Origin: a virus
Length of the DNA: 28,486 nt
IMG/VR virus record: IMGVR_UViG_3300029910_000080
Coordinates: 1 to 28,486 of that record
Reading direction: 5' to 3' (one strand)
Below, one piece after another: positions 1-28,486 of this stretch; within the stretch, counting starts at the first letter, position 1, and every line of letters starts with the position of its first letter. The position numbers were made by a program, and so were the translations under genes. Below the pieces are notes generated by a model, which had not been told where the DNA came from, did not search any database, and saw nothing but the letters and a program-made list of their open reading frames with translations.

Positions 1-24
1 GTTCGAGTCCTCTATCATCCGCCA
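1..24 (+). tRNA. tRNA 3' fragment (cut by window edge)
   Basis: Only the T loop (2-8), the 3' T stem, the 3' acceptor strand (14-20), discriminator G21 and an encoded CCA (22-24) are inside the window. The anticodon lies upstream, so identity cannot be given. It shows that the tRNA array continues beyond the left edge. Confidence 0.85.
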
Positions 25-31
25 GTTTTAT

Positions 32-123
32 GGAGTGCAGCGGGCAATGGTGCCTATCCGGTTTGAACCCGGAGCCTCGCTACTCAGTAGCGCGACAGAG
101 TTCGATTCTCTGGCTCTCCTCCA
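32..123 (+). tRNA. tRNA-Ser(TGA)
   Basis: The cloverleaf is complete with encoded CCA. The anticodon stem is TCCGG/CCGGA around loop TTTGAAC, which gives TGA. A long variable arm of about 22 nt contains a 6-bp stem (CGCTAC/GTAGCG), as expected for a class II serine tRNA. The acceptor stem has one T-T mismatch. Confidence 0.93.
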
Positions 124-129
124 GTTTAT

Positions 130-203
130 GCTCGACTCGTATAGAGGGATTACGCCGCACTCGTAATGCGGATACTCTGGTTCGATTCCAGAGTTGAGCC
201 CCA
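130..203 (+). tRNA. tRNA-Thr(CGT)
   Basis: Acceptor GCTCGAC pairs with GTTGAGC. The anticodon arm is CCGCA-CTCGTAA-TGCGG, giving CGT. The T arm is canonical and CCA is encoded. This is the first of three consecutive threonine tRNAs. Confidence 0.95.
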
Positions 204-211
204 GTTTCAAA

Positions 212-285
212 GCACTTCTAGTTAAACGGTAGAACACGGACCTGGTACGTCCGCGATGAAGGTTCAATTCCTTCGAGGTGCTCCA
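212..285 (+). tRNA. tRNA-Thr(GGT)
   Basis: Acceptor GCACTTC pairs with GAGGTGC. The anticodon loop CTGGTAC on a CGGAC/GTCCG stem gives GGT. The T arm is GAAGG/CCTTC and CCA is encoded. Confidence 0.95.
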
Positions 286-292
286 GATTTAA

Positions 293-366
293 GCCCAGAT
301 AGTTTAATGGCAAAACTTCCGGCCTGTACCCGGACGTTCTCAGTTCGAATCTGAGTCTTGGCTCCA
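293..366 (+). tRNA. tRNA-Thr(TGT), C33
   Basis: Acceptor GCCCAGA pairs with TCTTGGC. The anticodon stem TCCGG/CCGGA encloses loop CCTGTAC, giving TGT with A37. Position 33 is C where nearly all tRNAs have U. A shifted reading with a Tyr GTA anticodon needs an unpaired stem, and there is no long variable arm, so threonine is preferred. CCA is encoded. Confidence 0.88.
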
Positions 367-469
367 AGTTTCTCTTAACTTTAGGCACGAAGTTTGTGAA
401 CCGATGATAAGAAAGAGCGCGGTATGGGGCTTTCACCGCGAAAGTGTAACGACATGAAGTTCCCCAAAT
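367..469 (+). other. Spacer with a 6-bp hairpin
   Basis: This 103-base gap in the array has no recognisable tRNA or protein gene. It contains a hairpin CGCGGT/ACCGCG (418-440) with an 11-nt loop. No T-run follows, so it is not an obvious terminator. A degenerate tRNA or a small structured RNA is possible, but nothing supports a specific call. Confidence 0.4.
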
Positions 470-543
470 GCGGGCATGGTATATAGGATGTGCCTTAGCC
501 TTCCAAGCTAGAGAATCGGGTTCGAGTCCCGATACCCGCTCCA
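470..543 (+). tRNA. tRNA-Gly(TCC)
   Basis: The anticodon arm TTAGC-CTTCCAA-GCTAG gives TCC. The T arm is CGGG/CCCG around TTCGAGT. The acceptor pairs GCGGGCA with TACCCGC with one C-A mismatch. CCA is encoded. Confidence 0.93.
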
Positions 544-545
544 AT

Positions 546-619
546 GCGAAAGTAGTTTAGTGGAAGAACTGAACCTTGCCAAGGTTCGAGCACGGTTTCG
601 ATTACCGTCTTTCGCTCCA
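546..619 (+). tRNA. tRNA-Gly(GCC)
   Basis: Acceptor GCGAAAG pairs perfectly with CTTTCGC. The anticodon arm GAACC-TTGCCAA-GGTTC gives GCC. CCA is encoded. The HNH gene follows. Confidence 0.95.
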
Positions 620-731
620 ACTTTATCGGACCAGACTAACGAACTGATTCGTGACTTCACGTTTTTCGGTACCGCAAACCGAATGGCTGGCGTCTGTGCT
701 GATTGGACCATTCCCAAAAGGATGGTTCTAA

Positions 732-1061
732 ATGCAGTGTGCATACAAGAATTGCAATAACGAAGTTGTCGATTTTGGAAAGCGAGATAAAAAGTTTTGC
801 AGACGAAAATGCGCGACAAAACATCGCGTCATTGCTGCTCGACAGAGGATGAAATTTCGAGCGGTAGAATATCTGGGTGGGCAGTGCGCAATCTGCGGAT
901 ATCGCAAGTATATTGGCGCTTTGCAGTTTCATCACTTACGAGATAAAGAATTCGGAATTAGTGAATCAGGATGTACTAGGTCGTGGGAAAGAGTCAAAGC
1001 AGAGTTACAGAAATGTATTTTGCTTTGTTCTAACTGCCACGCTGAACAACATCACAATTAG
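732..1061 (+). CDS. HNH endonuclease inside the tRNA array
   Basis: This 109-residue protein is a small HNH nuclease, probably a free-standing homing endonuclease that nicks or cuts DNA near its own insertion site. The N-terminal half has an early cysteine pair (CAYKNC) and the pair FCRRKC. The C-terminal half has the HNH core: CAICGY, then QFHHL, then CILLCSNCHAEQHH, so metal-binding Cys pairs frame the His-His catalytic strand. The start is supported by AAAAGGA about 11 bases upstream. It sits between tRNA-Gly(GCC) and an unusual tRNA-Asn, and its TAG stop is also the first three bases of that tRNA. No promoter of the kind seen at the other cargo genes was found, so it is probably transcribed with the array. 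Confidence 0.85.
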   Translation: MQCAYKNCNNEVVDFGKRDKKFCRRKCATKHRVIAARQRMKFRAVEYLGGQCAICGYRKYIGALQFHHLRDKEFGISESGCTRSWERVKAELQKCILLCSNCHAEQHHN

Positions 1062-1147
1062 AGCGTGACCGGAAATGGTAACGGACTGCACTGTTAATGC
1101 AGCGTGCTCACGCACAACTGTAGGTTCGACTCCTACCGCTCTAGCCA
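1059..1147 (+). tRNA. tRNA with GTT (Asn) anticodon and long variable arm
   Basis: Acceptor TAGAGCG pairs with CGCTCTA, discriminator is G and CCA is encoded. The anticodon arm CTGCA-CTGTTAA-TGCAG gives GTT (Asn). The variable region is 17 nt and can form a GTGC/GCAC stem, so the total is 89 nt and class II-like. Normal Asn tRNAs are class I with a 4-5 nt variable loop. Because SerRS reads the long arm and G73 rather than the anticodon, the charged amino acid is uncertain. Its first three bases are the stop codon of the upstream HNH gene. Confidence 0.85.
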
Positions 1148-1154
1148 ATTTTAT

Positions 1155-1228
1155 TGTGGGATAGTGTAACGGTAACACGAGAGTCTCATAAACTCTAACT
1201 GTGGGTTCGATTCCCACTTCCGCAACCA
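1155..1228 (+). tRNA. tRNA with CAT anticodon (Met or Ile2)
   Basis: The anticodon arm AGAGT-CTCATAA-ACTCT gives CAT. Acceptor TGTGGGA pairs with TTCCGCA using two G-T wobbles. The T arm is GTGGG/CCCAC and CCA is encoded. Elongator Met, initiator Met and lysidine-modified Ile cannot be separated with confidence by eye. Confidence 0.9.
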
Positions 1229-1243
1229 GATTCGAGGAGAACG

Positions 1244-1612
1244 GTGCGACATTACATTGTGGTGGCAAGGAAAGTAATCTTGCCCGAAAAGATTCACGAA
1301 ATGTCTTGCGGACACATCATGGCGCAAATCGCGCATGTGTGCGGGCGAGTTCCCAACGCGAGATTTTCGAGCAACAGCATTATCGTGTTGCAGGTTGAAT
1401 TGAACGCGCAGTTGCAGGAAGTCAAACAGTACCTGGACGAACGCAAGATTAAGAATTGGATTTACTCGGACACCAGCAACCTGTGGGTTGGCGAACATCC
1501 AACCGCGCTGATTACCGAGGCGGTCGAAGAAAGACTTTTTGATTTTCTGGCGCGCTTCGAATGCGGGTGCGAGCCGAGAATTTATGCAACAAGTTCTGGA
1601 GTGGTCGCATAG
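1244..1612 (+). CDS. Divergent peptidyl-tRNA hydrolase, PTH2-like
   Basis: This 122-residue protein resembles the PTH2 family, which releases peptides from peptidyl-tRNA that has dropped off ribosomes and so recycles tRNA. Visible PTH2-like elements in order are strand YIVVARK (about 4-10), the GH-x2-AQIAHV helix (about 23-31, matching the family GK-x2-AQ-x2-HA), strand IIVLQVEL, a helix with LDERKI, then a YSDT (for family QDAGRT) and TALI ending. The usual GKGK lysines are not conserved, so activity is uncertain. The start is GTG with GAGGAG upstream. The gene lies inside the tRNA array and its last four codons plus stop overlap tRNA-Asp by 15 nt. The context supports a tRNA-linked role; the family call is from pattern memory. 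Confidence 0.68.
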   Translation: MRHYIVVARKVILPEKIHEMSCGHIMAQIAHVCGRVPNARFSSNSIIVLQVELNAQLQEVKQYLDERKIKNWIYSDTSNLWVGEHPTALITEAVEERLFDFLARFECGCEPRIYATSSGVVA

Positions 1613-1674
1613 CGGCCTATTGCGCTCCGTTGTCAGCGGAGACTTCGTGGGTTCGAATCCCATCCATTCCGCCA
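1598..1674 (+). tRNA. tRNA-Asp(GTC)
   Basis: The anticodon arm CTCCG-TTGTCAG-CGGAG gives GTC. Acceptor GGAGTGG pairs with CCATTCC with one wobble, discriminator is G and CCA is encoded. The 5' end overlaps the end of the PTH2-like gene. Confidence 0.94.
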
Positions 1675-1784
1675 TTTTCTACGGGTAGCGTAAGTCGGGA
1701 TTACGTCCGACAGGTTTTGTTCTGGTGGCCACTGGGCAAGACTACAGTGTGGTGAAATTCCGCCGCGTCCCACTCTCATTTTAT
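1675..1784 (+). other. Unassigned structured stretch in the tRNA array
   Basis: This 110-base stretch is as long as a tRNA plus spacers but does not fold into a convincing cloverleaf. It holds a 5-bp hairpin GTCGG/CCGAC (from about 1694) and a longer imperfect one, CCACT..AGTGTGG (about 1729-1752). The string GTGGTGAAATT at about 1749 resembles a tRNA-Leu D arm. A decayed or highly divergent tRNA is possible. No protein gene is apparent. Confidence 0.35.
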
Positions 1785-1861
1785 GTTGGAGTAACTCAAC
1801 GGACTAGAGTACTCGTCTTCTAAACGAGTCGTTGTGGGTTCGAATCCCACCTTCAACACCA
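1785..1861 (+). tRNA. tRNA-Arg(TCT)
   Basis: Acceptor GTTGGAG pairs with CTTCAAC. The anticodon arm CTCGT-CTTCTAA-ACGAG gives TCT. The T arm is GTGGG/CCCAC and CCA is encoded. Confidence 0.94.
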
Positions 1862-1865
1862 ATTT

Positions 1866-1940
1866 CGGGGAATCTTCTAGTGGTTAAGATACGCGCTTCG
1901 GAAGCGTGAAACGAAAGTTCGATTCCTTCTTCCCCGACCA
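1866..1940 (+). tRNA. tRNA-Pro(CGG)
   Basis: Acceptor CGGGGAA pairs with TTCCCCG. The anticodon stem CGCGC/GCGTG around loop TTCGGAA gives CGG. A one-base shift would give TCG (Arg) but loses one pair. The matching loop in the next tRNA, TTTGGAA, supports proline. CCA is encoded. Confidence 0.85.
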
Positions 1941-1950
1941 GTTTATGATT

Positions 1951-2024
1951 CGGAAATAGTTGTTACGGTAGCATCCATGCTTTGGAAGCATGAGGCGGTG
2001 GTTCAACTCCACCATTTCCGACCA
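1951..2024 (+). tRNA. tRNA-Pro(TGG)
   Basis: Acceptor CGGAAAT pairs perfectly with ATTTCCG. The anticodon arm CATGC-TTTGGAA-GCATG gives TGG. CCA is encoded. Confidence 0.94.
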
Positions 2025-2034
2025 AATTTTATAT

Positions 2035-2109
2035 GCGCTGCTAGTTCACTGGCAGAACGCTTGGCTTACATCCAAGATGTAGGTGGTTCGATTCCATCGC
2101 GGCGCACCA
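2035..2109 (+). tRNA. tRNA-Val(TAC)
   Basis: Acceptor GCGCTGC pairs with GCGGCGC. The anticodon arm CTTGG-CTTACAT-CCAAG gives TAC. CCA is encoded. Confidence 0.94.
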
Positions 2110-2117
2110 ATTTCAAA

Positions 2118-2191
2118 GGTGATAGTAGTGTAGTGAGAGCACGCTGGACTGTGAATCCGGCAGCGAGGGTTTGATTCCCCCTTTCACCCCA
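2118..2191 (+). tRNA. tRNA-His(GTG) with encoded G-1
   Basis: The anticodon arm CTGGA-CTGTGAA-TCCGG gives GTG. The acceptor makes sense only with an extra G-1 (2118) paired to C73 (2188), the hallmark of histidine tRNAs. One T-T mismatch lies inside the acceptor. CCA is encoded. Confidence 0.93.
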
Positions 2192-2196
2192 ATTTT

Positions 2197-2271
2197 CTTC
2201 TCTTCGCCAAGTGGGAAGGCAGGCGTCTGCAAAACGCCAATCCGCTGGTTCGATTCCAGCAGAGAAGTCCA
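2197..2271 (+). tRNA. tRNA-Cys(GCA)
   Basis: Acceptor CTTCTCT pairs perfectly with AGAGAAG, discriminator is T. The anticodon arm GGCGT-CTGCAAA-ACGCC gives GCA. CCA is encoded. Confidence 0.95.
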
Positions 2272-2279
2272 TTTTCTTT

Positions 2280-2355
2280 TGCCCGATGGTGTAACTGGCA
2301 ACACGCGGGACTTTGAATCCCGTCGATGAAGGTTCGAATCCTTCTTGGGCAACCA
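2280..2355 (+). tRNA. tRNA-Gln(TTG)
   Basis: Acceptor TGCCCGA pairs with TTGGGCA. The anticodon arm CGGGA-CTTTGAA-TCCCG gives TTG. CCA is encoded. Confidence 0.94.
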
Positions 2356-2362
2356 TTTCTGT

Positions 2363-2437
2363 TCGGAGTTCGTTTAATTGGAAGGACAGCGCCCTCTGAA
2401 GGCGCGAATCTACGTTCGAGTCGTAGACCCCGAACCA
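2363..2437 (+). tRNA. tRNA-Gln(CTG)
   Basis: The anticodon arm GCGCC-CTCTGAA-GGCGC gives CTG. The T arm is CTACG/CGTAG. The acceptor TCGGAGT/ACCCCGA has one A-C mismatch. CCA is encoded. Confidence 0.93.
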
Positions 2438-2448
2438 AGTTTATCTGT

Positions 2449-2532
2449 GCCCGACTGGTGGAACGGCAGACACAACGCGCTTAGAACGCGTCGTCGAAAG
2501 ACATGGGAGTTCAAATCTCTCGTTGGGTACCA
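2449..2532 (+). tRNA. tRNA-Leu(TAG)
   Basis: This class II tRNA has anticodon arm ACGCG-CTTAGAA-CGCGT, giving TAG, and a variable arm of about 13 nt. Its D arm TGGTGGAACGGCAGACAC is typical of leucine tRNAs. Discriminator is A and CCA is encoded. Confidence 0.94.
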
Positions 2533-2540
2533 ATTTTATT

Positions 2541-2626
2541 GCGCTGCTGATGGAATGGCAGACATGCCGGATTCAAAACCCGGTGCCGTAAAAAGCGTCC
2601 CGGTTCGAGTCCGGGGTGGCGCACCA
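2541..2626 (+). tRNA. tRNA-Leu(CAA)
   Basis: This class II tRNA has loop TTCAAAA, giving CAA, on a CCGG/CCGG stem with an A31-C39 mismatch. The variable arm is about 15 nt, the discriminator is A and CCA is encoded. Confidence 0.92.
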
Positions 2627-2632
2627 ATTTAT

Positions 2633-2725
2633 TGTCGGCAGCACCAGCGTGCAGCCTGGCCTTATAAACCAGGGAAAGCGCCTGATTAGCGCGACGGGAA
2701 GGTTCGACTCCTTCGCTGACAACCA
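2633..2725 (+). tRNA. Class II tRNA with TAT anticodon (nominal Ile)
   Basis: Acceptor TGTCGGC pairs with GCTGACA, discriminator is A, the T arm GAAGG/CCTTC is canonical and CCA is encoded. The anticodon loop read as CTTATAA gives TAT (AUA codons). The stem is CTGG/CCAG with a C31-A39 mismatch, so a 9-nt loop is an alternative. The variable region is about 23 nt with a GCGC/GCGC stem, unlike any standard Ile tRNA, which is class I. Leu or Ser charging is conceivable. Confidence 0.75.
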
Positions 2726-2730
2726 TATTT

Positions 2731-2806
2731 GCCGATGTCGTCTAGTGGCCCAGGACGCAACCCTTTCAAGGTTGTTACGCGGGTTCGAATCCCGCCAACG
2801 GTACCA
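2731..2806 (+). tRNA. tRNA-Glu(TTC)
   Basis: The anticodon arm CAACC-CTTTCAA-GGTTG gives TTC. The T arm is GCGGG/CCCGC. The acceptor GCCGATG/CAACGGT has one A-A mismatch. CCA is encoded. Confidence 0.93.
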
Positions 2807-2812
2807 ATTTAT

Positions 2813-2887
2813 GGACTGCTACGTCAATGGCAGACTACGCGCCTTTTAAGCGCTGGAATGTAGGTTCGACCCCTACGCGGTCCACCA
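2813..2887 (+). tRNA. tRNA-Lys(TTT)
   Basis: Acceptor GGACTGC pairs with GCGGTCC. The loop CTTTTAA on a GCGC/GCGC stem gives TTT. CCA is encoded. Confidence 0.93.
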
Positions 2888-2893
2888 AGTTTT

Positions 2894-2967
2894 GTGCTGC
2901 TAATTCAATGGCAGAATACTCGCCTCTTAAGCGAGGGATGATGGTTCGACCCCATCGCGGCACACCA
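2894..2967 (+). tRNA. tRNA-Lys(CTT)
   Basis: Acceptor GTGCTGC pairs with GCGGCAC. The anticodon arm CTCGC-CTCTTAA-GCGAG gives CTT. CCA is encoded. The body is very similar to the preceding Lys(TTT), which suggests local duplication. Confidence 0.94.
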
Positions 2968-2976
2968 AGTTTCTAC

Positions 2977-3051
2977 AGGCCGATAAGATAATGGCAATCG
3001 GTTCGTCTCCAAAACGATACAATGAGGGTTCGAATCCTTCTTGGCCTGCCA
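2977..3051 (+). tRNA. tRNA-Trp(CCA)
   Basis: Acceptor AGGCCGA pairs with TTGGCCT, discriminator is G. The anticodon loop CTCCAAA gives CCA. The 3' CCA is encoded. Confidence 0.93.
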
Positions 3052-3059
3052 ATTTTAAT

Positions 3060-3134
3060 GCCGTAGTAGCTCAGCGGTAGAGCGGTGGCCTGAAAAACCA
3101 CTCGTAGCAGGTTCGACTCCTGCCTTCGGCACCA
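3060..3134 (+). tRNA. tRNA-Phe(GAA)
   Basis: The loop CTGAAAA on a GTGG/CCAC stem (C31-A39 mismatch) gives GAA. The D arm AGCTCAGCGGTAGAGC is textbook. The T arm is GCAGG/CCTGC and CCA is encoded. Confidence 0.94.
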
Positions 3135-3173
3135 GTTCAAAATGTAACTCGCACAAAGACTGACAGGACACAA

Positions 3174-3311
3174 ATGTTTGCATCATTGATTCCGGCACTA
3201 GGATTCACATCGCTTTTGTATTTGATTCTGAAGCTGGGCTTGATTGGTTTTATCGTGTACCTGATTACGACTTACATTCCGATGAATGACATCATCAAGA
3301 AAGTTATCTAG
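3174..3311 (+). CDS. Small membrane protein (Thivi_2564-like), amber-interrupted
   Basis: This ORF encodes 45 residues with a long hydrophobic run (about residues 4-35) followed by TTYIPMNDIIKKVI and then TAG. AGGA precedes the ATG at good spacing. After the TAG the same frame continues for 18 codons, VIVAVAVILYCINFFNIS, to a TAA at 3366. That is a second membrane segment of the kind that follows an IPM..IKK motif in small two-helix membrane proteins, which I recall from the Thivi_2564-like family. Either the gene has been shortened by a nonsense change or the amber codon is sometimes read through. Function is unknown. It lies between tRNA-Phe and tRNA-Arg(ACG), near the end of the array. Confidence 0.55.
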   Translation: MFASLIPALGFTSLLYLILKLGLIGFIVYLITTYIPMNDIIKKVI

Positions 3312-3374
3312 GTCATCGTCGCGGTCGCAGTGATTCTCTACTGCATCAACTTTTTCAATATCTCATAAGTTTAC

Positions 3375-3450
3375 GTCCGATTAGTGAAACGGAACATCAC
3401 GGAGCGCTACGAACGCTCAGTTCTCGGTTCAAATCCGAGGTTGGACACCA
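3375..3450 (+). tRNA. tRNA-Arg(ACG)
   Basis: The anticodon arm GAGCG-CTACGAA-CGCTC gives ACG, which would need A34-to-inosine conversion to read CGC/CGA. Acceptor GTCCGAT pairs with GTTGGAC. The T arm is CTCGG/CCGAG and CCA is encoded. This is the last tRNA of the array. Confidence 0.94.
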
Positions 3451-3506
3451 TTTCGCAGAATGGAAATACCCCAAAAAAGCAGTTGACTATCTCTGAGGAG
3501 AGGATA

Positions 3507-3800
3507 ATGCAACAGCCAGAGCAGGGCCGCGTTCAAGTTCCGGTAGTGGTCACAAACGTCGAAGCTAGCGCAAGGCTCGTTTCGGCCAGCAACGAAATCG
3601 TTAAAATCGAAATCCCAGTTCAGCACGGCAAAGGCCAGCAGGAAGGAATCATTCTTGCCCAGGCTTTGCAAATATTTCGCCAACTAGGCGGATTCGTTGT
3701 CGACGCAACAGGTAATCTTGAGTTTTATCCTATCACAGCTTTCATTCCACCCTTCAAATTTGAAATCAAACGCGTCTCTTTAATCACGAGCGGCGTCTAA
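3507..3800 (+). CDS. Hypothetical protein (97 aa)
   Basis: I do not recognise this family. The open frame extends upstream into tRNA-Arg(ACG), but the true start is the ATG at 3507, which has GAGGAGAGG just before it. The predicted fold is small and mixed: a beta-rich N-terminal half (VQVPVVV, ARLVSA, IVKIEIPV), a helix (EGIILAQALQIFRQLGG) and a C-terminal strand region ending FKFEIKRVSLI. No signal peptide or membrane segment is visible. It is the first gene after the tRNA array and is two bases from the next gene, so they are likely co-transcribed. Function is unknown. Confidence 0.75.
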   Translation: MQQPEQGRVQVPVVVTNVEASARLVSASNEIVKIEIPVQHGKGQQEGIILAQALQIFRQLGGFVVDATGNLEFYPITAFIPPFKFEIKRVSLITSGV

Positions 3801-3802
3801 CC

Positions 3803-4006
3803 ATGAGCCCACGTTATTTTTATTCTTGCGCCACCTGCGGCGGCGACGTTACCAAGACCCCGTGTATCAAGCGCGAAGAAATCAAACAGGAAAAAGGCGA
3901 GAAGAATCAGCGCAAAGCGGATTACGCCGGATTGCACGGCTGGAAATGCAACAAATGCGGCGACGGAGTAAAGGTCGCGCGCAAATTGAGGGGAGCCCAT
4001 GAATAA
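3803..4006 (+). CDS. Small zinc-ribbon protein (67 aa)
   Basis: This short basic protein has two CxxC knuckles, C9-x2-C12 and C49-x2-C52, plus C21, so it very likely folds as a zinc ribbon. The central stretch (about 22-40) is rich in Lys and Glu. Such proteins in phages may bind nucleic acid or another protein, but nothing here points to a specific role. It follows the previous stop by two bases, and its last eight bases overlap the next start, which suggests translational coupling. Confidence 0.72.
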   Translation: MSPRYFYSCATCGGDVTKTPCIKREEIKQEKGEKNQRKADYAGLHGWKCNKCGDGVKVARKLRGAHE

Positions 4007-4190
4007 CGGTGGAGATGTTCTTGCGAGAGGCGGCAAGCGCGCGCAATTCAGTGGTCCCAAGGTGTCCCAAGATAAATGGGATGCGATTTGGGCTGAAAAT
4101 GAAACCACAGATATCCCCGGTTCGGAAGTGGTGCAGATTCCAACCGCGCCAGATGTACAAACTCTGGTTGGAAGACGAAAGAAAAAATAA
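3999..4190 (+). CDS. Hypothetical protein (63 aa)
   Basis: This short hydrophilic protein has no recognisable domain. It overlaps the end of the zinc-ribbon gene and has GAGGGGAGC before its ATG. It ends in a basic tail (GRRKKK). The central part KWDAIWAENETTD may form a helix. A second open frame overlaps it in another register and runs into the next gene, but it has no ribosome binding site and is judged a shadow. Function is unknown. Confidence 0.6.
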   Translation: MNNGGDVLARGGKRAQFSGPKVSQDKWDAIWAENETTDIPGSEVVQIPTAPDVQTLVGRRKKK

Positions 4191-4207
4191 AGCCCTAGGG
4201 AAAATAA

Positions 4208-6307
4208 ATGCAACTCGATGACCTTTTTCTATTTGCGGGAGAAGGGCTGAATATTCAAAACGCTATTAACAGAGTTGCGGCAGGCGGAAAAAAGGCAATT
4301 GTTATTCCCGCTTGGTACACAGGCACCGATTCCTTCACCAATCCCAGCAATGTTCCCATCATCGATTTGCGTGCCTCTGGCCTATCCACTGGATTGGGCG
4401 GGCCGCTGGCAAGCAGCAGTGGTATTGCAAGCAATGTGAATGGCGCACCGACGCTGGTTACTGCGGGCTTGATGGCGCAATATGCGCTGCTCGACGGCGC
4501 GGGAAGTCAAATTTCAGATTCATCTGGAAACGGCAACACTGGAACATTTGCAGCGGGCGCACAAGCTCCGACATGGTTGACGAACGGTTTGTCCTTCGCA
4601 GGTTCTTCCCAGCAATATGTTTCACTTCCTGCCGCACTTAACAATGCAAAAAGCGTGATGATCTGCGCTGCGTATCCGAAAACGGGAGCCGCTGGCGTAG
4701 ACACACGCACGCCTTTTTTGATGAGCAATAATGGCGGTGCGGGTACGACTGGTGGTGTGTATTTTGGACCAGAAAATATTACGGGCAGCGCGGGACCGCA
4801 AGAAGGTTCTCCGAACAACACCGCTTCTATGCGTTTGGGCTCGCATCAAGGTTCCAACTTTGGAACAGGTGTGCGAGGCTTCGTCAATGGACCTGTTACT
4901 GTTGCTTGGGTTTTGAGCAGTCCGAATGACTTGATTTATATAAACGGCGCGCAGCCATCGGCATATTTGTACAGCATTAATAGTTCTGCTGGCCAGGTGG
5001 GCGCAGGAAATTATCAACTTGGCGGGTCCGCGACCGGAGATACCGTGGCGCGTTTTCTTACTGGTCAGATATATTACGCTCTGTTTTACTCGACCGTACT
5101 TACTCCAGCGCAAGTTTTGCAAAACACCGCGTTCTTGAACCAACAAATGGTCAATCGCGGCATCGCGGTAACACCATACTCCAGTTTCAATTCTCACAAC
5201 ACCGATACAGTGATGGTAGACGGTGACTCGATTCCGGCAGGTGTCGGCGGCGCTCCAGCATCAACGCTTATCACTCTGACCGACTCAAATTTCGTCGTGG
5301 GCAACAACGCTCTTGGTGGAACCACCAGCTTGGAAGAGTTGACGGATGGCGGCACATCTGTGGACCCGGCCTTTAATCCTGGCGGGGCGAAAAATGTTTG
5401 TGTATTGTGGTGCGGAACAAACGATGGTCCATCAAACCCACAGCAAACAATTTCGAATTTGGCCGCGTATGCGCGCGCTCGTCGTTCCCTTGGTTGGAAA
5501 GTTCTTGTTTGCACGATGCTATCGCGAGTCAGTTTGGATTCGTGGAAGAACACGTTGAACGGATTGATTCGTCCTGCCTGGAGCGAGTGGGCGGACGGTC
5601 TGATTGACATGGCCGCAAATCCCAACTTGGGTGCAGACGGCGCTTACTCTAATCTTGCCTATTTTAACTCGGACCAGACTCACCCGACTCCGAACGCAGA
5701 ATACAACATCATCACCTTCATGATGCAGCAAGCAATAAATCGCTTGTACGGCAATCGAGATTTTTCTTCGGCACGCACGGTGACATCTGGCGCGCCATCT
5801 GCGACTGCGATTACCGCAGCTTCCCAGACGGGCAACATGATGACGTTCACAAGCACGTTGAACCCGCCTGTAGGGTCGATGTGCATCGTGACAGGCATGA
5901 CGCCGACAGCGTATAACAGTTCCAACAGCGGTTCTGGCGCATGGTTGGTGGTGACTTCATCTGCCACGCAATTCACCGCTTACAATTTTACGACGGGCTT
6001 GGGTGTGGGAACAGGATTTGGAGTAGCTTCCGTTCCTTTGCAACTTGATTCTGACGTGTGTGTGATTCTGGGCGGCAGCTCTTCAGGACAGAACTTCACT
6101 TTGCAAAGTGCAGTAGGCTACACAGGTCAAAAACTTTTCTTCAGAAACACAAATTCGAATTCTTGGACTGTAACTCCCTTCGGGACCGAAACGATTAACG
6201 GTGCTTCGTCAATCACGGTCGCCGCAGGAGCGACGTTGGTACTTGAGAGCGTGCTCGTTTCTGCATCTGCTGCCGGGGCAAACTGGCTGTCAGTTCAAAA
6301 CAGTTAA
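4208..6307 (+). CDS. Tail/receptor-binding protein: LamG-like plus SGNH hydrolase
   Basis: This 699-residue protein looks like a tail fibre or spike with an enzymatic domain. Residues about 1-60 form an N-terminal module seen on phage fibres (NAINRVAAGGKKAIVIPAWYTGTD). About 85-315 resembles a concanavalin/LamG jelly roll, with the D-x-SGNGNTGTF signature and an LTPAQVLQN end. About 335-510 is an SGNH/GDSL hydrolase: block I GDS at 339-341 (nucleophile S341), block III GTND at 403-406, and the D489-x-x-H492 catalytic pair. The C-terminal 150 residues are a beta-rich tip. SGNH enzymes on tails usually de-acetylate or de-esterify cell-surface glycans, so it probably processes the host receptor. 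AGGGA precedes the ATG. The next gene is another fibre-like protein. Confidence 0.82.
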   Translation: MQLDDLFLFAGEGLNIQNAINRVAAGGKKAIVIPAWYTGTDSFTNPSNVPIIDLRASGLSTGLGGPLASSSGIASNVNGAPTLVTAGLMAQYALLDGAGSQISDSSGNGNTGTFAAGAQAPTWLTNGLSFAGSSQQYVSLPAALNNAKSVMICAAYPKTGAAGVDTRTPFLMSNNGGAGTTGGVYFGPENITGSAGPQEGSPNNTASMRLGSHQGSNFGTGVRGFVNGPVTVAWVLSSPNDLIYINGAQPSAYLYSINSSAGQVGAGNYQLGGSATGDTVARFLTGQIYYALFYSTVLTPAQVLQNTAFLNQQMVNRGIAVTPYSSFNSHNTDTVMVDGDSIPAGVGGAPASTLITLTDSNFVVGNNALGGTTSLEELTDGGTSVDPAFNPGGAKNVCVLWCGTNDGPSNPQQTISNLAAYARARRSLGWKVLVCTMLSRVSLDSWKNTLNGLIRPAWSEWADGLIDMAANPNLGADGAYSNLAYFNSDQTHPTPNAEYNIITFMMQQAINRLYGNRDFSSARTVTSGAPSATAITAASQTGNMMTFTSTLNPPVGSMCIVTGMTPTAYNSSNSGSGAWLVVTSSATQFTAYNFTTGLGVGTGFGVASVPLQLDSDVCVILGGSSSGQNFTLQSAVGYTGQKLFFRNTNSNSWTVTPFGTETINGASSITVAAGATLVLESVLVSASAAGANWLSVQNS

Positions 6308-6317
6308 GGATTAATCG

Positions 6318-7034
6318 ATGGCAGGAGCATTCGTTCAAGGCGTAAGCACCACGGCGAGCATGACCAGCACGCAAACGCCCGCGTTGCAATTTACGACTCA
6401 AAACACTGGCCCAGGCAATATGTTGATTGTGGGGATTCAAATCTTCAACAATCCCGCAGCTACGTTGTCCAGCGTTTCCGATACGGATGGTGGCGGGACT
6501 TGGGTAGTTCTTCCTGGTGTGCTACAGGCTCCTCCTAATTACAACATATATTTTGCTTACAAGTTTGGAACAAACGGCGGTACGAAACCGACAATCACTT
6601 GTCATTTGAGTGCGTCGGCTTCTGTATCCTTGATGGAAATCGGAGAAATCAGCGGGGTGAACACGCTGAGAAACGCAAACTCTGCGGCTTTCTCTACCAC
6701 AACTTCTCCTGTTAGCCCGTCGATTGTAACGATGAGTGGTGACTTTCTCATTGGATGGCTTGGACTAAACGCTGCGGAAACATTAACCAGCCTTACTGCG
6801 GGTTCTGGTTTCACGATTGGAGAAACCGCAGGGTCGAGCGGAACGGTAGTATTCAACGCTTTTGAGTATGGCACAGCCGCAGGCAACAGTGCGACAGCCG
6901 GATGGGGTTTGCTGATAACGCAATCAGGTGGCGCGGGTATCGCGGCATTCTACCAAGCATCTGCTGGTGGTGGCGGTAACGAGTCATGGCTTGGCATCGG
7001 ACTGAACAATGGTCTGCGCGGCGTAAGACACTAA
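6318..7034 (+). CDS. Beta-rich fibre-like protein (238 aa)
   Basis: The protein is rich in Gly, Ser, Thr and Ala with alternating hydrophobic strands and few charged residues, as in virion surface or tail fibre beta-sandwiches. There is no signal peptide and no catalytic motif I recognise. The C-terminus (SAGGGGNESWLGIGLNNGLRG) is glycine-rich. AAGGA precedes the ATG, and it lies 10 bases after the SGNH fibre gene, so it is probably part of the same adsorption apparatus. An accessory fibre or head decoration protein are alternatives. Confidence 0.6.
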   Translation: MAGAFVQGVSTTASMTSTQTPALQFTTQNTGPGNMLIVGIQIFNNPAATLSSVSDTDGGGTWVVLPGVLQAPPNYNIYFAYKFGTNGGTKPTITCHLSASASVSLMEIGEISGVNTLRNANSAAFSTTTSPVSPSIVTMSGDFLIGWLGLNAAETLTSLTAGSGFTIGETAGSSGTVVFNAFEYGTAAGNSATAGWGLLITQSGGAGIAAFYQASAGGGGNESWLGIGLNNGLRGVRH

Positions 7035-7050
7035 ATTTTAGGGACACACA

Positions 7051-7362
7051 ATGGCAAACCTTCTCACAAACAATCCAATCCGTATCGACACCGCGATGCT
7101 CACATCATGGAAGGCTCAAATCGCAGCATCGAACGGAACTTTCTACGATTTGCGAATTGAAAAGATTGAATGGAAGAGCCCGGTCACTGCGACCACCGAC
7201 ACTTTCTCAATCGAAGACCAAAACGCTTTCAACCTTTTGCAGGGCACCTGCGAAGTTGCTGGTCAATCTCAGATTTGGGATTGGACGGCCAAGCCGAAGC
7301 GTTGGCGCGATTTCACGGTGAACCAAATTTCCAGCGGCGTACTTTGGATTTGGCTCACATAA
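7051..7362 (+). CDS. Hypothetical protein, likely virion-associated (103 aa)
   Basis: No family is recognised. The protein is soluble, with several aromatic residues late (QIWDWTAKPKRWRDFTVNQ, GVLWIWLT). AGGGA is well placed before the ATG. It is third in a run of closely spaced fibre-type genes, which suggests a structural or assembly role such as a small tail or chaperone protein; this is inferred from position only. Confidence 0.6.
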   Translation: MANLLTNNPIRIDTAMLTSWKAQIAASNGTFYDLRIEKIEWKSPVTATTDTFSIEDQNAFNLLQGTCEVAGQSQIWDWTAKPKRWRDFTVNQISSGVLWIWLT

Positions 7363-7431
7363 AAAGATTCCTACTACTGCCCGCGAGGGAGTGGCGCATT
7401 AGCAGTAAAATTCAGTAAGAAGGACAATCAC

Positions 7432-7710
7432 ATGTACAGCAAGCGCGATTCAAAAGACCCGATGCCAACAGCGAAGAATACAGGTCGCGATGGTAAGGAC
7501 GGCGGTGGCAACACTCCTGTCGGCGGCGAGAAGCATGACTGCAAGAAGGCTGAGCGTGTAACGGCAAAGTCACGCTTCGATGACACCGTGAGCGGCCCGA
7601 TGCAGCCAACCCGTAACGACAACGGCGACGGCAACACCCCGGTCAACAACGCCAAGGAAACACATGACTCCAAGAAGGCCGAGCGCATCAGCGCTTCAAA
7701 GCGCTTCTAA
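7432..7710 (+). CDS. Low-complexity protein with a tandem internal repeat (92 aa)
   Basis: The protein is hydrophilic and probably disordered. It is two copies of one unit: residues about 16-49 and 59-92 each run from an Asn/Gly/Asp-rich segment (GNTPV) through a linker to a basic helix (KKAERVTAKSRF and KKAERISASKRF). The repeated basic helix could bind nucleic acid or an acidic partner. AAGAAGGA precedes the ATG. It is upstream of two more disordered proteins and the terminase. Function is unknown. Confidence 0.65.
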   Translation: MYSKRDSKDPMPTAKNTGRDGKDGGGNTPVGGEKHDCKKAERVTAKSRFDDTVSGPMQPTRNDNGDGNTPVNNAKETHDSKKAERISASKRF

Positions 7711-7777
7711 GTCTCCGTTCAAGCGCGGGCACTAATCCTGCCCGCCTGAACAACCAATCTTGAACGAGGGAAATACA

Positions 7778-8197
7778 ATGGCAGACATGCCCATGCAAGA
7801 CCCAACAGCAGGAGCCCAGGCAACCGCCGCTCCAATTCTGTCCAAGGATAACGGACCAAAGATGAAGTCCGAGCCGAAGCAGAAGACTGAGCCGCGCGAA
7901 CAGCGTCAGCCAGGCGGCAAGAAAAAGAAGCCGAAGCACACCCACATCGAGCACCACGAAGATGGTACGCACACCTCACGTCACACGGACGCGGCGGGTA
8001 AGGAAATGGCCAGCTATACTTCACCAGACCTTGACGGCGCGCACGACGGGCTAGAACAACACGTTGGCGACGCGAACGCAGCGGCACCAGACGCTGGCGC
8101 AATGCCCCAGGGCGGCGCACCGGATGCAGGCGCACAGCCTGACCCGAACGCTCCAGCAGCAGGCGGCGCACCTCAGCAGCCGACACCAGGAGCCTAA
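7778..8197 (+). CDS. Low-complexity His/Pro/Ala-rich protein (139 aa)
   Basis: The open frame extends back to a TTG at 7760, but GAGGG sits just before the ATG at 7778, which is chosen. Residues about 22-54 are strongly basic (KMKSEPKQKTEP, GGKKKKPK) and lead into a histidine-rich strand (HTHIEHHEDGTHTSRH). A short conserved-looking segment (YTSPDLDGAHDGLEQHVGD) follows, then an Ala/Pro/Gly-rich tail. Proteins of this composition occur near terminase genes in several phages; their role is not known. It is 1 base from the next gene. Confidence 0.62.
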   Translation: MADMPMQDPTAGAQATAAPILSKDNGPKMKSEPKQKTEPREQRQPGGKKKKPKHTHIEHHEDGTHTSRHTDAAGKEMASYTSPDLDGAHDGLEQHVGDANAAAPDAGAMPQGGAPDAGAQPDPNAPAAGGAPQQPTPGA

Positions 8198-8198
8198 A

Positions 8199-8711
8199 AT
8201 GGCACAGCAAGGCGACCCAGTTTCAACAGCGAAGAATATCCTGTCGAACGCCAACAAGGCTTTCCCAAGCTCTATGGCCAAGGCAGCAGGTTCCACCACT
8301 GGCGTCAACGCTCCGAAGCCGACAAACACAGCGAAGGCTGGCGGCGACGGAATGATGGCGACAGCGAACAAAGGCATTGCAGAAGCTGCGAAGCATTCTG
8401 GTTCGGTAGCCGATACCAATCGTCAAGTAGGACAAGAAGAGATGGACAAGACCATGCCCGTTATGCACGACGGTGGCGTAGTCAAGCAAGATGGCCCTCA
8501 CTATCTTCAGGCAGGCGAAACAGTAATTCCGGCAAGTGGACGACAGTCAGAATATCGCAAGGTGTTCGAAGCTCGCGGCGCTGCTGGCAAGCACAAGTGG
8601 GGCGGCAACACCAAGCCAACTCCAGCAAAGGAACAGACTCGCCAAGATGGCGGCAACACGCCAGCCAAAGGCGAACACGCTGTCAAAGGTGAAGAACACC
8701 TAGAGGCATAG
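8199..8711 (+). CDS. Low-complexity protein with DGG/GE-V-IPA motif (170 aa)
   Basis: The start is the ATG at 8199 immediately after the previous stop. Longer upstream frames overlap the preceding gene and are rejected. The protein is Ala/Gly/Lys/Thr-rich and mostly disordered, with one ordered-looking motif around the middle, MHDGGVVKQDGPHYLQAGETVIPA, of a type that recurs in phage proteins (a DGG..G.Y.L..GE.V.PA hairpin). The C-terminal 50 residues repeat Gly-Gly-Asn-Thr elements like those in the 92-residue protein upstream. It may be an internal virion or scaffolding-related protein, which is unproven. It ends 1 base before terL. Confidence 0.62.
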   Translation: MAQQGDPVSTAKNILSNANKAFPSSMAKAAGSTTGVNAPKPTNTAKAGGDGMMATANKGIAEAAKHSGSVADTNRQVGQEEMDKTMPVMHDGGVVKQDGPHYLQAGETVIPASGRQSEYRKVFEARGAAGKHKWGGNTKPTPAKEQTRQDGGNTPAKGEHAVKGEEHLEA

Positions 8712-8712
8712 A

Positions 8713-10536
8713 ATGGACATCTACAATCTCAATGACCCAGGCATGCAGATTCGTCTGAGCATTGAAACCGTCCAGTCGATGTCGACTACCGCGCAAGATG
8801 CGGTTAGATTTGCGATGACACACAGTTTGCGCTTTCTGGCGAACTGCGTTCTTCGTCCTTCGAACGCCAAGAAGTTCCCGACCCTGGTCGAGAAAGTTCA
8901 CGGTCGCATCATCGACGCTTTTCCGAAGTGTGACCCAGACAAGCCAGTCGAAGAGTGGAGCGCGTTCGAAGAACACGTTATCCTCGCTTCGCGTGGGATG
9001 TTGAAGTCCACGATTGGTGCGGCCTGGCTGACCCAAGCAATTTTGTGTGCGCCGGATTTGCGCGCGCTCATTATCTCGGGAAAGATTGACAAGTCGCAAA
9101 GCATTCTTGATATTGCCCGCAAGCCGTTTCTGACGAACGCAGTCGTTCGCTTCATGTTCCCAGACTGGGCGATAGATGATTCGAACATCACGGCAGAAGA
9201 GTTCACAACTCCGCGCCGCGACCCCGAAATTGATTATCGCGACCCGACCCTGGCAGTGGCCAGCTTCGATTCAGTCAAGGCTGGATGGCACGGCGACTTT
9301 GTTCTGTTGGACGACGCGACAAACGAGCAAAATTCGAACAACCTTGAAAATTGCGAAAAGACTCACGGGTCTTACGACGAAACAGACGAGCTAGTCGAGC
9401 CGGGAATGTCTAAGCGTATCTTCTTGGGCACTAAATGGCACGAAGAAGATTTGCCCGCGTACATCGTTAAGAAGAGCCAAGAGGATTTTGAGAAATCCGG
9501 TGAACAAACTTGCAAGTTGTTTGTCTTGCCTGCATGGACGTTGCGCGCTGATGGTTCGGTAGCCGAAGTTGATGCACGCAAAGAGCGCGAGAAGAACGGT
9601 ATTCTGACCGCCGCTGATGTCGATTTGACCTGGCCTGAGAAACTTAGTGCACGTTTCTTGTTCAAGATTTACCACAAGAACCGTGAAGATTTCTACAAGC
9701 AATATCTGCTCGACGCTTCTCTGGAAATGCCAAAGGCTTTTACAGAAGAAGTGATGAACCTGCAATCGGTCGAACGTGCGGAGTGGTTGAAGATTCCGAT
9801 TCACGACCGCGCAGTCGCTATCCACTGGGATATGGGTTCGGTGTGGAGCAAACGCAGAGAAATTGGTGAAGTTGATTATTCTTGCGGTGTGGTTGTTCTT
9901 TTCCAGAAGAGTACGCAAAAAGCTTTTGTCGTGCAGACCACGATGACACGCTTCTCGAAAGGCAAGGACATGGTTGCCGCGATAGTGAATCTGTACATGC
10001 AGGCAATGGCAATCGGCCCCATCATCGGCCACAGCGCGGAAGACGCGGTGGGCGTCCGAAACATTGAGGGCTATGTAATCGAAGCAGCAAAGAAGCTGGA
10101 CTTCGACATCATGCCTCTGAATTTCATCTTGCCCCAAAAAGGTCAAGGCGCAGTAGGCAATCTGAAAAACGTGAACATCGCGATGCTCGCAAGCGCGATG
10201 ACCGGACCAATCAACAAGGTAACAAAGAAACTTGAACCCGGCTTCGTGTTCCTGAGCAAGGACATGAATCACTACGACGAAATTCGAGCGCAGTTCGAAA
10301 AGTGGTCCGTCGACGCAAAGCGTCGCAAGGATGACGGCCCTGATTGCATCGCTCAAGTTTGGAAGCACTATCGTGATTTGATAAATCTTGATGTCGTCAA
10401 CGTGATGCAGTCCGAAGGCCCCATTCTATCCTGGGAGCCCGAGCCTCCTAAAGCGGAAGCGTACGACCCGCACGCGGACGAGTCGAACGCAGACACGCAA
10501 TACCTGGACCAAGATACCACCCACTTCTTTGCATAG
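8713..10536 (+). CDS. terL: Terminase large subunit
   Basis: This 607-residue protein is the packaging motor ATPase/nuclease. The ATPase half has a Walker-A-like ASRGMLKST (92-100, K98) and Walker B FVLLDD (D200, D201). The nuclease half has an RNase H-like acidic set: D373 in HWDMG, E443/D444 in GHSAEDAVG, and D540-D544 in DDGPD. Length and order match TerL proteins. GAGG precedes the ATG. It is followed 8 bases later by the portal gene, the usual order. No small terminase subunit is recognised in the window; one may lie outside or be among the small unknowns. Confidence 0.93.
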   Translation: MDIYNLNDPGMQIRLSIETVQSMSTTAQDAVRFAMTHSLRFLANCVLRPSNAKKFPTLVEKVHGRIIDAFPKCDPDKPVEEWSAFEEHVILASRGMLKSTIGAAWLTQAILCAPDLRALIISGKIDKSQSILDIARKPFLTNAVVRFMFPDWAIDDSNITAEEFTTPRRDPEIDYRDPTLAVASFDSVKAGWHGDFVLLDDATNEQNSNNLENCEKTHGSYDETDELVEPGMSKRIFLGTKWHEEDLPAYIVKKSQEDFEKSGEQTCKLFVLPAWTLRADGSVAEVDARKEREKNGILTAADVDLTWPEKLSARFLFKIYHKNREDFYKQYLLDASLEMPKAFTEEVMNLQSVERAEWLKIPIHDRAVAIHWDMGSVWSKRREIGEVDYSCGVVVLFQKSTQKAFVVQTTMTRFSKGKDMVAAIVNLYMQAMAIGPIIGHSAEDAVGVRNIEGYVIEAAKKLDFDIMPLNFILPQKGQGAVGNLKNVNIAMLASAMTGPINKVTKKLEPGFVFLSKDMNHYDEIRAQFEKWSVDAKRRKDDGPDCIAQVWKHYRDLINLDVVNVMQSEGPILSWEPEPPKAEAYDPHADESNADTQYLDQDTTHFFA

Positions 10537-10544
10537 AGGATTGA

Positions 10545-12647
10545 ATGATTCTCCCGCAGCCAAATACGACCGCTATGCCGCTGAACCAGAAGACTGAGGA
10601 TTTCAGTCTCCAGGGTGGCAAAGTCAAAACCGAAGATTCTGCTCTATCGCTGGTTATCCAGGCGACGGAGCGTGCCGAAAAGTTTCTCATGGCGCGTCTG
10701 TGGTTGTCGGAATGGCGCGTTGCGAAGCAGCTCTATGATGCACCGAACCGCCAGCAGTATTGGCGCGACACGCGTGTGCCTCGCTCAAACAATTCGTTCC
10801 CGTTGTGTCAACAGCACGTAAGTTCTATCATGGACCAGGCTTTGCCCGCGCTGTTCCCCGAGCTGACTCCGTTTGCGACCGAGCCCAATGAAGGCACGCC
10901 TCGCCAAGTTGCGCGTGGTTGGGAAAGTATTTTGTCAAATCAATTGCGTCAGGCCAACGTCAAGGCAACTTGCCGTTTGATTATGAAGGACGCATTGATT
11001 TTCGGCACGGGCTTGGGCAAGTTTGGATTTGAGTCCTACGAAAAGAAAATCACACGCTACAAGCGCGCCGTTCAGCCGTCGTCAATTCCGAGCCCGATTC
11101 CTGGTCAGCCTCCGACCATCATCGACACGGTAGAGTCAGACGAGTTGGTAGAGTACGACAGTGTCGAACTTATCGCACAGCCGTATCTCAAGCGCGTTGA
11201 AATCAACCATCTTTTGGTGAGCCCAGACTTGCGCTCACCAGATGTTCGCGAAGCCATGTACGTCGTTTACCGCGACTACTTGACCCTGCGCGACTTGAAC
11301 CGTCTACGCGACTTCGAAGGGTACATGATTCCTTCGGAAGCCGATTTGAAGAGATTGGCAGAGCCTCCGAACGAACAAGCCCCTTCGTCTGTGATGGAAT
11401 CTGAAGGCACATCATATCCCACACAGGGACACCGCGCGCTTCCGCGTTACATGGACGCCAGCCCAGACCCGATGGACCACAAGCTTGAGGTTCTGGAATA
11501 CTGGACTGCTGACACGTGCATCGTAGTGTTGCAGCGCAAACTAATTATCCGCAACATGGGCAACCCGTTTGGGGTCATCCCGTTCGTGTCCTGCTTCTGG
11601 GACGACGTTCCGGGCACGTTCTACTCGTACGGCATCCCGCGTCGCATCGGCGGCGTACAGACTCACATTCAGGGACTGCGCAACAAGCGTATGGACTCTA
11701 TCAACCTCAACATGCAAAACATGTGGAAGGTTTTGAAGGGTGACAACATCGCCGCGCAGCCCATCAAGTCGTATCCTGGCGCTGTGTTCAAAGTTTCGAG
11801 CATGGAGAACTTCGAGCCGCTTGTGAAGCAGCCTGTCCTTCCTGAAACGTACAAGGAAGAAGATGTGCTGGTCGCGGACGCCGAGAAGACCACAGGCGCA
11901 AACTCTATCACTGTCCAAGGTGGTCAGAGCAGCGCAGGCAAGGGCACAGGCATGCGTACCGCTGCGGGAGCATCAGCAGTATCGAGCGCTTCGACCAATC
12001 GTATCCAGAGTTTCGTGGACGTATGCGCTTTGCAGGTTTTGATTCCCGTGCTGTACTCGTTTTTGAAGATGGACCGTATGTGGTTGCCGCCAGCGAAGAT
12101 GCGTGAAATTGTTGGACGCTCTGTATGGCAGGCCATGCAGCAAGACCACAAGGGCGACTTGTTGCTCGATATGACCAACAATTCCGATATCGAATTCAAG
12201 ATGCTGGCTGGTTCGAACCTTGCCGCGAAGGCGCGCATGATTCAATCGTTGCCGCTCCAGGGTCAGATTCTCATGTCTCCTGCTGTCAACACAGGTTTGG
12301 CATCAATCAATAAGAAAGTTAACTGGCTGGAGTACACCCGCCGCGTGGAAGTTTCAGGCGGATGGGACGGCGAAGACGACATGATTATTGACATGACGGA
12401 CCAGGACAAGCAAGCAGCAGCTCAGAACAATCCGAAGATGATTGACATGAAGGCGACGCAGGCACGCTTGGCCCAGATGCACGACAGCGCTTCGAAGCTT
12501 TCAGCACAAGAGCACGCACAGACAATGGAACAGAACAGTTCGTCCGCGCTTGATGGCGCGAGCCAGGCTATTCTCGTGAAGTCTCTGGAGCGTCAACAGG
12601 AAAAGGAAGAAGGCACCGAGTTGTCAGGCGGACTTCTTGGGGAGTAG
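10545..12647 (+). CDS. Portal protein
   Basis: This 700-residue protein forms the dodecameric portal at the packaging vertex. Portal-type features are the N-terminal segment KFLMARLWLSEWRVAKQLYDAPNRQQYWRDT, the following membrane-free helical wing, the GTGLGKFGFESYEKK hairpin, the GVIPFVSCFWDDVPGTFYSYGIPRRIG region and the long helical C-terminus. Its size fits podovirus-type or other long portals. GAGGA is placed before the ATG, and it directly follows terL. The acidic, Gln/Ala-rich tail (about 640-700) is a plausible barrel. Confidence 0.9.
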   Translation: MILPQPNTTAMPLNQKTEDFSLQGGKVKTEDSALSLVIQATERAEKFLMARLWLSEWRVAKQLYDAPNRQQYWRDTRVPRSNNSFPLCQQHVSSIMDQALPALFPELTPFATEPNEGTPRQVARGWESILSNQLRQANVKATCRLIMKDALIFGTGLGKFGFESYEKKITRYKRAVQPSSIPSPIPGQPPTIIDTVESDELVEYDSVELIAQPYLKRVEINHLLVSPDLRSPDVREAMYVVYRDYLTLRDLNRLRDFEGYMIPSEADLKRLAEPPNEQAPSSVMESEGTSYPTQGHRALPRYMDASPDPMDHKLEVLEYWTADTCIVVLQRKLIIRNMGNPFGVIPFVSCFWDDVPGTFYSYGIPRRIGGVQTHIQGLRNKRMDSINLNMQNMWKVLKGDNIAAQPIKSYPGAVFKVSSMENFEPLVKQPVLPETYKEEDVLVADAEKTTGANSITVQGGQSSAGKGTGMRTAAGASAVSSASTNRIQSFVDVCALQVLIPVLYSFLKMDRMWLPPAKMREIVGRSVWQAMQQDHKGDLLLDMTNNSDIEFKMLAGSNLAAKARMIQSLPLQGQILMSPAVNTGLASINKKVNWLEYTRRVEVSGGWDGEDDMIIDMTDQDKQAAAQNNPKMIDMKATQARLAQMHDSASKLSAQEHAQTMEQNSSSALDGASQAILVKSLERQQEKEEGTELSGGLLGE

Positions 12648-12650
12648 TTC

Positions 12651-13034
12651 ATGGCTCGACGTTTCATTGACGGCATCGTAGTAGAGTCGACCGAACAGAT
12701 TGGCATCGACATCGAAGATGCTCTTTATTCAGACGACTCAGGCACCTCGGAAACTTTCTCGCAAGAAGAATACGCAAGCGCGATGAAGGAATACGAAACC
12801 GCTCAGCTCATCAAGACCTTGGCTTTGATGGAACAATTCAAGGCCCTTGTTAGATTGGCAGAAGAGCAAGCCAACTTTGCCCGCGAGGCAGAGTTAAACT
12901 ATTCCGGTGTCGAGCAAAATAGAATCGCGCAACTGCGTCAAGCTCGCATCAGTACGAAGTTCACATTTGATTTTATGCGCAATACAGTCGAGAGCGCCGC
13001 ATCCGTACAGCGTCCCGTTCTCGTCCGAGATTAA
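12651..13034 (+). CDS. Hypothetical head-region protein (127 aa)
   Basis: No family is recognised. The N-terminal third is acidic (IDIEDALYSDDSGTSETFSQEEY), followed by a long helix likely to form a coiled coil (about 43-85, rich in Glu, Ala and Leu) and a basic C-terminus. It begins 3 bases after the portal stop and precedes the candidate scaffold, so a role in head assembly is probable from position only. Confidence 0.65.
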   Translation: MARRFIDGIVVESTEQIGIDIEDALYSDDSGTSETFSQEEYASAMKEYETAQLIKTLALMEQFKALVRLAEEQANFAREAELNYSGVEQNRIAQLRQARISTKFTFDFMRNTVESAASVQRPVLVRD

Positions 13035-13076
13035 CGACCCAAGTCGCCGGGATTGGTGACAAAAGGAGAATTGCAA

Positions 13077-14264
13077 ATGGCTGGATTCCAGAAAGTAGAA
13101 AAAGTGTTGAAGTTTGGTCAGAACAAGCAACAGTTGACCGTGGAGCAAGCGCGCGCTGCAATGTTGGCAGCCGGGCAAGCGCCAGGCAGCGAAGTCATCA
13201 AGGCCGCAAATCAAGCGCGCCGCGACGCCTTCCGCAACGCCCAGTTGGCGGGTCTTTCCGTCGCTGACCAGAAAGCGCTAGCGCAGCAAGCATCGGATGC
13301 CATCCTGAACACAAACGGGCAGGCACCTGTTATTCCTACTCCGCAAGTCGCGGCTCCGGTCCCGGCGACCAGAACAGCTCCTGTGCAGACGCAGCAGCCG
13401 ACCGTCACCCGAACCGCCCAAGAGCAACGTCAAGCTCCGGTAGCTCCCCCGCCTCAGTCTACGAACCGTAACGAGCGCGGCGAGCGTATCGAAACCAAGA
13501 ATTTCGTTGGCGAGATTTCTCAGAAGAATGGCGAGTGGGTGGCCGAAATCACTTACAAAGTTGGTGCGGGCACGGAACGCTTCGTTGCTTCGACCAAGAA
13601 CGGCCTGATGGTCAAGTTGCTCGAAGGCAAGGGCAACGCGACGATGAAGGTTCGCGACACGGTTCGTCAGCAAAAGCTGGGCGACCAATACGAGCACACG
13701 TACCAAGTGCCTGTGTCGCAGGAAGTCTACGACAAAATGCCAGTGGAAGCAAAGAAGGAATTGGTCAACGCTATCGCTGCCCAGGCATCTGTGTCTTTCA
13801 AGGAAGATTATCCCGAATTTTATCCGACTGCTGAAAACTCTCAGAAGATTTTGGACCTTCTGAATGAGAAGAAAGCAGTCATCACGTACAAGAATCTTGT
13901 GCGTGCGTATGAGGAGCTAGTTGCCAGTGAAGAGCTGGACGCTAGACCCGGTTTTGAAGTAGAAGTACCGACCGTAATTGTGGACTCGCTGGAAGATGAG
14001 GATTCATCTCCAGTGCCGACGCCTGCCGCCGCTGTATCAACAGCGCCCGCAGCCGCGCCCGCCCCGGAGCCACAACTACGAAAGAGGGGGTCGACTGGCT
14101 TGGTGCCTGGTTTTTCAACGTCCGGTGGAAGCACCGAACTTGAGCTAACCGAGGAAGGCAACATTTCGAGCGAACCCTCAGTAGCGGAACTAAAAGCGTT
14201 GCCGTTGTCTGAACTGGCTAAAAAAGCGCGTGCCCTAAACAAGCCCGTGAATCGCCAATACTAA
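13077..14264 (+). CDS. Candidate scaffolding or internal head protein (395 aa)
   Basis: The frame is open from a GTG at 13053, but AAAAGGAG just before the ATG at 13077 decides the start. Residues about 1-85 are helical and Ala/Gln-rich. About 86-140 is a Pro/Thr/Gln linker. About 145-290 is an ordered alpha/beta domain (ETKNFVGEISQKNGEWVAEITYKVG, ending with AVITYKNLVRAYEEL). The rest is Pro/Ala- and acid-rich and ends in a helix with KKARALN. It sits between portal and capsid genes, where tailed phages keep the scaffold or protease. No protease motif is visible. The scaffold role is inference. Confidence 0.6.
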   Translation: MAGFQKVEKVLKFGQNKQQLTVEQARAAMLAAGQAPGSEVIKAANQARRDAFRNAQLAGLSVADQKALAQQASDAILNTNGQAPVIPTPQVAAPVPATRTAPVQTQQPTVTRTAQEQRQAPVAPPPQSTNRNERGERIETKNFVGEISQKNGEWVAEITYKVGAGTERFVASTKNGLMVKLLEGKGNATMKVRDTVRQQKLGDQYEHTYQVPVSQEVYDKMPVEAKKELVNAIAAQASVSFKEDYPEFYPTAENSQKILDLLNEKKAVITYKNLVRAYEELVASEELDARPGFEVEVPTVIVDSLEDEDSSPVPTPAAAVSTAPAAAPAPEPQLRKRGSTGLVPGFSTSGGSTELELTEEGNISSEPSVAELKALPLSELAKKARALNKPVNRQY

Positions 14265-14322
14265 TCTGATTGATTGGTACAGACAGACTGCTTCGGCTTA
14301 ATCCTGTTCAGCATTAGCCAAG

Positions 14323-14353
14323 AGGGGGCGAACGCCTGAAGGCGTTTCTCCCT
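14323..14353 (+). promoter_or_regulatory. Hairpin in the capsid gene leader
   Basis: Stem AACGCC/GGCGTT closes a TGAA loop, with possible outer pairing of AGGG with CCCT. It ends about 20 bases before the major capsid ATG. The T-run after it is too short for a strong terminator. It may stabilise or insulate the capsid mRNA, or mark a processing site. Confidence 0.5.
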
Positions 14354-14374
14354 GTAAAAATGTGAAGGTGACAA

Positions 14375-14435
14375 ATGGCTGTTGGAAATAATTCAGCTTC
14401 CTTTGTTATCGGCTCAATTTCGGGCCTGCTGCGCT
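14375..14435 (+). CDS. Major capsid protein, exon 1
   Basis: The ATG at 14375 has GAAGGTG upstream and reads MAVGNNSASFVIGSISGLLR before a TGA at 14435. In the unspliced RNA translation would stop there, but a group I intron begins here and the capsid frame resumes at about 15131. The exon probably ends with the T at 14435 (the U of the U-G pair in P1). An alternative end is the T at 14420, which would give a junction reading GSISPLPSTQAVFYD. In both cases the phase (one base of a serine codon) fits a 3' exon starting at 15131. Confidence 0.72.
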
Positions 14436-14630
14436 GAAAGGCGCGGTCATGAATTCTCTCTGATTAAGCTGAACCCTGAAACGGGAACAGACTGGAAGCG
14501 AAAGCACCAGTAGAGACTGAGCGAGAGAATACCCCTCGGGGTAATGCGACAGTCCGAGCATACGGGAATAGAAACCGTATGAGTCAGGCAGAAATGCCCT
14601 GACCTTGTTACTTATACCAGCAGATTGTCC

Positions 14631-14660
14631 TTGACACTAGATGTAAGAGTGTGATACAAT
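14631..14660 (+). promoter_or_regulatory. Promoter of the intron endonuclease
   Basis: TTGACA (14631-14636) and TACAAT (14655-14660) are 18 bases apart, a sigma70-type promoter. AGGAG (14672-14676) follows just ahead of the endonuclease ATG. This would let the endonuclease be made independently of capsid transcription. Confidence 0.75.
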
Positions 14661-14684
14661 TAGGTTGATATAGGAGATTGAAAA

Positions 14685-15050
14685 ATGAACGCATCACATA
14701 GCGCGTATGTTGCTGGGCTGGTTGACGGGGAAGGTTGTATCTGCATTTCTAAAAACCATCCTGTTGACAAGCGCGGTAAAATACATAGAACGCACGTTCA
14801 ATACAATCTAGAGTTGACTATCACCAATACAAATCTGTCCATCATTCGGTGGCTTTCCAAGCATGCCGAAGGACGACGGGTTTCCAAAGGCAGAAAGCGT
14901 GCGCGGTGCAAAACTGCGTACAACTGGCGGACCACTTCTCGGGAACATCTAACTAGTGTTCTTGATAATATCACGCCCTTTCTTCAAGCAAAGCGGAAGC
15001 AGGCCATCATAGCGCAGAAGTTTATAGCTAGCTATGGGGCGGGCTTCTAG
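14685..15050 (+). CDS. LAGLIDADG homing endonuclease in the intron
   Basis: This 121-residue protein has a single LAGLIDADG motif near its N-terminus, VAGLVDGEGCICI (about 9-21), with acidic D14/E16 at the catalytic position. Single-motif members act as homodimers that cut an intronless capsid allele and promote intron copying. The following strands (YNLELTITNTNLSIIRWL) and basic stretch (RRVSKGRKRARCK) fit DNA binding. It has its own promoter and AGGAG site and lies wholly within the intron, downstream of P9. Confidence 0.88.
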   Translation: MNASHSAYVAGLVDGEGCICISKNHPVDKRGKIHRTHVQYNLELTITNTNLSIIRWLSKHAEGRRVSKGRKRARCKTAYNWRTTSREHLTSVLDNITPFLQAKRKQAIIAQKFIASYGAGF

Positions 15051-15130
15051 TCCATCTAAAAGAGAGAAGTTGTATCTCAAGATGCGCGCCTTAAATCTTC
15101 GCGGTCAAATCTAAACACGTAACAAATCTG

Positions 15131-16122
15131 CACCACTCCCTTCAACCCAGGCGGTCTTCTATGACCGTTTGGCCGTCCGTGCACTGTTCGCTCACCTTGG
15201 TTTCCAGGGTTTGTGCGCAGAGCGCCAGATTCCTAAGTCTGCTGGACGTACGACTCAAATCTACACGTACAACCTGTCGCCGTTTACGGCTTCAGTGTCT
15301 GCTACGGGTACCGATGTGACCGTACCTCAAGCAACCGAAGGAACTGTCGGCACGCCTATCACCCCGACTGAAGCATCCATTCAGGCAGTGCTTGGCCAGT
15401 ACGTTGATTACGTCAACGTTTCTGACTTCGCCCTTGCGGTTGATATCGGCAAGCCGCTCGAACAGCTAAGCGAAATGCTTGGCTACAGAGGCGCATTGGT
15501 TGTTGACACTTTGACCCAGCAGGGTTTCGACGCTGCTGTTTCAACCGACCCAACAGCTAACTTGCAGGTTCTTGGCGGGTCGTTCATGACACGCGCAGTT
15601 ATCAACACTGCCGTGGCAACGATTCGTGGCAAGAATGGACGACCGTTCGCAGGTGGACGTATGCGTGGAATCATGCATCCGTACATTCTCAACGACGTAG
15701 CTAACGACGTAACAGTCAATGGCGTACTCGATGTTGAGAAGCACACCCGCGAAGGTCAGAAGTGGATTGAAGCTGGCCTCGCAGAAGACAATGAAATCAT
15801 CCCGATTGCTGGCGTTGATTTCGTGCTTAGCACCAACCTACCGTTGAATGCTAACCTCCCGGTTTCCGGTGCGTCTTCTTGGGCAACGTACATTACCGCT
15901 GACGAGATGATGTTTGCTATCGCTCTCGGTGGTTTTGAAGACGTTCCCGACGAGTCTAACTTCAAGGCGAACATTTACGAGTTCGCTCCTTCCGCGTTTG
16001 ACCCAGGCGGAGAGATCGGTGGGGCCGTTAGTTATAACTTTAAGTACGTCGTGACTCCACGTCCGACAGGAAATGGCACCTTGCCTTTCCGTCGTATTTG
16101 GTCTGAAACGGCGACCGCTTAA
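15131..16122 (+). CDS. Major capsid protein, exon 2
   Basis: The frame is open from 15115 to TAA at 16122. Spliced to exon 1 it gives about 350 residues, a usual HK97-fold capsid length. The sequence starts QAVFYDRLAVRALFAHLGF, followed by LPKSAGRT-like IPKSAGRTTQIYTYNL, an E-loop/strand region (EGTVGTPITPTEASIQAVLGQYVDYVNVSDFAL) and a spine helix (QLSEMLGYRGALVVDTL), a pattern typical of this capsid group. A TTG at 15169 could look like a start but has no ribosome binding site. The intron explains the missing N-terminus. The C-terminal part is beta-rich, ending RIWSETATA. Confidence 0.88.
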
Positions 16123-16149
16123 TTTTATAAAACAAGCGCGCTTCCCAAA

Positions 16150-16300
16150 CCTTGCCCCATATAGCATATGGGTTTACAATTTGCTCAGTTCGTCGGGACT
16201 GTCTTCCCGCAAAGTTCGTTGGCCTTCGGTCAACGCCCCACGCGACGGGTTAAATTCGCACTGACTTTTGACGGGGTGGGCCTCCTCCCTGCCCCGTCTA
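16150..16300 (+). terminator. Hairpin cluster between convergent genes
   Basis: Four stems lie between the capsid stop and the minus-strand nuclease: CCCATAT/ATATGGG (16156-16172), CGGGA/TCCCG (about 16195-16210), TTGGCC/GGTCAA (about 16219-16233) and GACGGGG/CCCCGTC (16270-16298). The last is immediately beyond the minus-strand stop codon and could end transcription of either strand, though only short T-runs follow. They probably insulate capsid transcription from the convergent gene. Confidence 0.55.
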
Positions 16301-16301
16301 T

Positions 16302-16775
16302 TCAGTCTTCTTTGTGTTTTTCCAGATACGAAACGGCGCGCGCAAGAATATTTGTATCTTCTTTTGCGTATCCTAGAAGCGTATTGCAGAAGTGGCACAA
16401 AAGTCCTCGCGCTTTTTTGGTGATGTGGTTGTGGTCTACATGAGGAGATTTTTCAAAGGGCTCAAGACATATTGCGCAACTGTTGTTTTGATTTTTCGCC
16501 AGTTCTTGAAAACGAAGAGGGGTTACGCCGTACAGTCGCTCTCGGTCTCTGTCTTGTTCTTGCTTTAACCTTTTTTTGTGGTTTTTCTTTCTCCACTCTT
16601 TCCAGTATACGCGGTGCTTCTCTCGATACTCATTGGTATCGTGAGCGACTTTGGCGATGGTGAGTTTACAAGCCTTGCACACATTTTCTAGTTTATCTTT
16701 GGTGCCGTGATGAGAATAGAAAAACTCGGTTGTGGCTTCTTTTGGGATTAGGCATTTCTTGCAAGTTTTTATCAT
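16302..16775 (-). CDS. Endonuclease VII-type HNH nuclease
   Basis: This 157-residue minus-strand protein has an N-terminal zinc knuckle (CKKC..CKAC), a long basic helix (about 50-80) and a C-terminal recombination-endonuclease-VII-like HNH: CAIC, then HVDHNH, then RGLLCHFCN and GYAKED. These are usually His-Me finger nucleases, and free-standing copies behave as homing endonucleases. The start at 16775 is chosen because the frame upstream runs back through the promoter into the next gene on the other strand. It has no Shine-Dalgarno site and the -10 box ends 6 bases before the ATG. It sits convergently, right after the intron-bearing capsid gene. Confidence 0.85.
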   Translation of the reverse strand: MIKTCKKCLIPKEATTEFFYSHHGTKDKLENVCKACKLTIAKVAHDTNEYREKHRVYWKEWRKKNHKKRLKQEQDRDRERLYGVTPLRFQELAKNQNNSCAICLEPFEKSPHVDHNHITKKARGLLCHFCNTLLGYAKEDTNILARAVSYLEKHKED

Positions 16776-16781
16776 GGATAA

Positions 16782-16810
16782 ATTATAACATAGAAATTGT
16801 AGTTTGTCAA
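16782..16810 (-). promoter_or_regulatory. Promoter of the endonuclease VII-type gene, leaderless
   Basis: On the minus strand, TTGACA (16810-16805) and a perfect TATAAT (16787-16782) are 17 bases apart. The expected transcription start falls at or next to the ATG at 16775, so the mRNA would have essentially no leader. Confidence 0.8.
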
Positions 16811-16838
16811 GTCCTAAATCTGCCTTGAGGAGGGCACA

Positions 16839-17588
16839 ATGCAACTTGAAAACGAATTGTACGACAAAGATTTGCGCGATTACGATATCGAGCAAGAAGA
16901 AGCCCTGCTGACTGAGATGGGGCTGACCCGTCATGAGACGGAAAAATTGAGAAACACCATGCTGTCTGCCGAAGAGGCAGTGGCTGCGAAGAGCGAAGAA
17001 TTGGTCACGACTCTTCAGCACAAGGGCATGAAAAAGAATTGGGAAGAGTTCGTGGATTCCAAAGCCCGTATGGGCCAGGTTATGCATCACTCCGAATTCA
17101 TCCGCCGTCTGCGTACCATTGTTCCTAACCTACTTGTGGTTGAGGGCCGTGTACGCGGTAAGATAAGTTTGATGTACACGCGAAACACGCCGCGCGCCGA
17201 GATGCCTCTGTACGAAGGCAAAATACAAGATGGAAACGGGTACTTCACCCAAGTCATCTACATCGGATGGATTTCTCAGGGCACCATGCCTGAATACGAA
17301 ATCGACATCGTGGACGAATTCAACCGCGCCATCAGCCAGAAACGCGGCTGGCGTACAGTGCTCCTGCGCATGATTCAGCGCTGGAACATGAAACTGGACC
17401 GCAACGGAGAACCTGAACTGGATTTGTTCGGCCAGCAGCAACGAGTGTCCCGCGCCTCTATTATCACCGAGGAGCAGGCTCTTGAAGCGTTTGGACAGCC
17501 AAGCAACGGCCCCACATCATACCCTTATCGTGAGCAGATTCACGCATTTCGAAACGCTCACCCACAAGTTGCAGTTGAAAGACGTTAA
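16839..17588 (+). CDS. Hypothetical virion-region protein (249 aa)
   Basis: No family is recognised. GAGGAGG precedes the ATG. The N-terminal 75 residues are acidic and helical (EQEEALLTEMGLTRHETEKLRNTM), perhaps a coiled coil. About 90-200 is an alpha/beta domain (NLLVVEGRVRGKISLMYTRN, GWISQGTMPEYEIDIVDEFNRAISQKRGWRTVLLRMIQ). The tail is proline-rich. Position after the capsid gene suggests a structural or assembly role. It has lost contact with the capsid gene only through insertion of the nuclease gene. Confidence 0.68.
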   Translation: MQLENELYDKDLRDYDIEQEEALLTEMGLTRHETEKLRNTMLSAEEAVAAKSEELVTTLQHKGMKKNWEEFVDSKARMGQVMHHSEFIRRLRTIVPNLLVVEGRVRGKISLMYTRNTPRAEMPLYEGKIQDGNGYFTQVIYIGWISQGTMPEYEIDIVDEFNRAISQKRGWRTVLLRMIQRWNMKLDRNGEPELDLFGQQQRVSRASIITEEQALEAFGQPSNGPTSYPYREQIHAFRNAHPQVAVERR

Positions 17589-17656
17589 CGGGCAAGCACG
17601 ACCGCTCGAACCAATCGTTCCCATAGCGAATACATGGGTCTTCACAAGGAAATGAA

Positions 17657-18142
17657 ATGGCAGACGAAACAGCAAAGGATATTCTATCAACAGAGAAGCC
17701 GCACGTTCGCAAGACTGATGCGCCCGCTTCTTTGAGCGCAGAAACATTGCTCCAAATGTTGCTCGACTCCCAGAAGCAGAACGCCGAATCCAACAAACTG
17801 TTGGCCGACGCAATTCTGGAATCTCGCAAGCCTTACGTTGACCCCAAGGTTCTTGAGCAGAAGCGCCTCGCACTTGAAGAGCGCCAAGCACAAATCCGTC
17901 AGGAAGCGAGACAGCGTGCAGCTAACAAACAGCAATGCCCGCACATTCGCGACAACGAAACATCCAGCATCAACTGGATGGAGCACAGCAACAATATCAT
18001 CAAGGGAGTTTGCAGCAACTGCTTCAGCGAATTCGACACCCGAATTCCGGCTGACCGCAACCTGCTGATTCAGAACCCGAAGGCAATCCAGAAGATGGGA
18101 CGCGCCGGGCAGCACACCAACACCCGCAGAATCGGTCAGTAG
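17657..18142 (+). CDS. Hypothetical coiled-coil zinc-binding protein (161 aa)
   Basis: AAGGA precedes the ATG. Residues about 26-90 form a long helix rich in Gln, Glu, Ala and Arg, probably a coiled coil. C94-x-H96 and C119-x2-C122 could hold one zinc ion, flanking a small domain with INWMEHSNN. No enzyme motif is visible. It lies between the virion-type gene and the sugar operon; the role is unknown. Confidence 0.65.
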   Translation: MADETAKDILSTEKPHVRKTDAPASLSAETLLQMLLDSQKQNAESNKLLADAILESRKPYVDPKVLEQKRLALEERQAQIRQEARQRAANKQQCPHIRDNETSSINWMEHSNNIIKGVCSNCFSEFDTRIPADRNLLIQNPKAIQKMGRAGQHTNTRRIGQ

Positions 18143-18207
18143 TTTCGGAGAACGGAAGGGGCGGACACCTAATAGTGGCTGCCCCATCTTTCCATGTTGG
18201 GGAGAAC

Positions 18208-19134
18208 ATGAAATCAATCAACATAATAAGTTCGCTCATGGGAGCTGGTTTGCACCGCGAAGCGCTGCTGCTCCAAGACCTTCTCGCGTTGAACGGGCAC
18301 GAATCTCGTTTGATGCACTACACCGATGGCGCGAATGCTCCGATGGAACGCGCTGATATAAACCTCTTTTTAGAGGTAGTCATGCCCACCGCCCTTCCCC
18401 TCGCAAAAGAGAATTGGCTGGCACCCAACTGTGAATGGTGGCCAGACTTTAACGACCAATACCTGCCGCACTTCACCAAAATTCTGTGCAAAACCCGAGA
18501 CTGTTATGACATCTGGTCCAAAAAAGTTGGAGCAGACAAGTGCGTTTACACCAGTTTCGAAGCGCGCGACATCTTTCAGCCGCACGTTCGCCGCGAAAAC
18601 ACTTTTCTGCACATTGCGGGCAAGTCTGCGAATAAAGGTACAGCGGCGGTCCTAGCGGCCTGGCAGATGATTCCGAATGGCCTGCCGCCACTGACTGTGG
18701 TCGCGTCCAACCCCGAATTCAAAGCGCAGTTCGAACAGAACCGCAGCAACATCACGTTCTACCATGATAAAATTGACGAGCCGCTGTTGCAGGATTTGAT
18801 GAACCGCAACAAGTTTCACATTCAGCCCTCCCCCTACGAAGGATTTGGACATGTGCAACACGAAGGCATGGGATGCGCGAACATGGTCATCGTGGTTAAT
18901 GCGCCGCCGTTCCAGGGGTACACAGGGTCTTTGCCGATTGTTCAACCGTCGCATTTCACCCAGCAGCGCCTAGCGCGCATGGCCCAAGTCGCACCGAATT
19001 CCGTCCGCCTGAGTTGCTTGGGGGCGCTCGACATGTTTCACGACACAGAATTCAATGTCGGAGCGCGTGTGTTTTTCTTGAAGAACCGAGATTTCTTCCG
19101 TAAAACTTTCATGGCGCTTGTGGAGGGCGTGTGA
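18208..19134 (+). CDS. Glycosyltransferase, GT-B fold (GT4-like)
   Basis: This 308-residue enzyme probably transfers a sugar from a nucleotide donor. The N-terminal Rossmann-like half begins INIISSLMGAGLHREALLL. The C-terminal donor half has HIQPSPYEGFGHVQHEGM, the E211-x7-E219 signature of GT4-type enzymes, followed by a typical ANMVIVV strand. GGGGAG before the ATG at 18208 decides the start over a GTG at 18175. It opens a coupled operon: its TGA overlaps the next GTG by four bases. The acceptor is unknown; the operon context suggests a phage-made glycan. Confidence 0.82.
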   Translation: MKSINIISSLMGAGLHREALLLQDLLALNGHESRLMHYTDGANAPMERADINLFLEVVMPTALPLAKENWLAPNCEWWPDFNDQYLPHFTKILCKTRDCYDIWSKKVGADKCVYTSFEARDIFQPHVRRENTFLHIAGKSANKGTAAVLAAWQMIPNGLPPLTVVASNPEFKAQFEQNRSNITFYHDKIDEPLLQDLMNRNKFHIQPSPYEGFGHVQHEGMGCANMVIVVNAPPFQGYTGSLPIVQPSHFTQQRLARMAQVAPNSVRLSCLGALDMFHDTEFNVGARVFFLKNRDFFRKTFMALVEGV

Positions 19135-20042
19135 ACACCGTTGAAGTAATCTGGCACGAGGGTGCCAATCGCAGCGACAACCGCTGCTGGCTGGGAGTGA
19201 CCAAGCTGTTGAACGATGCGTTCGACGGTTGCGAGAACTATCATTTTGTCCATCACAGCACCTGGGCAGAGATGCCCACAAGTGGTGTCGATGGCGCTGT
19301 TGTCGTTTATCACGGCGACCACGAGTTCACCAAGATAGAAGAAATCCAAAAAGAACTTGCGACTCTGAAGTGGGCGCTCATCATTGTGATTGGCGACGAG
19401 AGTGCGCTGTTCCCCTGCGGACGCCTGGTGGCTCTGAACCGCAAAGTTTGGTTTCAAATTCCGATGCCTGGCGCGCGCCATTCATATTCGGTTCGCAATC
19501 TCATCTGCGGATATCCGCCAGACGCTCCTGAGCATTTGGCACCTTTTGATTCCACATCGGTAGAACGGCCCCTAGACTGGTTTTTCTCTGGTCAGATTAC
19601 TCATGCTCGTCGCATTGCGTGTGCCACAGAGCTTCGTAAGATGAAAAATGGAAGACTTATTGAGAACGCGGGCTTCTGGCAAGGTCTACCGCGCGCCGCG
19701 TACTACGCCGCAATGGCCAGTGCCAAGATTATTCCTTGCCCATCGGGGCCGACCACGCCGGATTCATTCCGCATGGCAGAAGCACTGGAAGCCGGATGCT
19801 TGCCAATTGTGGACGGCACTTGTCCCCGCGAGGGATACCCAGAAGGCTTCTGGAAGAACATTTTTGGATACGAGCCGCCGTTCCCTGTCATCTATGATTG
19901 GGCAACGCTGCCCCAGGTCATGGAAAAAGCGCTGGCAGAGTGGCCGAAGAATCGCGATATCGCTTGCAAGTGGTGGCAGCTTTACAAAGGCGAGATGAAG
20001 AAGTGGCTCGCAAAAGATTTGGATTCCCTGAGAGGAGTGTAA
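19131..20042 (+). CDS. Exostosin-like glycosyltransferase (GT-B)
   Basis: This 303-residue protein resembles exostosin/GT47-type domains. The C-terminal half has PSGPTTPDSFRMAEALEAGCLPIV (about 204-225, with D211, E217 and E220), the donor-binding signature of that group, and an upstream DWFFSGQITHARR strand typical of it. The start is GTG at 19131 within the previous stop (GTGA overlap), so translation is coupled. No signal peptide or membrane anchor is visible, so it acts in the cytoplasm. Donor and acceptor cannot be read from the sequence. Confidence 0.78.
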   Translation: MNTVEVIWHEGANRSDNRCWLGVTKLLNDAFDGCENYHFVHHSTWAEMPTSGVDGAVVVYHGDHEFTKIEEIQKELATLKWALIIVIGDESALFPCGRLVALNRKVWFQIPMPGARHSYSVRNLICGYPPDAPEHLAPFDSTSVERPLDWFFSGQITHARRIACATELRKMKNGRLIENAGFWQGLPRAAYYAAMASAKIIPCPSGPTTPDSFRMAEALEAGCLPIVDGTCPREGYPEGFWKNIFGYEPPFPVIYDWATLPQVMEKALAEWPKNRDIACKWWQLYKGEMKKWLAKDLDSLRGV

Positions 20043-20776
20043 TGTCACTAAAAGACAAAGTAACGGTGCTCGTTCTGACATCACCAATCAAGTCGCACCC
20101 AGACACGTCGATTATCTGCCACACAATTGCGACGTGCCGATTCCATTTTCCAGACAGCAGATTGATTGTGCTTATGGATGGCGTGCGCGCCGAGCAGGAA
20201 GAGTACCGCGAACGGTACACAGAGTTCAAGTCGCGGCTTCGCGCAAAATTCGCGAACGATGACAAGACAGAATTTGTCGAGTTCGACAAGCACATGCACC
20301 AAGTTGGTATGACACGCTTCGCGTTGAATGAAGTGGTGAAGACCCCGCTAATCTTTTTCGTTGAACAGGACATGCCTATCGTTATCGATGAGCCCATCGA
20401 ATGGGAAGGCATCATCGCCGCCGTCTATGGCGAGCAATACTATCTGGTTCGCTTGATGCACGAAGCTTTTCCACTAGCGGTTCACGAGCACCTCATGGGC
20501 AAGGTCCAATATATCGCGGGAGTCCGCTTCCGCCAGACCATTCAGTGGTCGCAACGTCCGCACCTCGCTCGTGTAGATTTCTACAAGCGTATGCTGGAAG
20601 CCCATTTCAGTCCTGAAGCCAACACTTTTATCGAGGACCGCTTGCACGGCGCGGCCCAAGACTTCCCCTGGGACTACACCAGAATGGCAGTCTACTTGCC
20701 CAACGACACAAATTGCAAGAGAGCGTACCACACAGACGGACGTGAGGGCGATACCAAATTTGACATGGTGTTTTAA
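20042..20776 (+). CDS. Glycosyltransferase, GT-A type (244 aa)
   Basis: The protein begins with VTVLVLTSPIKSHPDTSIICHTIATCRFHFPDSRLIVLMDG, the GT-A pattern of strand, loop and donor-binding helix. A metal-binding-type strand FFVEQDMPIV (D110 region) follows. The start is the ATG at 20042 that shares bases with the previous TAA, with GAGAGGAG upstream; a longer frame overlapping the previous gene is rejected. Its own TAA overlaps the next ATG. It is one of six glycosyltransferases in the window; the substrate is unknown. Confidence 0.75.
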   Translation: MSLKDKVTVLVLTSPIKSHPDTSIICHTIATCRFHFPDSRLIVLMDGVRAEQEEYRERYTEFKSRLRAKFANDDKTEFVEFDKHMHQVGMTRFALNEVVKTPLIFFVEQDMPIVIDEPIEWEGIIAAVYGEQYYLVRLMHEAFPLAVHEHLMGKVQYIAGVRFRQTIQWSQRPHLARVDFYKRMLEAHFSPEANTFIEDRLHGAAQDFPWDYTRMAVYLPNDTNCKRAYHTDGREGDTKFDMVF

Positions 20777-21771
20777 TGCCGATTCTTCTAATCACAGGCG
20801 GCGCGGGATTTATTTCCAGCCATATCATCGAATATTTTTTGAGACTGACCGACTGGTCAATCGTGGTGTTGGACAAGTTCACGTACGCCAGCCACGGGCT
20901 TACTCGTTTGAAGGAAATCGGCGCGTATGACAATCCGCGCGTAAAGATTCATGTCGTAGATATCGCGCGTCCCATGAGCCTGCTTCTGGAGCAGGAAATC
21001 GGACATGTAGACTACATTCTGCACATGGCGGCAGGCACGCACGTCGACAATTCCATCCGCTGTCCCCGAGACTTCGTAGAAACTAACGTCATGGGTACCC
21101 TGGAGATGCTCGAATTTGCGCGTCGTCAGCCAGCGCTGAAGAACTTCATTTACTTCTCAACCGACGAGGTGTTCGGTCCCGCGAAACCGGGTGTCAGCTT
21201 CAAGGAGTGGGACCGTTACAATTCTTGCAATCCGTATTCGGCCACTAAAGCGGGCGGAGAAGAGCTTGCACTAGCCTGGGCTAACACATACAAAGTGCCA
21301 GTAACCATCACTCACACGATGAACGTCATCGGGGAGCGTCAGCACTTTGAGAAGTTCTTGCCCAAAGTTGTGCGCGCCGCGATTACCGGAGAAGAAATTC
21401 TGCTTCACACCGACGCGGCAGGAAAGACCAGCGCCAGAACCTATCTGCACGGTAAAGATGTAGCAGACGCTCTGTATTTTATCATGCAAATTCCCGCGTG
21501 CCGCGAAAAGTACAACATCGAAGGCCAGCAAGAGGTTTCTAACGAAGACTTGGTAAAAAGCGTTTCGCTCACCCTCGACAAACCGATTCTAACCAAGAAA
21601 GGAATGCCGACAACCCGTCCGGGAAACGACGCACGCTATCATGTTGATGGAAGCAAGTTGCGCGCGCTGGGGTGGAAGCCGGGACTCAGCTTCAAAAAAA
21701 GATTGGGCATGACCGTATGGTGGATGGCACAGCCTGAAAATCTGCACTGGTTGGGACTAGGTAAAGAGTAG
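20776..21771 (+). CDS. NAD-dependent sugar-nucleotide epimerase/dehydratase
   Basis: This 331-residue protein is an extended short-chain dehydrogenase acting on a nucleotide sugar, closest in pattern to dTDP-glucose 4,6-dehydratases. It has the NAD motif TGGAGFISSH (7-16), the FSTDEVFG strand with S128/T129/D130/E131, and the catalytic Y154-x3-K158 in NPYSATK. The 4,6-dehydratase group carries TDEVYG at that place, and D/E here match its acid/base pair. The product would be a modified sugar donor for the neighbouring transferases. Its ATG overlaps the previous TAA. Confidence 0.87.
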   Translation: MPILLITGGAGFISSHIIEYFLRLTDWSIVVLDKFTYASHGLTRLKEIGAYDNPRVKIHVVDIARPMSLLLEQEIGHVDYILHMAAGTHVDNSIRCPRDFVETNVMGTLEMLEFARRQPALKNFIYFSTDEVFGPAKPGVSFKEWDRYNSCNPYSATKAGGEELALAWANTYKVPVTITHTMNVIGERQHFEKFLPKVVRAAITGEEILLHTDAAGKTSARTYLHGKDVADALYFIMQIPACREKYNIEGQQEVSNEDLVKSVSLTLDKPILTKKGMPTTRPGNDARYHVDGSKLRALGWKPGLSFKKRLGMTVWWMAQPENLHWLGLGKE

Positions 21772-21780
21772 AAATAACCC

Positions 21781-21810
21781 TTGACAAGTAACCCTATTCT
21801 GTGATATAAT
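21781..21810 (+). promoter_or_regulatory. Promoter of the HNH gene in the sugar operon
   Basis: TTGACA (21781-21786) and TATAAT (21805-21810) are 18 bases apart. The transcript would start at about 21817, just ahead of GGGAG (21818-21822) and the ATG at 21831. Confidence 0.8.
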
Positions 21811-21830
21811 CTTAAATGGGAGATTATATT

Positions 21831-22370
21831 ATGAAACCAAAGCCACAGAGAATCAAAGACAGAACTGGACAACGAATGGGTCGTCTTGTTTTTCAGAAGT
21901 TTACAGGGCTGGTCAAAAACAAACAAGCCTATTGGCAGTGTCTGTGTGATTGTGGCGCTATTGTAGTGGTGTCTGGTGTGTGGGTACAGTCGGGAAATAC
22001 TCGTAGTTGTGGCTGTTTGAGAAAAGAGCGTTCCGCTGCTGCATTGCGCACCCACGGGCAGTCTGCGGGAGGAAGAACCCCTGAGTATCAATTATGGCTA
22101 AGTGCCAAGTCTCGGTCTATTCGAGACGGGTTGCCTTTTGACTTGTCTGTTTTTGATATCAAAATTCCAGAATATTGTTCTCTGCTTGGAGTAAAGTTGA
22201 CAGCAGGAACACGCAAAGCACACGACGCAAGCCCGTCGTTGGATAAAATCATTCCTGAATTGGGATATGTCAAGGGAAACATTCAAGTAATTTCTCACAG
22301 AGCCAACTGGATAAAAAGCAACGCTACTTTAGATGAATTGAAAACCATCATAGCGAATTGGGGGAGATAG
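21831..22370 (+). CDS. HNH-type homing endonuclease in the sugar operon
   Basis: The 179-residue protein has an N-terminal cysteine-rich DNA-binding module (CLCDCG, then GNTRSCGCLRKE, about 46-73) and a C-terminal HNH-like domain (PSLDKIIPELGYVKGNIQVISHRANWIKSNAT), a combination found in phage homing endonucleases. The ATG at 21831 is chosen over one at 21816 because GGGAG lies between them and the promoter puts the transcript start at about 21817. It separates the epimerase from the next transferase, and its TAG overlaps that GTG start by one base, so it may keep operon coupling intact. It is AT-richer than its upstream neighbour. Confidence 0.8.
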   Translation: MKPKPQRIKDRTGQRMGRLVFQKFTGLVKNKQAYWQCLCDCGAIVVVSGVWVQSGNTRSCGCLRKERSAAALRTHGQSAGGRTPEYQLWLSAKSRSIRDGLPFDLSVFDIKIPEYCSLLGVKLTAGTRKAHDASPSLDKIIPELGYVKGNIQVISHRANWIKSNATLDELKTIIANWGR

Positions 22371-23287
22371 TGAAGATTGTTCTTTTTGGAAATCATCGTT
22401 TCATTTTTAGTACTGAATCACATCATCTTTGGACTTGGAAAAAACTAGGACATGAAGTGGTTGCATTGCAAGAAGGTGTCGCAACCACTGATGACATCCT
22501 CAGAGCCTGTGAAGGTGCGAGCGTGCTGCAAGTCACCCACACGCATGGTTGGTCGATTGCAGGCTCTATAACTCCAGAAGAAATGCTCAAACGAGTTCGA
22601 GCTATGGGAGTGAAGACCTTTAGCTACCACTTGGACTTGTATTTTGGCTTGAACACACTGGACAAGAGAGCAGAACGAGTTGGTCAGCATTGGTCTTGGA
22701 AAGTAGACTATTTCTTCTCCACGGACGGCGCGCACGAAGCCGAGTACAAAGCGGCGGGCGTGAACCACTATTACCTGCCCCCTGCGGTCGTGGAATATGG
22801 CTGCTTCAAGGGCCAATACAATCCACAGTTCGCGACAGACATTGCCTTCACAGGCTCTGTGGGATACCATCCCGAATATCCGTTCCGCACGAAGCTGATT
22901 GAGAACCTTCGTCGCGTTTACGGCGGACAGTTCCGAGTATTTTCGGGCATGCGCGAGGACGCGCTGAATTCGGTGTACGCATCATGCAAAATTTTGATTG
23001 GCGACCACTGCATGGCAGGCATGCCACGCTATTGGTCAGACCGTTTGCCTGAAACCTGCGGTCGCGGGGGCTTTATCCTCTATCCAAAGACCGAGGGCAT
23101 GACCATTCCCACGGCAACTTACGAGCCACAGAACCTCGTGGACATCTACAACAAGGTCGCATACTACTTGAACCACCCGCAGGAGCGAGAAGCGATTCGC
23201 GACGCGGCTTTCGAGCACGTTCGCAAATTCGACACATACACAAACCGCTTGCAGGAAATTCTGCGCGTCATGGGTTTCCAGCAATGA
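22370..23287 (+). CDS. Glycosyltransferase, CgeB-like GT-B
   Basis: This 305-residue protein fits the CgeB/Glyco_trans_1_2 group. It has an N-terminal KIVLFGNHRF strand, a central YFFSTDGAHEAEYKAAGVNHYYLPPAVV (anticipated donor-site loop), DIAFTGSVGYHPEYPFR and a C-terminal LPETCGRGGFILYPKTEGM strand with the DAAFEHVRKFDTY helix seen at the end of that domain. GTG at 22370 is chosen because GGGGAG (22361-22366) precedes it; a TTG 12 bases earlier is unlikely. The first third of the gene is AT-richer than the rest, with a change near 22700. Its stop overlaps the next start (ATGA). Confidence 0.78.
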   Translation: MKIVLFGNHRFIFSTESHHLWTWKKLGHEVVALQEGVATTDDILRACEGASVLQVTHTHGWSIAGSITPEEMLKRVRAMGVKTFSYHLDLYFGLNTLDKRAERVGQHWSWKVDYFFSTDGAHEAEYKAAGVNHYYLPPAVVEYGCFKGQYNPQFATDIAFTGSVGYHPEYPFRTKLIENLRRVYGGQFRVFSGMREDALNSVYASCKILIGDHCMAGMPRYWSDRLPETCGRGGFILYPKTEGMTIPTATYEPQNLVDIYNKVAYYLNHPQEREAIRDAAFEHVRKFDTYTNRLQEILRVMGFQQ

Positions 23288-24033
23288 GTGCCGTGTTAGT
23301 GGCGGGCATCGGGTGTCACAGCCGTGCGCATTACTCAGACGCGCAAAGACTGACTTGGGTGCCTCAACTAGGAGTCGAGCATCGATTTTTCTTTGGGAAC
23401 CCAGCCAAGTATGCGGCGAGAGTCCGAGAACACCACGACGAAATATGGTTGCCCACAGGCGACGACTATTTCACCTTGGCCGATAAAGTTCAGGCATCTT
23501 TGCGATGGGCTTTGGACAACAAATTTCACTCGATATTTTTGGTGGATGACGACACGTATGTGAACGGAGCCAATCTTCGGGCAGCTCTGGGAGATTGGGA
23601 GAAATATCAATATGCGGGTCGCCAAAGACCAGATTCTCGCTACCTGTCTGGGGCCGCGTACTATCTGGGACAAAAAGCCATGAATGTTTTGGCCGATGCG
23701 GTCGTCCCGTCTACCGTGACCCGAGCTTACGGCTTGCCCGCTTTTCCATATCTTGAGGGATGGATAGACTACGTTTTGAGACAAGAGGAAATCGAAGCAA
23801 AGCCCGACTCAAGAATCAAATTTAGTAACGTGTCGATTGACAAAAAGGTAGAAGTAGAGCCAGTCGAGGCAGATACAGTAGCAGACTTTGAATGGTCTGG
23901 TTTGGATATGTTTGCGCGGCACAATCACTTCAGCGAGACCAAGGTAACACCTTCGATTGAATGGCGTCTGAGAAACTTAGAATTTCAAGCGTCTAATAAA
24001 AATATGAGTCTGCAAGAAAAAACTTTCAAGTAA
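23284..24033 (+). CDS. GT31-like galactosyltransferase (249 aa)
   Basis: The sequence resembles beta-1,3-galactosyl/GlcNAc transferases. SDAQRLTWVP matches the R..TW start, FLVDDDTYVN carries a D88-D89-D90 metal site, and YLSGAAYYLGQKAMNVL matches the GxGY/S.G..Y..S segment. It lacks the signal anchor of eukaryotic members, so it would work in the cytoplasm. The ATG overlaps the previous TGA. It is the last gene of the sugar operon, followed by a bidirectional terminator. Confidence 0.75.
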   Translation: MSAVLVAGIGCHSRAHYSDAQRLTWVPQLGVEHRFFFGNPAKYAARVREHHDEIWLPTGDDYFTLADKVQASLRWALDNKFHSIFLVDDDTYVNGANLRAALGDWEKYQYAGRQRPDSRYLSGAAYYLGQKAMNVLADAVVPSTVTRAYGLPAFPYLEGWIDYVLRQEEIEAKPDSRIKFSNVSIDKKVEVEPVEADTVADFEWSGLDMFARHNHFSETKVTPSIEWRLRNLEFQASNKNMSLQEKTFK

Positions 24034-24037
24034 AAGA

Positions 24038-24055
24038 GGCGGGTTTTACCCCGCC
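24038..24055. terminator. Bidirectional terminator
   Basis: GGCGGG/CCCGCC closes a TTTTAC loop. It lies 5 bases after the sugar-operon stop and 11 bases beyond the stop of the minus-strand collagen-like gene. On the minus strand it is followed by a TCTTTT run, so it fits a Rho-independent terminator for that gene, and it probably serves both. Confidence 0.75.
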
Positions 24056-24066
24056 CCTAGTCGAAA

Positions 24067-24885
24067 CTACTGTTGAACCACTGAGTCAAACTGAATTGCC
24101 TGGAACTGTACCAAATCCAGATTTCCGCTCACCGATTGAGAACAGGTCAGTACGACAGTCGAAGGCGTGGATGTTGTAACCACACCCTGAACCTGTACAA
24201 TAGTCTGAGCAGGAATCTGAGCCGCGCCGAGGATTGCCTGATTGTTACTAAACGGGCTTTGTCCAGACACGGCAAGATTGCACGCAACCGTCACGGCTTC
24301 CCCAGGATTCTGAGGAATCACACTGAAGTTCGTTGTCGTGCTCGCTGTGACGAAAAAATTTCCAGCAGGCAGAGACAAAGATGCAGTGTTTCCGTTGACC
24401 ACGGTAGTAGTGGTATAGATAACACTCGACCCTGAAGGGCCTTGCGGACCTGTGGGGCCGCTTGGACCTTGAACGCCAGTCGCGCCTGTGCTTCCGGCAG
24501 GACCAGTTGCTCCCGTGGCTCCTGGCGCACCTTGCAATCCAATCGGACCTTGAGGACCGACCGCACCGAAAGCGACCGCGAAGTCGTAGGTGTTTGAAGC
24601 AGAGTTGATAATTTTCAACAAGTAGTCGGACCCGTTGACCAATCCAGACGGCAGAGCGGAAACAATCTGCGTATCGGAAACGGACGACGGAGCCAGAACC
24701 ACATTGTTGAATTTCACAGTCGGGGCAGTAGAACCTGGTTCAAATCCCTTGCCCGTCACCGTGATGACGTTGGACGTGTAGTTGATTGTCTCGTTGTATA
24801 CCGTGGGTTGAACGGCTGTTTGGGCATGCACCGAGATTGCCGAAAGCAGCGCAATCACGGCCAATACAAACTTGAACATTTTCAT
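24067..24885 (-). CDS. Secreted IPT/TIG plus collagen-like protein
   Basis: This 272-residue protein has a clear signal peptide ([21 protein letters not shown], cut after about 21), an IPT/TIG-like Ig domain (about 28-107, [21 protein letters not shown]), a run of about 14 Gly-x-y collagen-type triplets (about 110-152) and a C-terminal beta domain. It would be exported by the host, unlike any other gene here. AAAGGAG lies before the ATG at 24885; a longer frame upstream has no such site. It is on the opposite strand, with its own promoter and terminator, which marks it as cargo. It may change the infected cell surface or be a host-derived gene; no function is known. Confidence 0.8.
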
Positions 24886-24913
24886 TTTTGTGGCTCTCCT
24901 TTGAGCCATGTAC

Positions 24914-24942
24914 AGATTACCAAAATTCAGGAAGTCTGTCAA
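24914..24942 (-). promoter_or_regulatory. Promoter of the collagen-like gene
   Basis: On the minus strand TTGACA (24942-24937) is followed after 17 bases by TAATCT (24919-24914), a perfect -35 with a weak -10. The start of transcription would fall about 20 bases before the ATG. Confidence 0.6.
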
Positions 24943-24956
24943 CAGGAAAAATCCCA

Positions 24957-25703
24957 ATGGCATCAAGCACCTCCATCACAATCCAGAACACGCTCGATTG
25001 GTTGACCGCGTTCATTCTTCAACGTCCGACCATCGGTATCGGCAACTCACCGGGCGGTCTTGAGCCAGCTCTGACAACAGCGAACATGGTTATGCAGATG
25101 ATTTTGCAGCCACCTTTCGTGTGGTCGTGGAATCGTACAGTGCTGACCACTGCTTTTACCACCTCTGCGGGCGTGTCAGACTACTCCGTTTCCTTGCCCA
25201 CTTACGGCTTTCTTGAAAACGCGACATTGGTGAATGCTAATGCGACAGGCCAAACCCCTCCGAACACCCCGCTAGAAATTTTTAGCATTCTGGCTAAGGA
25301 AGGCAAGCAGAACAAACCCAATAAGATTGCGGTCATCTTGGACGACGACAACGGCAATATCACGTTCCGTGTGTTTCCTGTGCCTGACGCCATTTACACT
25401 GTGGATTTGGATTTCCAGAGAGCCCCTGTGTTGGCGACGGCGCTGGGAGCAACCACCTGGGCTCCGATTCCCGACAGATTGGCGTTTTTGTACGAGCGCG
25501 CTATGATGGCGCAGTTGATGTTGATGTACAACTCGCAACTCTACATGCAAAATATCGAATTGTTTTTCCGTCAGCTAGTTTCCGCCGCCGAAGGTCTTAC
25601 TGAGACACAAAAAGCGATTTTCTTGGAAGACTCGCTACGTATCGCGCGCACTCGTGCCGCGTCTGCATTGGATGTCCAACAGGGTAAGGGGGCTCGCAGC
25701 TAA
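24957..25703 (+). CDS. Neck/tail structural protein A (248 aa)
   Basis: No named family is certain, but the pattern of an early helix pair, PPFVWSWNR, a beta segment ([17 protein letters not shown]) and a C-terminal helix ([23 protein letters not shown]) occurs in phage head-tail connector or tail-tube adaptor proteins. The ATG at 24957 follows AGGA; a longer frame is rejected. Its stop overlaps the next ATG. The next gene looks like a longer paralogue with matching segments in the same order. Confidence 0.65.
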
Positions 25704-26731
25704 TGGCCAGCACAGTCGCAAGTACACTAACGGGCGAAATCTTGCTCGCATACGGTCGTCTGTACCCGTGGACGACTCCGGTCTTGAGCGTTCCAGGCTC
25801 GTCTGACGAACCTACGCTGACTTTCTTGGACGATATCGTCAAGAAAATCATGTCCAAATCGAATCCGTGGCCGTGGAACGAAGCGCTCGCGCCCACATTT
25901 TTTACTCAGCCGTATCAGCAGGACTACCCGACCAGTATCAGCCAGAACGTAATGGGTTGGTTGCAGAACTGCACAATGATTGACATCAACAACGTCACCA
26001 CTTCTTCGAAAAACCAGCCGCCGTTGCAATGCGTGGCTCGTTTGCTTCCTCAGTGGATACCAGGATACCCGACAAAAATTTGTTGGATTATCAATTCGTC
26101 TGCCCAGCTTGGCGTGTGGCCAGGACCGGGCGTCGTTTATCAGAACCCGCTCGCGGCATCGCAGGGTGGACCGACTCTTGGCGGACCCGGGAACAACCCT
26201 CTGGCCGCAATTAAGGATACGAACGGCAATATTCAAGTTGTGACCGCGTACGGCACCACCGGGCAAGCTGCAACGGGCGCTTCCGCTCCCGCGTGGCCAT
26301 CTGCTGGCGCTGCCGCGGGCACGAACACAACCGATGGCACCCAGGGATTGGTGTGGACCGTGCAGGACCCGAACGGAATCGCGTTCCGTCTGGACCAAGT
26401 CGCGTCATTCGGCTCACAGGTTTTCCAAATCGCACCTGTTTACCAACTGAAACCACCGAACATCACTTCTTTGGGGCAGACCATTGCGCCGATTCCCGAT
26501 GACCTGAGCTATTTGGTCAAGCGCGGATTCCTCGCGTACTGTTATGAACAGGTCGACCACGCGAAATTCACCATCGCCTATGCTGAATGGCAAGCTGCCA
26601 TCAAGGATGCACTGGGCGCGAGCGACCGTGAGGACCAGGAATTTGGATTCTACCCAGCAGATGCGATGCAGTCCGGCTGCGAAGGCGGCTACGACTATAC
26701 AGGGTGGCCCGGCTGGTCGCCTTCAAACTAA
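25703..26731 (+). CDS. Neck/tail structural protein B, paralogue of the upstream gene (342 aa)
   Basis: Matching blocks with protein A run in the same order: NPWPWNEAL against [33 protein letters not shown] against [21 protein letters not shown], and IAPIPDDLSYLVKRGFLAYCYEQ against [21 protein letters not shown]. The extra length is a middle insertion of about 100 residues (about 150-240), Gly/Ala/Asn-rich, with a DGTQGLVWTV motif like those in surface-exposed virion modules. It probably forms a neighbouring connector ring or an adorned version of one. Both start and stop codons overlap neighbours (TAATG). Confidence 0.65.
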   Translation: MASTVASTLTGEILLAYGRLYPWTTPVLSVPGSSDEPTLTFLDDIVKKIMSKSNPWPWNEALAPTFFTQPYQQDYPTSISQNVMGWLQNCTMIDINNVTTSSKNQPPLQCVARLLPQWIPGYPTKICWIINSSAQLGVWPGPGVVYQNPLAASQGGPTLGGPGNNPLAAIKDTNGNIQVVTAYGTTGQAATGASAPAWPSAGAAAGTNTTDGTQGLVWTVQDPNGIAFRLDQVASFGSQVFQIAPVYQLKPPNITSLGQTIAPIPDDLSYLVKRGFLAYCYEQVDHAKFTIAYAEWQAAIKDALGASDREDQEFGFYPADAMQSGCEGGYDYTGWPGWSPSN

Positions 26732-27087
26732 TGTTCTCAAAAATCAAGCAGTTCTTCGTCATCAAGAATGAATTCGGTCCCGTTGCGGCGCTGTTTGATT
26801 TCTTTCAGGGCCGCACGACCTTTTTCGCTATCGTTTTTGCGATAGACGGCATCGCTTTGTCCGCTACCGCCGTCTACGGCATCGTCCACGGCAAGGATAT
26901 CACCTCAATCGCGGGCATTATAGCGTCCCTTGCGGCGTTCATGGGCAGTTTGCAGGCACTTCTCTTTGCCCATTCCTGCAAAGAAGACTGGGCACGCATC
27001 CAATCACGCAAATTGGACATCATGGAAGCCCAGGGCAAGCCCGTTCAGCCTGGCGCAACCGTCACACAGACCGAAGTGAAGCAGTAA
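26731..27087 (+). CDS. Two-helix membrane protein, holin-like (118 aa)
   Basis: The ATG at 26731 overlaps the previous TAA. Two hydrophobic helices lie at about 29-52 and 57-80, joined by the short turn HGKDI, with a charged C-terminal tail. Length and topology fit a class II holin, but no lysis gene (endolysin or spanin) is recognised nearby, so lysis is a guess; a virion membrane or tail protein is also possible. It is the last gene before the next promoter. Confidence 0.55.
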   Translation: MFSKIKQFFVIKNEFGPVAALFDFFQGRTTFFAIVFAIDGIALSATAVYGIVHGKDITSIAGIIASLAAFMGSLQALLFAHSCKEDWARIQSRKLDIMEAQGKPVQPGATVTQTEVKQ

Positions 27088-27095
27088 TTTACTGC

Positions 27096-27124
27096 TTGAC
27101 AACGCGCGCGCAGTGTGATATAAT
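27096..27124 (+). promoter_or_regulatory. Promoter of the distal glycosyltransferase gene
   Basis: TTGACA (27096-27101) and TATAAT (27119-27124) are 17 bases apart, preceded by TG as in the other cargo promoters. A leader of about 55 bases leads to GAGGAG and the ATG at 27185. Confidence 0.8.
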
Positions 27125-27184
27125 GGTTTGTTAGTAATTCCCCACCCGTTTCACCCCCAAAATGACCCTAATCCGAGGAGAATC

Positions 27185-28009
27185 ATGGATTTGTCCGTTG
27201 TAATCTCGTCTTTTCAGAATCCACAGGGCTGTTATTTAACCGTTTTCGCGCTCTGGGAACAGCTTTCCAAGACAGATTTGACCTGGGAAATCATCGTGGC
27301 GGCGGACGGCGGCACCGAACAGCAGTGGGAAAAACTGAAACATTGTCGCGCGATACGTATTCGGACTGGCTCACCGCAAGGAACCCGTGACGCTGGCATC
27401 AGGGAAGCCGCTGCTGCGACCGTTCTGGTGGTTGAGGACCATGTCATCGTTTCTGATATTGCGTCGTTCTACGCGCTTCACAAGCGTTTTGGCGGGGCAA
27501 TGACGTTTCCTGCCCGAATAGGCGAAGGGACTTCGATGTTTTCGGTCTATGGCACCACGACGAACTGGGATGGCAATCTCTGGTTCAAACAAACCATCTA
27601 CAGTCCACCCAATAGACACACTTATCGTGTCCCGCAATTCGGACACTCCTGTTTTATGATAGACCGCGCGGCATACATCGCCGTGGGCGGATACACAGAC
27701 CTGCTCAAGGGCTGGGGGGGAGAGGAGCCTCACCTGTGCCTCAAATTTTGGATGCTGGGGTATCAACTCTGGCAGACATCGCTCATTTGGCACGCGCACT
27801 TTCTCGCAGACCGCACGGGCGGCGCGATGCAGTCCGAGGATTTTCAGAAAAATTTCAAGATTGTGAAATATGTTTTGACAGGCGACTCTGCCGGATTGCA
27901 AGTCACGCCACCAATGCTGGTTGAAAGGCAGCGCATCATGAACGGCCCTTTCAAAGGTGACATCAATCTACTGCGCGAACATTTCAAGCGCGAAGGAATC
28001 GCTGCATAA
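27185..28009 (+). CDS. Family 2-type glycosyltransferase (GT-A, GalNAc-T-like)
   Basis: This 274-residue enzyme has the GT-A start LSVVISSFQNPQGCYLTVFALWEQL, an acidic metal site VVEDHVIV (E84, D85) and the C-terminal galactosyl/GalNAc-transferase signature GGYTDLLKGWGGEEPHLCLKFWMLGYQLW (GWGGEE at 176-181) followed by a HAH strand (WHAHFLAD). GAGGAG precedes the ATG at 27185; longer frames upstream are rejected. It sits among tail genes, apart from the sugar operon, and has its own promoter. It may add a sugar to the tail or extend the same glycan. Donor and acceptor are unknown. Confidence 0.82.
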   Translation: MDLSVVISSFQNPQGCYLTVFALWEQLSKTDLTWEIIVAADGGTEQQWEKLKHCRAIRIRTGSPQGTRDAGIREAAAATVLVVEDHVIVSDIASFYALHKRFGGAMTFPARIGEGTSMFSVYGTTTNWDGNLWFKQTIYSPPNRHTYRVPQFGHSCFMIDRAAYIAVGGYTDLLKGWGGEEPHLCLKFWMLGYQLWQTSLIWHAHFLADRTGGAMQSEDFQKNFKIVKYVLTGDSAGLQVTPPMLVERQRIMNGPFKGDINLLREHFKREGIAA

Positions 28010-28486
28010 GTGGAACAGGCAATCCTCGAACAGAACGGCGCGCAGGCCCCGGCACCGGACAAATTCACAGCTCTTGCGACAATCCGATTCATTGGCGGGC
28101 TGCAATCACAGCGCTCTCCTTTCGCAGGCATAGACACGCGCTCTGGAATAAAATTCTACGGCGGAAAACCAGACGCGCTCATCGCGGGCCGCAACGTAGA
28201 AATCAACAATGCTTTGACCCTTCAGCGTCGCCCAGGTTTGCTTGCCTACGGCGTAAGCAATATTCCTTCCCCTACGTTTTTCTACGATTGGCAGCTCGCA
28301 ACCACCCAAGATATCGTTCTTGTCATCGACACCGAAACTTCGGGCGGCGACAACAACGCGGGCGCGAACGGCGCAGTGTTCAACTACTCCCCCACACATT
28401 CTGGAATCTACGTCAACAAGTCTGCTCTTTCCCAGCAAACCAATTTCACGAGCGTGGTCAACACGCTGTACATGGGAGATGGCGTC
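28010..28486 (+). CDS. Tail protein, 5' part (runs off the window)
   Basis: The GTG at 28010 directly follows the previous TAA with GAAGGA about 12 bases upstream, and the frame stays open for all 159 codons to the window edge. The N-terminal segment IRFIGGLQSQRSPFAGIDTRSGIKFYGGKPDALIAGRNVEINNALTLQRRPGLLAYG resembles a group of phage tail proteins that start with a similar QRSP..RRPG pattern. It would be a large virion protein. The start of the gene only is visible, so length and function cannot be given. Its coupling to the transferase gene is through adjacency. Confidence 0.75.
   Translation, partial: MEQAILEQNGAQAPAPDKFTALATIRFIGGLQSQRSPFAGIDTRSGIKFYGGKPDALIAGRNVEINNALTLQRRPGLLAYGVSNIPSPTFFYDWQLATTQDIVLVIDTETSGGDNNAGANGAVFNYSPTHSGIYVNKSALSQQTNFTSVVNTLYMGDGV

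Follow-up and report, generated by a model that had tools for sequence, protein, structure and literature searches.

A small gene embedded in a phage tRNA array appears to encode a divergent relative of a family of short phage proteins that resemble the peptidyl-tRNA hydrolase PTH2 and whose genes tend to lie near stop-codon suppressor tRNAs. The gene lies in a viral DNA stretch of 28,486 nucleotides (IMG/VR record IMGVR_UViG_3300029910_000080, positions 1–28,486; hereafter the window). Overall, we consider it probable that its product is a divergent PTH2-like protein of this short family with a role at the ends of tRNAs. Two parts of this picture are new: the placement of the window protein with the short family, and the linkage of that family to suppressor tRNAs. 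The pairing of PTH2 genes with phage tRNA arrays is already published.

A PTH2-like gene overlaps a tRNA gene

The open reading frame occupies positions 1,244–1,612 of the plus strand and encodes 122 amino acids, with a GTG start and a TAG stop. It lies exactly where the first-pass annotation of this DNA had placed it, between tRNA-Met(CAU) (1,155–1,228, plus strand) and tRNA-Asp(GUC) (1,598–1,674, plus strand; 49.7 bits), within an array of 25 tRNAs recognized by ARAGORN (32–3,450, plus strand). That annotation overlooked an overlap: the last 15 nt of the frame are the first 15 nt of tRNA-Asp, and the TAG stop (1,610–1,612) coincides with tRNA positions 13–15.

A probable ribosome-binding site, GAGGAG (1,234–1,239, plus strand), precedes the GTG by 4 nt and recurs unchanged in sister contig L001. 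This frame alone conforms to the codon usage of the large phage genes (0.219 bits per codon, against 0.079 for the runner-up frame), and GC content by codon position (.53/.37/.61) is like that of the terminase (.56/.37/.62). The ribosome-binding site, the phage-like codon usage and the codon-position GC confirm that the frame is a real gene, beyond chance.

The gene is not the only one embedded in the array. An HNH endonuclease gene (732–1,061, plus strand) has a stop codon formed by the first 3 nt of tRNA-Asn. A TAG at positions 13–15 of the next tRNA ends array-embedded genes in the window (1,610–1,612), in L001 (3,823–3,825) and in the sister phage contig L017 (6,596–6,598); the genes whose stop is borrowed from the D-arm of the following tRNA are the PTH2-like gene and two of HNH type. 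Another HNH endonuclease gene of the window (phrog_5046; 14,685–15,047) is flanked by structural genes, and an ORF on the minus strand (24,067–24,966) carries collagen-like Gly-X-Y repeats.

A sharp junction lies at position 1,231. Downstream of it, the window is 99.95–99.99% identical to sister contigs, and upstream the similarity is at the level of tRNAs only, which reflects either replacement of the array or an assembly chimera. A non-tRNA stretch (ggcacgaagtttgtgaaccgatgat...) at about 380–465 of the window and about 4,490–4,575 of L001 is almost identical across two otherwise diverged arrays, and the window copy has no match in Rfam. At 2,634–2,720, a weak tRNA-like element of class II escaped ARAGORN (RF01852, 25 bits, below the cut-off; anticodon UAU, read by eye).

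Close relatives of the gene were limited to two near-identical contigs in IMG/VR, with none in GTDB genomes, and matches to the motif M..GH..AQ..H in IMG/VR were confined to the same virus. The exact lineage thus comprises three near-identical contigs, within which conservation is not measurable. Sister phages with a 57% identical terminase (L006–L010 and L017) have tRNA arrays with no PTH2.

The window protein is placed with a short phage family

The first-pass annotation had identified the product as PTH2-type. Pfam PF01981 matches it with an E value of 8.4e-4 and 20 bits, below the gathering cut-off of 23 bits, and Pfam gave no match to a Pth1 domain. A profile built from canonical phage and cellular PTH2s scored 9.5 bits, narrowly topping all 5,000 shuffles, but the halves of this profile used separately did not detect the protein, and hhalign against canonical PTH2 returned a probability of 10.7%. 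In alignments with canonical PTH2s, the C-terminal half of the window protein is misplaced. A four-block PTH2 score (strand 1, helix 1, strand 2 plus helix, strand 3) was matched by none of 5,000 shuffles.

Scanning natural ORFs with the same four blocks uncovered a further group of small phage proteins encoded next to tRNA genes. This short PTH2-like family (98–118 amino acids) includes ORFs of the loci L107 and L096, RaK2 ORF216, ME3_195, Salmonella phage Arash gp84c and Myrna gp84. It corresponds to PHROG 3668 ('hydrolase') and PHROG 34073, with most members annotated as hypothetical; when Pfam PTH2 was run on three of them, two scored 22–24 bits and the third had no match. In XacN1 ORF364, Stenotrophomonas phage CM1 and pT24, the short domain is joined to additional sequence, and fused copies lie at L175 2,449–3,300, L176 2,449–3,300 and L182 2,959–3,903.

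A profile of 14 short-family proteins, with the window protein left out, matches the window protein at 24.6 bits (E = 5.1e-6, residues 4–97), against 9.3 bits for the best of 5,000 shuffles. A broader profile of about 100 members gave 23.9 bits, and the protein aligns over its full length to 52 members. Because the short family scores 24.6 bits and the canonical profile 9.5, we place the window protein with the short family, as what appears to be a divergent relative and not a typical member. The PTH2-type identity proposed earlier therefore needs amending: it fits the fold described below, and canonical PTH2 is not the closest group.

The predicted fold is that of PTH2

An AlphaFold2 model computed from the window protein and 52 short-family rows, with canonical PTH2 left out, reached a pLDDT of 68 and a pTM of 0.63, with secondary structure in the order E-H-E-H-E-E-H. 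For this model, PTH2 or PTH2-like structures fill the first 14 places of the Foldseek ranking (best match E = 1.2e-3, probability 1.0), led by the PTH2 structures 3erj, 1xty, 1q7s, 2zv3 and 1wn2. VIA-align 2 superposed the model on 3erj with a Z score of 11.5 (2.3 Å r.m.s.d. over 106 residues) and gave Z scores of 10–11 to most other PTH2s. The first unrelated chain followed at 5.0, and rows below the PTH2 chains (Z of 5 or less) were ignored. A PTH2 fold, on which the earlier identification depended, is thus predicted for the window protein, with moderate model confidence and side-chain geometry that is not readable. A model from the window sequence alone (pLDDT 41) gave meaningless Foldseek matches and was set aside.

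Active-site residues are substituted

In canonical PTH2s, eleven residues (R, D, G, K, Q, H, K, D, G, T and P) are conserved in 83–84 of 84 sequences. Compared with these 84, the window protein is missing both lysines, including that of the GK motif, as the first-pass annotation had noted, together with the RxD aspartate and the DAGxT threonine. Of the eleven, R, D, Q and H are preserved in the short family, which adds E-P-D and T and has no GK lysine. From this set the window protein retains H24 and T87, as well as L57, and has D76 where the family has E, a conservative change. In the MAFFT register, K10, I12, S21, T77 and S78 stand at the family R/D, Q and P/D positions; a one-residue shift would let R9 stand for the family R. 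The register of helix 1 is ambiguous, as either H24 or Q28/H31 (A27-Q28-I-A-H31) fits the PTH2 Q..H motif, and the canonical lysines are gone in both.

Short-family genes are linked to suppressor tRNAs

The first-pass annotation had suggested searching other phage tRNA arrays for the pair of PTH2 and tRNA genes, and the pair proved common in IMG/VR. Canonical PTH2 is present in 454 confirmed IMG/VR stretches. There were tRNAs within 5 kb at 55 of 80 loci, with a density over the 80 of 6.2 per 10 kb, compared with 0.02 at 59 unrelated viral loci; across 23 large records, density was 5.6 per 10 kb near PTH2 and 1.05 genome-wide. One study described PTH2-like genes in some 96% of the arrays of cluster C mycobacteriophages and put forward a rescue hypothesis (PMC5966550); PTH2 has also been reported in jumbo phages (PMC7824862).

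The short family shows a more specific association. A tRNA lies within 5 kb at 97 of 108 IMG/VR loci (L184–L291), the nearest one always on the same strand, and at 61 of these 97 the nearest tRNA is a CUA or UCA suppressor. A suppressor tRNA occurs within 5 kb at 86 of the 108 short-family loci but at 2 of 64 canonical PTH2 loci on other contigs (odds ratio 121, Fisher P = 3e-25, a test that ignores kinship, and many of the phages are large). The linkage holds in 48 of 64 clusters at 70% (P = 2e-18) and in 9 of 15 at 50% (P = 1e-6), again with kinship ignored by the Fisher test. At eight loci, a CUA tRNA starts 0–13 nt downstream of the short PTH2-like gene. Among GenBank phages (L172, L174, L177, L178 and L180–L183), the gene has a CUA or UUA tRNA no more than about 4 kb away in Myrna, Arash, ME3, GAP32, Kaldavass, pT24 and two Lak phages. 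ARAGORN assigned a CUA anticodon to tRNAs annotated as Phe in Arash (L172 5,301) and as Ser in Myrna (L183 3,463).

Two short PTH2-like genes, L192 5,001–5,291 and L235 5,001–5,294, each contain one in-frame TAG, as expected in recoded phages and pointing to TAG reassignment in these two. Our literature search, mostly of papers outside subscription, found none that connects PTH2 to phage suppressor tRNAs; in PMC5966550, a PTH2-like gene and 'pyrrolysine' and 'selenocysteine' tRNAs both occur in cluster C arrays, unlinked there.

The window copy does not share this association. None of the 25 recognized tRNAs of its array has a suppressor anticodon (CUA, UCA or UUA), nor does any in the L001 or L019 arrays, the window record itself being a fragment. 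With TAG ending 9 of the 30 genes of the window phage and no such tRNA in the array, nothing points to amber recoding. The link to suppressor tRNAs is therefore a feature of the short family and not of the window copy.

A proposed role at tRNA ends

Judging by its embedding and strand, the window protein would be made from the phage tRNA transcription unit, and it would most likely bind phage tRNAs at their acceptor end, in aminoacyl or peptidyl form. In the short family, the invariant R, D, Q, H, E-P-D and T may form an altered active site that has kept the ability to cleave an ester at the tRNA end. Given the genomic linkage, such cleavage would serve to recycle phage tRNAs or to proof-read them, chiefly the stop-codon suppressors, which would provoke read-through, stalling and peptidyl-tRNA drop-off.

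For the window protein itself, a hydrolase of changed specificity and a tRNA-end binder with little or no hydrolysis appear about equally likely, because most family invariants are lost (H24, D76 and T87 being kept) and suppressor tRNAs are absent from its array. The most likely role would be tRNA-end binding with altered or lost hydrolysis, serving an ordinary array. The alteration of most short-family invariants counts against our overall explanation, as do the lack of a recognized suppressor tRNA alongside nine TAG-ended genes, the small number of contigs that carry this lineage and the ambiguous register of helix 1. More tentatively, the short family may be a dedicated suppressor-tRNA partner, hydrolysing or binding the tRNA end and so controlling or repairing what stop-codon recoding produces; the window branch would have left suppressors for an ordinary array and had its active site rebuilt or lost. 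We regard this scenario as plausible rather than probable.

A rather unlikely alternative is a catalytically dead, tRNA-binding regulator that, for example, shields phage tRNAs from host nucleases or tunes their maturation. This reading fits the missing canonical lysines and the loss of most residues that are invariant in the short family, as well as the stop codon within tRNA-Asp: RNase P cleavage at 1,597/1,598 would remove that codon, so the overlap would couple synthesis of the protein to tRNA processing. However, the window protein keeps H24, an acid and T87, and the short family overall holds strict polar invariants, as an enzyme would. The overlap may also be mere tight packing, as HNH genes in sister arrays stop at tRNA positions 13–15 too.

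Less probable still is drift of an ordinary PTH2, its catalytic residues substituted but its reaction unchanged, namely hydrolysis of peptidyl-tRNA when ribosomes stall. The Pfam match, the fold and the many phage tRNA arrays with canonical PTH2 agree with it. Yet the lysines, RxD and DAGxT are absent despite their invariance in canonical PTH2s, the short-family profile outscores the canonical one, and another PTH2 accompanies the short family in about half of the searched records that carry it. A chance open frame with a spurious PTH2 match is already refuted by the coding evidence, the profile and fold matches and the four-block score, even though spurious ORFs abound in tRNA arrays and a longer antisense ORF (1,151–1,675) covers the same DNA.

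Comparison with known systems

Bacterial Pth1, whose fold is unrelated to that of PTH2, would share its substrate with the window protein if the latter is active. The eukaryotic PTH2-like protein PTRHD1 has no GK lysine and no DAGxT. The short-family profile matched an approximate PTRHD1 sequence at 44.8 bits; a direct link of the window protein to human PTRHD1, drawn from that approximate sequence, was not significant and was dropped.

Canonical PTH2 (PF01981; in phages PHROG 1866, for example Myrna gp36 and phiM12) resembles the window protein in its fold, the pattern M..G...AQ..H and its occurrence in phage tRNA arrays, but its two invariant lysines, RxD, DAGxT and GP residues are absent from the window protein. 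The short family shares with the window protein its length, a profile match over residues 4–97, the missing GK lysine, the invariant H, a TA motif and a position within or next to tRNA genes. By contrast, the window copy is without the family R/D, Q and EPD residues, and its array is without a suppressor tRNA. The window gene thus moves from an 'odd PTH2' to a placed but divergent short-family relative. Phages that reassign stop codons face read-through and stalled ribosomes, and their helper proteins are largely unknown; the small PTH2-fold protein adjoining suppressor tRNAs in the isolated phages Myrna, GAP32, ME3, Arash and pT24 and in Lak phage genomes is a directly testable candidate for such a helper.

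Follow-up and report, generated by a model that had tools for sequence, protein, structure and literature searches.

Among the head, neck, and tail genes of an uncultivated soil phage are encoded six soluble glycosyltransferases (GTs) and one RmlB-like 4,6-dehydratase, and on balance we lean toward the view that this cassette directs the building, in the cytoplasm, of an oligosaccharide attached to a protein of the virion in a podovirus-like phage. The stretch of DNA analyzed here (the window) is a 28.5-kb fragment of an incomplete phage genome whose host probably belongs to the Acidobacteriota. Four of the GTs (GT4-like, GT47-like, GT-A, and CgeB-like) constitute a quartet that, as judged from sequence comparison, is inherited as a unit and is common to dozens of uncultured phages. 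The analysis points to self-made sugar coats in these phages.

Virion backbone and glycan genes of the window

The virion genes flanking the glycan genes are genuine, with TerL, portal, major capsid protein (MCP), and an SU10-type adaptor identified around them. Exon 2 of the MCP gene (15130..16122, plus strand; PHROG major head protein, 7e-5) flanks the cassette, and the MCP is a possible acceptor; the protein is 98% identical in amino acids to the intact MCP of locus L016, and Rfam gave no described intron class for the gap in the window gene. The 3' boundary of the cassette is set by two plus-strand neck adaptor genes (24957-25703 and 25703-26731; together 24957..26731), the first matching PF24175 (SU10_adaptor) at 4e-9, and homologs of both occur in the same order in those relatives whose contigs reach that point. 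Searches past the window's 3' end yielded no continuation of the genome. The window genome is of podovirus-like type, and its closest isolate is Tunturi_3 (portal 27%, MCP 31%), a podovirus of 97.6 kb with an Acidobacteriota host (PMC11924767). A portal profile returned only a single distant match from 84,980 prokaryote genomes and so provided no prophage-based link to a host.

The original prediction had placed six GTs and a dehydratase among the virion genes, and all seven were confirmed in place by Pfam, PHROG, PDB, AlphaFold fold, and motif evidence; all lie on the plus strand. The first member of the core quartet is a GT4-like GT-B enzyme (18208..19134) that matches PF00534/PF13692 at E ~2e-4, which is under the curated cut-off, and a PHROG glycosyltransferase at 5e-4; its EX7E motif reads EGFGHVQHE, and its gene occupies the same position in relatives. 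The second is a GT47/RXYLT1-like GT-B enzyme (19131..20042; PF24785, 32.6 bits against a cut-off of 27) with an AlphaFold model of pLDDT 94.8, for which the best PDB fold matches are the chlorovirus A075L xylosyltransferase, T4 alpha-glucosyltransferase, and EXT1-EXT2. A075L is the closest of these in fold at a sequence identity of only 12%, and the match to the T4 DNA alpha-glucosyltransferase is weak (TM 0.5). The third, of 244 aa (20042..20776), belongs to no known family, having no Pfam family above chance and no PHROG match, but AlphaFold models it (pLDDT 93.7) with a GT-A fold matching TarS/TarP and GalNAc-transferases, and its ExD residues (E108, D110) are invariant in 35 sequences. The CgeB-like enzyme (22370..23287; PF13524, Glyco_trans_1_2, 4.6e-11; PHROG 1.5e-39) completes the quartet.

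The product of 20776..21771 is predicted to be an RmlB-like nucleotide-sugar 4,6-dehydratase, since its best PDB matches are dTDP-glucose 4,6-dehydratases (E 7e-50) and it carries the motifs GGAGFI (Rossmann), STDEVFG (catalytic Thr-Asp-Glu), and YSATK (YxxxK). To the variable part belongs a GT31-like enzyme (23284..24033; PF01762, 23.2 against a cut-off of 23.0; DDD motif), homologs of which are also held by locus L042. The sixth GT is GT27/GT2-like (27185..28009; PF02709, Glyco_transf_7C, 25.9 bits against a cut-off of 23; weak PDB match to GalNAc-T10, E 0.004) and is a candidate initiating enzyme; its gene is kept 3' of the adaptors in relatives G015, G017, and G018, and a different gene occupies this position in G010.

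Five of the GTs had been predicted to form one operon, which has to be revised: the glycan genes lie in two overlapping runs and a separate GT27-like gene, with a homing endonuclease and promoters intervening. The GT4-like, GT47-like, GT-A, and dehydratase genes overlap successively by 4, 1, and 1 bases. After the dehydratase comes an HNH/endonuclease VII-type homing endonuclease gene (21816..22370, plus strand; PHROG endonuclease, 1e-27), where L013 and L016 have a GT2 gene; it overlaps the CgeB-like gene by 1 base, the latter overlaps the GT31-like gene by 4 bases, and a minus-strand collagen-like gene follows. The consensus sigma70-type promoter pattern has four matches in the window against 0.02 expected. 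One (TTGACA-N18-TATAAT; 21781..21810, plus strand) precedes the run of homing endonuclease, CgeB-like, and GT31-like genes and another (TTGACA-N17-TATAAT; 27096..27124, plus strand) the GT27-like gene, so that expression from these host-type promoters may extend beyond the late phase.

The collagen-like gene (24067..24885, minus strand), whose translation has a signal peptide and Gly-X-Y repeats, stands between the cassette and the adaptors. Its membership of the cassette is uncertain: the protein may serve as an acceptor, or the gene may be a moron with no connection to the cassette. Glycosylated collagen-like proteins exist in mimivirus, and the gene sits within the cluster; it is, however, on the opposite strand and missing from all other cassette loci fetched, and hence cannot encode a general acceptor. 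That the glycan is destined for this secreted protein, or for another non-virion phage protein, is in our estimation highly improbable.

Conservation of the cassette and its quartet

In nine related lineages (the window, G007, G010, G004/5/6, G014, G015, G016/17, G018, and G020), the cassette is flanked by MCP/orf17657 on one side and by the pair of neck adaptors on the other, the link to the adaptors being seen where the contig is long enough; portal identity among these lineages is 55-77%. Between the two closest, synonymous sites of the GT genes are saturated and pN is 0.16-0.29, near that of the portal gene, a pattern of substitution indicating that the cassette genes are under purifying selection and are not noise. 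G019, with an MCP 72% identical, has the backbone of MCP, orf16839, orf17657, and adaptor with zero GT genes. Relatives additionally encode FkbM methyltransferases, other GTs, a second dehydratase, and a B12 radical SAM enzyme, and a carbamoyltransferase was seen near the quartet. Two candidate explanations were rejected: orf17657 as a dedicated acceptor, since a homolog occurs in the cassette-less L071, and glycan shielding as the cause of MCP conservation (98% in amino acids with synonymous sites near saturation), since cassette-less relatives have the same MCP-to-portal ratio.

Of 67 loci with a CgeB-like gene, 66 have the GT47-like and GT-A genes beside it, and the remaining one is cut by a contig end; fusions were seen both between GT47-like and GT-A (13 cases) and between GT4-like and CgeB-like enzymes. 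This co-occurrence and fusion indicate a single pathway, and the earlier proposal that the genes build an oligosaccharide gains support from a four-GT core that is inherited together and partly fused. As a set, the quartet was not found in sequenced isolates. When the five window GTs other than the GT4-like enzyme were searched by tblastn against 50,697 phage records, the GT47-like and GT-A enzymes had no match, and none of the five matched a mycobacteriophage (remote homology may escape such a search). No quartet GT was found in Tunturi_3, and in Tunturi_4, an Acidobacteriota phage, the sole match among the five was a GT27-like gene between TerL and portal. In Streptomyces phage Yara, a gene of 1293 codons located after the lysin is immediately followed, with overlap, by a CgeB-like gene. 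A second phage group carries the quartet at a distance of ~5-20 kb from the terminase gene, often beside genes on the opposite strand; adjacency to capsid genes is thus not universal.

Possible acceptors of the proposed glycan

If the cassette acts on a virion protein, the dehydratase would convert NDP-glucose of the host pool to an NDP-4-keto-6-deoxy sugar and a protein-initiating transferase, for which the GT27-like enzyme is the candidate, would attach the initial sugar to Ser/Thr in a protein of the head, neck, or tail, other GT2-type enzymes perhaps replacing it in some relatives. The quartet would then extend the chain to some four to six sugars, which variable enzymes (GT31 and GT2 and, in relatives, FkbM methyltransferases, B12 radical SAM enzyme, and second dehydratase) would cap or vary. 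The A075L enzyme of chloroviruses acts on the capsid glycan, and its standing as closest fold match of the modeled GT47-like protein suggests a virion acceptor, as do the fixed position of the cassette, the GT-less G019, the linkage of the quartet, and the positions of the GT27-like gene in Tunturi_4 and the CgeB-like gene in Yara. That phage GTs can glycosylate virions has been proven (Freeman 2023, as cited in PMC11256854 and PMC12363180). Adjacency to capsid genes is a circumstantial pointer, and the placement of the quartet in the second group, the T4 glucosyltransferase fold match, the different gene in the place of the GT27-like gene in G010, and the host-type promoters may count against a virion acceptor.

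Some of the same observations bear on whether the GTs instead act on the infected or lysogenic host, whose surface (LPS, S-layer, or exopolysaccharide) they would alter so as to block superinfection or change the receptor. A tyrosine integrase domain in a near-identical sister record of the window phage makes lysogeny possible, the second group carries the quartet apart from capsid genes, and FkbM methyltransferases, radical SAM enzymes, dehydratases, and carbamoyltransferase such as occur near the quartet are also found in surface polysaccharide pathways. However, Gtr serotype-conversion systems are membrane-based, and no cassette GT has a hydrophobic membrane segment. In the window cassette, Pfam detected no flippase, polymerase, or lipid-linked starter enzyme and no GtrA flippase, membrane GtrB, or polytopic Gtr, and neither there nor in the scanned variable genes of relatives was there a Wzx/Wzy, ABC export, or lipid-phosphate starter transferase component. 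These absences fit a soluble acceptor and, with the position inside the virion block fixed in nine lineages, render a host-surface role rather unlikely.

Glycosylation of hydroxymethylated phage DNA bases, as in T4 or TET-linked clusters, had been disfavored in the original prediction because no base-modifying enzyme was seen. This is true within the window, but the argument is weak alone, as the window is a fragment and a likely dCMP hydroxymethylase is encoded in G017, a relative that shares the cassette. That thymidylate-synthase homolog scores higher against the CMP 5-hydroxymethylase MilA (96 bits) than against thymidylate synthase (59 bits), has the Asn-to-Asp change marking cytosine specificity, and adjoins a P-loop kinase/UDG-like fusion and a C5 methyltransferase. 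Palindrome avoidance is an indirect sign, of which restriction-protected DNA should show little, and in the G017 subclade (G014, G015, G017, and G018) it is almost gone (0.93-0.96). In the window phage and its sister, by contrast, the observed/expected ratio of 6-base palindromes is 0.67 (z -17), and in the cassette-bearing G010, G007, G006, and G020 it is 0.57-0.74, like that of cassette-less relatives (0.34-0.75). A thymidylate-synthase-type enzyme is absent from the window, from 47.7 kb of the sister, and from 23 other cassette-bearing contigs (six of 90-102 kb), and the GT genes lie in the virion block, apart from replication genes. A TET/JBP search gave no match but also none in control genomes and is therefore not evidence of absence. 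Palindromes, the contigs devoid of a thymidylate-synthase-type enzyme, and gene position thus favor virion or surface over DNA for the window phage, the preference originally expressed, and we regard DNA glycosylation as improbable. The subclade difference offers a natural comparison in which the cassette is shared and DNA modification probably differs.

Returning to a virion acceptor, a broader proposal is held tentatively, at somewhat below an even chance: that the quartet is a horizontally shared module with which at least two unrelated uncultured phage groups equip the capsid or neck with a complex, methylated oligosaccharide of chlorovirus type, relying little on the glycan pathways of the host. 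In that proposal, the quartet is often accompanied by FkbM methyltransferases and dehydratases, and its GT-A family is undescribed.

Relation to known glycosylation systems

A few mycobacteriophages have particles known to be glycosylated, and, as far as is known, one or a few GTs act there. The cassette probably represents another form of such self-glycosylation: a core pathway with a set place among the virion genes of one group of soil phages that also occurs in other uncultured phages. Should the particles carry the glycan, they would offer a bacterial counterpart of the chlorovirus capsid glycan, with testable roles in adsorption, desiccation, and recognition in soil, and two GT families (GT47-like and GT-A) to characterize.

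The gtrABC cassettes, consisting of a membrane flippase and membrane GTs, are likewise phage GT genes that alter glycans, but the window GTs lack hydrophobic membrane segments. T4-type and TET-linked DNA glycosylation (Pyle et al. 2024, as cited in PMC12619734) also employs phage GTs, and further points of likeness are the weak fold match between the GT47-like protein and T4 AGT and the likely dCMP hydroxymethylase of G017; the window phage differs in that palindromes are avoided, its GTs lie in the virion block, and no base-hydroxymethylating enzyme was found in the incomplete genome covered by window and sister. With virion glycosylation in Che8, Corndog, and Myrna (Freeman et al. 2023, cited in PMC11256854 and PMC12363180), the window shares phage-encoded soluble GTs and a proposed virion-protein acceptor; it differs in having six GTs plus a sugar-nucleotide enzyme, and the sequence searches matched no mycobacteriophage. 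Tunturi_4 and the window have the GT27-like gene in common. O-antigen and capsule clusters, like the phage cassette, combine a conserved core with a variable outer part. The capsid N-glycan pathway of chlorovirus PBCV-1 (A075L and others) is likewise virus-encoded and multi-GT, and relatives of the window add methyltransferases; the window, however, belongs to a bacterial podovirus-like phage, and the likeness of its GT47-like protein to A075L is one of fold, at 12% identity.

Enzymes and layout of the cassette

The original prediction of six glycosyltransferases (GTs) and a sugar-nucleotide dehydratase was borne out, with all seven enzymes present and six of the seven having profile support of varying strength. 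The protein encoded at 20042-20776 had no profile match; its predicted model (pLDDT 93.7) adopts a GT-A fold with TarS, TarP, and polypeptide GalNAc-transferases as top PDB matches, and its ExD pair is invariant across 35 homologues. The GT47-like protein (19131-20042) is predicted to be GT-B (pLDDT 94.8), and its best PDB match was the chlorovirus xylosyltransferase A075L, followed by T4 alpha-glucosyltransferase and EXT1-EXT2; since all gave TM values near 0.5, its acceptor cannot be named from fold alone. The dehydratase (20776-21771) carries RmlB motifs, and its nearest solved structures are RmlB.

The GT4-like (18208-19134), GT47, GT-A, and dehydratase genes overlap successively by 4, 1, and 1 bases. 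A homing endonuclease gene with its own perfect TTGACA-N18-TATAAT promoter follows (21816-22370), overlapping the CgeB-like gene (22370-23287) by 1 base, which in turn overlaps the GT31-like gene (23284-24033) by 4. Because a GT2-type transferase occupies the endonuclease position in the related phages G007 and G010, one transferase has probably been lost from this position in the window. The GT27-like gene (27185-28009) lies 3' of two neck adaptors with a separate promoter of TTGACA/TATAAT type. This promoter pattern has four matches in the window versus 0.02 expected; three strong, nearly identical promoters that end in TGTGATAYAAT (14631-14660, 21781-21810, and 27096-27124) lie 5' of two genes for homing endonucleases and of the GT27-like gene.

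Conservation of the quartet

The relatives found comprise G002, a near-identical sister of 47.7 kb, and others at 45-77% portal identity. Every cassette-bearing lineage has the order major capsid protein (MCP), orf16839, orf17657, GT4, GT47, GT-A, variable genes, CgeB (if the contig extends that far), and adaptors, except that a radical SAM gene separates GT4 from GT47 in G016/17. The variable genes encode dehydratases, FkbM methyltransferases, a B12 radical SAM enzyme, GT2, and GT31; a GT27-like gene 3' of the adaptors recurs in G015, G017, and G018. Comparison of the window with its two nearest lineages shows saturation at synonymous sites, and pN is 0.16-0.29 in the GT genes compared with 0.16 in the portal and 0.31-0.34 in adaptor 1 and the scaffold. 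The lineage G019 has a matching backbone without any GT.

A CgeB alignment scan recovered 67 loci, 66 of which have GT47 and GT-A homologues within 7 kb; the remaining locus ends at a contig edge. A second phage group has the order CgeB, optional dehydratase, FkbM methyltransferase, GT47, GT-A, and GT4. GT47 and GT-A form a single ORF of 490-564 aa in 13 loci (L153, L154, L159, L160, L162, L164, L166, L170, L177, L198, L200, L205, and L207), as do GT4 and CgeB in L152 and L156-L158. These fusions and the fixed neighbourhood point to GT4, GT47, GT-A, and CgeB, a conserved quartet, catalyzing linked steps of one pathway. In one locus of the second group, a carbamoyltransferase gene near the quartet (L181:6985-8514) suggests carbamoylated sugars.

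The enzyme classes, co-inheritance of the core, a variable outer part, and purifying selection are shown by these results. In the proposed pathway, the dehydratase would supply an NDP-4-keto-6-deoxy sugar, the GT27-like or a GT2 enzyme would attach the first sugar to protein, the quartet would extend it, and GT31 and, in relatives, methyltransferases would finish the chain.

Virion genes and candidate acceptors

The window, a genome fragment constituting the complete IMG/VR record (28,486 bases), carries 25 tRNA genes at its left end, followed by genes for terminase, portal (PHROG match, head-tail adaptor/portal), a scaffold-like protein, and an interrupted MCP. Next come a pair of small conserved genes, the glycan cassette, two neck adaptors (the first of SU10 type), and the beginning of a tail gene. 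The sister's version of this array (L037 11881-16176) has 29 tRNA genes, which together serve all 20 amino acids, and 25 genes of the array fall within the window; upstream of TerL (L037-L039) the sister encodes a tyrosine integrase domain, an AAA/Clp-type ATPase, a trypsin-like peptidase, phosphoribosyltransferases, and a glycosyl hydrolase 108 lysin. The MCP gene is split (exon 1, approximately 14375-14416; exon 2 from 15130) by a segment holding an endonuclease ORF with a LAGLIDADG-like motif, which matched no intron class described in Rfam. MCP has several endonuclease insertions in the related loci L006 and L013 and is intact in L016. The protein (window 15130-16122) is 98% identical to those of L013 and L016, with near-saturated pS of 0.54-0.76 and a terminase identity of 57-62%; MCP is equally strongly conserved in cassette-less relatives.

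Position in nine lineages, together with precedent, makes a virion protein the somewhat favoured candidate acceptor. A host-surface target is unlikely: the cassette GTs have no hydrophobic membrane segment and export and lipid-carrier enzymes are absent, but host machinery could supply those functions. A collagen-like or other protein is a very improbable target; the predicted secreted collagen-like protein between GT31 and the adaptors (24067-24885, minus strand; signal peptide, Gly-X-Y repeats) had no counterpart in related loci or sequenced phages. A second collagen-repeat protein is encoded at L059:1420-1944.

Glycosylation of phage DNA is improbable, more so than that of the host surface. 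In its favour, a homologue of thymidylate synthase in G017 most resembles the CMP 5-hydroxymethylase MilA and has the cytosine-type Asp (GLPYD). The gene for this likely dCMP 5-hydroxymethylase stands in a row (L138:11612-14624) with one for a fusion of a P-loop kinase to a UDG-like domain and one that is C5 methyltransferase-like. No thymidylate-synthase-type enzyme was found in the window, in the sister, or in 23 further contigs with the cassette, of which six span 90-102 kb. The G017 homologue led us to examine avoidance of all 64 six-base palindromes against Markov expectation and random sets of non-palindromic words. The ratio was 0.67 (z -17) for the window and sister taken together. Other cassette phages gave 0.74 (G010), 0.70 (G007), 0.57 (G006), and 0.63 (G020), whereas avoidance was almost absent in the subclade of G014, G015, G017, and G018 (0.93-0.96); cassette-sharing phages therefore differ in this respect. 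The isolate Tunturi_3 gave 0.65, other cassette-less relatives 0.34-0.75, and the second phage group a mixed 0.56-1.00. By this indirect measure, which depends on the hosts and their restriction systems, the window phage resembles phages whose DNA is unprotected.

Relation to known phages

The nearest isolate is the podovirus Tunturi_3, which infects Tunturiibacter (Acidobacteriota) and in which no quartet member was found; as its portal and MCP are only 27% and 31% identical, the host it suggests for the window phage is only a guess. Among 50,697 phage records, a single collection matched at a single sensitivity, the window GT47, GT-A, and GT31 and two divergent GT47/GT-A members had zero matches. 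In the same records, CgeB on its own occurs in nine Streptomyces phage records, and the GT27-like enzyme has one match, in Tunturi_4, where it lies between TerL and portal.
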